This document shows positions 1 to 39,989 of a DNA stretch of 39,989 nucleotides, in pieces. Below the pieces are notes generated by a model that did no database searches, was not told the DNA's origin, and saw only the letters and a program-made list of their open reading frames with translations. The DNA is from a virus. Position 1 is the stretch's first letter. Each line of letters opens with the position of its first letter. The translations under genes were made by a program, and so were the position numbers. The DNA lies in IMG/VR virus record IMGVR_UViG_3300047472_000435, positions 1 to 39,989 of that record. One strand, written 5' to 3'.

Positions 1-321
1 TCAGCGCAACTTCACCGCCGTACCAGTCGCAAACACAACAACCATTCCGCCCTTCCCGCCAGGCATGCTGATCTCGAAGTCCACCCCGACCACCGCATCT
101 GCCTGCAAAGCACGCGCCCTCTCCCTGATTTCTTCGGTCGCCTGAATACGCGCCTCCTTCAAAGCCCGCTCCAGCGTCTGCGACCGCCCACCGAAAAAAT
201 CGCGCATACCGGCAAAGATGTCACGGATCACATTGACCCCCTGCACCGATTCGGCACTGACGATGTCCAGGTATGCCGTGATCTGCCGGCCTTCAATGGC
301 GTGAGTGGTGGAAATGATCAT
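1..321 (-). CDS. YbjQ-family (UPF0145) protein, host gene
   Basis: A 106-aa protein with the compact fold signature of the YbjQ/UPF0145 family (annotated as putative heavy-metal-binding): an N-terminal strand leading into a long helix rich in Ala, Arg and Glu (residues about 45-70), then the motif ADAVVGVDFE and a glycine-rich turn before the last strand. The family forms small pentameric cytoplasmic rings; its physiological role is not settled. The gene is complete, with stop TGA at 1-3 and ATG at 319-321. Its composition matches the host chromosome, and it ends about 135 bp before attL. Before integration it would have lain downstream of the tRNA-Ser gene and on the same strand. Confidence 0.85.
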   Translation of the reverse strand: MIISTTHAIEGRQITAYLDIVSAESVQGVNVIRDIFAGMRDFFGGRSQTLERALKEARIQATEEIRERARALQADAVVGVDFEISMPGGKGGMVVVFATGTAVKLR

Positions 322-416
322 GGAATGTCGTCCCTATATGGATGAAAAAATCCGCGATTGTAATAGCTCAAAGCGGAATTCAAGCTGAAGCCAATAAAAA
401 TCCAGACGCCAGAAAC

Positions 417-456
417 CACAAAACCCCTGACTTCTTTCGAAATCAGGGGTTTTGTG
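417..456 (-). terminator. Terminator hairpin next to attL (original tRNA-Ser terminator)
   Basis: A 14-bp perfect stem (417-430 with 443-456) closes a 12-nt loop, and the minus strand is T-rich just after it. Before integration it would lie directly downstream of the minus-strand tRNA-Ser gene, so it is probably the native terminator of that tRNA. A diverged copy with the same layout sits beside attR. Confidence 0.75.
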
Positions 457-488
457 TACTGAATGTGGCGGTGAAGGAGAGATTCGAA
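457..488 (-). repeat. attL: attL core (32-bp repeat, tRNA-Ser 3' end)
   Basis: Identical over 32 bp to 38906-38937. Positions 466-488 correspond to the last 23 nt of the tRNA-Ser gene including CCA, and the remainder is 3' flank. Identity ends abruptly at 489, where phage sequence begins. This is the usual outcome of tyrosine-integrase insertion into the 3' end of a tRNA gene. Confidence 0.92.
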
Positions 489-1132
489 ACCGCCCGATTG
501 CGATTTTCGCGACATCGCCCCCCGGTTTATAAGGGTTTCAGGACGATAGTTAGCGCGCAAGCGGTCCCACGGCGGTCCCATGAGTTTGCGCGGCAGTCGA
601 ATACGCCAAGGGCCATAGAGGGAAATCTTTTTTTTGGGAGCGGCATCGGAAAAAGGTAATTTCGGTAACTTAATCAACTGACCGGCCTGAGAGCCTTGAT
701 TTAACTGGCCTGCGAGGGATCGGCACAAGGTAATTTTAAAGTAATGTATAGGTAAGGTTATTACCTTTTAAGGAAGTAATTTTTTTATTTATCCCCCCCT
801 TATAAATCAGTCACTTACGCTCACATTACTTTTTCCATTACTCAAAATTACTTTCTGAAGTAATCCAGCAAAGCCAATGAATACTGGGCTTTCCGCGATC
901 TACCGATATGCGAATTACCACATTACTTTTTTCCGACTGCGCTCCTGAAAATCAGCGCCTGCCGGTGCCCCATGTCTGACGAACTAACGACCCTGGTAAA
1001 ACGCATCGGGTGCCCTACCCTTCGCAGGGATTCGCAGGCTTTTTGTCTCATTCATTCAGTATCACAAAGCCCAGCCGTGGCTGCGCTCAGCGGATCGCAG
1101 GGCTGCGGAAAAAAAGACCCATTTAGCCCGCA
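489..1132. other. Non-coding phage end: integrase-arm-like and ATTACT repeats
   Basis: I see no convincing gene here; the open frames are short with poor starts. Two direct GTCCCA hexamers lie at 564-569 and 575-580, one helical turn apart, and the attR side has the same arrangement. Seven copies of ATTACT or its complement AGTAAT lie at 740, 775, 825, 837, 847, 859 and 922 in an AT-rich tract. The stretch probably holds attP-arm DNA, with binding sites for integrase and excisionase, and perhaps packaging sites next to cos. Confidence 0.5.
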
Positions 1133-1151
1133 GGCGAGGTGGGGGGATGAC
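1133..1151. other. cos: Candidate cos site
   Basis: The 19-bp sequence ggcgaggtggggggatgac resembles the P2 cohesive end as I remember it (a G-rich 19-mer starting ggcgaggcgggg). It lies upstream of the portal and terminase genes and near attL, where a phiCTX-type genome would have cos. The match is from memory and imperfect in its 3' part, so the call is tentative. Confidence 0.5.
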
Positions 1152-1221
1152 GGCGCGCGCCAGGTTTGAAGCACGCCTATGGCCTCGAATAACGGATCAC
1201 GTCTGGCTTGTTTCATTAACG

Positions 1222-1246
1222 AAAAAAGCCGCCTCAGGGGGCAGCT
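1222..1246 (-). terminator. Rho-independent terminator, minus strand
   Basis: On the minus strand a 7-bp stem (AGCTGCC / GGCGGCT, one G-T pair) with a 6-nt loop is followed directly by six T. It faces transcripts coming from the minus-strand terminase/portal operon. The TA-like pair at 1489-2042 sits between the end of that operon and this terminator, which suggests it was inserted there. Confidence 0.7.
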
Positions 1247-1488
1247 AATCGCAACATCACACGAATTCGAATGGCTTCAGAGAGGCGACTGTAGGAAGGG
1301 AAAGCCGAGATGCTAAGCTGCTTTCAGAGCTGATGGCGAATTGACCTTCCGTCGGGATATTCGTCTGCACCATTAACTTTTAGGTTGCACAGGCGATCAA
1401 AGACTATACCTTCAGTGAAATCGTCACCATAAATTATGGCTGTCTGTTTCAGGCGTAGAGCCACAATCACCCAGTGGGTGCAAGGATC

Positions 1489-1668
1489 ATGAAAAGAGAA
1501 TACCAGCCAGCACCGCATGACCCTTCGTCAGAGGAGGTCAATTTCGACATCACGCGCATGAGAAAAGCTATCGAGGAGGGGCAGCGCTTCGTTATGCCTG
1601 AAGGTATGCCACGCGAAAGCTTTCGTGAATGGATGCGCGAGAACGCCAATAAATGCCGAACCAAGTAG
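1489..1668 (+). CDS. Putative antitoxin of a TA-like pair
   Basis: A 59-aa acidic/basic mixed protein with no family I can name. The region around residues 20-55 is helical and charged (e.g. RKAIEEG, ESFREWMREN). I place the start at ATG 1489; the only SD-like sequence, AAGG, is just 3 nt away, so a GTG at 1474 remains possible. Its 3' end overlaps the next gene by 16 bp, a typical translationally coupled arrangement for toxin-antitoxin operons. Composition is poorer in GC than the phage core. The antitoxin role is inferred only from size, gene order and the toxin-like neighbour. Confidence 0.5.
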   Translation: MKREYQPAPHDPSSEEVNFDITRMRKAIEEGQRFVMPEGMPRESFREWMRENANKCRTK

Positions 1669-2042
1669 AATTCAGCGAACATTTCACTAGCCTTTTTATA
1701 AATCTTTCCCAAGAAGAGCAAGACCTCATTGAGGAATTTGTATTCCACTTCGAGACGAATGGTCTTCGCACGTTCATAGGAAAAAAAGGGCCCAACGACA
1801 ACGTTCCTCATTCAGACCCCAACCGTCAGGTTAAGATCGCTTTTGCTAAGCGACATAGACTTTGGCATGTTCATATCGGCTATCCCCGCTGGAATAGTTG
1901 TCGCAACCCGGCAGGCGGGTATAAAACGTCGAATTACGTAGTCCATTTTCAGAAATTCAACGATTCACATATCGCATTGGTCGACTACAACTCGCATGAC
2001 CCTATGGTCATGCCTAGCAAGACTTCTCTTTTTCGAAGATAG
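1653..2042 (+). CDS. Putative YafO-like toxin
   Basis: A 129-aa protein, close to the length of the YafO mRNA interferase family. An N-terminal helical segment (LSQEEQDLIEEFVFHF, about residues 18-33) is followed by FETNGL, GKKGPNDNV and a central WHVHIGYPRW strand, reminiscent of the FGRD...HIH layout of YafO-type toxins; the C-terminus has further His and aromatic residues. If so, it would cleave mRNA on ribosomes. The start ATG lies inside the upstream gene, giving a coupled pair. The locus is AT-richer than its neighbours and lies on the opposite strand to the portal gene, ending 5 bp from the portal stop. It could also be another RelE/ParE-superfamily toxin. Confidence 0.5.
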   Translation: MPNQVEFSEHFTSLFINLSQEEQDLIEEFVFHFETNGLRTFIGKKGPNDNVPHSDPNRQVKIAFAKRHRLWHVHIGYPRWNSCRNPAGGYKTSNYVVHFQKFNDSHIALVDYNSHDPMVMPSKTSLFRR

Positions 2043-2047
2043 CCTTC

Positions 2048-3070
2048 TTAGGCCTCCCCCGCGATTTCATAGGGTTTGAAACGCAAAACCTCCTCCCCTA
2101 GCCAATGATTCAACTCAGTCATTCGCGTCTGAATGGGTTCCAGCTCGTTGGACGCATATATCTGCGTCGCCTCCCTGATCGACCCGAACCCACCCGCGTT
2201 CTGCGGCACAATGCCCATCAGCTGTGGCGGAATGCGCAGGCTCGCCAGAACATCATCACGAGTCTGATTCTTGATAGAGTTGAATTCATCCTTCGCCGCC
2301 ACCTCGCTCACCGGAATTAACTGAATGCCGTCCTTCTTACCGGTCGGCGAGTACACGAACAAATTCCGGAAATTCCCCGGCCCCTTCGATTCCTTCAGCG
2401 CCTTACGCAACGCATCAATATCAGCCTCAGTCTGCGCCGCATCCGTCATGTACAAGATGAACCCGGCATGACTGCCGTTCTCGTAGTACTTACGCCGAAA
2501 GAGCGTCGCCGACTCGTTCAGCAACGCCGACTGCAAAGCACTGATCCACTCCGGCAGCCCATAAATCTCCTGATGCAGATCCGCCTCACGCAGGTGAAAA
2601 ATGCTGTCCGGCTCAAACGCGTGTTCATCCTTCCACCCACGCACTTGGTAAAACTGCCCATCCGGCCCGGCGCGCATGTACTTGGCCAACGGCGTTTCCA
2701 GCTTCCTAACCCCACCCAATCGCGAGCGGCGCCCTTCCAAGTACCCATTGCCCAAACACAAAAAGTCCAAGGCAAACTGCTCAAACGAAGCCCGTGACAA
2801 CAGCGGATGCGGGATAAACGTCTTGCTCAACAGGTTCCGCTTAAACATCAATCCCGAATGTAGATGCACGCTCGCCCCCACCGACCGGGCCAGCCCATCC
2901 AGCGACAGCGGCGGCTCATACCACCGCCCGTTGAACCAGCACTCCAGATAGTCGAGAACCTCCCGCCCCCCCAGCACCGGCGTCGGCTCGCCGAAGGAAA
3001 ACACCTGAGTCCCGGCGCCTGTGGCGGGTGTGGTCGCGGGCAACGTCTGGTTGGCCATTTGTTCGGTCAT
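2048..3070 (-). CDS. Q: Portal protein (P2 gpQ-like)
   Basis: A 340-aa portal vertex subunit of the PBSX/P2 gpQ family. A dodecamer at one head vertex admits DNA during packaging and joins the tail. Recognisable features are FSFGEPTPV near residue 25, the wing motif LGNGYLE (about 105), YYENGSHAGFILYMTD (about 195-210), KKDGIQLIPVSEVAAKDEF (about 245-265), and the conserved R-I-P-P-Q-L-MG-I motif (about 280-290). Length matches P2 gpQ (344 aa). Its ATG overlaps the terminase stop as ATGA, so the two are co-translated. It is a late gene transcribed leftwards, diverging from the scaffold/capsid operon. Confidence 0.95.
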   Translation of the reverse strand: MTEQMANQTLPATTPATGAGTQVFSFGEPTPVLGGREVLDYLECWFNGRWYEPPLSLDGLARSVGASVHLHSGLMFKRNLLSKTFIPHPLLSRASFEQFALDFLCLGNGYLEGRRSRLGGVRKLETPLAKYMRAGPDGQFYQVRGWKDEHAFEPDSIFHLREADLHQEIYGLPEWISALQSALLNESATLFRRKYYENGSHAGFILYMTDAAQTEADIDALRKALKESKGPGNFRNLFVYSPTGKKDGIQLIPVSEVAAKDEFNSIKNQTRDDVLASLRIPPQLMGIVPQNAGGFGSIREATQIYASNELEPIQTRMTELNHWLGEEVLRFKPYEIAGEA

Positions 3071-4827
3071 CAGTAAATCTCCATACGCCCGGTGTTGGCA
3101 GTGGTCTGCCCCTCAAGCGGTTCGTGGTGCAATGCGTGGAAGAGCGCCCAGGCCAGGTCGGCGTGGCCGGTGTTGTCGTTGCGGCCGGCGGTGTAGGTGT
3201 ACTGGCGTCCGCCGGCGGTGACGGTTTTGCGGATCGCCATCAGCGACTGGGCCATGTCGGTCCAGCCAGCATCGAATTCGAGCCGGCCCTTGTGGATCAC
3301 GTCGTAGGCCTTGAGTACCAGGCGGGTTTTGACTTCGGGCGAGTAGCTGAAAGTAGTGACCGCTGGGAAGAACTGGCGCACCAGCTGAGCCACGCCGCTG
3401 CCCAGGCCGGTGACGTCGATGCCGATGTAGGTCACCCAGTAACGGTTGCAGACGCTCTTGATAAATGCGGCCTGCGCGGCGAAGTCCATACCGCGGAACT
3501 GGTGGCGTTCCAGGATGCGGAACTTGCCTCCCGGCACCAGCGGCGGCGCGACCACAACCATGCCGGAGCAGTCGCCCGTCTCGGCCGGGTCGTAACCGAT
3601 CCAAACCTGACGGTCGCCGAACGGGCGCATGGCGAAAGGTTTGTAGTCCTCGGCCCACTCGACCCAGCTATCCACCATGCAGGACTGCAACAGGGTTAGC
3701 GGGAAGATGCTCGCGCCGTCGTCGACGAACTCGCACATCAGCAGGTTGGCGAACGCTTCGGGGCTGTACTCCCGGCGCAGCTCCTCGATGTCGAACAGGT
3801 CACACCCACCCCGCTCTGCGTCCAGAATCGTGACGATCTGCCGCCACAGCCGATCCTCACAGAAACGGCCCTGCTGGAGCGCGCCGTGGGATACGTCCAC
3901 CTTCGTATGCTGCGCGGCGGGCTTGCCTTTGTTGAAGCGCTCGCCCGTCCAGAAGGTGTAGGCCTCATGGGCCATGCTCGAAGGCGTGGAAAAATAAGTC
4001 TTGCGCCACTTCTTGTGCATCGCCATACCCGAAGCGACTTTGTTCAACTCCTCGAACTTGAACGTCCAGAAGAACTCATCGAAGTAGAAGTTGCCGTGGT
4101 AGCCCTGGGCGGTACGGGCGTTGGTACCGAGGAAAAACAGCTCGGCGCCGTTGGGCAAAACGATGGGATCGCCAGTCAGCTCGACGCCGATCACCTCACG
4201 GCAGAACGCCTGAATGTAGCCCCGGAACAAATAGGCCTGGTTCTTTGAGGCCGACAGGAAAATCTGGTTGCGCCCGGTGTCCAGCGCATCGATGAACGCC
4301 TCGCGGGCGAAGTAGTAAGTCGCGCCAATCTGCCGGCTCTTGAGGATGACGCGGGTTCGCTGATTGCCAGCCCGGTACCAGTCTTTCTGATAATCGAAAC
4401 AGCCATCGATGAAGGCCTCACGCAGCAGCTCGATCTGGTCTTCGTCAATCTCGTTCTTAACGGCCTTTTTCTTCGGCTCGGCGTTGCGTTTCGCCAGATT
4501 CGGGTTGAGGTCGGTTTCGCTACCGCCCACCTGAAAGCGCTGGATCCGCGCTTGGCGCTCCAACTGCCGGTGCAGCAGGTCGATCTCTTTGAAGTCGCCG
4601 CCGCTCTTATTGTCCTTGAGGATCAACTGCACCAACCGCGCTTCCAGTGCCCCGCCGATACGCTCGACGTTGTCGGCCCGGTCCCACTCGTCGCGAGCCT
4701 TCCAGCTGTGTAGCGTTTTTTCCTTTTCGCCCGTAGCCTCGGCAATCTCGCAGATGCGCCAACCCATCCAGTAGAGGAACTTGGATTGGCGGCGCGGATC
4801 GATGGGCAGCAGTGCGGTCGTAGTCAT
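3070..4827 (-). CDS. P: Terminase large (ATPase) subunit (P2 gpP-like)
   Basis: A 585-aa packaging motor close in length to P2 gpP (590 aa). An N-terminal helix-turn-helix-like region (CEIAEATGEKEKTLHSWK, about 26-43) and the family motif KSGGDFKEIDLL (about 75-86) precede the ATPase. This has a Walker A variant SRQIGATYYFAREAF (about 162-176), followed by Walker B FYFDEFFW. The C-terminal nuclease begins at GYDPAETGD. It cuts at cos and drives DNA into the prohead with gpM and the portal. ATG 4827 is chosen by analogy with gpP; no strong SD is visible. The start lies in the divergent region shared with gpO. Confidence 0.95.
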   Translation of the reverse strand: MTTTALLPIDPRRQSKFLYWMGWRICEIAEATGEKEKTLHSWKARDEWDRADNVERIGGALEARLVQLILKDNKSGGDFKEIDLLHRQLERQARIQRFQVGGSETDLNPNLAKRNAEPKKKAVKNEIDEDQIELLREAFIDGCFDYQKDWYRAGNQRTRVILKSRQIGATYYFAREAFIDALDTGRNQIFLSASKNQAYLFRGYIQAFCREVIGVELTGDPIVLPNGAELFFLGTNARTAQGYHGNFYFDEFFWTFKFEELNKVASGMAMHKKWRKTYFSTPSSMAHEAYTFWTGERFNKGKPAAQHTKVDVSHGALQQGRFCEDRLWRQIVTILDAERGGCDLFDIEELRREYSPEAFANLLMCEFVDDGASIFPLTLLQSCMVDSWVEWAEDYKPFAMRPFGDRQVWIGYDPAETGDCSGMVVVAPPLVPGGKFRILERHQFRGMDFAAQAAFIKSVCNRYWVTYIGIDVTGLGSGVAQLVRQFFPAVTTFSYSPEVKTRLVLKAYDVIHKGRLEFDAGWTDMAQSLMAIRKTVTAGGRQYTYTAGRNDNTGHADLAWALFHALHHEPLEGQTTANTGRMEIY

Positions 4828-4874
4828 GGCCGCGATGCTGCCGCCCGCGACCGCGACTCAACAGCACCGCCCCT

Positions 4875-4893
4875 TGTAGCCCCCGCCCTTACA
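4875..4893. promoter_or_regulatory. Candidate Ogr-binding site, P/O divergent region
   Basis: TGTA-N11-TACA dyad in the 170-bp gap between divergent terminase and scaffold genes. The same 19-bp architecture recurs before gpV and before gpFI and nowhere else that I noticed. P2-type late promoters carry a TGT...ACA dyad near -55 bound by Ogr/Delta activators. The centre is 113 bp from the gpO start and 57 bp from the gpP start. Confidence 0.6.
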
Positions 4894-4996
4894 GTCCCGC
4901 CTCATTGCCGCAACTCGCGCGCGTCACGACCATGCCCCTCATCGCAACGCACTGCTCAGCCAACAGCAGGCGCCCTACGCAATGAGGATTCCCGGC

Positions 4997-5827
4997 ATGA
5001 AGAAATTTCGCAGCAACTGGTTCCGCGTCGCCGTCGAGGGCGCTACCTCAGACAAGCGCACCATCAAACGCAGCTGGCTGGAACAGGCCGCGAAGAACTT
5101 CAACCCGTCCACCTATGGCGCCCGCATTTGGCTGGAACATTACCGCAGCGTGCTGCCCGACAGTCCGTTCAAGGCCTACGGCGACGTGCTGGCAGTGAAG
5201 ACCGAAGAAGTGGACATGAACGGCCAGAAGAAACTGGCGCTGTTCGCCCAGGTTGAGCCGACGCCTGAACTGATCGCCATGAACAAGGCGAAGCAAAAGA
5301 TTTACACCTCCATCGAAATCGACGACAGCTTTTCCGATACAGGTGAGGCGTACATCGTTGGTCTGGCGGTGACCGACTCGCCTGCCAGCCTGGGTACCGA
5401 CGTCCTCGCGTTCTCCGCTCAAAAACCCGAAGCCAATCCGTTCAAGGATCGCCATTACTCCGCGACCTCGATGTTCACCGAGGCGGTCGAAACCGAGCTG
5501 ACATTCGAAGAGATCGAGGAAAAGCCGAGCATCGGCGCCCAGCTTTTCAGCAAGGTCCAAAACTTGCTCAAAGGCAAACAGACCAAGGACGACAGCGAGT
5601 TTTCCCAGATCAGTGATGCGGTCGAAGCCGTCGCCGAACACGTCAAGGACCTGCCGGACCAACTGACCGCCGAAAAGAAATTCTCCGCAGGCCTGAGTAC
5701 CCGACTGGATCAATTGAGCAAGGACTTCACCGAGTTGAAGACCAAGCTCTCCACCACCCAAGACCACAACCAAAAGACGCGCCCTCCGATTACCGGCGGC
5801 GATAACTCGGTCGTGACCGACTGCTGA
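4997..5827 (+). CDS. O: Capsid scaffold and maturation protease (P2 gpO-like)
   Basis: A 276-aa protein that in P2 scaffolds the procapsid and cleaves itself, the capsid and the portal through its N-terminal serine protease. It begins KKFRSNWFRVAVEG, shows IWLEHYRSVLP (about 48-58) with the expected protease His, KIYTSIEID, and GLAVTDSPASLGT (about 126-138) with the candidate Ser; the C-terminal third is a charged, helical scaffold domain. I start at ATG 4997 because GAGGA lies 8 nt upstream, while the earlier ATG 4982 has no SD. It is the first gene of the rightward head operon, 43 bp before the capsid gene. Confidence 0.93.
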   Translation: MKKFRSNWFRVAVEGATSDKRTIKRSWLEQAAKNFNPSTYGARIWLEHYRSVLPDSPFKAYGDVLAVKTEEVDMNGQKKLALFAQVEPTPELIAMNKAKQKIYTSIEIDDSFSDTGEAYIVGLAVTDSPASLGTDVLAFSAQKPEANPFKDRHYSATSMFTEAVETELTFEEIEEKPSIGAQLFSKVQNLLKGKQTKDDSEFSQISDAVEAVAEHVKDLPDQLTAEKKFSAGLSTRLDQLSKDFTELKTKLSTTQDHNQKTRPPITGGDNSVVTDC

Positions 5828-5870
5828 CAGTCAGCCCCACCAAAGCCCCGAAAAACGAAGGACGATCACC

Positions 5871-6878
5871 ATGCGTAACGACACACGAGTTCTGTTCAAC
5901 GCTTACCTGCAACAGCTTGCTCAGCTGCACGGCGTGAGCGACGTCACCACCAAATTCACCGCCGCACCGAGCGTTGCCCAGACGCTGGAAACGCGTATTC
6001 AGGAATCCAGTTCGTTCCTCAGCTCGATCAACATTTACGGCGTATCCGAGCAGTCCGGCGAGAAAATCGGCATCGGTATCGATGGCACGATTGCGAGCAC
6101 CACCGACACCACCGTGAAGGATCGCGAACCCCGTGACCCGAGCAGCCTGGACAATCGCGGGTACACCTGCACGCAAACCAACTTCGATACCGGCCTGCGT
6201 TACCAGAAGCTGGATCAGTGGGCGAAGTTCAAAGACTTCCAGGCGCGTATCCGCGACGCGATCATCAAAGCCCAGGCACTCAACCGGATCATGATCGGCT
6301 GGAACGGTACCAGCCGCGCCGCCACGTCGAACCCAGCCACCAACCCGCTGTTGCAGGACGTCAACATCGGTTGGTTGCAAAAAATGCGCACCGAAAACGA
6401 AGCCCGCGTCATGGCCGAGGTAGCAGCTGGCAGCGGCAAAATCGAAATCGGAGCCGGTAAGGACTTCGAAAATATCGATGCGCTGGTTGTCAGCATGGTC
6501 AACGAATTTATTGACCCGTGGTATCAAGAAGACACCGATCTGGTGGTCATCTGCGGCCGTCAGCTGTTGGCAGACAAATACTTCCCGATCATCAACAAGA
6601 CTCAGGCGCCGACTGAAATGCTGGCCGCTGACATCGTCACCAGCCAAAAGCGTCTGGGCAATCTGCCTGCCGTGCGCGTGCCGCACTTCCCGCCCAACGG
6701 CCTGCTGGTGACTCGCCTCGACAACCTGTCGATCTACTGGCAGGAAGGCACCCGCCGCCGCACCGTCGTCGACAACGCCAAACGCGATCGCATCGAGAAC
6801 TTCGAATCGGTCAACGAAAGCTATGTGATCGAAGACCTTGGCTGTGCAGCCATGGCCGAAAACATCACCCTGGTTTGA
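5871..6878 (+). CDS. N: Major capsid protein (P2 gpN-like)
   Basis: A 335-aa HK97-fold capsid protein of the P2 gpN family (P2 gpN is 357 aa). It starts with MRNDTRVLFNAYLQQLA, typical of the family, and contains the conserved segment YTCTQTNFDTGLRY (about 102-115), MIGWNGTSRA (about 141-150) and the C-terminal IYWQEGTRRRTVVDN followed by RDRIENFESVNESYVIEDL. gpO-dependent N-terminal trimming is expected. The SD GGACG lies upstream of ATG. It is tightly packed between gpO and gpM and should be one of the most highly expressed late genes. Confidence 0.96.
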   Translation: MRNDTRVLFNAYLQQLAQLHGVSDVTTKFTAAPSVAQTLETRIQESSSFLSSINIYGVSEQSGEKIGIGIDGTIASTTDTTVKDREPRDPSSLDNRGYTCTQTNFDTGLRYQKLDQWAKFKDFQARIRDAIIKAQALNRIMIGWNGTSRAATSNPATNPLLQDVNIGWLQKMRTENEARVMAEVAAGSGKIEIGAGKDFENIDALVVSMVNEFIDPWYQEDTDLVVICGRQLLADKYFPIINKTQAPTEMLAADIVTSQKRLGNLPAVRVPHFPPNGLLVTRLDNLSIYWQEGTRRRTVVDNAKRDRIENFESVNESYVIEDLGCAAMAENITLV

Positions 6879-6889
6879 GAGCGACGACC

Positions 6890-7588
6890 ATGACCAACCC
6901 TTGCCGTCGTCATTTTCAACGCGTCACTGCCGCCAAGGAGGCGGCAGCCGTCGAACCTACTCAAACCATGGCCGGCGCCACGGCTTACGAACATCAGCTC
7001 AACCAGTTGCTGCAAGATCGACTGCGTCTGAAACAGGTGCAATCGAACCAAGGCAAGGCGGAACTCAAGCGTCAGCTGCTACCCGAATACATCCCTTACG
7101 TGCAGGGCGTGCTGGACGCCGGCCAAGGTGCCCAGGACGAAGTGCTGACCACCATCATGGTCTGGCGTTTCGATGCCGGCGACTTCATTGGTGGCCTCGA
7201 CATCGCCCAGTACGTGTTGCAACACAAGATGGTCATGCCGGACCGCTTCGCCCGCACGTTGGGCTGCCTGGTCGCCGAAGAAGTCGCGACCGCCGCCTTC
7301 AAGGCGCAGAAGGTGGGCGAGCCGTTCGACCTGGCCATCCTGCACCGAACCGCTGAGCTGACCGACGCCGAAGACATGCCGGACCAAGCCCGCGCCAAGC
7401 TGTTCCTCGCCATGGGCCGCGCAACGCTCGAAGGCATCAACGACGAAAAGCCCGGCCAACCTGGCCAGGTGCAAGCCGGCATCGACTTGCTGAAAAAAGC
7501 CATCGACCTGCACGACGCCTGCGGTGGCAAAAAGGATCTGGAGCGGGCCGAGCGCCTGCTCAACAAAATCGCTGCCGCTGGCAGCTAA
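6890..7588 (+). CDS. M: Terminase small subunit (P2 gpM-like)
   Basis: A 232-aa terminase endonuclease/DNA-recognition subunit of the gpM family (P2 gpM is 247 aa). An N-terminal basic region (NPCRRHFQRV) is followed by a helical body with KAELKRQLLPEYIPYVQGVL, VWRFDAGDFIGGLDIAQYVL and MPDRFARTLGCLVAEEV. It recognises cos and, with gpP, makes the cohesive ends. ATG 6890 is used; it lies 11 nt after the gpN stop with a weak GAGAG SD. The upstream in-frame TTG at 6875 is less likely. Confidence 0.92.
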   Translation: MTNPCRRHFQRVTAAKEAAAVEPTQTMAGATAYEHQLNQLLQDRLRLKQVQSNQGKAELKRQLLPEYIPYVQGVLDAGQGAQDEVLTTIMVWRFDAGDFIGGLDIAQYVLQHKMVMPDRFARTLGCLVAEEVATAAFKAQKVGEPFDLAILHRTAELTDAEDMPDQARAKLFLAMGRATLEGINDEKPGQPGQVQAGIDLLKKAIDLHDACGGKKDLERAERLLNKIAAAGS

Positions 7589-7692
7589 CCGAGCGTCCCC
7601 ACGCACCCCGCCGGCTCGGGGCGGATCGGCCAGGCCGCTCCTCCTGAACGTGAAGCCCCGACCACCGGCGACCTACAACAGAGCGCAGATTC

Positions 7693-8163
7693 ATGAGCGG
7701 ATTCGTAGCGGGCGGCAGGACTAGTCCGGCCTCCAGCGGCCACATCAACACCGACCCCTTCTGGCCATCGATCGACCTCGACGACGTGCGCGGTACCTTA
7801 CGCATTGACTCCAGCGTCACGCCGATCCGTCTGGAAACCGCGACTATCGCCGCCGCCATCAGCGTGAATCGTGAGTTCGCCACATGGCGCCGCGCCAAAC
7901 AGGCCGAGGGCTACGTCACTCTCGCGGACGTACCGGCCGAGCAGATCGAGGACAAGTCCGAACTCGTTCACCTCTACCAACGGGCGATCTACGCCGCGAC
8001 CGGAGCGGAGATCTGCGAACGTTACCGCTCCTACGACAGCACCAACAGCGGCAACCAGAACGCCGAAGAACTGACCCCAAGCATCGACGAACTGCGCCGC
8101 GACCAACGCTGGGCCGTGCGCGACTTCCTCGGCCTCGGCCGTACCACCGTGGAGTTGATCTGA
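7693..8163 (+). CDS. L: Head completion/stabilisation protein (P2 gpL-like)
   Basis: A 156-aa head-closure protein, near P2 gpL (169 aa), thought to seal the filled head at the portal after packaging. Family landmarks are DPFWPSIDLDDVRG (about 22-35), a stretch of short helices with NREFATWRRAK, ELVHLYQRAIYAATGAEICERYRSYDSTN (about 90-118) and RWAVRDFLGLGRTTVELI at the C-terminus. Its stop overlaps the next gene as TGATG. About 105 bp without a gene separates it from gpM. Confidence 0.93.
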   Translation: MSGFVAGGRTSPASSGHINTDPFWPSIDLDDVRGTLRIDSSVTPIRLETATIAAAISVNREFATWRRAKQAEGYVTLADVPAEQIEDKSELVHLYQRAIYAATGAEICERYRSYDSTNSGNQNAEELTPSIDELRRDQRWAVRDFLGLGRTTVELI

Positions 8164-8375
8164 TGGCCGTCAGCATCCGCGCCCAGCAGAACGACACCGT
8201 CGATGCCCTGTGCTGGCGTCACTACGGCCGCACCGCCGGTGTCACCGAAGCTGTTCTCGAAGCCAACCCCGGCCTTGCCGACCACGGCCCGACCTTGCCG
8301 CAAGGCCTCCTGGTGCAAATGCCAGAAGCCCAAGCCGCCGCCCCGCAACGGCAGATGGTGAACCTATGGGACTGA
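8163..8375 (+). CDS. X: Tail protein X (P2 gpX-like)
   Basis: A 70-aa LysM-like small tail protein. It shows the gpX pattern DTVDALCWRHYGRT (about 11-24), VLEANPGLADHGP and LPQGLLVQMPE. In P2, gpX is needed for tail completion and is thought to bind near the tail end or peptidoglycan. The start codon overlaps the gpL stop (TGATG), as in other P2-like phages, and length matches P2 gpX (67 aa). Confidence 0.93.
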   Translation: MAVSIRAQQNDTVDALCWRHYGRTAGVTEAVLEANPGLADHGPTLPQGLLVQMPEAQAAAPQRQMVNLWD

Positions 8376-8420
8376 ACCGCCCGCACCGCGCCCTTGAACC
8401 CAACCACTCTGGATCATGGA

Positions 8421-8744
8421 ATGAAACGCATGCCTGACCGTCCCGACACCTGGGCCTGGCTCGCCGCCTGGCTCGAGCAGAACTGGCCCGCCATCTACTC
8501 CGGCCTGCTGGCCGTTGTCATTGCGAGCCTTCGAGTGATCTACGGCGGCGGCACCGTGCGCCGCATGGTGATCGAGGCTCCCCTTTGCGGCGCACTCGCT
8601 TTGTCCGCCAGTCACGGGCTGTCACTGCTAGGGATTCCAGCCTCGACTGCGCCATTCTTCGGAGGCGTCATTGGGCTGCTCGGCGTTGAGAGCACTCGCG
8701 CGGCCGCCAAGAGGATTTTCAACCGCAAGGTAGAGCAACTATGA
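8421..8744 (+). CDS. Holin
   Basis: A 107-aa inner-membrane protein with about three hydrophobic segments: around IYSGLLAVVIASLRVIYG (25-42), LCGALALSASHGLSLLG (54-70) and FFGGVIGLLGVES (77-89), then a basic tail AAAKRIFNRK. Size, topology and position just before the endolysin fit a phage holin of the lambda-S-like superfamily that opens the membrane at lysis time. ATG 8421 (MKRMPD) is chosen, with ATG 8430 nine nt after GGA as an alternative; two candidate starts recall dual-start holins. It overlaps the endolysin start by ATGA. Confidence 0.85.
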   Translation: MKRMPDRPDTWAWLAAWLEQNWPAIYSGLLAVVIASLRVIYGGGTVRRMVIEAPLCGALALSASHGLSLLGIPASTAPFFGGVIGLLGVESTRAAAKRIFNRKVEQL

Positions 8745-9583
8745 CCACTCTTCGCCACGGTGACCGCTCGCAAGCGGTTCGCAATCTGCAAAAGAGCCTC
8801 AACCAACACGGCGCAAAACTGGACGTCGATGGCGATTATGGCAATGCCACGGAGAACGCCGTGCGCGCCTATCAACTCAAGGTTGGTTTGGTAGCCGATG
8901 GCGTCGCCGGCAACAAGACACTTGGCGCGCTCGCTGGCACCGACTGCCAGCAGTTGCTGAAGAACACCGACCTGGTCAACGCTGCCGAACGCCTCGGCGT
9001 GCCGCTGGCCAGCGTCTACGCGGTCAATGAAGTCGAGTCAAAAGGCGCCGGCTTCCTCGACAACGGCAAACCGGTGATCCTGTTCGAACGGCACATCATG
9101 TATCGCCAACTGGCGAAGGTTCGCCACGAAGGCGACGACCCCGCCGCGCTAAAACGCCACGCTGATCAGCTGGCTGCCACCAACCCAGCCATCGTCAATC
9201 CGAAATCCGGTGGCTACGCCGGCGGCAGCGCCGAACACCAGCGCCTGGCGACCGCTCGCTTGATCGACGACACCGCCGCATTGGAATCCGCGTCGTGGGG
9301 CGCGTTCCAGATCATGGGCTTTCACTGGCAGCGATTGGGCTACAGCAGCGTGCAGGACTTCGTCACCGCCATGAGCGCAGGGGAGTCGCAGCAGTTCGAC
9401 GCGTTCGTCCGTTTCATCGAAACCGACCCGGTGCTGCACAAGGCGTTGAAGGGCCGTAAATGGGCCGAGTTCGCCAAGCTCTACAACGGACCGGACTACC
9501 AGCGAAACCTGTACGACATCAAACTTCAGCGCGCCTACGAACGGCACGACGACTGCGGTTGCGGGCAGGCGGTGGCGGCATGA
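8741..9583 (+). CDS. Endolysin: peptidoglycan-binding domain plus N-acetylmuramidase
   Basis: A 280-aa lysis enzyme. Residues 5-65 form a PG_binding_1 domain (GDRSQAVRNLQKSLN, DVDGDYGNATENAVRAYQ, GLVADGVAGNKTL). Residues about 85-265 form an N-acetylmuramidase domain of the DUF3380 type, with NEVESKGAGFLDNGKPVILFERH carrying the likely catalytic Glu, then ASWGAFQIMGFHW and AKLYNGPDYQRNLYD. It lacks a signal peptide, so it needs the holin. It ends with a Cys pair (DDCGCGQ). Starts inside the holin stop and overlaps the next small gene by ATGA. Modular bulky enzymes like this are common in Pseudomonas prophages. Confidence 0.94.
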   Translation: MTTLRHGDRSQAVRNLQKSLNQHGAKLDVDGDYGNATENAVRAYQLKVGLVADGVAGNKTLGALAGTDCQQLLKNTDLVNAAERLGVPLASVYAVNEVESKGAGFLDNGKPVILFERHIMYRQLAKVRHEGDDPAALKRHADQLAATNPAIVNPKSGGYAGGSAEHQRLATARLIDDTAALESASWGAFQIMGFHWQRLGYSSVQDFVTAMSAGESQQFDAFVRFIETDPVLHKALKGRKWAEFAKLYNGPDYQRNLYDIKLQRAYERHDDCGCGQAVAA

Positions 9584-9786
9584 TCGACTTCGACGCGGTG
9601 CAGCGACTGAATGTCCAAGACGGCGATCTGCTGGTAGTGCCAGAGAACAGCGATCAGCAGGACATGGTGCAGTTGCGCGACGCGCTCCGCATCCAGAACC
9701 CTCAGCGCAAAGTCATCATCATTCGCGGCCCGATCCAGCACATGGAAATTGGCGACATGAATCAGCTCGGCTGGTACCGGGCGTGA
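9580..9786 (+). CDS. Small conserved-looking lysis-cassette protein, unknown function
   Basis: A 68-aa soluble protein wedged between endolysin and Rz, overlapping both (ATGA and GTGA). Visible features are VQDGDLLVVPENSDQ, QDMVQLRDALRIQNPQRKVIIIRGPIQ and a terminal MNQLGWYRA. The alternation of strands and a helix suggests a compact alpha/beta fold, but there is no motif I recognise. The perfect coupling to its neighbours argues that it is a real gene of the lysis operon. Confidence 0.75.
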   Translation: MIDFDAVQRLNVQDGDLLVVPENSDQQDMVQLRDALRIQNPQRKVIIIRGPIQHMEIGDMNQLGWYRA

Positions 9787-10226
9787 GCATCCTGAGACAG
9801 GCCTTGCTCGGCGTTGCATTACTTGCAGCGCTGGGGCTGCTGACCTGGAACCAGGAGCTGCGCATCAGTAGGGCGAACAAGGACACCCGACTGGCCGAGC
9901 AAGACGCCAGCAACGCCCGAGAACAAGCCGACCGTAACCTCGCCAACGCCAACGTGTTGCGCGACACCCTGCAACAGGAACGCAACGCCCAGACCACCCT
10001 GCGCGCACAACAGGATCAGCTGCGCCAAGGCCTGGCAAAGCGCGAACTCACCATCGAGGCTCTGAAACGTGAAAACGTTGATCTACGCAATTGGGCTGCC
10101 CAGCTTTTGCCTGATGCTGCTCGCCGGCTGCGCGAACGCCCCGCCCTCACCGGCGCCGACGCTTATCGTCAGTGGCTGTCCGGCCGTCGTGCCGTGCACG
10201 CTGCCGGCGACCAACCCGCGCAGTAA
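9783..10226 (+). CDS. Rz-like i-spanin (LysB-like)
   Basis: A 147-aa inner-membrane spanin. One N-terminal anchor (QALLGVALLAALGLLTW, about 6-22) is followed by a long periplasmic coiled coil rich in Gln, Arg, Ala and Leu (about 30-105) and the family-typical end LPDAARRLRERPALTGADAYRQWLSG. With the nested Rz1 lipoprotein it would fuse inner and outer membranes in the last lysis step. GTG 9783 overlaps the preceding stop as GTGA. Confidence 0.88.
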   Translation: MSILRQALLGVALLAALGLLTWNQELRISRANKDTRLAEQDASNAREQADRNLANANVLRDTLQQERNAQTTLRAQQDQLRQGLAKRELTIEALKRENVDLRNWAAQLLPDAARRLRERPALTGADAYRQWLSGRRAVHAAGDQPAQ

Positions 10227-10326
10227 CGGTGATCAGCTCACCGACCAAGATCGCGTTGAGGCTGCGTGGGCAGACTGTGCGAGCCAAGTAGACATGGTTT
10301 ACCAACATCAGCAGGCCCGACCATGA
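10069..10326 (+). CDS. Rz1-like o-spanin lipoprotein (LysC-like), nested in Rz
   Basis: An 85-aa lipoprotein read in another frame within the Rz gene and running beyond it. GTG 10069 lies 9 nt after GAGG. The signal peptide MKTLIYAIGLPSFCLMLLAGC ends in a clear lipobox (LLAG/C at residue 21), followed by a proline-rich stretch (APPSPAP) as usual for Rz1. After acylation it would sit in the outer membrane and pair with Rz. Its stop overlaps the gpR start by ATGA. Such nested genes are easily missed. Confidence 0.88.
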   Translation: MKTLIYAIGLPSFCLMLLAGCANAPPSPAPTLIVSGCPAVVPCTLPATNPRSNGDQLTDQDRVEAAWADCASQVDMVYQHQQARP

Positions 10327-10799
10327 ACAAGCCCGACAGCCTGAAAGCGCACCTGCTCGCCACCGTGGCCGAACTCAAGCACAACCCCGACCGACTGTTG
10401 ATCTTCATCGACAACGGCAAGATCCGCTGCACTGCCGCGCAGACGCTGTCGTTCGAGTACAGCTTCGACCTGCAAGTCATCCTCACCGACTTCGCAGGGC
10501 ACCCCGACAGCGTCATGTTGCCGCTGCTGGGTTGGCTGAGCGTTCACCAGTCCGAGTTGCTGGAGAATTTGAACAGGGCCGCAGATGGCATTAAGTTTGA
10601 GGCTGACATTCTCGACAACAGCAAAGTGGATATGAGCCTGACACTGCCGCTCACCGAGCGTGTTGTGGTGGGCAAGGATGACCAGGGCAACACTACTATT
10701 CGACATCCTGGCGAACCGCAAAGGGCTGCTGACTTTCTTGATCCGAACTGGATACCTGGTGCGCAGGGTACCGGGAGTGAATGGGTGCTGCCGAAATGA
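10323..10799 (+). CDS. R: Tail completion protein (P2 gpR-like)
   Basis: A 158-aa member of the gpR family (P2 gpR is 155 aa). Landmarks: MNKPDSLKAHLLATVAELKHNPDRLLIFIDNGKI at the start, SFEYSFDLQVILTDFAGHPDSVMLPLLGWLSVHQSELL (about 41-80), and LTLPLTERVVV. With gpS it finishes the neck end of the tail. ATG 10323 is chosen because it overlaps the Rz1 stop by ATGA and begins at the conserved N-terminus; it overlaps gpS by ATGA as well. Confidence 0.93.
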   Translation: MNKPDSLKAHLLATVAELKHNPDRLLIFIDNGKIRCTAAQTLSFEYSFDLQVILTDFAGHPDSVMLPLLGWLSVHQSELLENLNRAADGIKFEADILDNSKVDMSLTLPLTERVVVGKDDQGNTTIRHPGEPQRAADFLDPNWIPGAQGTGSEWVLPK

Positions 10800-11254
10800 C
10801 CAACCGACTGGAAGCGCTGGAAGACTGGGCGGCGGGATTGCTCGGGCAGCTTGAACCGGCGTCCCGCAACAAGCTGGCTCGTAGCGTTGGTCATGAATTG
10901 CGACGCAGTCAGCAAAGTCGAATCATTTCGCAGCTGAACCCGGATGGCAGCAAATTCGCGCCGCGTAGACAGCGGGATCTGCGGGGTAAGCAAGGGAGGG
11001 TGAAGCGGACGGTAAAAATGTTTCGAAAGCTGCGTACGACCCGCTATCTGAAAGTGCGATGCTCCGGCACCGTCATCAGCGTGGGCTTCACAGGACGTAT
11101 TGCTCGAATAGCGCGAATCCATCAGTACGGCCTCAAAGACCGGCCAGAACCCGGTGCAGCGGACGTCCAATATCATGAGCGCGGAATACTTGGGTTTACC
11201 GATGCCGACTATGCCTTAATCAGGGATGTTCTATTGAAGAGTTTGACCAATTAA
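10796..11254 (+). CDS. S: Tail completion protein (P2 gpS-like)
   Basis: A 152-aa gpS-family protein (P2 gpS is 150 aa). It begins TNRLEALEDWAAGLL, has the basic ARSVGHELRRSQQSRIISQLNPDGSKFAPRR segment (about 33-63), VGFTGRIARIARIHQYG (about 99-115) and the typical C-terminus ILGFTDADYALIRDVLL. It is needed to join tails to heads. ATG 10796 gives an ATGA overlap with gpR. In P2 the next reading frame is orf30, then gpV; here a large cargo gene occupies that gap. Confidence 0.92.
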   Translation: MTNRLEALEDWAAGLLGQLEPASRNKLARSVGHELRRSQQSRIISQLNPDGSKFAPRRQRDLRGKQGRVKRTVKMFRKLRTTRYLKVRCSGTVISVGFTGRIARIARIHQYGLKDRPEPGAADVQYHERGILGFTDADYALIRDVLLKSLTN

Positions 11255-11370
11255 CTCACTCGTTTGACGGCGTCGCCCCACAAATGGCAATGTGTTCAGC
11301 AGTGGTTCCCAAAAGCATCATGCAGGTCAGAAAAAATAAAATTTAACTGGCCGAAACAAGGAGGCGGAGT

Positions 11371-13659
11371 ATGGCAAATACGATGCGAGTTGATGTTTTT
11401 TACAGACCATTACGTATAGGGTGGGCAGTTCGCGCAGGAGACATCGACTCAATACGCTTAGCGATGAAATACTCACATGCTCTGTGGGGAGGCCGATTCA
11501 ACCCCATCATAATCATTGACAATGAAGATGAAGCGACTCAACTAATAGAAAAATTTCGCGTAGACCTTATTTGGCCGATAGGAGACAGTGAAGAAGTCAA
11601 AGATTTCCCAAAAAAATTTCCACACCTCAAAGTGCCTTTCCATGGGAAATCTATATTTCTAAAAGACGATCAGTTTCAACACCACTACGCTCAAGTTTTA
11701 GATATAGCAAATGCAATGTCACACTGGCACACAACTGCGGAATGGAAACACATAAAAGATCATGGAATACGCAAATATACATGGGCTCCGGACGACCCTC
11801 TTTCTGATATCTTCCTCTGTCATCTCGGAGAGTATCCAACTTCGCAAGAGGTTGGCACTGACTATTTGGAGATGTTTTCACAAACTGCAGAGCCAATAGA
11901 TTACAAGCTTAATCCAGACTCCCCGATACCTTCCGACATCCACCATCACGCAAGCCTTTCGATGTTTGGGCAACTGGGATTCTATCGACATACTTCCAAC
12001 CATATGAGGTGGGATCTACCGGGCTTTTTCGTCGGAAGTACAAGCAACACTTCAGATCTTGTATGTCATTGGAATTTGCGAGCTTGTGACCTTTCGATCT
12101 GGTTCATCGATCCAGAACACATCGACCGATACGAAACACTAGTTCCAGAGCTAATTACCACTTATCGAGAAATGATCGAACACCGCAAATATGACCTTGG
12201 ACGCAGTATAGGAATTTGGTCACGCGACACCACCGCAGCAGCGAAGTTATTCTCAGAAATTGAACTATTCCTATTTGAAGTGTGCGATGAGTTTTGGTCT
12301 AGAAATTTAATTTCAACTCCAACGATGCATTTAGGGCAATTTTCGACTCTTGGCGTGATGGACGACACGACTGACACACCGCATGTTAATTTCGGACTGA
12401 CCAACAAGCCCTTTGATGCCACGTTCTACCAACAACACCTCGTCGCCTCCACCTCATTTTTTGGACTCTACGGAGAAGAACATTATACATTTCACACCCC
12501 ATACATTCCGGAACTCAACGAGTTCTATTCTAGAGCAATGCATTATTCGCCCGACAGGCTGAGAGTCGAGCCAGAGAGGATCGGAGTAATAATTCACACG
12601 ACTGAAAATGATAGCTCGTTAAGATCTGTAACAGTCAGCGAGCTACTAATAAAAATATTTTCAATGGCAGGTTTTCATAGCCAATTGAGCAATAGTGGTC
12701 GCATTGTGCGACAACTCATGACGCAACTTGGGGGTCTTCAGGGAGGTCGTATTTTTAAAATTCCAGGTGTCAGAGAGTTAATTAAAAAATTTGGCCCCCG
12801 CACTTCTTTCTCCAAACGAACAGCCTACACTACAATCGCGGACAAAAAGCAAGGAAGCCCAGCTACTTTCCCCTCCCACGAACATCTTTATTTATCGCCA
12901 CGCGCGATAGGCACACTACTTACGCCCGCCGATGTATTCAGCCACATGGTGGATAAAGGGTTATTTCGAATTGGAATCGATGTAAACTGCGAAAAATGTG
13001 GCATGGAGAGCTGGGTGACACTCGATGTACTAAAAGAGCAAATAACATGTGAACTATGCGGACACCACTATAACGCCACAAAACAAATTTTAAACAATGA
13101 ATGGGCATTTCGACGATCAGGGATACTAGGCGCAGAAAAAAACATCCAAGGGGCAATACCAGTTTCGTTGACACTTCAACAACTCGGCACTACCTTTGAC
13201 CATGTTTTATCCCACAACATGTACTCTCCATCCATGGACCTAAGCCCCATTAATGACGACAACCTACCTAGGTGCGAGGTCGATTTTATCTGGCTAATAA
13301 ATGGTCAAGATATTGGCCCTTCAGACCTGATCATTGCCGAATGCAAAGACAAAGGACCTATAAACCCCGAGGATTTTTCACGCGACGTGGAAAACATGAG
13401 ACGGGTAGCAGACTCTTTTCCACAACGCCGTTTCAATACCTACATTTTATTCGTAAAACTTGCACCTTTCACTAACGAAGAAATCAATATGGCACGCACA
13501 CTAAACGGGAAATATCAAAATCGCGTGATTCTCTTAACAGCTCGGGAGCTAGAGCCTTATCACATATACGAGAGACTTAAAGACGAGCACGAAATAAAAA
13601 GCTATGCGGCTTGGCCAAAGAACTTGGCCGATATCACACAAGAAATATACTTTGCTTGA
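11371..13659 (+). CDS. Large cargo protein: zinc ribbon plus PD-(D/E)XK-like nuclease motif
   Basis: A 762-aa protein of no family I can name. The N-terminal 150 residues look like an alpha/beta domain (YRPLRIGWAVRAGDID, NPIIIIDN, VDLIWPIGDS). The middle part is long and uncharacterised. C540-x2-C543 and C560-x2-C563 form a zinc ribbon. The C-terminus has a restriction-nuclease-like core: D638 in CEVDFIWL, then E657-x-K659 in IIAECKDK, followed by an amphipathic helix (DFSRDVENMRRVADSF). A strong SD (AAGGAGG) lies 6 nt before ATG. The gene is far AT-richer than its flanks and sits between gpS and the gpV late-promoter site, the P2 orf30 position. A single-gene defence nuclease is my inference; no partner gene is visible. 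Confidence 0.8.
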   Translation: MANTMRVDVFYRPLRIGWAVRAGDIDSIRLAMKYSHALWGGRFNPIIIIDNEDEATQLIEKFRVDLIWPIGDSEEVKDFPKKFPHLKVPFHGKSIFLKDDQFQHHYAQVLDIANAMSHWHTTAEWKHIKDHGIRKYTWAPDDPLSDIFLCHLGEYPTSQEVGTDYLEMFSQTAEPIDYKLNPDSPIPSDIHHHASLSMFGQLGFYRHTSNHMRWDLPGFFVGSTSNTSDLVCHWNLRACDLSIWFIDPEHIDRYETLVPELITTYREMIEHRKYDLGRSIGIWSRDTTAAAKLFSEIELFLFEVCDEFWSRNLISTPTMHLGQFSTLGVMDDTTDTPHVNFGLTNKPFDATFYQQHLVASTSFFGLYGEEHYTFHTPYIPELNEFYSRAMHYSPDRLRVEPERIGVIIHTTENDSSLRSVTVSELLIKIFSMAGFHSQLSNSGRIVRQLMTQLGGLQGGRIFKIPGVRELIKKFGPRTSFSKRTAYTTIADKKQGSPATFPSHEHLYLSPRAIGTLLTPADVFSHMVDKGLFRIGIDVNCEKCGMESWVTLDVLKEQITCELCGHHYNATKQILNNEWAFRRSGILGAEKNIQGAIPVSLTLQQLGTTFDHVLSHNMYSPSMDLSPINDDNLPRCEVDFIWLINGQDIGPSDLIIAECKDKGPINPEDFSRDVENMRRVADSFPQRRFNTYILFVKLAPFTNEEINMARTLNGKYQNRVILLTARELEPYHIYERLKDEHEIKSYAAWPKNLADITQEIYFA

Positions 13660-13694
13660 TCACACTCCATGGATGGGCTGATTGAGAATGAATT

Positions 13695-13713
13695 TGTACA
13701 TTGGCGCCGTACA
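13695..13713. promoter_or_regulatory. Candidate Ogr-binding site before gpV
   Basis: The sequence tgtacattggcgccgtaca is a TGTA-N11-TACA dyad with the same 19-bp geometry as those before gpO and gpFI. It lies between the cargo gene and gpV, so the baseplate operon keeps its own late promoter despite the insertion. The centre is only 57 bp from the gpV start, closer than in the other two cases. Confidence 0.6.
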
Positions 13714-13760
13714 GATCAAAAGACATGCAGTGTTTGAATTAAGAAATCACCATCGGTGGT

Positions 13761-14333
13761 ATGAACGACTTAGCCACCCTCGCCCGCCTGATCGAAAACC
13801 TCATCCGCCTCGGCACCATCGCTGCCGTGCAGATGAAGCCGCCGCGCGTGCAGGTCAAAACCGGAACGCTCACCACCGGCTGGCTCCCATGGATCGCCAC
13901 CCGGGCCGGTGCCGAACGCGAGTGGAATCCTCCCACTATCGACGAGCAAGTCATCCTGTTCAGCCCCTCCGGCCAGCTCGGCAATGGCATCGTTCTAACT
14001 GGCCTGTTTAGCGACAATATCCCGGCCAACGGCGACCGCGAAGGCCTGCACCGCTGCACATACCGCGACGGCACCGTCATCGAGTACGACAGCGTCGCGC
14101 ACCACCTAAACGCTACGCTGGCAGAAGGCAGCACCACCAACCTGATCAGCACGGGCGGCATCCACATCGTTGGCCCGATCACCCATGAGGGCGACTACAC
14201 CCAGACCGGTAACCAGAACATCACTGGTCTGGTCACCGTGTCTGAAGATGTCATCGCGGCCGGCATAAGTCTGGTGAAGCACATGCACGGCGGTGTCATG
14301 CCTGGCGGCGCAAAAACAGGCAAACCGGAATGA
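13761..14333 (+). CDS. V: Baseplate spike protein (P2 gpV-like)
   Basis: A 190-aa trimeric membrane-piercing spike (P2 gpV is 211 aa). The N-terminal helix NDLATLARLIENLIRLG leads to an OB-fold (RVQVKTGTLTTGWLPWI, IDEQVILFSPSGQLGNGIVLTGLFSDN). A beta-helix region follows and ends in VKHMHGG, whose HxH pair matches the iron-binding apex motif of P2-type spikes. It is the first gene of the baseplate operon and overlaps gpW by ATGA. Confidence 0.94.
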   Translation: MNDLATLARLIENLIRLGTIAAVQMKPPRVQVKTGTLTTGWLPWIATRAGAEREWNPPTIDEQVILFSPSGQLGNGIVLTGLFSDNIPANGDREGLHRCTYRDGTVIEYDSVAHHLNATLAEGSTTNLISTGGIHIVGPITHEGDYTQTGNQNITGLVTVSEDVIAAGISLVKHMHGGVMPGGAKTGKPE

Positions 14334-14674
14334 ACCGAGAAACCGGCGCAGCCCTCAGCCTGGTCGAACACATCGCCCAGTCGATCACCGACATCCTGAC
14401 CACTCGTATCGGCACCCGAGTCATGCGCCGCGAATACGGCAGCCTGCTTCCCGAGCTGGTGGATCAGCCGTTTAACGACTTCACCCGATTGCAGGTCTAC
14501 GCCGCCACCGTCATGGCCCTGATGCGCTGGGAAACCCGCATCAGCCTCAGCCGTATCCAGTTCATCGGCGCGAATCTACAAGGCCTAGCGTCGCTGGAGT
14601 TCGAAGGCACGATCGTCGATAACAATCAGCCGCTGAGCCTGAGCGTGCCTCTGCAACTGGGGGGCAGCGTATGA
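14330..14674 (+). CDS. W: Baseplate wedge protein (P2 gpW-like)
   Basis: A 114-aa gpW/gp25-like wedge protein, near P2 gpW (115 aa). The signature is the T4 gp25 family pattern: SLVEHIAQSITDILTTRIGTRVMRREYGSLLPELVDQP (about 11-48) with the conserved R-x-x-x-x-G-S. A ALMRWETRIS motif (about 64-73) follows. It assembles with gpJ and gpI into baseplate wedges around the spike. It overlaps gpV and gpJ by ATGA. Confidence 0.94.
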   Translation: MNRETGAALSLVEHIAQSITDILTTRIGTRVMRREYGSLLPELVDQPFNDFTRLQVYAATVMALMRWETRISLSRIQFIGANLQGLASLEFEGTIVDNNQPLSLSVPLQLGGSV

Positions 14675-15582
14675 ATACTTTTGTCGCCATCGACCTTGGC
14701 CAACTGCCGGCGCCGCAAATCGTCGAACAGATCGATTACGAACAGATCCTCGCCGAGCGCAAGGCCTACGCCGTCAGCCTTTGGCCTGTGGAAGACCAAG
14801 CCGAGATCGCAGCACGCCTCAACATGGAGTCGGAGCCACTGACTAAACTGCTCGAGGAAAACGCCTACCGCGAAACCATCTGGCGTCAGCGAGTCAATGA
14901 AGCATCTGTTGCCAATATGCTCGCCTTGGCCAAGGGCACGGACCTCGAACAGCTTGCCGCCAACTTCAACGTGAAGCGGCTGGTCATTCAAGCGGCAAAC
15001 CCGACAGCCGTGCCGCCCCTACCCAAGCGGATGGAAAGCGACGACAGCCTGCGCGAACGTGCGCAAATGGCATGGGAAGGCCTCAGCACCGCCGGCCCGC
15101 GCAACAGCTATATCTTTCACGCCCGGTCCGCTGACGGACAGGTCGCCGACGCTACAGCCGAAAGCCCGGCGCCGGCCGAAGCCGTGGTCACCGTGCAGTC
15201 GGTGTTGGGCGATGGCACTGCATCGCCGGCACTGCTCGACAAGGTCAGAACGTACCTCAGCGATGACGACCGCCGCCCAGTCGCCGATCGGTTAACCGTC
15301 CAGGGCGCGGAGATCATCGACTATCAGATCAAGGCCAAGATCTACCCGCTCACAAACGGACCGGAAACCGAACTTGTTCTCGCCGCTGCCGAAGCCCAAT
15401 TGCTCAAGTTCGTACACCAACGCCGACGACTGGAGCTGGAGGTTTCAGAGTCCATCGTGCATGCGGCGCTGCACGTCGAGGGTGTGCGCAAAGTAGTGCT
15501 GGAAGACTGGGAAGACATCGTCGCCACCAAGTACCAAGCGCCGTATTGCACAAGCGTGGAACTGACATTGGGGGTTGAGTGA
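14671..15582 (+). CDS. J: Baseplate assembly protein (P2 gpJ-like)
   Basis: A 303-aa gpJ family wedge protein (P2 gpJ is 302 aa). Recognisable stretches are VAIDLGQLPAPQIVEQIDYEQILAER at the start, LLEENAYRETIWRQRVNEASVANMLALA (about 53-80), RERAQMAWEGLSTAGPRNSYIFHARSAD and the VQSVLGDGTA/RPVADRLTVQGAEIIDY segments of the baseplate J domain. It carries the wedge interface with the spike hub and gpI. Starts in the gpW stop (ATGA) and ends within the gpI start (TGATG). Confidence 0.95.
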   Translation: MNTFVAIDLGQLPAPQIVEQIDYEQILAERKAYAVSLWPVEDQAEIAARLNMESEPLTKLLEENAYRETIWRQRVNEASVANMLALAKGTDLEQLAANFNVKRLVIQAANPTAVPPLPKRMESDDSLRERAQMAWEGLSTAGPRNSYIFHARSADGQVADATAESPAPAEAVVTVQSVLGDGTASPALLDKVRTYLSDDDRRPVADRLTVQGAEIIDYQIKAKIYPLTNGPETELVLAAAEAQLLKFVHQRRRLELEVSESIVHAALHVEGVRKVVLEDWEDIVATKYQAPYCTSVELTLGVE

Positions 15583-16205
15583 TGACCTACCAGCCACTTC
15601 TACCTAGCAACTCGACACCACTGGAACGCCAAGCCGCGCAGGCCTTGGCGGAAATCCAGCGCGTGCCGATTCCATTGCGCACGCTCTATAACCCTGACCT
15701 GTGCCCCCTGCCCTTACTGCCGTACCTGGCCTGGGCGTTTTCGGTGGATCGCTGGGACAGCAAATGGTCAGAAGCCGCCAAGCGCGCCGCGTGCAGAGCC
15801 GCATATTACGTGCACTCGCACAAGGGAACCATCGGCGCTTTGCGGCGGGTAGTGGAACCGCTCGGCTACCTGATCGAAGTCGCCGAGTGGTGGCAGACCG
15901 TTCCACCCGGTACACCAGGTACGTTCGCCTTGCGCATCGGCGTCCTCGATTCCGGCATCACCGAATCGATGTACCAGGAACTGGTCTGGCTGATCGACGA
16001 CGCCAAGCCTCTCACGCGCCACCTCACCGGCCTCGACATCATTCTTGAAACCCGGCTCGACGCCTTCGTTGGTTTCGCCGTTTACGACGGCGATGAAATC
16101 GACGTATATCCCTGGAACAACCCGGACATCGAGGTCGATATCCGTGGTTACAGCGGCGTGAGTCTCTACACCCTCGACGAACTGGACGTGTATCCCCATG
16201 GTTGA
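15582..16205 (+). CDS. I: Baseplate/tail protein I (P2 gpI-like)
   Basis: A 207-aa gpI family protein (P2 gpI is 176 aa). Typical motifs are LLPSNSTPLERQAAQAL, IRTLYNPDLCP-like RTLYNPDLCPLPLLPYLAWAFSVDRWDSKW (about 35-64) and AAYYVHSHKGTIGALRRVVEPLGY. The last 35 residues form a repetitive acidic tail with DEIDVYPWN and DELDVYPHG, which may be the attachment part for the fibre. It overlaps gpJ (TGATG) and gpH by 8 bp. Confidence 0.93.
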   Translation: MTYQPLLPSNSTPLERQAAQALAEIQRVPIPLRTLYNPDLCPLPLLPYLAWAFSVDRWDSKWSEAAKRAACRAAYYVHSHKGTIGALRRVVEPLGYLIEVAEWWQTVPPGTPGTFALRIGVLDSGITESMYQELVWLIDDAKPLTRHLTGLDIILETRLDAFVGFAVYDGDEIDVYPWNNPDIEVDIRGYSGVSLYTLDELDVYPHG

Positions 16206-17235
16206 TCAGAACTCTATTTTCGGCGGCATGCTGACGACGCTGGGCGCCGCCAAGAAAACCAACTGCGACGCCCTCGGTATTCCGTGGGAACCGCGTTACA
16301 TGCTGATCGGCGACGCCAACGGCACCGACCCGGTGCCCAGTCCGGCACAGACCAAGCTGATCAACCAGCGGTACCGCGCCCAACTCAATCAGCTGCGTGT
16401 TTCGCCGACCGACGATAATGTCCTCATCGCCGAGCTGGTGTTGCCTCCTGATGTTGGCGGCTGGTGGATTCGCGAACTGGCGCTCGAAGACAAAGACGGT
16501 GTGTTCTCGGCCGTAGCCAACGTAGCGCCAAGCTACAAGCCATTGCTCGCGCAAGGTTCCGGCCGCAACCAGGTCGTGCGGATGCACATCATCACCAGCG
16601 GCACGTCGAACATTCAGTTGAAGATCGATCCTTCGGTGGTCTTGGCGACACGCGGTTATGTGGACGAAATGCTCAATGGTCTGTTACCTGCGAACAAAAC
16701 CGCCGGCACCTACACCAAGGTCACGATCAATGACCGCGGCGTATTCGTGTCTGGATCGAACCCGACGACCCTGTCCGGCTTTGGCATCAACGATGCCTAT
16801 ACAAAAACCCAAATTGATTCGCTGGTTGCACAGGCCACCGAAACCCACCTCGGAACAGCGAAGATCGCAACGCAGGCGCTGACAGATGCCGGCACTGACG
16901 ATGCCACGATGGTGACACCAAAAAAACTGAGGTGGGGTTTTCTGGCCAGTCTTACACCAAACGGCTACATCGCTTTCCCGAGCTGGCTTGGCGGACTCAT
17001 CGCGCAATGGGGGTCAGGAGCCTACGCAGACAAGGCTACGATCAGTTTCACAATGGCCTTTACGAGTGCCTGTTTCATTGTCTTGGCAACAGACGGAACA
17101 ATTCTAGGTTCGCCGAGTACTGACGTGGTGACTTACGGGGTCGCGCCTGAGTCGCTGGCTAAAACCGGATTCACTCTGCGTTCTTCTATTGGTGCCGCGA
17201 GCGGTAATTGTTATTGGTTCTCTCTGGGGAAATGA
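16198..17235 (+). CDS. H: Tail fibre protein (gpH-like N-terminus, short)
   Basis: A 345-aa fibre, about half the length of P2 gpH (669 aa). Residues 1-155 are the conserved baseplate-attachment domain (YRAQLNQLRVSP, DVGGWWIRELALEDKDGVFSAVANVAPSYKP, RMHIITSG). Next is a collagen-free shaft with TLSGFGINDAYTKTQID and ATETHLGTAKIATQALTDAGTDDATMVTPKKL. The tip (about 245-345) has GGLIAQWGSG and ends NCYWFSLGK, a common receptor-binding tip pattern in Pseudomonas phages and R-type pyocins. It sets host range together with the next gene. Composition at the 3' end shifts away from the core, as expected for exchangeable tips. Confidence 0.92.
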   Translation: MVDQNSIFGGMLTTLGAAKKTNCDALGIPWEPRYMLIGDANGTDPVPSPAQTKLINQRYRAQLNQLRVSPTDDNVLIAELVLPPDVGGWWIRELALEDKDGVFSAVANVAPSYKPLLAQGSGRNQVVRMHIITSGTSNIQLKIDPSVVLATRGYVDEMLNGLLPANKTAGTYTKVTINDRGVFVSGSNPTTLSGFGINDAYTKTQIDSLVAQATETHLGTAKIATQALTDAGTDDATMVTPKKLRWGFLASLTPNGYIAFPSWLGGLIAQWGSGAYADKATISFTMAFTSACFIVLATDGTILGSPSTDVVTYGVAPESLAKTGFTLRSSIGAASGNCYWFSLGK

Positions 17236-17238
17236 GAA

Positions 17239-17664
17239 ATGGGAATGCAGCGTCTGTATTCGCAGTCTACGGGCTGCACATACTTCAAAAACTTCCACGG
17301 CGAGGTTCCGGATGATGCCGTGGCCATCAGTGAAGAGCGCTTTCTTGAGGTTTTGGCGAACCCTCCTTTAGGCAAATGCCGAGGCCATGATGCGGCTGGC
17401 CTGCCGATACTGATTGATCCGTCTGCCGAGTCCATGGCAGAGCTCGAACGCGGTTGGCGCGACAGAGAGATCGACCGTGTACTGTGGCTTCGAGAACGGC
17501 ATAGGGATGAACAGGAAATGGGACGCCCTTTGACGCTCACGCAAGATCAGTTCAACGAACTGCTGGGATACGTCCAGGCGCTACGTGACTGGCCAACCCA
17601 TACCGATTTTCCAACCGAGGATTTACGACCAACTGCGCCTGCCTGGATCGCAGAGCAAATCTGA
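17239..17664 (+). CDS. Tail fibre assembly chaperone (gpG-like)
   Basis: A 141-aa protein at the gpG position. The N-terminal domain (LYSQSTGCTYFKNFHGEVPDDAVAISEERFLEVL) and the C-terminal DQFNELLGYVQALRDWPTHTDFP match tail-fibre assembly proteins of Pseudomonas phages and pyocins. It should promote folding or trimerisation of the adjacent fibre tip, with which it normally co-evolves. It starts 3 bp after the fibre stop with GGGGA upstream. A second in-frame ATG lies at 17245. Confidence 0.85.
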   Translation: MGMQRLYSQSTGCTYFKNFHGEVPDDAVAISEERFLEVLANPPLGKCRGHDAAGLPILIDPSAESMAELERGWRDREIDRVLWLRERHRDEQEMGRPLTLTQDQFNELLGYVQALRDWPTHTDFPTEDLRPTAPAWIAEQI

Positions 17665-17677
17665 CCCGTCCGCGCAC

Positions 17678-17696
17678 TGTACGGCGCGTCCCTACA
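17678..17696. promoter_or_regulatory. Candidate Ogr-binding site before gpFI
   Basis: A TGTA-N11-TACA dyad, third copy of the 19-bp architecture. Its centre is 86 bp from the gpFI start, which would put a late start site about 30 nt before the gene if the P2-like spacing of about 55 holds. The position equals the P2 F promoter. Confidence 0.65.
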
Positions 17697-17772
17697 AAGC
17701 CGCTCGCTCGCCCATCCGGCGCGCGCGCGGCAGCCTGTGCACTGTCATCCCATTTACTGCGCAGGCAAAACC

Positions 17773-18942
17773 ATGGCCGATTATCTTCACGGCGTGCGGG
17801 TGCTCGAACTCAACGACGGCACCCGCCCCATTCGCACCATCCCCACCGCCGTCATCGGCATGGTCTGCACGGCCGACGATGCCGACGCTACCGTTTTCCC
17901 GCTGGATACGCCGGTGCTGCTCACCAACGTGCAGACCGCCGTTGGCAAGGCCGGCACTACCGGCACCCTAGCCGCCAGCCTGCAAGCCATCGCTGACCAG
18001 ACCAAGCCCTACACCATCGTCGTGCGCGTCAAAGCAGGCGCCACCGAGGCGGAAACAGCCAGCGCGTTGATCGGCACCACCACGGCCGACGGCAAATACA
18101 CCGGCATGAAAGCCTTGCTCGCCGCCAAAGCCAAAGTCGGCATGGTGCCGCGCATCCTCGGCGTGCCAGGTCTCGACAGCCAACCGGTGGCCACCGCTCT
18201 GGCGAGCATTGCCCAACAACTACGCGCCTTCAGTTATGTCAGCGCCTGGGACTGCAAAACCAAGGAAGAAGCCGTCGCCTATCGCGAGAACTTCGGCGCC
18301 CGCGAAGTCATGGTGATCTGGCCGGACTTCCAGAATTGGGACACCGTCACCAGTACCACCGTAAAGGCCTCGTCCGTCGCCCGTGCACTCGGTCTGCGCG
18401 CCAAGATCGACCAGGAAGTGGGCTGGCACAAGACTCTGTCCAACGTCGCAGTGAACGGCGTTACCGGCATCAGCGCCGACGTGTTCTGGGATCTGCAAAA
18501 CCCCGCCACTGATGCCAATTACCTCAACGGCAACGAAGTCACCACCCTGATCAACGAAGGCGGCTTCCGCTTCTGGGGCAGCCGCACGTGCAGCGACGAT
18601 CCGCTGTTTGCTTTCGAGAACTACACCCGCACCGCACAGATCCTCGCCGACACCATGGCTGAAGCGCAGATGTGGGCCGTGGACAAACCCATGCACCCGT
18701 CCCTGGTGCGCGACATGATCGAGAGTATCAAGGCCAAGTTCCGCGAGATGGTCGGCAGCGGCTACCTGATCGGCGGCGACTGCTGGTACCCGGAAGAGAT
18801 CAACGACAAGGACACGCTCAAGGCCGGCAAGCTCTACCTCGACTACGACTACACGCCCGTGCCGCCGCTGGAAGACCTGACTCTTCGCCAGCGCATCACC
18901 GACCGCTACCTGATCCAGTTCGCCAGCAAAGTGAACGCCTGA
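17773..18942 (+). CDS. FI: Contractile tail sheath protein (P2 gpFI-like)
   Basis: A 389-aa sheath subunit (P2 gpFI is 396 aa). Start ADYLHGVRVLELNDGTRPIRTIPTAVIGMV is the classic FI N-terminus. Further markers are TPVLLTNVQTAVGKAGTTGTL, RILGVPGLDSQPVA, WPDFQNWD, and the conserved ISADVFWDLQNPATDANYLN, NEGGFRFWGSRTCSDDPLFAFENYTRTAQILADT and YTPVPPLEDLTLRQRITDRYLIQF. It polymerises around the tube and contracts on infection. ATG 17773 is chosen; the frame stays open upstream but without a credible start. Confidence 0.96.
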   Translation: MADYLHGVRVLELNDGTRPIRTIPTAVIGMVCTADDADATVFPLDTPVLLTNVQTAVGKAGTTGTLAASLQAIADQTKPYTIVVRVKAGATEAETASALIGTTTADGKYTGMKALLAAKAKVGMVPRILGVPGLDSQPVATALASIAQQLRAFSYVSAWDCKTKEEAVAYRENFGAREVMVIWPDFQNWDTVTSTTVKASSVARALGLRAKIDQEVGWHKTLSNVAVNGVTGISADVFWDLQNPATDANYLNGNEVTTLINEGGFRFWGSRTCSDDPLFAFENYTRTAQILADTMAEAQMWAVDKPMHPSLVRDMIESIKAKFREMVGSGYLIGGDCWYPEEINDKDTLKAGKLYLDYDYTPVPPLEDLTLRQRITDRYLIQFASKVNA

Positions 18943-18988
18943 ATCGGCGCTCCCCTGCGGGGGAGTCCGTACCCCGGAGACCAACGCC

Positions 18989-19504
18989 ATGGCCATGCCT
19001 CGCAAACTCAAAAACATGAACCTGTTTAACGACGGCAACACCTACCAGGGCGTTGCCAAAAGCGTCACCCCGCCGCCGCTCGGTCGCAAGATGGAAAGCT
19101 ATCGCGGCGGCGGTATGAACGGGCCGGTCAAGGCCGATCTCGGTTTTTCCGATGACGGCATCCAGTTCGAATGGAAGACCGGCGGGCTCGATCTGATCGC
19201 GCTCAAGCAGTTCGGCAGCGTCAACGCGTCCGGTGTGCAACTGCGCTTTGCCGGATCTTTTCAGCAGGACGACACCGGCGAAGTCAGCGCCGTGGAAATC
19301 ATCGTGCGCGGCCGTCACGAAACCATCGAAATGGGCGACGCGGCGCCTGGTGAAGACACCGAACACAGCATCACCACCACGTGCAGCTACTACAAGTTGA
19401 TCGTCGACAACGAAGACATCATCGAAATCGACTTGCTCAACTTCATCGAGAAGGTCAACGGCGTAGACATGCTGGAGAAACAGCGTTCCGCCATCGGCCT
19501 TTGA
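18989..19504 (+). CDS. FII: Tail tube protein (P2 gpFII-like)
   Basis: A 171-aa tube subunit (P2 gpFII is 172 aa). It begins AMPRKLKNMNLFNDGNTYQGVAKSVTPPPLGRKMESYRGGGMNGPVK, and has QLRFAGSFQQDD and GEDTEHSITTTCSYYKLIVDNEDIIEIDLLNFIEKVNG, all typical of the family. It forms the inner tube through which DNA passes. GGAGA lies upstream of ATG; 46 bp separate it from the sheath gene. Confidence 0.95.
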   Translation: MAMPRKLKNMNLFNDGNTYQGVAKSVTPPPLGRKMESYRGGGMNGPVKADLGFSDDGIQFEWKTGGLDLIALKQFGSVNASGVQLRFAGSFQQDDTGEVSAVEIIVRGRHETIEMGDAAPGEDTEHSITTTCSYYKLIVDNEDIIEIDLLNFIEKVNGVDMLEKQRSAIGL

Positions 19505-19537
19505 ACCACTCCCTAAATCCATTACCTGGAGCAGCAC

Positions 19538-19870
19538 ATGAACACCGAAGAAACCAATACCGAAGCCCTGCCGGCAGTCGATGACAATACCGTCGTCCTC
19601 GATACCGCAATCCTGCGCGGCAAGAATCAAATCGACAGCCTCACCCTGCGCAAGCCCTGTTCCGGCGAGCTGCGCGGTGTTCACCTGGTGGACCTGCTGA
19701 ACCTCGATGTCGCCGCCTTGCTCAAGGTACTGCCGCGCATCACCTCGCCAAGCATTACCGCCACCGAAGCCGCCGGCATGGACCCGGCCGACCTGCTCGC
19801 CTGCGGCAACAAGGTCGCGCATTTTTTGTTGCAGAAGTCGGTGAGGACGGACGCCTCCCTCGTTGCGTAG
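19538..19870 (+). CDS. E: Tail assembly protein E (P2 gpE-like)
   Basis: A 110-aa protein of the gpE family (P2 gpE is 91 aa). Core motif: LDTAILRGKNQIDSLTLRKPCSGELRGVHLVDLLNLDVAALLKVLPRITSPSI. It is a tail-length/tape-measure chaperone equivalent to lambda gpG. Near its end is the slippery heptamer TTTTTTG (19822-19828), where a fraction of ribosomes should shift -1 to make the longer E+E' protein. SD GGAG precedes ATG. Confidence 0.92.
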   Translation: MNTEETNTEALPAVDDNTVVLDTAILRGKNQIDSLTLRKPCSGELRGVHLVDLLNLDVAALLKVLPRITSPSITATEAAGMDPADLLACGNKVAHFLLQKSVRTDASLVA

Positions 19871-19998
19871 AGGACGCCATGGCCGATCTGGCCGTGGTTT
19901 TTCACTGGGCGCCGGCTGACATGGACCAGCTGGGCCTGCAAGAACTGATGGACTGGCGCGAGCGCGCCAGGGTGCGGAGTTCCACCGATGGCGAATGA
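19538..19998 (+). CDS. E+E': gpE+E' fusion made by -1 frameshift
   Basis: Translation of E up to 19828, a -1 shift on TTTTTTG (19822-19828), then reading from 19828 to the TGA at 19996-19998 gives 97 + 56 = 153 residues. The E' part reads VAEVGEDGR, then DLAVVFHWAPADMDQLGLQELMDWRERA, matching the expected helical E' extension. P2 makes E+E' by the same device, like lambda gpG-T. The fusion is thought to recruit tape-measure protein during tube assembly. E' overlaps the gpT start by 11 bp. Confidence 0.88.
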
Positions 19999-22711
19999 CT
20001 TAAAACTTCAGGTCCTGCTCAACGCGATTGACCGGGCGAGCGGCCCCCTGAAGGCCATCGACAAGGGCAGCATCGGCGCGGCGCGCGCACTCAAGGACGC
20101 GCGCGACCGGCTAAAGGAACTCAACGCTCAGCAGAAAGACGTCAGCGCCTGGCGCACCCAACGCGCCGCCGCTGAACAGACCGAAACCGCCCTCACCTCA
20201 GCCCGCGACAAAGTGCGCGCACTCAGTCAGCAGTTTGCCGCCACGGGCGTTCCGACCAAGGCTCTGGCCAAGGATTTTCGCACCGCCGTCCGTGAGGCTC
20301 AGCGGCTCAAGGAACAGCACCAGCAGCAGTCCGAACAGTTGCAGACCCTGCGTTCGAAGCTGTACAGCGCAGGGATCAGCACCAAAGACCTTGGAACACA
20401 TGAACGGCAGTTACGCGAACAGATTGGCGCCACCAACACCACGATCAGCGAACAGGGCAAGCGGCTGGTCACGCTGAATGCCCAGCAGAAACGCATGGCA
20501 GCCGAGCGCGCCAAACTGGCGAAGACCCAAAGCCTTGCCAGTGATATGGCGGTCAACGGTGCCGCCGGGTTGGGCGTGGGTTATGCCGCGAGTCGCCCGC
20601 TGGCCAAAGCCGTGGGTGCATTTGCACCGAACGAAGACTCCGCCACGCAGCTGAAAGTGTCGATGATGGACAACACCGGCAAGGTGGCCGAGGACTTCCA
20701 GAAGATCACCGACCTCGCCACCAAACTCGGCGACCGCTTGCCAGGTACCACCGCCGATTTTCAAGAAATGATGACCATGCTGCGGCGCCAAGGCCTCAGC
20801 GCGCAAAGCATCCTCGGCGGTACCGGCGAAGCTGCCGCGTATCTGGGGGTGCAATTGAAAATGCCGGTGGCCGAAGCCGCCGAGTTCGCGGCCAAGATGC
20901 AGGACGCTACGCGCACCTCCGAGAAGGACATGATGGCGTTGATGGACACCATTCAGCGCGGATTCTACTCCGGTGTCGATTCAACCAACATGCTGCAGGG
21001 CTTCAGCAAAATTGCACCGGTGATGGACACCATCAAGAAATCCGGGATTGAGGCCGCGAATGAACTGGCCCCGCTGCTGATCATGATGGATCAGGCCGGC
21101 ATGGAAGGCGGCGCGGCTGGTAACGCATTCCGCAAAATCTTTCAGGCGGGCTTGAACAAGGACAAGGTCGACGACGTCAACAAGATACGCCAACTCAAGG
21201 GCCAGAAGATTCAATTCAGCTTCACCAACAAGGAAGGCAACTTCGCCGGGCTGGAGAACCTGTTCGCCCAGGTCGAAAAGCTGAAGGGGCTGAACGACGA
21301 AGACCGTACCGAGACCATCAAGGACTTGTTCGGTGATGACTCGGAAACCATGACCACCCTGAACACGATGATGAACAAGGGGCTGGCGGGTTACAAAGAG
21401 GTGCAGCAGAAACTCCAGAATCAGGCCGACTTGCGCACCCGGGTCAACGAACAACTCAGCACCTTGACCAACGTTATGGAAGCCGCCGAAGGCAGCTTCA
21501 CCAACGCCATGGCCGAGTTCGGTGCCGCCGTCGCGCCGGATCTGAAAGAGCTGATCAACACTCTTGGTGAAGTCGCCAACAACGTCGGCGCCTGGGCGCG
21601 GGAAAACCCAAAACTCGCCGGCGGCCTGGTCAAAGTCGTGGCGCTGGTCGCGGGACTGTCGTTCGTTTTCGGTGGATTGGCCATCGGGATGGCCAGCCTG
21701 CTCGGCCCGTTTGCCGTGATTCGTTACGGCATGGCAATGTTCGGCATGCAGGGTGGTGGCACGCTGCGAGTCATGCAGAAGCTCGCCCCCACTATCACCG
21801 GTCTGGCCCGCAATGCACTCCCCATGCTGGGCCAAGGCCTTCGCACGCTGGCCAGCACACTCAGCGGCGTACTGGTAACCGCCCTGCGAACCGTCAGCAT
21901 CGCCCTGTGGGGCCTCGCCACCAACCCGGTGGCGCTGGCCATCGGTGCCGTCGTTGCCGTGCTCGCTGGTGCGGCTTACCTGATTTACAGCAACTGGGAC
22001 GCGGTGAAGCTCTACTTCAGCAACGCTTGGACTGAGATCAAAGCCGGCTTCAGTGGCGGCATCGGTGGGATCCTCAACACGCTCGCCAACTTCAGCCCAA
22101 TCGGCCTGATCTACCAGGCCTTCGCCGGCATACTGAGCTACCTCGGCGTGGATCTGCCGAGCCGCTTTACCGAGTTCGGCAACATGCTGGTCAACGGCCT
22201 GGTCAACGGACTGCTCGCGGGGTTGGGCCAGATCACGAACGCCGTCAGCTCTATCGCTGATTCGGCCATCAACATGTTCAAGGAAAAGCTCGGCATTCAC
22301 AGCCCTTCCCGCGTGTTCACCGCGCTTGGCGGCTTCACCATGGCCGGGCTGACCCAAGGTCTCCAAGGTGGCCAGGATGGACCGCTGGGCGCCATCACTG
22401 ACATGGGCAAACAAGTCGTGTCTGCTGGGCAACGTGCACTTGGCGCCGTGGCTGGCACGCTCGGCGCCATCGGGCTGCCGCAGTTGCCAACCGGCGCCGC
22501 CGCATCCTCTTCAGTGTCGATCGACAATCGCGCGCCCATCAGCCCAGCGCCAGCCGCGGCCTACGACAGCCACGACACCTACGAAATCAACATCCACACC
22601 ACGCCTGGCATGGATGAGCGCGCCATCGCCCGAGCCGTGCGCGCCGAGCTGGCCCGCGTCTCCAGCGAAAAGAGCGCCCGCCAGCGCAGCAAACTGTCCG
22701 ACCTGGAGTAA
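19988..22711 (+). CDS. T: Tail tape measure protein (P2 gpT-like)
   Basis: A 907-aa tape measure (P2 gpT is 815 aa), whose length sets tail length. Residues about 30-190 are coiled coil, rich in Gln, Ala, Arg and Lys (e.g. KDARDRLKELNAQQKDVS). A conserved TP901-type core follows (about 220-430, with LGDRLPGTTADFQEMMTML and MDQAGMEGGAAGNAFRKIFQ). Hydrophobic segments lie near 545-585 (GLVKVVALVAGLSFVFGG) and 640-675 (ALAIGAVVAVLAGAAYLIYS). Near the end is KLGIHSPSRVFTALGGFTMAGL, a common tape-measure motif. SD GGAG precedes ATG 19988. The protein is thought to enter the tube and be injected. Confidence 0.95.
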   Translation: MANDLKLQVLLNAIDRASGPLKAIDKGSIGAARALKDARDRLKELNAQQKDVSAWRTQRAAAEQTETALTSARDKVRALSQQFAATGVPTKALAKDFRTAVREAQRLKEQHQQQSEQLQTLRSKLYSAGISTKDLGTHERQLREQIGATNTTISEQGKRLVTLNAQQKRMAAERAKLAKTQSLASDMAVNGAAGLGVGYAASRPLAKAVGAFAPNEDSATQLKVSMMDNTGKVAEDFQKITDLATKLGDRLPGTTADFQEMMTMLRRQGLSAQSILGGTGEAAAYLGVQLKMPVAEAAEFAAKMQDATRTSEKDMMALMDTIQRGFYSGVDSTNMLQGFSKIAPVMDTIKKSGIEAANELAPLLIMMDQAGMEGGAAGNAFRKIFQAGLNKDKVDDVNKIRQLKGQKIQFSFTNKEGNFAGLENLFAQVEKLKGLNDEDRTETIKDLFGDDSETMTTLNTMMNKGLAGYKEVQQKLQNQADLRTRVNEQLSTLTNVMEAAEGSFTNAMAEFGAAVAPDLKELINTLGEVANNVGAWARENPKLAGGLVKVVALVAGLSFVFGGLAIGMASLLGPFAVIRYGMAMFGMQGGGTLRVMQKLAPTITGLARNALPMLGQGLRTLASTLSGVLVTALRTVSIALWGLATNPVALAIGAVVAVLAGAAYLIYSNWDAVKLYFSNAWTEIKAGFSGGIGGILNTLANFSPIGLIYQAFAGILSYLGVDLPSRFTEFGNMLVNGLVNGLLAGLGQITNAVSSIADSAINMFKEKLGIHSPSRVFTALGGFTMAGLTQGLQGGQDGPLGAITDMGKQVVSAGQRALGAVAGTLGAIGLPQLPTGAAASSSVSIDNRAPISPAPAAAYDSHDTYEINIHTTPGMDERAIARAVRAELARVSSEKSARQRSKLSDLE

Positions 22712-22717
22712 CCCGCG

Positions 22718-23158
22718 ATGATGCTTGCCTTGGGTATGTTCGTTTTCAGCCTCTCCACCGCTGCCTACCAGGAACTGCAACGCCAGACCGAATGGCGCCA
22801 CGCCAGCAGCAACCGCGTCGGCGCCGCGCCGGCCCGCCAGTTCGTTGGCCGTGGTGATGACTCCATCACCCTGCCCGGCATCATCCTGCCGGAACTCGCC
22901 GGCAGCGCCCTGAGCCTCGACGCCTTGCGCTTGATGGCCAACACCGGCAAGGCGTGGCCAATGGTCGAGGGCAGCGGCCGAATCTATGGCCTATGGATCA
23001 TCGAAAGCCTGAGCGAAACCAAGACGATTTTCTTCCGCGACGGCACGCCGCGCCGCATCGAATTCACCCTCAGCCTCAAGCGCATTGATGACGACCGTAT
23101 CGACCTGATCGGCGCCGGTACCAGCGCCGGCGTCAGCATCATGAGGGCACTGCTGTGA
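22718..23158 (+). CDS. U: Tail protein U (P2 gpU-like)
   Basis: A 146-aa gpU family protein (P2 gpU is 159 aa). Start MMLALGMFVFSLSTAAYQELQRQTEWRHASSNRVG is diagnostic, with GDDSITLPGIILPEL, MANTGKAWPMVEGSGRIYGLWIIES and TPRRIEFTLSLKRID. It works at the baseplate/tape-measure interface. The GGAG overlapping the end of gpT serves as SD; ATG 22721 is an alternative. It overlaps gpD by GTGA. Confidence 0.94.
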   Translation: MMLALGMFVFSLSTAAYQELQRQTEWRHASSNRVGAAPARQFVGRGDDSITLPGIILPELAGSALSLDALRLMANTGKAWPMVEGSGRIYGLWIIESLSETKTIFFRDGTPRRIEFTLSLKRIDDDRIDLIGAGTSAGVSIMRALL

Positions 23159-24432
23159 TCGATGCCGCCCTCTCCCGCGTCACCGGTTTTCTGGACAAGA
23201 CTATCGAGCGCTACAAGCGCGAAGCAGCCTACCCGGTGCCGGCATTTCGCATCACCGTGGACGGCAACGACATTGCCCAACTGATCAGCCCGCGCCTGAT
23301 GAGCCTCGACCTGACCGACAATCGCGGGATCGAGGCCGACCAACTGAGCATTACCCTCAGCGACCACGATGGACTGCTCGCCATCCCGCCCAAGGGCGCG
23401 GTGGTTCGGTTGTGGCTCGGCTGGAGTGATACCGGACTGATCGACAAAGGCACCTATACCGTCGATGAAACAGAACACTCCGGCACGCCCGACGTGCTGA
23501 GCATCCGCGCCCGCTCAGCTGACCTGCGCAAGGGCCTCAAGACAAAACGCGAACGCAGCTGGAGCAACACCACACTCGGCGACGTGCTGGGTGACATTGC
23601 TCTGGGCAGTGGCTTGACCGCGACCATCGCCGACGAACTCGACGGACTGCCCATCCTGCAGCTCGACCAGGCCAACGAATCCGACGCCAACCTGATCAGC
23701 CGTATCGGCGAGGAGTTCGACGCCGTGATCACCGTCAAAGCTGGTTGCCTATTGTGTCTTCCGGCCGGCGGCGGCAAGACCGCCAGCGGCGCCGAGCTGC
23801 CCCACATCACGCTTACCCGCGCCGACGGCGACCAGCACCGCTACCTGCAAGCAGACCGCGACAGCTACGACGGTGTGCGAGCTTACTTCTACGATGTGAA
23901 CAGCGCCAAGAAACAAGAAGCCATCGCCGGTGGCGGCGAAAACCTTAAGGATCTGCGTCACACGTACAGTGATCGTCAGTCCGCACTGCGTGCCGCCCGC
24001 GCCGAGTTCAATCGTCTGCAACGTGGTAGCGCGACACTCAGCTACACCTTGGCCCTGGGCCGGCCAGATCTGATTCCGGAGCTGACTTACACACTTGAAG
24101 GGGTGAAGCCGGAAATTGACGAGATCATCTGGTACGGGGGGAATGTGCAGCACACCCTAAGTGCAGATAACGGTTACACCGTAAGTCTTGAACTAGAGAG
24201 CAAGTTGCCGGAAGACACTGTTGAGGATTTAGGGGTGGAGAACACGGGAAAATTCACTGGGATCATCGCGCATTACCGCGACCCAAAAACAGGAAAAGAA
24301 AAGAAATTGGCTGCTGGGGATCAGAGTCAACCGCGGAGATTAAATTGGTTATACGCTACAGAGAAAACTGCAAAACGCGCGGTAGATCGGGAGTGGAAAA
24401 GAATGCAGTCAGAAAGAATTAGCCCAGCTTAG
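23155..24432 (+). CDS. D: Late control/baseplate hub protein D (P2 gpD-like)
   Basis: A 425-aa hub protein (P2 gpD is 387 aa), the P2 counterpart of the T4 gp27 hub on which the spike sits. Typical motifs: YPVPAFRITVDGNDI, LMSLDLTDNRGIEADQLSITLSDHDG, TYTVDETEHSGTPDVLSIRARSADLR, WSNTTLGDVLGDIA and LQLDQANESDANLISRIGEEFDAV. The last 80 codons drift towards AT-rich usage and read NTGKFTGIIAHYRDPKTGKEKK, an extension compared with P2. GTG start in the gpU stop. It is the last gene of the tail operon; a hairpin overlaps its stop. Confidence 0.94.
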   Translation: MIDAALSRVTGFLDKTIERYKREAAYPVPAFRITVDGNDIAQLISPRLMSLDLTDNRGIEADQLSITLSDHDGLLAIPPKGAVVRLWLGWSDTGLIDKGTYTVDETEHSGTPDVLSIRARSADLRKGLKTKRERSWSNTTLGDVLGDIALGSGLTATIADELDGLPILQLDQANESDANLISRIGEEFDAVITVKAGCLLCLPAGGGKTASGAELPHITLTRADGDQHRYLQADRDSYDGVRAYFYDVNSAKKQEAIAGGGENLKDLRHTYSDRQSALRAARAEFNRLQRGSATLSYTLALGRPDLIPELTYTLEGVKPEIDEIIWYGGNVQHTLSADNGYTVSLELESKLPEDTVEDLGVENTGKFTGIIAHYRDPKTGKEKKLAAGDQSQPRRLNWLYATEKTAKRAVDREWKRMQSERISPA

Positions 24433-24448
24433 AACCGGGGCTAATTCT
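24415..24448 (+). terminator. Hairpin at the end of the tail operon
   Basis: An 11-bp perfect inverted repeat (agaattagccc / gggctaattct) with a 12-nt loop spans the gpD stop codon. There is no T-run after it, so it is an atypical terminator or an RNA-processing or stability hairpin. It separates the late operon from the convergent minus-strand cargo. Confidence 0.5.
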
Positions 24449-24504
24449 GAAGTAACGAGAAGCGCCGTAAAGGATAGCTTCTGACGCCTCGTCTCAAAGG
24501 AGCA

Positions 24505-25311
24505 CTAGAACCCCTTTACAAAACTTACCTCATCACCAAACGAAGAAATTTTCAATGACTCATTATAACCGACCACGCCGACGCACTCTTCGCAAAACTT
24601 ATTATGATAAGCAGCAAGAAAAAGATATTTTTCCAAAACCTTAGAGTTTGCTGAATACATTTTAATATTTGACGCAATCATGTCTCTGTGAAGCGCTATA
24701 ACTTGCACATCAAGCTTTGTGGGGAATATCCCCCCCGCTTCAGGATCATCATTCGGTACAAACGCCGCGCGAAGATAGTTTACAAAATATCGTCCATGAC
24801 GCTCAAAAACGTAACTCCTACAAGACCGCCCATTGAATACTGCACTGACTACATCTAAATGCTCATTTTTCTTTGCAAAATCGAATACACCTTGCGAGAG
24901 CATTACTACGGGGTTAATCGCTTGATCTTTCTCGATATCAACCGCTTCTATTAAAGCCTCACCATAAATTGCATTCTCGTCAATATACAGCCCCCCCAAT
25001 GCCAGACCACCACGCACAAAATAACCGTGACGAATCAACTCAATTTGGTATCTGCAAATAAACTCAAATATTGGAGCTACAAAAACCTGACCTAGATCAC
25101 ACTTCAAGGAAATCAATACATTATCCGAAAAACTTTTAACGTCTACCAAGCCTAAATCTTTCGGTTGCTCCAATGCAGACAAACCTGCTTTCAACGCATT
25201 AACCACTTGACTACAGGCCTCATGAGCATTGCCATTTTTCGTGACAATACTTTTGAACCCTAACATATCAATGAATGCACAGAATCGTTTCTCAATTTTC
25301 ACTTCAGACAC
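24505..25311 (-). CDS. Class III nucleotide-cyclase-like protein (cargo, third gene)
   Basis: A 268-aa soluble protein. FCAFIDMLGFKS (10-21) matches the first metal-binding strand of class III cyclases (D15, GF 18-19), KSFSDNVLIS (59-68) matches the second metal Asp (D63), VRGGLALGGLY (99-109) the R-x-G-I-x-x-G strand, and YGEALIEAVDIE (116-127) the transition-state helix. The predicted reaction is cyclisation of a nucleoside triphosphate, with unknown base preference; it could also be inactive. GTG start, GGGAG 8 nt upstream, stop TAG at 24505. It lies 38 bp downstream of a membrane-protein gene, and is strongly AT-rich. Cyclase next to membrane effector recalls Pycsar-type defence, but this is inference. 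Confidence 0.7.
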   Translation of the reverse strand: MSEVKIEKRFCAFIDMLGFKSIVTKNGNAHEACSQVVNALKAGLSALEQPKDLGLVDVKSFSDNVLISLKCDLGQVFVAPIFEFICRYQIELIRHGYFVRGGLALGGLYIDENAIYGEALIEAVDIEKDQAINPVVMLSQGVFDFAKKNEHLDVVSAVFNGRSCRSYVFERHGRYFVNYLRAAFVPNDDPEAGGIFPTKLDVQVIALHRDMIASNIKMYSANSKVLEKYLFLAAYHNKFCEECVGVVGYNESLKISSFGDEVSFVKGF

Positions 25312-25349
25312 AATAGTCGCTCCCAGCGCATACGAAAATCATTTTGAAT

Positions 25350-25988
25350 TCAACCTGCACTAGAAATCAACCTATAAACTCTTTTTACAATCATAAGCAC
25401 AGTTAAAATCAGGTTCAAAGAAAAGAATATTGAGATCGATATCAACAAAACTTTGTAGTCAATATCTATTTTTGTCTCCCCCCAAACCAAAGGTGAATAC
25501 TGTTCTTTAAGAAGGTATGAAACTATCCCGGTCACAATAGAAAACAATGAAATCAATATCGCATAAGAAATACTTGACAACAGCTCACTCAGCAACTGCG
25601 CATGCTTTGACAAATGAATATATAACGCACTAACTCTAAATGCTGGCTTATCTTTCATGAGATCTTCAAGAGAGGAGGCAGAAAGATTAGGCTCAGGTGT
25701 ATTCTGGGAATCATATGCAGATATTTTTTCTTGGACACGCTTATTTTGATCGTACACTAAAACCAGAAGATTCAATAAGAGACCGGCAAATATTGAAGAC
25801 ACCGACATTAAAAGATTAATTAGCCCCGACTTATCCGAAATCCCTAAATAATAAAACAACCCAGCAAGCAAAAATGGAGTCAACACAAATATAAAAAAAT
25901 CGGCCCAGTCAATTTTACCATCCGCATCATAAATCGCTGCAACAAGATGTTTTTTGATAATGAAACCAACCCGAATTTTTTTACTCAT
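25350..25988 (-). CDS. Four-helix membrane protein, putative effector (cargo, second gene)
   Basis: A 212-aa protein with four predicted membrane segments, at about 29-48, 56-79, 137-160 and 178-202. The central soluble loop (80-136) is charged and holds ISAYDSQNTPEPNLSASSLEDLMKD. Short basic ends (SKKIRVGFIIKKH; VKRVYRLI) suggest both termini face the cytoplasm. The hairpin-loop-hairpin layout recalls membrane effectors of nucleotide-signal defence systems, though I see no cyclic-nucleotide-binding domain. Its ATG overlaps the upstream stop by ATGA, so it is co-translated with the first gene. A plain membrane protein of other function cannot be excluded. Confidence 0.75.
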   Translation of the reverse strand: MSKKIRVGFIIKKHLVAAIYDADGKIDWADFFIFVLTPFLLAGLFYYLGISDKSGLINLLMSVSSIFAGLLLNLLVLVYDQNKRVQEKISAYDSQNTPEPNLSASSLEDLMKDKPAFRVSALYIHLSKHAQLLSELLSSISYAILISLFSIVTGIVSYLLKEQYSPLVWGETKIDIDYKVLLISISIFFSLNLILTVLMIVKRVYRLISSAG

Positions 25989-26884
25989 CTTGACACCTTC
26001 CCTATAAATTCTTCGATTAGCTCGCTAGCATAGCCATGAAGTTCGGCCTTATCAGGAACACCATCAACAATATTAACATTATCGCCGGTAATTTCTACAG
26101 CAGATATCGGATCGCCCATTTTTAATGAAACAACTTTTTTCCTTCCGCCCGATTCAATAACCGCCCTAACATCAGTTGAAACTCTACTCAACATTTCTAC
26201 TGGACTCTCATTGCCTCCAACAGCTATTTCCTTCAAAGAAGAAAAAGTCCCAAACGCTGCTCCCCGCTTGGGCTTAATAATAACCTCCGTCCTGTCAACC
26301 CCTAGCTGATCTGCCAAGTCACCACCTAAGCAAACTTCATAATTTGACAAACGAAGCTCTTTAACATTGGAGTTATCAAGCCATTCCTGCACAGTTTTCT
26401 CGTGAGCCAGAGGAGAAATACGGACCTTTAAATCGATCTGAGTCTTAAAATACTCATTAAATTTTTCATCAAAAAAAGATTTAATTCCGCGATTTCCAGC
26501 GCTATGAAACAACACCACAGCAGTTCGACTATGCTCGGGCACACAAAAATTAAAATAGAGAGACCTTACATCCGAGTCATCATGACGCTTATCATAAGTT
26601 TTGGACTTGCTGGCCAAGCTATAAATCTTTCCAGGTATCCCATACTCACCCAGATCAATCCACCCATAAATGGACCGATCAACCCGACTAACACTAGTTA
26701 CATGAACTGTCTTCTTCGCCTCAATGTCATTATAGATATTAGTGCTTAGCGAATTGAGAAAAGCTTCGATAAAATCCAACAAATCCCTAGAGCGCACACT
26801 ATCTAACAAGTGATACCTCTCAGTAATATCACCGGGCAAATATTTATCAAAAATCTTAATTGAGTAAGGTCTAAATGAATGCAT
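25985..26884 (-). CDS. Unknown soluble protein (cargo, first gene)
   Basis: A 299-aa protein I do not recognise. The N-terminal part (MHSFRPYSIKIFDKYLPGDI, DLLDFIEAFLNSLSTNIYNDIEAKK) is mixed helical. The middle has YGWIDLGEYGIPGKIYS and RSLYFNFCVPEHSRTAVVLFHSAGNRG, suggesting a beta-rich core. The C-terminal half (about 185-299) has DLADQLGVDRTEVIIKPKRG and a final helix SELIEEFIGK. There is no clear enzyme motif. I use ATG 26884 with GGGGA just upstream; a TTG further upstream is in frame but lacks support. It heads the operon behind a good sigma-70-like promoter. Being first in a cyclase/membrane operon, it may be the trigger or target-sensing part. Confidence 0.7.
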   Translation of the reverse strand: MHSFRPYSIKIFDKYLPGDITERYHLLDSVRSRDLLDFIEAFLNSLSTNIYNDIEAKKTVHVTSVSRVDRSIYGWIDLGEYGIPGKIYSLASKSKTYDKRHDDSDVRSLYFNFCVPEHSRTAVVLFHSAGNRGIKSFFDEKFNEYFKTQIDLKVRISPLAHEKTVQEWLDNSNVKELRLSNYEVCLGGDLADQLGVDRTEVIIKPKRGAAFGTFSSLKEIAVGGNESPVEMLSRVSTDVRAVIESGGRKKVVSLKMGDPISAVEITGDNVNIVDGVPDKAELHGYASELIEEFIGKVSR

Positions 26885-26932
26885 AAAATCCCCATAGAAA
26901 ACCAACAAGGCTATTCAAAAAAAAACATCTAA

Positions 26933-26960
26933 ATTAAACTCACCTTCCATTAACCGTCAA
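26933..26960 (-). promoter_or_regulatory. Sigma-70-like promoter of the cargo trio
   Basis: On the minus strand TTGACG is followed 16 bp later by TTTAAT, each one mismatch from consensus, about 50 bp upstream of ATG 26884. The cargo therefore probably has its own promoter, active in the lysogen and independent of the phage late genes. Confidence 0.55.
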
Positions 26961-27188
26961 CATATCTAGCCATGCATAAAGATAACGCTCAACAAACTTA
27001 ATATTGTTGACCGAAAACGTATCAATGCTAAGTAAGATATTACGGAGAAAAAACGCGGTTTGCTCTTCATGAATCTAGTCCTTGATCTTTAGATGATCGC
27101 CGGCTAATTCTTGTAGCCGTCACGGCTGAATTCAGCGATCGGATCCTAGTCATCCTTGCCTGACAGATCCGTTCTTAATGGGTACAGG
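26961..27188. other. Gap between cargo trio and repressor
   Basis: No gene seen. The first part is AT-rich like the cargo. From about 27090 it returns to phage-like composition, with small inverted repeats (GATCGC...GCGATC, and an internal GAATTC). The repressor's 3' end faces this region; I see no clean terminator with a T-run. Confidence 0.4.
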
Positions 27189-27596
27189 TTATGCTGGCCT
27201 TTTAGAATCGGCAAGTGCTTCAGTCAAATCCTTGAGGCGCTGCTCGACATCCATTAAGCGTTTCTTTTCCTCAGCAGCGCTTTGTATCTCCCGCTTGCCC
27301 GCATCGCCCAGGGAGCGAAACAGCTCAAGCATGGCCTTCTCTTGCATGTTTGCCGAGTCAGGATCCGCCCTTTCGACCGACACACCGTGAAACATAGATC
27401 CCTCACCTGTGAGCAACCAATCGACACTTATACCCAAATGAGTGCGAAGCGCACCCATCGCTCTCGCATTGGGTTCCCGCTCATCAAGAAGATAGTTCTG
27501 TAGCGTCCTGTAGGGAATTCCTACAAGGTCAGAGGCTTCCTTGATCGACAAGCCTTTGTGGTCGAGAACACTGCGCAGGCGCGTGGCTATACTCAT
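27189..27596 (-). CDS. Prophage repressor (C/CI-type, HTH only)
   Basis: A 135-aa repressor. Residues 1-60 are an XRE-type helix-turn-helix (SIATRLRSVLDHKGLSIKEASDLVGIPYRTLQNYLLDEREPN), with the common GISVDWLLTGEG sequence at about 60-71. The rest (about 85-130) is a charged coiled coil (KREIQSAAEEKKRLMDVEQRLKDL) for dimerisation. There is no S24 peptidase domain with a Ser-Lys dyad, so SOS-triggered self-cleavage is not expected. ATG 27596 starts the HTH; upstream codons are in frame but overlap the operator region and no good SD is seen. Divergent from the Cox-like gene. Confidence 0.88.
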   Translation of the reverse strand: MSIATRLRSVLDHKGLSIKEASDLVGIPYRTLQNYLLDEREPNARAMGALRTHLGISVDWLLTGEGSMFHGVSVERADPDSANMQEKAMLELFRSLGDAGKREIQSAAEEKKRLMDVEQRLKDLTEALADSKRPA

Positions 27597-27613
27597 TTTT
27601 TCATAAGACTCGG

Positions 27614-27641
27614 TTGACGCACTCGTTTGGGTGCGTATACT
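27614..27641 (+). promoter_or_regulatory. Early promoter with overlapping operator
   Basis: TTGACG (27614-27619) and TATACT (27636-27641), 16 bp apart, point at the Cox-like gene. An inverted repeat CGCAC-N8-GTGCG (27618-27622, 27631-27635) fills the spacer, where repressor binding would block RNA polymerase. It sits in the divergent region of the lysis-lysogeny switch. Confidence 0.7.
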
Positions 27642-27685
27642 GCGAACAAACAGGTACATCTTAACCAAGTAGGAACACATCAACC

Positions 27686-27958
27686 ATGAGCCAAGCCATG
27701 GAAAAGCGCCAGATCCAGGCGCGGCTGATTGAGAACGGAAGCAACTTCCGCCAGTTCGCGATCAGCCACGGCTACGAACCGCGCACGGTTACTCAAGTGG
27801 TTCAACGGTGGGCCGGACATGACTCGCTGCCCCGTGGGCGCCTTTCGTTCAGCATCCTGAGAGATATCTCGCGATTGATAGGGAAAGAAGTGCTGCCCGG
27901 CATCCTTGTCGATCCCAATGCAAAGCCAAATGAATCTGAGGCTGTTGATCAACTGTAG
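27686..27958 (+). CDS. Cox-like/BcepMu gp16-type DNA-binding protein
   Basis: A 90-aa small regulator with a central HTH: QIQARLIENGSNFRQFAISHGYEPRTVTQVVQRW (about 8-41). It resembles the short phage-associated DNA-binding proteins annotated as the BcepMu gp16 family. The position opposite the repressor is that of P2 cox, which represses the lysogenic promoter and directs excision. ATG 27686 has AGGA 11 nt away; ATG 27698 is an alternative. Function as a Cox is inferred from location. Confidence 0.7.
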   Translation: MSQAMEKRQIQARLIENGSNFRQFAISHGYEPRTVTQVVQRWAGHDSLPRGRLSFSILRDISRLIGKEVLPGILVDPNAKPNESEAVDQL

Positions 27959-27987
27959 GGCCGGCGAAGCCAAGGAGAAACCAGAAG

Positions 27988-28461
27988 ATGAAACGCCCAG
28001 TTCTAGCTAGCCGAAAGGATGTCGTCAGCGCTGTGATCGGCGCATACGAAGGTGGCCGGACTTACGCTGCCGCCGACCTCGGCATGTCACTCAAAAAGTT
28101 CGATAACCAGGCTTACGAAAACGCCGGCAGCCGACCGCTGAGTGACGACCACATTCATCGCCTCGAACAGGTAGCAGGAACAACCTTCCTGCCGGACTAC
28201 ATCGCAGCCAAATACGGCGGCATGTTTGTCCCGCTGACCGCGTCGGCGGACCTGGACAACGTCGAGTTGTACAACCGCTCAGTCAAAGCCGCCGCCAAGC
28301 GCGGGATGGTTGATCAGATCATTGCCAAAGCACTCGACGACGGCGTCATCGAGTCCTGCGAAGCCCAGGCAATCATCAACGCTCTGGTGCACTACATGTC
28401 CGCCCGCTATGCCGAAGTGCTGGCGACCATCCAGCTACATGGTCGCGGGGTTTCAGCATGA
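27988..28461 (+). CDS. CII-family phage regulatory protein
   Basis: A 157-aa protein typical of the phage CII/YmfL-like regulatory family: RKDVVSAVIGAYEGGRTYAAADLGMSLKKFDNQAYENAGSRPLSDDHIHRLEQVAGTTFLPDYIAAKYG (about 9-77). An HTH recognises DNA and the rest is helical (VDQIIAKALDDGVIESCEAQAIINALVHYM). Second gene of the early operon, 29 bp after the Cox-like gene. Its exact effect on the lysis-lysogeny choice is not known. Confidence 0.8.
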   Translation: MKRPVLASRKDVVSAVIGAYEGGRTYAAADLGMSLKKFDNQAYENAGSRPLSDDHIHRLEQVAGTTFLPDYIAAKYGGMFVPLTASADLDNVELYNRSVKAAAKRGMVDQIIAKALDDGVIESCEAQAIINALVHYMSARYAEVLATIQLHGRGVSA

Positions 28462-28471
28462 GCCAGCGTAC

Positions 28472-28687
28472 TCAGCCTTTACCGAGCCTTGCCTTGATCT
28501 CTTTCAACGCCGTTGCAACGTCGTCAACCGCGAAGCGAATGTCTTCGGCTTTCACGATAAGCCCTGGTGTTTCTTTGGGAGTCAGGCTTGTGGCTTCTCT
28601 GCCTCGCATGATTTCGACCAGCGCTTCGTACCGGTCCTGCAAGCGCTTCAGCAAGCTTTCAACATCCTTTTTTGAGTGAGTCGCCAT
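28472..28687 (-). CDS. Small helical protein, divergent paralogue of the next gene
   Basis: A 71-aa protein on the minus strand inside the rightward early operon. GGAG lies 9 nt before ATG 28687. It shares a pattern with the 63-aa protein encoded at 28686 on plus: Q-x-R-Y/L-x-x-L-x-EI ... DIR-F/I-A-V/I-x-D ... T-x-L. The two start codons overlap in one CATG. Both are almost wholly helical; no function known. Real coding is supported by the SD and the similarity. Confidence 0.6.
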   Translation of the reverse strand: MATHSKKDVESLLKRLQDRYEALVEIMRGREATSLTPKETPGLIVKAEDIRFAVDDVATALKEIKARLGKG

Positions 28688-28877
28688 GACCTACATCTCC
28701 GAAGTAGACAGAACACATTTGATTGATGTGCTGGCAAGTGCCCAGCAGCGGTTGAACACCTTAAAAGAAATCGTCGCGACCACCAACGATTCGCTATCAG
28801 GCAGTGACATCAGGATCGCTATCGGCGACGCGATCACGCCTTTGAACATCGCGCTCGAAGCGGCAGAAAAGCTCTAA
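28686..28877 (+). CDS. Small helical protein, divergent paralogue of the preceding gene
   Basis: A 63-aa helical protein. QQRLNTLKEI and SDIRIAIGDAIT align with QDRYEALVEI and EDIRFAVDDVAT of the minus-strand neighbour. Only a weak GAGTGAG precedes the ATG, whose bases are shared with the divergent start. It precedes ogr by 11 bp, in the same direction. Function unknown. Confidence 0.6.
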   Translation: MTYISEVDRTHLIDVLASAQQRLNTLKEIVATTNDSLSGSDIRIAIGDAITPLNIALEAAEKL

Positions 28878-28888
28878 AGGAATCGGCC

Positions 28889-29179
28889 ATGAGTACCTAC
28901 AAACTCGTCTGCCCGCACTGCCTCGGCCGCATGCGTATCCGCACCAGCGAAGGCACACACATTTTCCTGCGCGTGGCCTACCTGCAATGCACCAATGAAG
29001 CCTGCGGCTGGTCGGTGCGTGCGGAGTTCGAAATGACACACGAGATGAGTCCCAGCGGCATGGCCAACCCATCGGTTCGTTTGCCGATTGCCGATATCGC
29101 CTTGCGCCGTGCCGCAATGAAAACCGCCAACGATCAACCCGACCTGCTCGACCAAATGGAAATGGAGTGTGCGCAATGA
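28889..29179 (+). CDS. ogr: Ogr/Delta-family late transcription activator
   Basis: A 96-aa zinc-finger activator. LVCPHCLGRMRIRTSE and YLQCTNEACGWSVRAEFEMTHEMSPSG carry the Ogr/Delta signature C-x2-C-x22-C-x4-C (Cys 8, 11, 34, 39). Longer than P2 Ogr (72 aa) but with the same N-terminal domain. It should bind the dyads at 4875, 13695 and 17678 and recruit RNA polymerase to the late promoters. AAAGGA precedes ATG. Located in the early operon rather than after gpD as in P2. Confidence 0.92.
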   Translation: MSTYKLVCPHCLGRMRIRTSEGTHIFLRVAYLQCTNEACGWSVRAEFEMTHEMSPSGMANPSVRLPIADIALRRAAMKTANDQPDLLDQMEMECAQ

Positions 29180-29547
29180 ATCACGAACAGTTGACCCACG
29201 ACTATCGCAGCAGCATGCAACGTGCCGCGTTCGCTTACCTGCAACGGCATGAAGCGCAGTACCTGGTGGATTCGGACCTGCTCTATGAAAACTGCGTTCG
29301 GCACCTCGCCACCTCGCTGGAGGTTCCGGTGTTCATGGCGGAGCGACTGGCCCACAACGCTTGGACCGAGTTGCAGGTGATCAACCAGCGCAAGTGGATC
29401 GGCGTGGACTGGGGCAACAGCCCAGGCTGCACGGTCGTGCACTTGATCGATATCCGGGCTGATGTGCGCTACCCGGTACCGGCAAGGCTGCTGCCGCAGA
29501 CCCTGCTGGCCCAGCGCGATTCCGCGCACAAGCATCACCCTCAGTAA
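29176..29547 (+). CDS. Conserved-looking early protein, unknown function
   Basis: A 123-aa soluble protein (MNHEQLTHDYRSSMQRAAFAYLQRHEAQYLVDSD...) with a mainly helical N-terminal half and LVD-DLLYENCVRHLATSLEVP. The second half has KWIGVDWGNSPGCTVVHLIDI. Its ATG lies in the ogr stop (ATGA), so the two are co-translated. No motif that I can assign. The in-frame GTG at 29167 is a less likely start. Confidence 0.75.
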   Translation: MNHEQLTHDYRSSMQRAAFAYLQRHEAQYLVDSDLLYENCVRHLATSLEVPVFMAERLAHNAWTELQVINQRKWIGVDWGNSPGCTVVHLIDIRADVRYPVPARLLPQTLLAQRDSAHKHHPQ

Positions 29548-29622
29548 CCCCCTTTTAAACACCCCGCCCTGCCCCGCTTCCCGTGGGTTTGGGTGAGCTT
29601 TGCCTGAAATCCGAGGTGGATC

Positions 29623-29856
29623 ATGGAAATCGACATCGCCATCACCGCAAAACTGCCCAGAGCGCAGGCCGAAGCGCTGCTCCAGGCACTGCGCGCGCAG
29701 TACTCCATTCAGTTCAACGAGTACTGGTATGACGATCGCTTTCGCATGATCCCCGAGGGTTTACGGCACGGCTCGCTGCTCTCGGCCTTCCCGGTGATGG
29801 CCGCGCAAAAACGCCTGATTGGCGCCCTTAAACACAGTCTCGGCGAAGTGAAGTAA
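29623..29856 (+). CDS. Small protein upstream of the primase-helicase
   Basis: A 77-aa protein with alternating strand and helix: MEIDIAITAKLPRAQAEALLQALRAQYSIQFNEYW, then FRMIPEGLRHGSLLSAFPVMAAQKRLIGALKHSL. GAGG (in ccGAGGtgg) lies upstream of ATG. It ends 6 bp before the replication gene and is probably co-transcribed with it. Function unknown; the ferredoxin-like pattern hints at an accessory replication or regulatory role, which I cannot support further. Confidence 0.65.
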   Translation: MEIDIAITAKLPRAQAEALLQALRAQYSIQFNEYWYDDRFRMIPEGLRHGSLLSAFPVMAAQKRLIGALKHSLGEVK

Positions 29857-29862
29857 GCCCCG

Positions 29863-32577
29863 ATGAACATGAAGCACGATCTGCGCGCCGACATCCTGCA
29901 ACGCCTTGAATCCGACTACGGACTCAAACACAAAGCCGGCAAATACATGCGCCAGGGCGAATGCCCGGCGTGCAAGAAAAAGGAGCTGTACGCCTTCCAC
30001 GATGACCCGTGGATGATCCGTTGCGGTCGGGGCAAGTGTGGCCAGACCTGGCACGTCAAAGAAATCTACGAAGACCTGTTCGAAGACTGGAGCAAGCGCG
30101 CCCCGGCCAGCGAGCAACACCCCAGCACCACCGCCCGTGCCTATCTGGAATTTGCCCGAGGCTTTCGGCTCGATCTGATTCAGGGCTGGTTTACGCAGGA
30201 AACGTATTTCTCCGGCGAACTGAATGCCGGCAGCGCCACGGTGCGCTTCGCGTTGGAGAAAGGTGGCTACTGGGAGCGCCTGATTGACCGGCCGCACCGG
30301 TTCGGAAAGATGAAGGCGCGATTCAAGCCCGGTGACAGCCCGCGTGGATTCTGGTGGTGCCCGCCGTGTGTCGAGCTGCTGGACGTCAAAGAGCTGTGGA
30401 TCGTCGAGGGCATCTTCGACGCCATCGCCCTGGTGCATAACGGCATTGCAGCGGTGTCGGCGATGTCGTCGGCCTTCTTCCCTGAAGAGTCCCTGAAAGA
30501 GTTGGCGAGGTTGCGCGGCGGTAAATTGCCAAAACTGGTTTGGGCACTGGACAACGAACCCGGTGCGCACAAATACACCAAGCGTTGGGTGCGTCAGGCT
30601 CGCGCCCTGGGCTACGAGTGCGAAGCAGCGCAGATCCCGCAATCTGACAGCCGCAAGGTCGATTGGAACGATCTGCATCAGCGCTGGGCATTCATCGACG
30701 GCGAAAGCGAGCGTGCCGAGCAGATCGAAAAGGATCTGGCCACGGCTCGCTATCACGGCGCCTTGCTGATCGCCGAAAGCGCGTCCGAGAAAGGCGTGCT
30801 GATGTACGAATGGCGCGAGCGCCACGAGTTTCACTTCGGCTTCGACAGCCGGCTCTACTGGTTCAAGATGGACCTGGAGAAATTCAACAAGGCCATGCAA
30901 GCGCTGGAGTCCTCCGAGCGCCACGAAGACCAGTTGCTGAACGACAAGCAGCGCCGCGACAAGGCTTTGCGCCAGTGCGGTGGCGTGGTGGAAATCGCCA
31001 ACTGCTACCCGCAAGCGCTGTATTTCCAGCGCAACGAAGTCACCGACGAATCCTGGTACTACTTCCGCGTCGATTTCCCGCACGACAGCGGCAGCGTCAA
31101 GAACACCTTCACCGGTGGCCAGGTCGCTGCCGCCAGCGAGTTCAAGAAACGCCTGCTCAGCATGGCCGCCGGCGCCGTATTCACCGGTAGCGGGCAGCAG
31201 CTCGACAAGATCATGAAGGATCAGCTGTTCGGCCTGAAAACTGTCGAGACAATCGACTTCATCGGATACAGCAAACTGCACGACTGCTACGTCTTTGGCG
31301 ACCTCGCGGTACGCGGCGGTATCGTCAGCGTCGTGAACAAGGAGGACTTTTTCGAGTTCGGCAAGCTGCGATTGAAGACGCTGCAGAAGTCGATCGCCAT
31401 GCACATTCAGCGCGACAGCAAGCAGTACCGCACTGACTGGTTGCCGATGCTATGGCTGTGCTTCGGAGCCAAGGGGATTGTCGCCTTGGCATTCTGGTTT
31501 GGCTCGCTGTTCGCCGAACAGATCCGCGCACAGTACAAGTCCTTTCCGTTCCTTGAGGTCACCGGTGAAGCCGGCGCCGGCAAGACCACGCTGCTGACTT
31601 TCCTGTGGAAACTACTCGGCCGCGAGCATGAAGGTTTTGATCCGTCGAAATCGACCCGTGCCGGCCGGCAGCGCGCCATGGGCCAGGTCTCGAACATGCC
31701 GGTTGTGCTGATCGAGGGTGACCGCAACGAGCCGGACAAGGCGCACGCCAAGGGCTTCGACTGGGACGAGCTGAAAGACTTCTACGGCGGCGGCACGCTC
31801 GGCACCAAGGGTATGAAGACCAGCGGGAACGAGACCTATGAACCACCGTTCCGGGGCGCGATTGCGATCAGCCAGAACGCCGATGTCAGCGCGTCCGAAG
31901 CGATCCTGACCCGGATTATCAAATCCCACTTTGCGCGCCCGGAAGTCACCACCGAGAGCCGTGCAGCGGCTGACAACCTGAACCTGATCCCGGTCGAGCA
32001 GCTGAGTCACTTCCTGCTACTGGCCGTGCGCGCCGAAGCGCAGGTGATGGCCAAGTTCGCCGAGCGCGTGCTGGTTCATGAACAGCAACTACGCAGGCTC
32101 AAAGAAATCCGCGTGGAACGGATCATCAAGAACCACAGCCAGTTGATGGCCCTGGTCGATTGCCTGCGTCTTGTCTGCCCGCTCGATGACGACCACGTCG
32201 CCACGACACATCAGGCCCTGATGGTCATGGCGCTTGAGCGGCAAGCCGCGATTAGTGCCGACCACCCGCTGGTCGCCGAATTTTGGGAAGTCTACGAATA
32301 CCTCGAAAGCCTGGGCGAAGGCCCGCAGGTCAACCACAGCACCGACCCAAAACTCATCGCGATCAACCTCAACGAGTTCGCCGAAAAGGCCAGCGAGCAT
32401 CGGCAGAACCTCGCCGACCTCAAAACCTTACGTGGGCTGCTGGTCAACAGCCGCAGCCACAAATGGCTGGAATCGAACAAAGCCGTGTACAGCGCCGTGC
32501 GCGCCTCACAAGCGGCCGGCAACGCGATGTTCAACAAACCCACCACCGTGCGCTGCTGGATTTTTCAGAGCGCGTAA
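29863..32577 (+). CDS. Primase-helicase replication protein (zinc finger, Toprim, P-loop)
   Basis: A 904-aa replication protein. A CHC2-like zinc finger (C34, C37, C54, C59; GECPACKKK, RCGRGKCG) is followed by a Toprim domain with E182 in ELWIVEGIFDAIAL and the acidic LVWALDNEPGAHKY. A long linker leads to a P-loop helicase-like ATPase: FPFLEVTGEAGAGKTTLL (Walker A about 568-576) and PVVLIEGDRNE (Walker B about 612). It should unwind and prime the phage origin, replacing the rolling-circle gpA of P2. ATG 29863 or 29869. Neighbours are small accessory genes. Confidence 0.88.
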   Translation: MNMKHDLRADILQRLESDYGLKHKAGKYMRQGECPACKKKELYAFHDDPWMIRCGRGKCGQTWHVKEIYEDLFEDWSKRAPASEQHPSTTARAYLEFARGFRLDLIQGWFTQETYFSGELNAGSATVRFALEKGGYWERLIDRPHRFGKMKARFKPGDSPRGFWWCPPCVELLDVKELWIVEGIFDAIALVHNGIAAVSAMSSAFFPEESLKELARLRGGKLPKLVWALDNEPGAHKYTKRWVRQARALGYECEAAQIPQSDSRKVDWNDLHQRWAFIDGESERAEQIEKDLATARYHGALLIAESASEKGVLMYEWRERHEFHFGFDSRLYWFKMDLEKFNKAMQALESSERHEDQLLNDKQRRDKALRQCGGVVEIANCYPQALYFQRNEVTDESWYYFRVDFPHDSGSVKNTFTGGQVAAASEFKKRLLSMAAGAVFTGSGQQLDKIMKDQLFGLKTVETIDFIGYSKLHDCYVFGDLAVRGGIVSVVNKEDFFEFGKLRLKTLQKSIAMHIQRDSKQYRTDWLPMLWLCFGAKGIVALAFWFGSLFAEQIRAQYKSFPFLEVTGEAGAGKTTLLTFLWKLLGREHEGFDPSKSTRAGRQRAMGQVSNMPVVLIEGDRNEPDKAHAKGFDWDELKDFYGGGTLGTKGMKTSGNETYEPPFRGAIAISQNADVSASEAILTRIIKSHFARPEVTTESRAAADNLNLIPVEQLSHFLLLAVRAEAQVMAKFAERVLVHEQQLRRLKEIRVERIIKNHSQLMALVDCLRLVCPLDDDHVATTHQALMVMALERQAAISADHPLVAEFWEVYEYLESLGEGPQVNHSTDPKLIAINLNEFAEKASEHRQNLADLKTLRGLLVNSRSHKWLESNKAVYSAVRASQAAGNAMFNKPTTVRCWIFQSA

Positions 32578-32610
32578 ACCGCAACCAGCGCTGCAACGCT
32601 GAGCACGCTC

Positions 32611-32630
32611 CAAAGGAGAAGCACCATGCA
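32611..32630 (+). repeat. Translation-start cassette, copy 1 of 3
   Basis: The 20-mer caaaggagaagcaccatgca contains a strong SD (AAGGAG) and the ATG of the gene at 32626. Identical copies lie at 32987-33006 and 33528-33547. Confidence 0.9.
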
Positions 32631-32922
32631 AGTTCAGGTTATCACCGGCGACGCCGGCACAGGCAAGACCACAAAACTCAGGTCGATCGAGGCGCAGCAA
32701 CTGGCCGAAGGCAGACAGGCCGGAATCATCCATGCGGACGCGTATTCGCATCACGGCCTGCTGGCAATCATGGAAGTCAGGTTGGAGCGCGGCGAGCGGA
32801 CGCTACTTGTCGACGATTGCTCGAGCAAACAGATAGAGGAGATTTTGCAGTGGCAGAAGGAGGCCGCGGGCAACGAGCGCTTCAAAGACTTGGCGATTCA
32901 CCTGAGTCGCCGCGCCGGCTGA
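32626..32922 (+). CDS. Small P-loop NTPase-like protein
   Basis: A 98-aa protein with a textbook Walker A, VITGDAGTGKTTKL (5-18), and a Walker B-like TLLVDDCS (59-66). It is much shorter than usual P-loop ATPases, so it may be a stand-alone nucleotide-binding domain or a remnant of a larger one. It follows the primase-helicase by 48 bp and uses the shared start cassette. Function unknown; a replication accessory role is plausible from context only. Confidence 0.7.
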   Translation: MQVQVITGDAGTGKTTKLRSIEAQQLAEGRQAGIIHADAYSHHGLLAIMEVRLERGERTLLVDDCSSKQIEEILQWQKEAAGNERFKDLAIHLSRRAG

Positions 32923-32986
32923 TCAACGAGTTCATGCCGGAAAGAAGTGGTGCCGAGGGGCTGCAACCCCTCGACGCCGACCACCC

Positions 32987-33006
32987 CAAAGGAGAAGCAC
33001 CATGCA
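32987..33006 (+). repeat. Translation-start cassette, copy 2 of 3
   Basis: Exact copy of the 20-mer, here supplying SD and ATG for the gene at 33002. Confidence 0.9.
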
Positions 33007-33265
33007 AGCACAAAACCCATGTGGCAGCGGCACAGAGGCTACCACGAACGCCTTCAAAGTCGGCGACGACGTGACTTTCGTCGCTGCCCGCAGCACCGGG
33101 CACAGCGTCAGTCTCAGCGTTTGCGAAGGGAAGATTGCTGAGATCGACAGCGCAACGGCGATCGTCAAGCTTCGCAATGGTCGCGCCAGTGTGCAGCCGT
33201 TGAACAAGCTGACTCGCCAGAGCGAGCGCAACGCCCTCACCCGCGCTTTGCTGGGGGACGCCTGA
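33002..33265 (+). CDS. Small phage protein, unknown function
   Basis: An 87-aa protein. After a low-complexity start (QAQNPCGSGTEATTN) it reads FKVGDDVTFVAARSTGHSVSLSVCEGKIAEIDSATAIVKLRNGRASVQPLNKL, a beta-rich, KOW/SH3-like pattern. Such small barrels often bind nucleic acid or protein, but this is only a fold guess. It overlaps the next gene by one base (stop TGA and ATG share A). Confidence 0.65.
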   Translation: MQAQNPCGSGTEATTNAFKVGDDVTFVAARSTGHSVSLSVCEGKIAEIDSATAIVKLRNGRASVQPLNKLTRQSERNALTRALLGDA

Positions 33266-33486
33266 TGCAACCCTTAGTCAATTCTGTGGCACGCACACGC
33301 CCGCCCATGGCGAGCCATCGGCTTGACCTCCCCAGTTGCTGCGACATCTGCGGCAAAGCCCGATCCACTCGCAAGCATCAGGCCTGTAGTCGGATCCGAC
33401 AGCAGCGCAAGTCTGCCGAGTGGGCTGAGCTGATGGCGGTACGGGCAGAAGCGAAGAAGAACAAGCCACGGCGCTACGCGCGCTGA
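33265..33486 (+). CDS. Small zinc-knuckle-like protein, paralogue of 33814
   Basis: A 73-aa basic protein with C-D-I-C-G-K-A-R-x4-H-x2-C-S (from about residue 26), a possible Cys3His zinc knuckle. The same pattern occurs in the protein encoded at 33814. The rest is Lys/Arg rich (AEAKKNKPRRYAR), consistent with nucleic-acid binding. Function unknown. Confidence 0.6.
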   Translation: MQPLVNSVARTRPPMASHRLDLPSCCDICGKARSTRKHQACSRIRQQRKSAEWAELMAVRAEAKKNKPRRYAR

Positions 33487-33527
33487 TTTGAATGACGGGC
33501 GATTGGGAACTGCAATTCTCGGTCGCC

Positions 33528-33547
33528 CAAAGGAGAAGCACCATGCA
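33528..33547 (+). repeat. Translation-start cassette, copy 3 of 3
   Basis: Exact copy of the 20-mer, here supplying SD and ATG for the gene at 33543. Confidence 0.9.
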
Positions 33548-33800
33548 GGCAACGGCTTTGTTGTTTTTATACCTGTGCACCGACGCATCCCGCCTCGACT
33601 GCCAGGTAATTCCTGTCCAGCAATGGGTTAGTGGGGACGCCTACGAGCAATGCGAGAGAACAGCACATTCTCTGGAAAGCGTCCTGACCCCGGCCAATCG
33701 ACCTCGGCATCGGTTTGTTTGCGAGACGCCGGACGCCGGCAGCTCCAAGACTGAATCCGAAAATCAGCCTCACCTAACGCTTCAATCGTTTCGGCTGTGA
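33543..33800 (+). CDS. Small protein with hydrophobic N-terminus
   Basis: An 85-aa protein beginning QATALLFLYLC, a short hydrophobic stretch that could be a signal or anchor, then a soluble part with four Cys in total (DCQVIPVQQWV, AYEQCERTAHSLES, RFVCETPD). Paired cysteines after a signal-like start suggest export. Start is fixed by the cassette ATG. Function unknown. Confidence 0.55.
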   Translation: MQATALLFLYLCTDASRLDCQVIPVQQWVSGDAYEQCERTAHSLESVLTPANRPRHRFVCETPDAGSSKTESENQPHLTLQSFRL

Positions 33801-33813
33801 TCGGGGGGACACG

Positions 33814-34023
33814 ATGAAGAGAAGAAAATCGTTTCCCTGGAATCTGGACCTCACCGGCGTCTGTGATCAATGTGGCAAATCCCGCGCCCACGGCAACCAC
33901 CGTAAATGCAGCAAAGCACGGCAAGTGATTGCGTCAATGCGTAGAGCAGAGGAGACCCGGTCCGGTATTCCTCCTACACCTAGAAAAAGCGCCGGATTGT
34001 TCTGGTTACTTCGTCAGGACTGA
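33814..34023 (+). CDS. Small zinc-knuckle-like protein, paralogue of 33265
   Basis: A 69-aa basic protein; VCDQCGKSRAHGNHRKCSKAR repeats the Cys3His pattern of the protein at 33265 with identical spacing. GGGGGG precedes ATG at short distance. A strong terminator lies 29 bp after the stop, so this closes the early/replication operon. Function unknown. Confidence 0.6.
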   Translation: MKRRKSFPWNLDLTGVCDQCGKSRAHGNHRKCSKARQVIASMRRAEETRSGIPPTPRKSAGLFWLLRQD

Positions 34024-34051
34024 TCAGCAACACTCCAACCTACGGCAACAC

Positions 34052-34083
34052 AGAAAGGCCCGATGTTGGGCCTTTCTGCTTTT
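34052..34083 (+). terminator. Rho-independent terminator before the integrase
   Basis: A perfect 10-bp stem (AGAAAGGCCC / GGGCCTTTCT) with a 6-nt loop and a following GCTTTT. It ends the early operon and isolates the integrase gene. Confidence 0.85.
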
Positions 34084-34125
34084 GCTCTGCTGATCAGTGG
34101 TTCAGTTCATCGTTTAGGGACGTGT

Positions 34126-35313
34126 ATGGCACATGGCGTAGAGGCCCGTGGCAATTCGGTGCGGGTCTATTTTCGTTACAACGGCAAGCGGTACCGGGAG
34201 CTTTTGCCCGGCGGGAATACCGCAGCCAACCGGGAGCGGGCCGCGCACCTGGTCAACATCATTGAATACGAGATCAAGGCCGGCACCTTCAATTACAGCC
34301 GGCACTTTCCTGATTCGGCCACCTTGGTCGAGAACACCTTCGGTCATTACCTCGACCTGTGGCTGAAGATCAAAAGCAACAGCGTTGCTGCGACGTCTTA
34401 TCGGGGATATGCCAATAAGGCCGAGGTGCATGTGCGACCGCGCTGGGGCAAGGTGCAGATCGACCAGATCGATCATCTGGATTTGCAGGAGTGGGTGCAG
34501 GACACGCTGTCGAAGCGGCTGAAGAACAAGACTATCCGGGACGTCATCAGTAACGTGCGCCAGGTTTTTCGGCTGTACCGCACTCGCAAAAAGGTGGCGC
34601 ATGATCCGACCGAGGGTTTGTTTGTGCGATTACCCGACCCTGAAGCGCCGGACCCGTTCACCAGGGCAGAGATAAAGCAGATTCTTGAGACACCCACCAA
34701 TCGGACGCAGGAGCTGCTGATGATTCAATTCATGATCTGGGCGGGGCCACGGGTATCGGAAACCATTGCGCTGGCCTGGGAGGACGTCGACCTGGCGCAA
34801 GGCACCGTGACCTTTCGCCGCTCCAAGGTGCGCGGCGCGTACCGCGTGACGAAAACCCGCCGTTCGACACGTCGCGTGCGCCTGCTGGCCCCGGCGTGGG
34901 ACGCCCTGCGCCAGATCGATGCGTTGACGCGCCACCGCAAGGCGGAAACCGTGGAGGTGGTCGAGCGGGACAACAAGACGGTGCGGAAACACAAGCTGCA
35001 CTTTGTGTTCCTGAACAGCAAAAGCGGGTTGCCGCACGCCAACGACTTCGTGGTGCGCGATCGCTTCTTCAAGGCGCATTTGCTCGCCGCCGGCGTTCGC
35101 TATCGCGGCCCCGGGCAGTGCCGGCACACCTACGCCAGTCAGTTGCTGACCACCGGGGTGGCGTCAATCGACTGGATCGCAGAACAGATGGGCCACACCA
35201 ACGGCAACATGATCCGTCAGCACTATGGGACGTGGATCAATGAAGACGGACCGGACGTGGTGGGGATGTTGCAAATGGCCTTGAAGCTGTCACCGGTTAC
35301 AGCTCTACATTGA
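34126..35313 (+). CDS. int: Tyrosine integrase
   Basis: A 395-aa phage integrase. An N-terminal arm-binding domain (VRVYFRYNGKRYRELLPGGNT, about 13-33) precedes a SAM-like core-binding domain (about 70-155; TFGHYLDLWLKIKS). The catalytic domain has R209 in AGPRVSETIALAW, the R333-H-T segment, MGH and the nucleophile Y367 in RQHYGTW. In the HxxR motif the first His is replaced (GQCR), a tolerated variation. It recombines attP with the tRNA-Ser 3' end. ATG 34126 is preferred, with GGGA upstream; an earlier frame start overlaps the terminator. Its 3' end overlaps the convergent small gene by 17 bp. Confidence 0.95.
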   Translation: MAHGVEARGNSVRVYFRYNGKRYRELLPGGNTAANRERAAHLVNIIEYEIKAGTFNYSRHFPDSATLVENTFGHYLDLWLKIKSNSVAATSYRGYANKAEVHVRPRWGKVQIDQIDHLDLQEWVQDTLSKRLKNKTIRDVISNVRQVFRLYRTRKKVAHDPTEGLFVRLPDPEAPDPFTRAEIKQILETPTNRTQELLMIQFMIWAGPRVSETIALAWEDVDLAQGTVTFRRSKVRGAYRVTKTRRSTRRVRLLAPAWDALRQIDALTRHRKAETVEVVERDNKTVRKHKLHFVFLNSKSGLPHANDFVVRDRFFKAHLLAAGVRYRGPGQCRHTYASQLLTTGVASIDWIAEQMGHTNGNMIRQHYGTWINEDGPDVVGMLQMALKLSPVTALH

Positions 35314-35545
35314 ATCCACTCAGGCCCACGCCTTCGGCAAAACGCCCCACCGCGGTCAAGCTGGCCCAGGTGCGCAGTGACTCACGTCGCGAGCGCACCG
35401 GCACCCAGCGTGCGCCGCTGCCGCCCAGGCGAATCGATAGGCCCCAGTCGGGGCCGCCGTTGATCCTGGCCACCAGGCATTCGCGCACCGCGTGTTGTTC
35501 GACCAGGGCGCGCAACACCTCTTCGTGAATACCTTCGCCGATCAC
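35297..35545 (-). CDS. Small protein downstream of integrase, unknown
   Basis: An 82-aa protein (GTG start, GTGA overlap with the upstream gene). It contains HAVRECLVARINGGPDWGLSIRLGGSGARWVPVRSRRESLRTWASLTAVGRFAEGVGL, a beta-rich compact domain similar in feel to small plasmid or prophage accessory proteins. Translationally coupled to its partner. Function unknown; such pairs are often found next to integrases in Pseudomonas elements, as far as I recall. Confidence 0.7.
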   Translation of the reverse strand: MIGEGIHEEVLRALVEQHAVRECLVARINGGPDWGLSIRLGGSGARWVPVRSRRESLRTWASLTAVGRFAEGVGLSGFNVEL

Positions 35546-35781
35546 TGCTCGTGCTCCTGACGCCGCGCCGCGGCCGCGGCCTCGAAGGTCTTGTACAAAC
35601 CTTCGATACTGGCCGCGTTCAGCACCTTGACCGCTTCCAGGCCCAGCACAAATCCTTCGGCACGATCACTGGCGCGAAACAGGTCGTCAGCCGTGTGCGC
35701 CAGTTCAATTTGGTGCAGCAGTTTCAGGGTTTGCACCTCCACTGCGTTCGGCAGTTTCAGTGCCGCCAATGCATCAGTCAT
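35542..35781 (-). CDS. Small helical protein coupled to 35297, unknown
   Basis: A 79-aa helical protein: TDALAALKLPNAVEVQTLKLLHQIELAHTADDLFRASDRAEGFVLGLEAVKVLNAASIEGLYKTFEAAAAARRQ. ATG 35781 is chosen since GGGAG lies 5 nt upstream; an earlier in-frame ATG has no SD. First gene of the pair on minus, downstream of the NACHT gene but separated from it by a strong terminator. Confidence 0.7.
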   Translation of the reverse strand: MTDALAALKLPNAVEVQTLKLLHQIELAHTADDLFRASDRAEGFVLGLEAVKVLNAASIEGLYKTFEAAAAARRQEHEQ

Positions 35782-35861
35782 GCGTACTCCCACGTCCAGA
35801 GATCAACCAGATATCGAGGGAATGGTAGACCAGCCCTGGGGGGACCGGCTTCCACGGCCAC

Positions 35862-35899
35862 AAAAAAAGGCCCCCACACCAGGGCCAGGTGTGGGGGCC
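35862..35899 (-). terminator. Strong minus-strand terminator after the NACHT gene
   Basis: A 12-bp GC-rich stem (35869-35880 / 35888-35899, GGCCCCCACAC.. / ..GTGTGGGGGCC), followed on minus by seven T. It would stop transcripts from the minus-strand cargo before the small gene pair. Confidence 0.85.
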
Positions 35900-36006
35900 G
35901 ATTGAACATAGGCTGGAATTCAATGAACCGGTCATGGATGGCCGCTATCGGCCACAAACAGCCCATCATGAGTGGCGGCTTTAGACCCGTAGCGGACATC
36001 TTGAGC

Positions 36007-36052
36007 CTGGGCTGCTTCGCAGCCCACCGCCGGTGGGTCCGGTTCCCACAGG
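36007..36052. repeat. REP-like palindromic element
   Basis: GGGCTGC-TTC-GCAGCCC (36009-36025), then a GCC-rich run and ttcccacaggg. The shape resembles extragenic palindromes of fluorescent Pseudomonas, which pair a TTCGC hairpin with a 'cccacagg' end. A similarity from memory, not tested. Confidence 0.45.
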
Positions 36053-36122
36053 GTAGCGAGTTAATGCTTAATTGCCGCCTCCAATACTGAATTCTAAAGA
36101 CTTTAGATTGATAAATCTTTGA

Positions 36123-38090
36123 TTAAAGAAAGTCTTTCATATCAATATCCAGATTGGATCTAGATTTTATTTTCGCAAGAAGAGCATCAATTTTTTCAAA
36201 GTCCAATACGCGAAGCCCTGCTGCCTTAAAGGGATCTTCAAGGATTGCTAAGAATATATCTTTGATAGCGATATTTTCTGAGTGTAGCTCTTTAATAACT
36301 TTGGCATTGGGGCGGACCCACTTGCCTACTGGTAGTATTTTTTCCAATCCGTCAAAAATATATTGCATCTTGTGAGAATTGAGGCTGGCGGTATATTCTG
36401 AAGTTATAGCTTCCCAAGCCAATTTGTGTAGATTTTCATATTTGTCTTCATATGCTATAACAAGAAAAAATGGAGTACCATTAAGCGTCCCCTCTCTCCA
36501 GCACTCAGAATATTCTCCTCTGTGTTCATGTGCATGACATGAAAAGATAAGGGCTGGGGTGCCATCGTCCTCTTCGAATGACTCTGCGTTCCCTTCGACA
36601 GCCCAAAGCCCAATTTTAAATTTATTGACAAATTGGCAGGTGCTAATGGCATTGACTTGCTCGTTTTTACTGACAGTCAGAGCTTTCGCCTCGAGTGCAA
36701 ATTTTTGAGTGATAACAGACTCAAAAAGCAACGGACTCATATCATTTAAAAACTCGAAAACCTTAGCAAAAGACGCAGCCAATGGACTTTCAAATATTTT
36801 TTTAAGTAAGCGCAGACTGGACTCGTTGAATATTATGTATTCTGCAGCAAAGTACTCTAACAGCGTTTTGTGGAAGAATTTATACTCTGTACCATCTCTT
36901 TGCATAAGAGGGACGGCGACAAAGAGATCATCTAAGAAACTTGATGTAGAATTAGGTATCGCCAAACTGATCTTGGCCGCGTCATTGATGAAGCTGTCAG
37001 CCTCGCTAAGGCTTTCAAATGAGGTCTTCGTTTTAAGCATCATGTAATGACACAGGGCTCGAAGCAGCTTTCTGAAATCCTCAAATCCAAGACCTGATTT
37101 TTTCTCCCGCGCGTATCCGTTTTTATTAATTAAATCGTGCCCTTTGTACAAGGCATGGTATATCTCATCGTAAAATGTCGATATCTTATCTGCAATTGAG
37201 TTGTTTACTCCGTAAGTCCTATACAGCAACGATACTAAAAGTGGACTTTCGATAAATTTAGAAGGAATGCTAGACACATCTCGACTGAGCTTGTCCCCGA
37301 TATCTAGCCCCGATATCTTGTCGTATCTTTTTAGTAAGGACAATGCTTGTTCCTCAGTGAAAGGAGCAAACTTCAAAGAGGTTGCATTGATCAAATCCGG
37401 GATTATTTCTTGCGGGCGTGTGGTAATAATAATCGCATTATCCCCGCCTTTCGCTGACATCTCGTGAAGTTGATTTGCCAGCAAATGCTGGTGAGCAATC
37501 GAGACCTCGTCAAAACCGTCGAGTATAACGAAAAACTTCCCTAACCTCAAAAGTCTATAGAACAACTTTCGGTCAAATTTTTCGTCAGGAAAATCAAGCT
37601 CTGTCACGATGTTATCTGTGAAGCTTAGCTGCGGATCTACTTTTCTAAGATCGAAAAGTATTGGAATTCGGCCTGACTTGAATAACAGTTTTGCAACGAT
37701 AAATTTTGAAAATGTACTTTTCCCCATTCCTGCGCCATCAACGATGATAGTGGGCCTCGTCGGGGAAGACACGAGCTCGTCTGCGGTAATTAAGTTGTCA
37801 CCTGTGTCGAAGTGGGTATTTCGCACCATGTAAAGAGGTTCGTACGCTTCGAATATATCCAACTTTATCTGGGGAAACGTAATAGAAGTTATCTCTCCCA
37901 CACGCTCTGAGAGCTTTATTAGGTAGCGCTCCATTGTAGAAGCGAGCGCGTCGGCGTTGAGTTTTCCTTTCAGATCCTTTTCTGCAGCCCACTTCCTGAC
38001 CCTCTCAACGGTCGGAGATAACGCTGCGCTTATTAGTTCCATTCCCGGCTTTATTGCTTCACCAATTACTTTTTGCTCTATTGACGACAT
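36123..38090 (-). CDS. NACHT-domain NTPase (NLR-like defence cargo)
   Basis: A 655-aa STAND-type NTPase. Residues 1-105 are a helical N-terminal region (EQKVIGEAIKPGMELISAAL). Walker A is GAGMGKST (119-126), Walker B FFVILDGFDE (186-195, the NACHT form with the extra acidic residue), and TTRP (223-226) is the sensor. ALSLLKRYDK opens the winged-helix part. The C-terminal 300 residues show no LRR or TPR repeats that I can see; this part probably senses phage. Start ATG 38090 is set by AAGGGA 6 nt upstream; the open frame continues upstream without SD. Strongly AT-rich. Bacterial NACHT proteins protect against phages by abortive response; here it may guard the lysogen. Confidence 0.85.
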   Translation of the reverse strand: MSSIEQKVIGEAIKPGMELISAALSPTVERVRKWAAEKDLKGKLNADALASTMERYLIKLSERVGEITSITFPQIKLDIFEAYEPLYMVRNTHFDTGDNLITADELVSSPTRPTIIVDGAGMGKSTFSKFIVAKLLFKSGRIPILFDLRKVDPQLSFTDNIVTELDFPDEKFDRKLFYRLLRLGKFFVILDGFDEVSIAHQHLLANQLHEMSAKGGDNAIIITTRPQEIIPDLINATSLKFAPFTEEQALSLLKRYDKISGLDIGDKLSRDVSSIPSKFIESPLLVSLLYRTYGVNNSIADKISTFYDEIYHALYKGHDLINKNGYAREKKSGLGFEDFRKLLRALCHYMMLKTKTSFESLSEADSFINDAAKISLAIPNSTSSFLDDLFVAVPLMQRDGTEYKFFHKTLLEYFAAEYIIFNESSLRLLKKIFESPLAASFAKVFEFLNDMSPLLFESVITQKFALEAKALTVSKNEQVNAISTCQFVNKFKIGLWAVEGNAESFEEDDGTPALIFSCHAHEHRGEYSECWREGTLNGTPFFLVIAYEDKYENLHKLAWEAITSEYTASLNSHKMQYIFDGLEKILPVGKWVRPNAKVIKELHSENIAIKDIFLAILEDPFKAAGLRVLDFEKIDALLAKIKSRSNLDIDMKDFL

Positions 38091-38129
38091 CGCTATTCCC
38101 TTATGGTTGTCATTAAAACATTTTCCAAA

Positions 38130-38147
38130 TTTCAATCTGGATTGAAA
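38130..38147. promoter_or_regulatory. Candidate operator upstream of the NACHT gene
   Basis: Perfect dyad TTTCAATC-TG-GATTGAAA, 8-bp arms and 2-bp spacer, ending 40 bp upstream of the NACHT start. Its size and symmetry fit a dimeric repressor or activator site. No regulator gene is adjacent. Confidence 0.5.
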
Positions 38148-38491
38148 GCAGAGTTTTGCATGGGGCGATTTTATGCACTTAATCATCCTATGGACAGTCG
38201 GCGCAGCATAAGAGAAATTTCGCATTTTTGTTCTTCTAACTCACCGGAGATGGTTCGTCTAGCAAACTAAATAGCGAGGTCACTCCATGCCGTCTGTAGC
38301 CCTGTGTGCGGTTGCAGCGTCACTTGGTAAAGCAGTAGGTCCGGCTTTGTGGCTCAACGCTTAGAACCGGGGCTTGTCATCAACACAAAGCTCCGCCACT
38401 CACTCGGACGGCTTCAAGCAGCGCTCGCCCGTGCCGTGTACATTGAGCAACCGGCAGTTAATGGCCGATTGCAGCCTATCAAGACGACTCC
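38148..38491. other. Intergenic region with a tiny possible gene and a repeated 16-mer
   Basis: A minus-strand promoter for the NACHT gene must lie around 38150-38240; a TAAAAT is seen but the -35 box is weak. A 25-codon frame at 38287-38364 (ATG with GCGAGG upstream) reads PSVALCAVAASLGKAVGPALWLNA; I cannot tell whether it is expressed. Its last codon and stop are part of the 16-mer gcttagaaccggggct, also found across the gpD stop. GCTTTGTG and CACAAAGC around it could form a hairpin. Confidence 0.35.
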
Positions 38492-38710
38492 CTAAAGCCG
38501 ACGGAGTCGCGTGATCGCATCTGTAATCGCTTTCGCGTTTTCATCTAGAGTTTCCATGGCCCCGAACGCGTTCTCTGCAACTGCCCCTACGCCATTCTCC
38601 GAAAGCCACTTGGTGACCTCCTCTATCGCCGCCCCAAGCGCATGCTGGTTGTGCAGTAGTAACGTGAGTGCATCTGCAGTGGCAATGTTGGAATCTGAAT
38701 TATTTGGCAT
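38492..38710 (-). CDS. Small helical protein near attR, unknown
   Basis: A 72-aa acidic helical protein: PNNSDSNIATADALTLLLHNQHALGAAIEEVTKWLSENG, then AFGAMETLDENAKAITDAITRLRRL. AGGAAG lies about 6 nt before ATG, a good SD. Composition fits the phage core rather than the cargo. Last phage gene before attR. Function unknown. Confidence 0.65.
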   Translation of the reverse strand: MPNNSDSNIATADALTLLLHNQHALGAAIEEVTKWLSENGVGAVAENAFGAMETLDENAKAITDAITRLRRL

Positions 38711-38818
38711 AGCAGCCTTCCTTGGAGTTCGGTTTGCAGAAGCCTAGCTCATCGAATCGCTGGCGAAGGTCAGCCACCCATTCGGTGGTGGCCATTTTTG
38801 CACCAAAATAGCGCCCCA

Positions 38819-38835
38819 GTCCCATCTCAGTCCCA
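38819..38835. promoter_or_regulatory. Integrase arm-type site pair, right side
   Basis: Two direct GTCCCA hexamers (38819, 38830), 11 bp apart, about 70-85 bp inside attR; the left end has the same pair at 564 and 575. Likely contacts for the integrase N-terminal domain. Confidence 0.5.
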
Positions 38836-38864
38836 TACGGCCTTTTTTCAGACGCCAAAAACCA

Positions 38865-38901
38865 CAAACCCCCGACTTTCTCTAGGAAAATCAGGGGTTT
38901 G
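38865..38901 (-). terminator. Phage-derived terminator hairpin beside attR
   Basis: An 11-bp stem with one mismatch (CAAACCCCCGA / TCAGGGGTTTG), directly downstream of the tRNA-Ser on the minus strand. It replaces the host terminator now located at attL and shares position and sequence pattern with it. Confidence 0.65.
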
Positions 38902-38905
38902 CGTT

Positions 38906-38937
38906 TACTGAATGTGGCGGTGAAGGAGAGATTCGAA
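38906..38937 (-). repeat. attR: attR core (32-bp repeat)
   Basis: Perfect copy of 457-488. It covers the tRNA 3' end from the CCA into the T-arm, so the integrated phage restores a complete tRNA gene. Confidence 0.92.
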
Positions 38938-39004
38938 CTCTCGATACAGTTTCCTGTATACACACTTTCCAGGCGTGCTCCTTAAGCCACTCGGACACTT
39001 CACC
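38915..39004 (-). tRNA. tRNA-Ser(GGA)
   Basis: A 90-nt class II tRNA with a long variable arm. The acceptor GGTGAAG pairs with CTTCACC, discriminator G, CCA encoded. The anticodon loop CTGGAAA has GGA (complement at 38968-38970), which reads UCC/UCU. T-loop TTCGAAT is present. The 3' part is rebuilt by the prophage. The 85-90 bp repeat continues past the tRNA into the terminator. Confidence 0.97.
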
Positions 39005-39299
39005 GTATCTCTTCAAACATGTTCTGTCTGTCGAGGCGCGCTAATGTAGTCGAAAGCTTTTGCGATGGCAAACTTTTTTTCAGAATTTTCATGCGGTTAA
39101 GAGAAAAAGTCGTTTTGCCCGCTGGCAGGCCATGGCAAACCGGCCAATCTTCGGTGGGCGCGGCCCTTCTATATAGAAGCAGAATGCTGCACCACGCTGG
39201 ATGGGCCGTGAAACGGTGACTGGCGAGTCAGTCACGGCGCTTTACCTGGCTTGCGGCGGTGGGTAACGTCTGCCCATCTTTCTTACAAGGAATAGCGTC
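39005..39299. other. Host intergenic region
   Basis: No gene. The first part should hold the tRNA-Ser promoter (minus). A GTGACTG/CAGTCAC inverted repeat lies near 39217-39236, and AAGGA is the SD of the next gene. Confidence 0.5.
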
Positions 39300-39989
39300 A
39301 TGAGTGAGTTGATTTCCTACCACCTCGAAGACGGTATCGCGACCCTGACCTTGAGCAACGGCAAGGTCAATGCCATTTCTCCGGACGTGATTGCGGCGTT
39401 CAACGCGGCGCTGGATCAGGCGGTGACTGATCGTGCCATCGTGATCATCACCGGTCAGCCGGGGATTCTGTCCGGCGGCTATGACCTGAAAGTAATGACC
39501 GCCGGCCCTAAAGAAGCTGTGTCGCTGGTAACCGCGGGGTCGACCTTGGCGCGGCGCCTGCTTTCTCACCCGTTCCCGGTCATCGTCGCGTGCCCAGGTC
39601 ATGCGGTGGCGAAAGGCGCTTTCATTCTGTTGTCTGCCGATTACCGTATCGGTGTCGACGGCCCGTTCAGCATCGGTCTGAACGAAGTGCAGATCGGCAT
39701 GACCATGCACCACGCCGGTATCGAGCTGGCTCGCGATCGCCTGCGTCGCTCGGCGTTTCACCGCTCGGTGATCAACGGCGAGATGTTCGATCCGAAAAGC
39801 GCCGTGGATGCTGGCTTCCTCGACAAGGTGGTTGCCGCCGAGGAACTGCAAGGTGCCGCCCTCGCCGCTGCGCGCCAGTTGAAGAAGATCAACATGCTCG
39901 CGCACAAGAACACCAAGTTGAAAGTCCGTAAGGCACTGCTGGACGCGCTGGATAACGCGATCATTCAGGATCAGGAGCATCTGGGTTGA
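39300..39989 (+). CDS. Crotonase/enoyl-CoA hydratase family protein, host gene
   Basis: A 229-aa crotonase-fold protein, somewhat shorter than typical hydratases (about 260 aa). Core motifs: ISYHLEDGIATLTLSNGKVNAISPDVIAAFNAAL, the first oxyanion-hole loop ITGQPGILSGGYDLKVM, then PVIVACPGHAVAKGAFILLSADYRIGVDGPFSIGLNEVQIGM. At the classical catalytic Glu positions I see Ala/Lys and Asn-Glu, so hydratase activity is uncertain; NEVQIG keeps the second acidic position. It likely acts on a CoA thioester in fatty-acid or related catabolism. SD AAGGA. Complete; stop TGA at the window end. Confidence 0.9.
   Translation: MSELISYHLEDGIATLTLSNGKVNAISPDVIAAFNAALDQAVTDRAIVIITGQPGILSGGYDLKVMTAGPKEAVSLVTAGSTLARRLLSHPFPVIVACPGHAVAKGAFILLSADYRIGVDGPFSIGLNEVQIGMTMHHAGIELARDRLRRSAFHRSVINGEMFDPKSAVDAGFLDKVVAAEELQGAALAAARQLKKINMLAHKNTKLKVRKALLDALDNAIIQDQEHLG

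Follow-up and report, generated by a model that had tools for sequence, protein, structure and literature searches.

The question raised by this locus is what is encoded by the lone passenger gene that sits between two tail genes of a prophage, and what it might do there. The window, by which we mean the whole 39,989-nt stretch of DNA that was analysed, carries this cargo gene in the setting collected in Table 1. A preliminary description had claimed a single 762-aa reading frame with a strong Shine-Dalgarno sequence and a deviant composition, and all of this was borne out: the frame begins with ATG and has a GC content of 43.5–46% (approximately 44%) compared with approximately 60% in the flanking phage genes. 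A promoter search for the cargo gene returned 4 sigma-70-like matches where 4.8 were expected from shuffled sequences. As no promoter stood out above chance, expression of the gene in a lysogen must be regarded as unproven.

Table 1. Coordinates of the cargo gene, its predicted parts and its surroundings in the window.
Feature	Position	Strand	Remarks
gpS (tail completion / virion morphogenesis)	10781..11254	+	Left boundary of hotspot; synteny with Citexvirus
Shine-Dalgarno AAGGAGG	11358..11364	+	6 nt 5' of cargo-gene ATG (from sequence)
Cargo gene, 762 aa	11371..13659	+	N-terminal alpha/beta module, middle helical region, zinc ribbon, predicted PD-(D/E)xK nuclease
N-terminal alpha/beta module, approx. 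residues 1-395	11371..12555	+	Boundary approximate
Middle region, approx. residues 396-535	12556..12975	+	Beta strands then helices; boundary approximate
Zinc ribbon C540-x2-C543 ... C560-x2-C563	12988..13059	+	Four Cys invariant in 40/40
Predicted PD-(D/E)xK nuclease domain, approx. residues 592-762	13144..13656	+	Core E636-x-D638 ... E657-C-K659
Codons D638 to K659, putative catalytic residues	13282..13347	+	Strands 635-643 and 651-659
gpV late-promoter activator-like dyad TGTA-N11-TACA	13695..13713	+	Intact, downstream of cargo gene
gpV (baseplate assembly)	13761..14333	+	Right boundary of hotspot

The nearest annotated phages were Pseudomonas Citexviruses (phiCTX-like Peduoviridae), with approximately 73% DNA identity over gpV-gpI. 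When the gpS-gpV gap was compared across these phages it was found to be empty in vB_PaeM-D14A, at only approximately 70 bp, to hold one 242-aa gene of unknown function in Dobby (L057:1424-2152) and two small opposite-strand genes in Sirocco (L059:1389-1965), and to be a gap without annotated gene in the PACL prophage. The cargo gene was absent from these closest relatives of the window phage. The dyad before gpV was kept in 5/5 phages (the window and the four Citexvirus relatives), in agreement with the earlier statement that the gpV promoter site had been left intact. In P2 the nonessential Orf30 is encoded on the opposite strand directly before the annotated pV activator site, and by analogy the window dyad would occupy the same place as this P2 pV-promoter activator site, the cargo gene sitting just upstream of the putative gpV control site. 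The gap comparison, the conserved dyad and Orf30 at the matching place together argue that gpS-gpV is a genuine insertion point, and the claim that the P2 orf30 position tolerates insertions is upheld by relatives which are empty there or carry unrelated genes. Excerpts of PMC9122126 and PMC9519451 state no defence role for the gpS-gpV (orf30) site. In phiCTX-like phages it is a further place to look for defence-type genes, and the Dobby and Sirocco genes are candidates for further cargo functions.

Searches of Pfam, NCBIfam, PADLOC, PHROGs and PDB sequences with the window protein returned only marginal hits to the ribbon, and the protein is not covered by any family of Pfam, NCBIfam or PADLOC. 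PD-Lambda-5 was rejected, being matched by only 1/40 family members (E=0.0022), as was PDC-S64, for which the match was limited to the ribbon (E=0.012). No description of this zinc-ribbon nuclease family was found in the literature, and the view that the protein belongs to no well-described family stands. Single-sequence searches with the window protein alone recovered no relative in phages, viral or genome collections, and alignment-derived patterns were needed to find viral and genomic relatives. A plasmid search identified a full-length relative with 43% identity on a Bradyrhizobium plasmid, and alignment-based scans identified two viral copies and 50 genomic loci. In dozens of unrelated genomes the homologues agreed with the window protein in length and domain layout, and together with the motif conservation described below this goes beyond chance.

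Forty full-length sequences from many phyla, 16–54% identical to the window protein, were aligned. The seven residues named in the preliminary description (C540, C543, C560, C563, D638, E657 and K659) were all confirmed at those positions and were invariant in 40/40 aligned rows, as were R12, D65, D229, W234 and N235. In the N-terminal module these last residues form a conserved set with W39-G40-G41-x-x-N44-P45. The genome scans used the patterns [LM]WGGR[FY]NP and [YC][IV]PE[LW]NEF, so part of the invariance of W39-G40-G41-N44-P45 follows from the search itself; the four cysteines, the three putative catalytic residues, R12, D65, D229, W234 and N235 all lie outside these patterns. Divergent plasmid proteins from Photobacterium and Piscirickettsia, found without the N-terminal patterns, keep WGG, D-x4-WN, CxxC..CxxC, ExD and ExK, although the Piscirickettsia protein, which was found via its C-terminal half and retains WGG and D-x4-WN, does not keep the N-P of WGGRxNP. 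In the tree the window copy grouped with Dyella, Rhodanobacter and Xanthomonas proteins (support 100/100), with Omnitrophota and Acidobacteria copies near this branch, a pattern that fits horizontal movement. Of 369 sampled genomes of one class only two matched, that of the query and one in which the copy is broken. The family is rare and patchily distributed, yet widespread across phyla, and the cargo protein is one member of this unnamed family and no isolated oddity. In one Sphingomonas plasmid copy (L002:7956-10346) what looks like a transposase insertion has split the gene, of which both halves can still be recognised.

Modelling of the full protein by AlphaFold2 with the family alignment gave a pLDDT of 90.1 and a pTM of 0.88. 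In the C-terminal part of the model, helix 592–608 is followed by strands 616–626, 635–643 and 651–659, helix 666–682 and strand 688–696, which is the predicted order of a PD-(D/E)xK domain. E636 and D638 lie on the second of these strands and E657 and K659 on the third, and because the two strands form one predicted hairpin D638 is placed opposite E657/K659. A structure with D638, E657 and K659 apart, which had been named as the result that would speak against the nuclease-like core, was not obtained. Both the fold and the D...ExK residues on adjacent strands of the model are those of the PD-(D/E)xK superfamily. The best Foldseek hits in the PDB were Cdn1 (E=6.9e-5, prob 1.00), Card1, Can2 and R.BspD6I, all PD-(D/E)xK defence or restriction nucleases, and a viral structure library returned generic PD-(D/E)xK folds only. 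By hhalign, D638 and E657-C-K659 were placed on the NELD...ECK core of the Card1 profile (E=0.0019, probability 14%, aligned over the nuclease core only). In the middle region S440, G443 and G454 are nearly invariant, and helix 519–528 precedes the ribbon. With its invariant motif set, confident model and structure matches, the C-terminal half is a zinc ribbon followed by a predicted PD-(D/E)xK nuclease whose catalytic residues are all in place, as had been proposed.

The N-terminal half was less familiar. Residues 1–455 folded alone gave a confident model (pLDDT 91.5, pTM 0.91) that had no match among PDB structures (best E=0.14, prob 0.07), and the earlier description of an uncharacterised alpha/beta N-terminus holds. 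These results bear on a reading of the protein as a second-messenger-activated effector, a cyclic oligonucleotide receptor resembling Card1, Can2 or Cdn1 of type III CRISPR systems. Although the best structure matches are cA4-activated nucleases and a Card1-type E-x-D...E-C-K core is present and aligns with that of Card1, membership of the CARF nucleases was rejected, as no CARF domain was detected when residues 1–455 were compared with the PDB or when the Card1 CARF profile was used (hhalign E=0.12, aligned to the C-terminal end of Card1). The cargo protein is moreover twice as long as these nucleases, carries a zinc ribbon, and has no recurrent partner of their kind: in the neighbourhoods examined, neither a cyclase nor a type III CRISPR gene was repeatedly found beside the relatives. 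We consider a second-messenger effector very improbable. As the N-terminal half has a confident predicted structure without PDB match, its ligand is a directly testable question.

Genes flanking the relatives were then considered. SIR2 was among the neighbours at L003, together with nSTAND5, and at L006, and nSTAND3 was present at L021. Type I restriction-modification occurred at L008 along with Schlafen AlbA_2. A type III methyltransferase was accompanied by an AAA_23/SMC ATPase at L023 and by SNF2 at L024, and L001 carried genes annotated as abortive infection and PrlF-YhaV. At three loci (L016, L022, L034) the neighbours were a DUF1156 methyltransferase and an SNF2 helicase, with DUF499 in L034; Pfam detected DUF1156 in L034 alone, and in L016 and L022 the assignment was made by eye and by mutual blast clustering of both methyltransferases. 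Overall, 118 neighbours matched 298 PADLOC models. The control, 118 proteins of matched length taken from randomly chosen stretches of 14 genomes of one bacterial class, matched 6. The ratio is inflated because one helicase or methyltransferase matches dozens of models, but the direction of the enrichment is clear. Clear or probable defence neighbours, partly judged by eye, were found at approximately 12/29 core loci with usable flanks, the rest being lone genes, and many relatives lie alone among housekeeping genes outside islands. Upstream of the relative, the Bradyrhizobium plasmid island (L001:4751-10264) carries a homologue of PDC-S64 (E=2.6e-43), an S8 peptidase paired with an ATPase, and the abortive-infection gene.

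The loci with methyltransferase genes are relevant to a type IV-like or modification-sensing restriction endonuclease, in which the N-terminal half would read modified or foreign DNA and the nuclease would cut at or near it with no signalling. A zinc ribbon and a PD-(D/E)xK domain would suit DNA binding and cutting, and some relatives do adjoin methyltransferase and SNF2 helicase genes, but most copies have no methyltransferase partner and PDB structure and Pfam searches of the N-terminal half found no SRA/EVE/ParB-like or other known reader domain. This explanation appears unlikely to us.

According to the portions of PMC12839542 available, auxiliary PD-(D/E)xK nucleases recur as effectors in BREX-related systems, and the DUF1156 methyltransferase, SNF2 and DUF499 set corresponds to the BREX-related core described there. 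At the three loci concerned (L022:3480-12292, L016:2246-12325, L034:575-11212) the nuclease is a possible auxiliary effector, and in L022 the relative begins 18 bp after the SNF2 helicase gene. A search by term of the main text of that paper found no zinc-ribbon family of this layout. In contrast to BREX auxiliary effectors, the copy in the window lacks BREX-type partners, as does the greater part of its branch.

A second type of context was provided by phages. In L003, a P2-like phage, the homologue and a SIR2-STAND gene lie exactly between the replication endonuclease and portal genes, an interval identified as a defence hotspot of P2 in excerpts of PMC9519451 and PMC9122126. The cargo gene resembles the hotspot cargo of P2 (old, tin, fun and others, in the same excerpts) in being a moron-type gene of a P2-like phage; it differs in that the window copy lies at the gpS-gpV (orf30) site and encodes a new protein family. 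The family is associated with both defence genes and phage hotspots, and a putative defence role is supported by this neighbourhood and hotspot evidence. The phage-borne copies (the window and L003/L004) and the tolerance of the site for inserts would also be compatible with a role outside immunity, in which the nuclease benefits the phage that carries it or a selfish, homing-like mobile element. We judge this to be quite improbable, given that plasmids or the genomes of bacteria from many phyla harbour most of the relatives, that the genomic sites of the relatives differ, that the closest relatives of the window phage do not have the gene and that the neighbourhoods are PADLOC-enriched. No additional phage copies emerged when viral contigs were scanned with the C-terminal half.

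Because the relatives cluster with known virus-defence genes, the cargo gene is probably a one-gene immune system directed against competing phages, and we favour, with reasonable though not high confidence, a lysogenic-conversion anti-phage nuclease. Of the known systems compared, Shedu (SduA, DUF4263/PF14082), which has been linked to BREX-type loci (PMC12839542, PMC12137116), is similar in that a single protein joins a variable N-terminal regulatory region to a C-terminal PD-(D/E)xK nuclease; in the model of the window protein an N-terminal region, presumably regulatory, and a C-terminal PD-(D/E)xK domain are likewise combined in one chain. The family differs from Shedu in its zinc ribbon and its N-terminal module, and membership was rejected: PF14082 (SduA_C) was found in 0/40 members at E<=0.01, and hhalign against 14 SduA proteins gave E=0.56 with the catalytic core unaligned. 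Our best reading of the sequence and the model is that the cargo protein would be a stand-alone defence nuclease, with an N-terminal regulator and a ribbon PD-(D/E)xK effector, that is Shedu-like in its working. The N-terminal module, in which the polar residues R12, N44, D65, D229 and N235 are invariant, may hold the nuclease inactive and sense a ligand or DNA feature derived from infection, the middle region and zinc ribbon would position DNA, and the released nuclease would cut or nick it via the predicted catalytic residues. In the branch with BREX-related or restriction-modification genes the protein is probably an auxiliary nuclease effector, while in the branch of the window it would act alone. 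Such a protein would enlarge the defence repertoire of prophages by a single-gene nuclease family that has no name so far and for which the catalytic prediction is clear. More tentatively, and with considerable doubt on our part, the N-terminal half may represent a new class of infection-sensing domain that switches the ribbon nuclease directly, making this a new one-gene immune system of many phyla; if true, it has been spread among them by phages, plasmids and islands.

Three other AT-rich stretches were observed on the prophage. The 129-aa ORF at 1653-2042 (+) adjoins the portal gene gpQ (2048-3070), a known P2 defence hotspot position, and had no family match in Pfam or PADLOC. The three-gene unit at 24505-26908 (-), encoding 268, 212 and 307 aa and adjoining the tail gene gpD, had no Pfam or PADLOC match; by eye its 268-aa product is nucleotide-cyclase-like and its 212-aa product membrane-protein-like, and a Pycsar-like unit is possible but unsupported. 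The third, at 36123-38225 (-) between the integrase (34063-35313) and tRNA-Ser (38915-39004), has a 700-aa product in which Pfam detects a NACHT domain (E=8.7e-8); this gene probably belongs to the bacterial NACHT-type defence genes.
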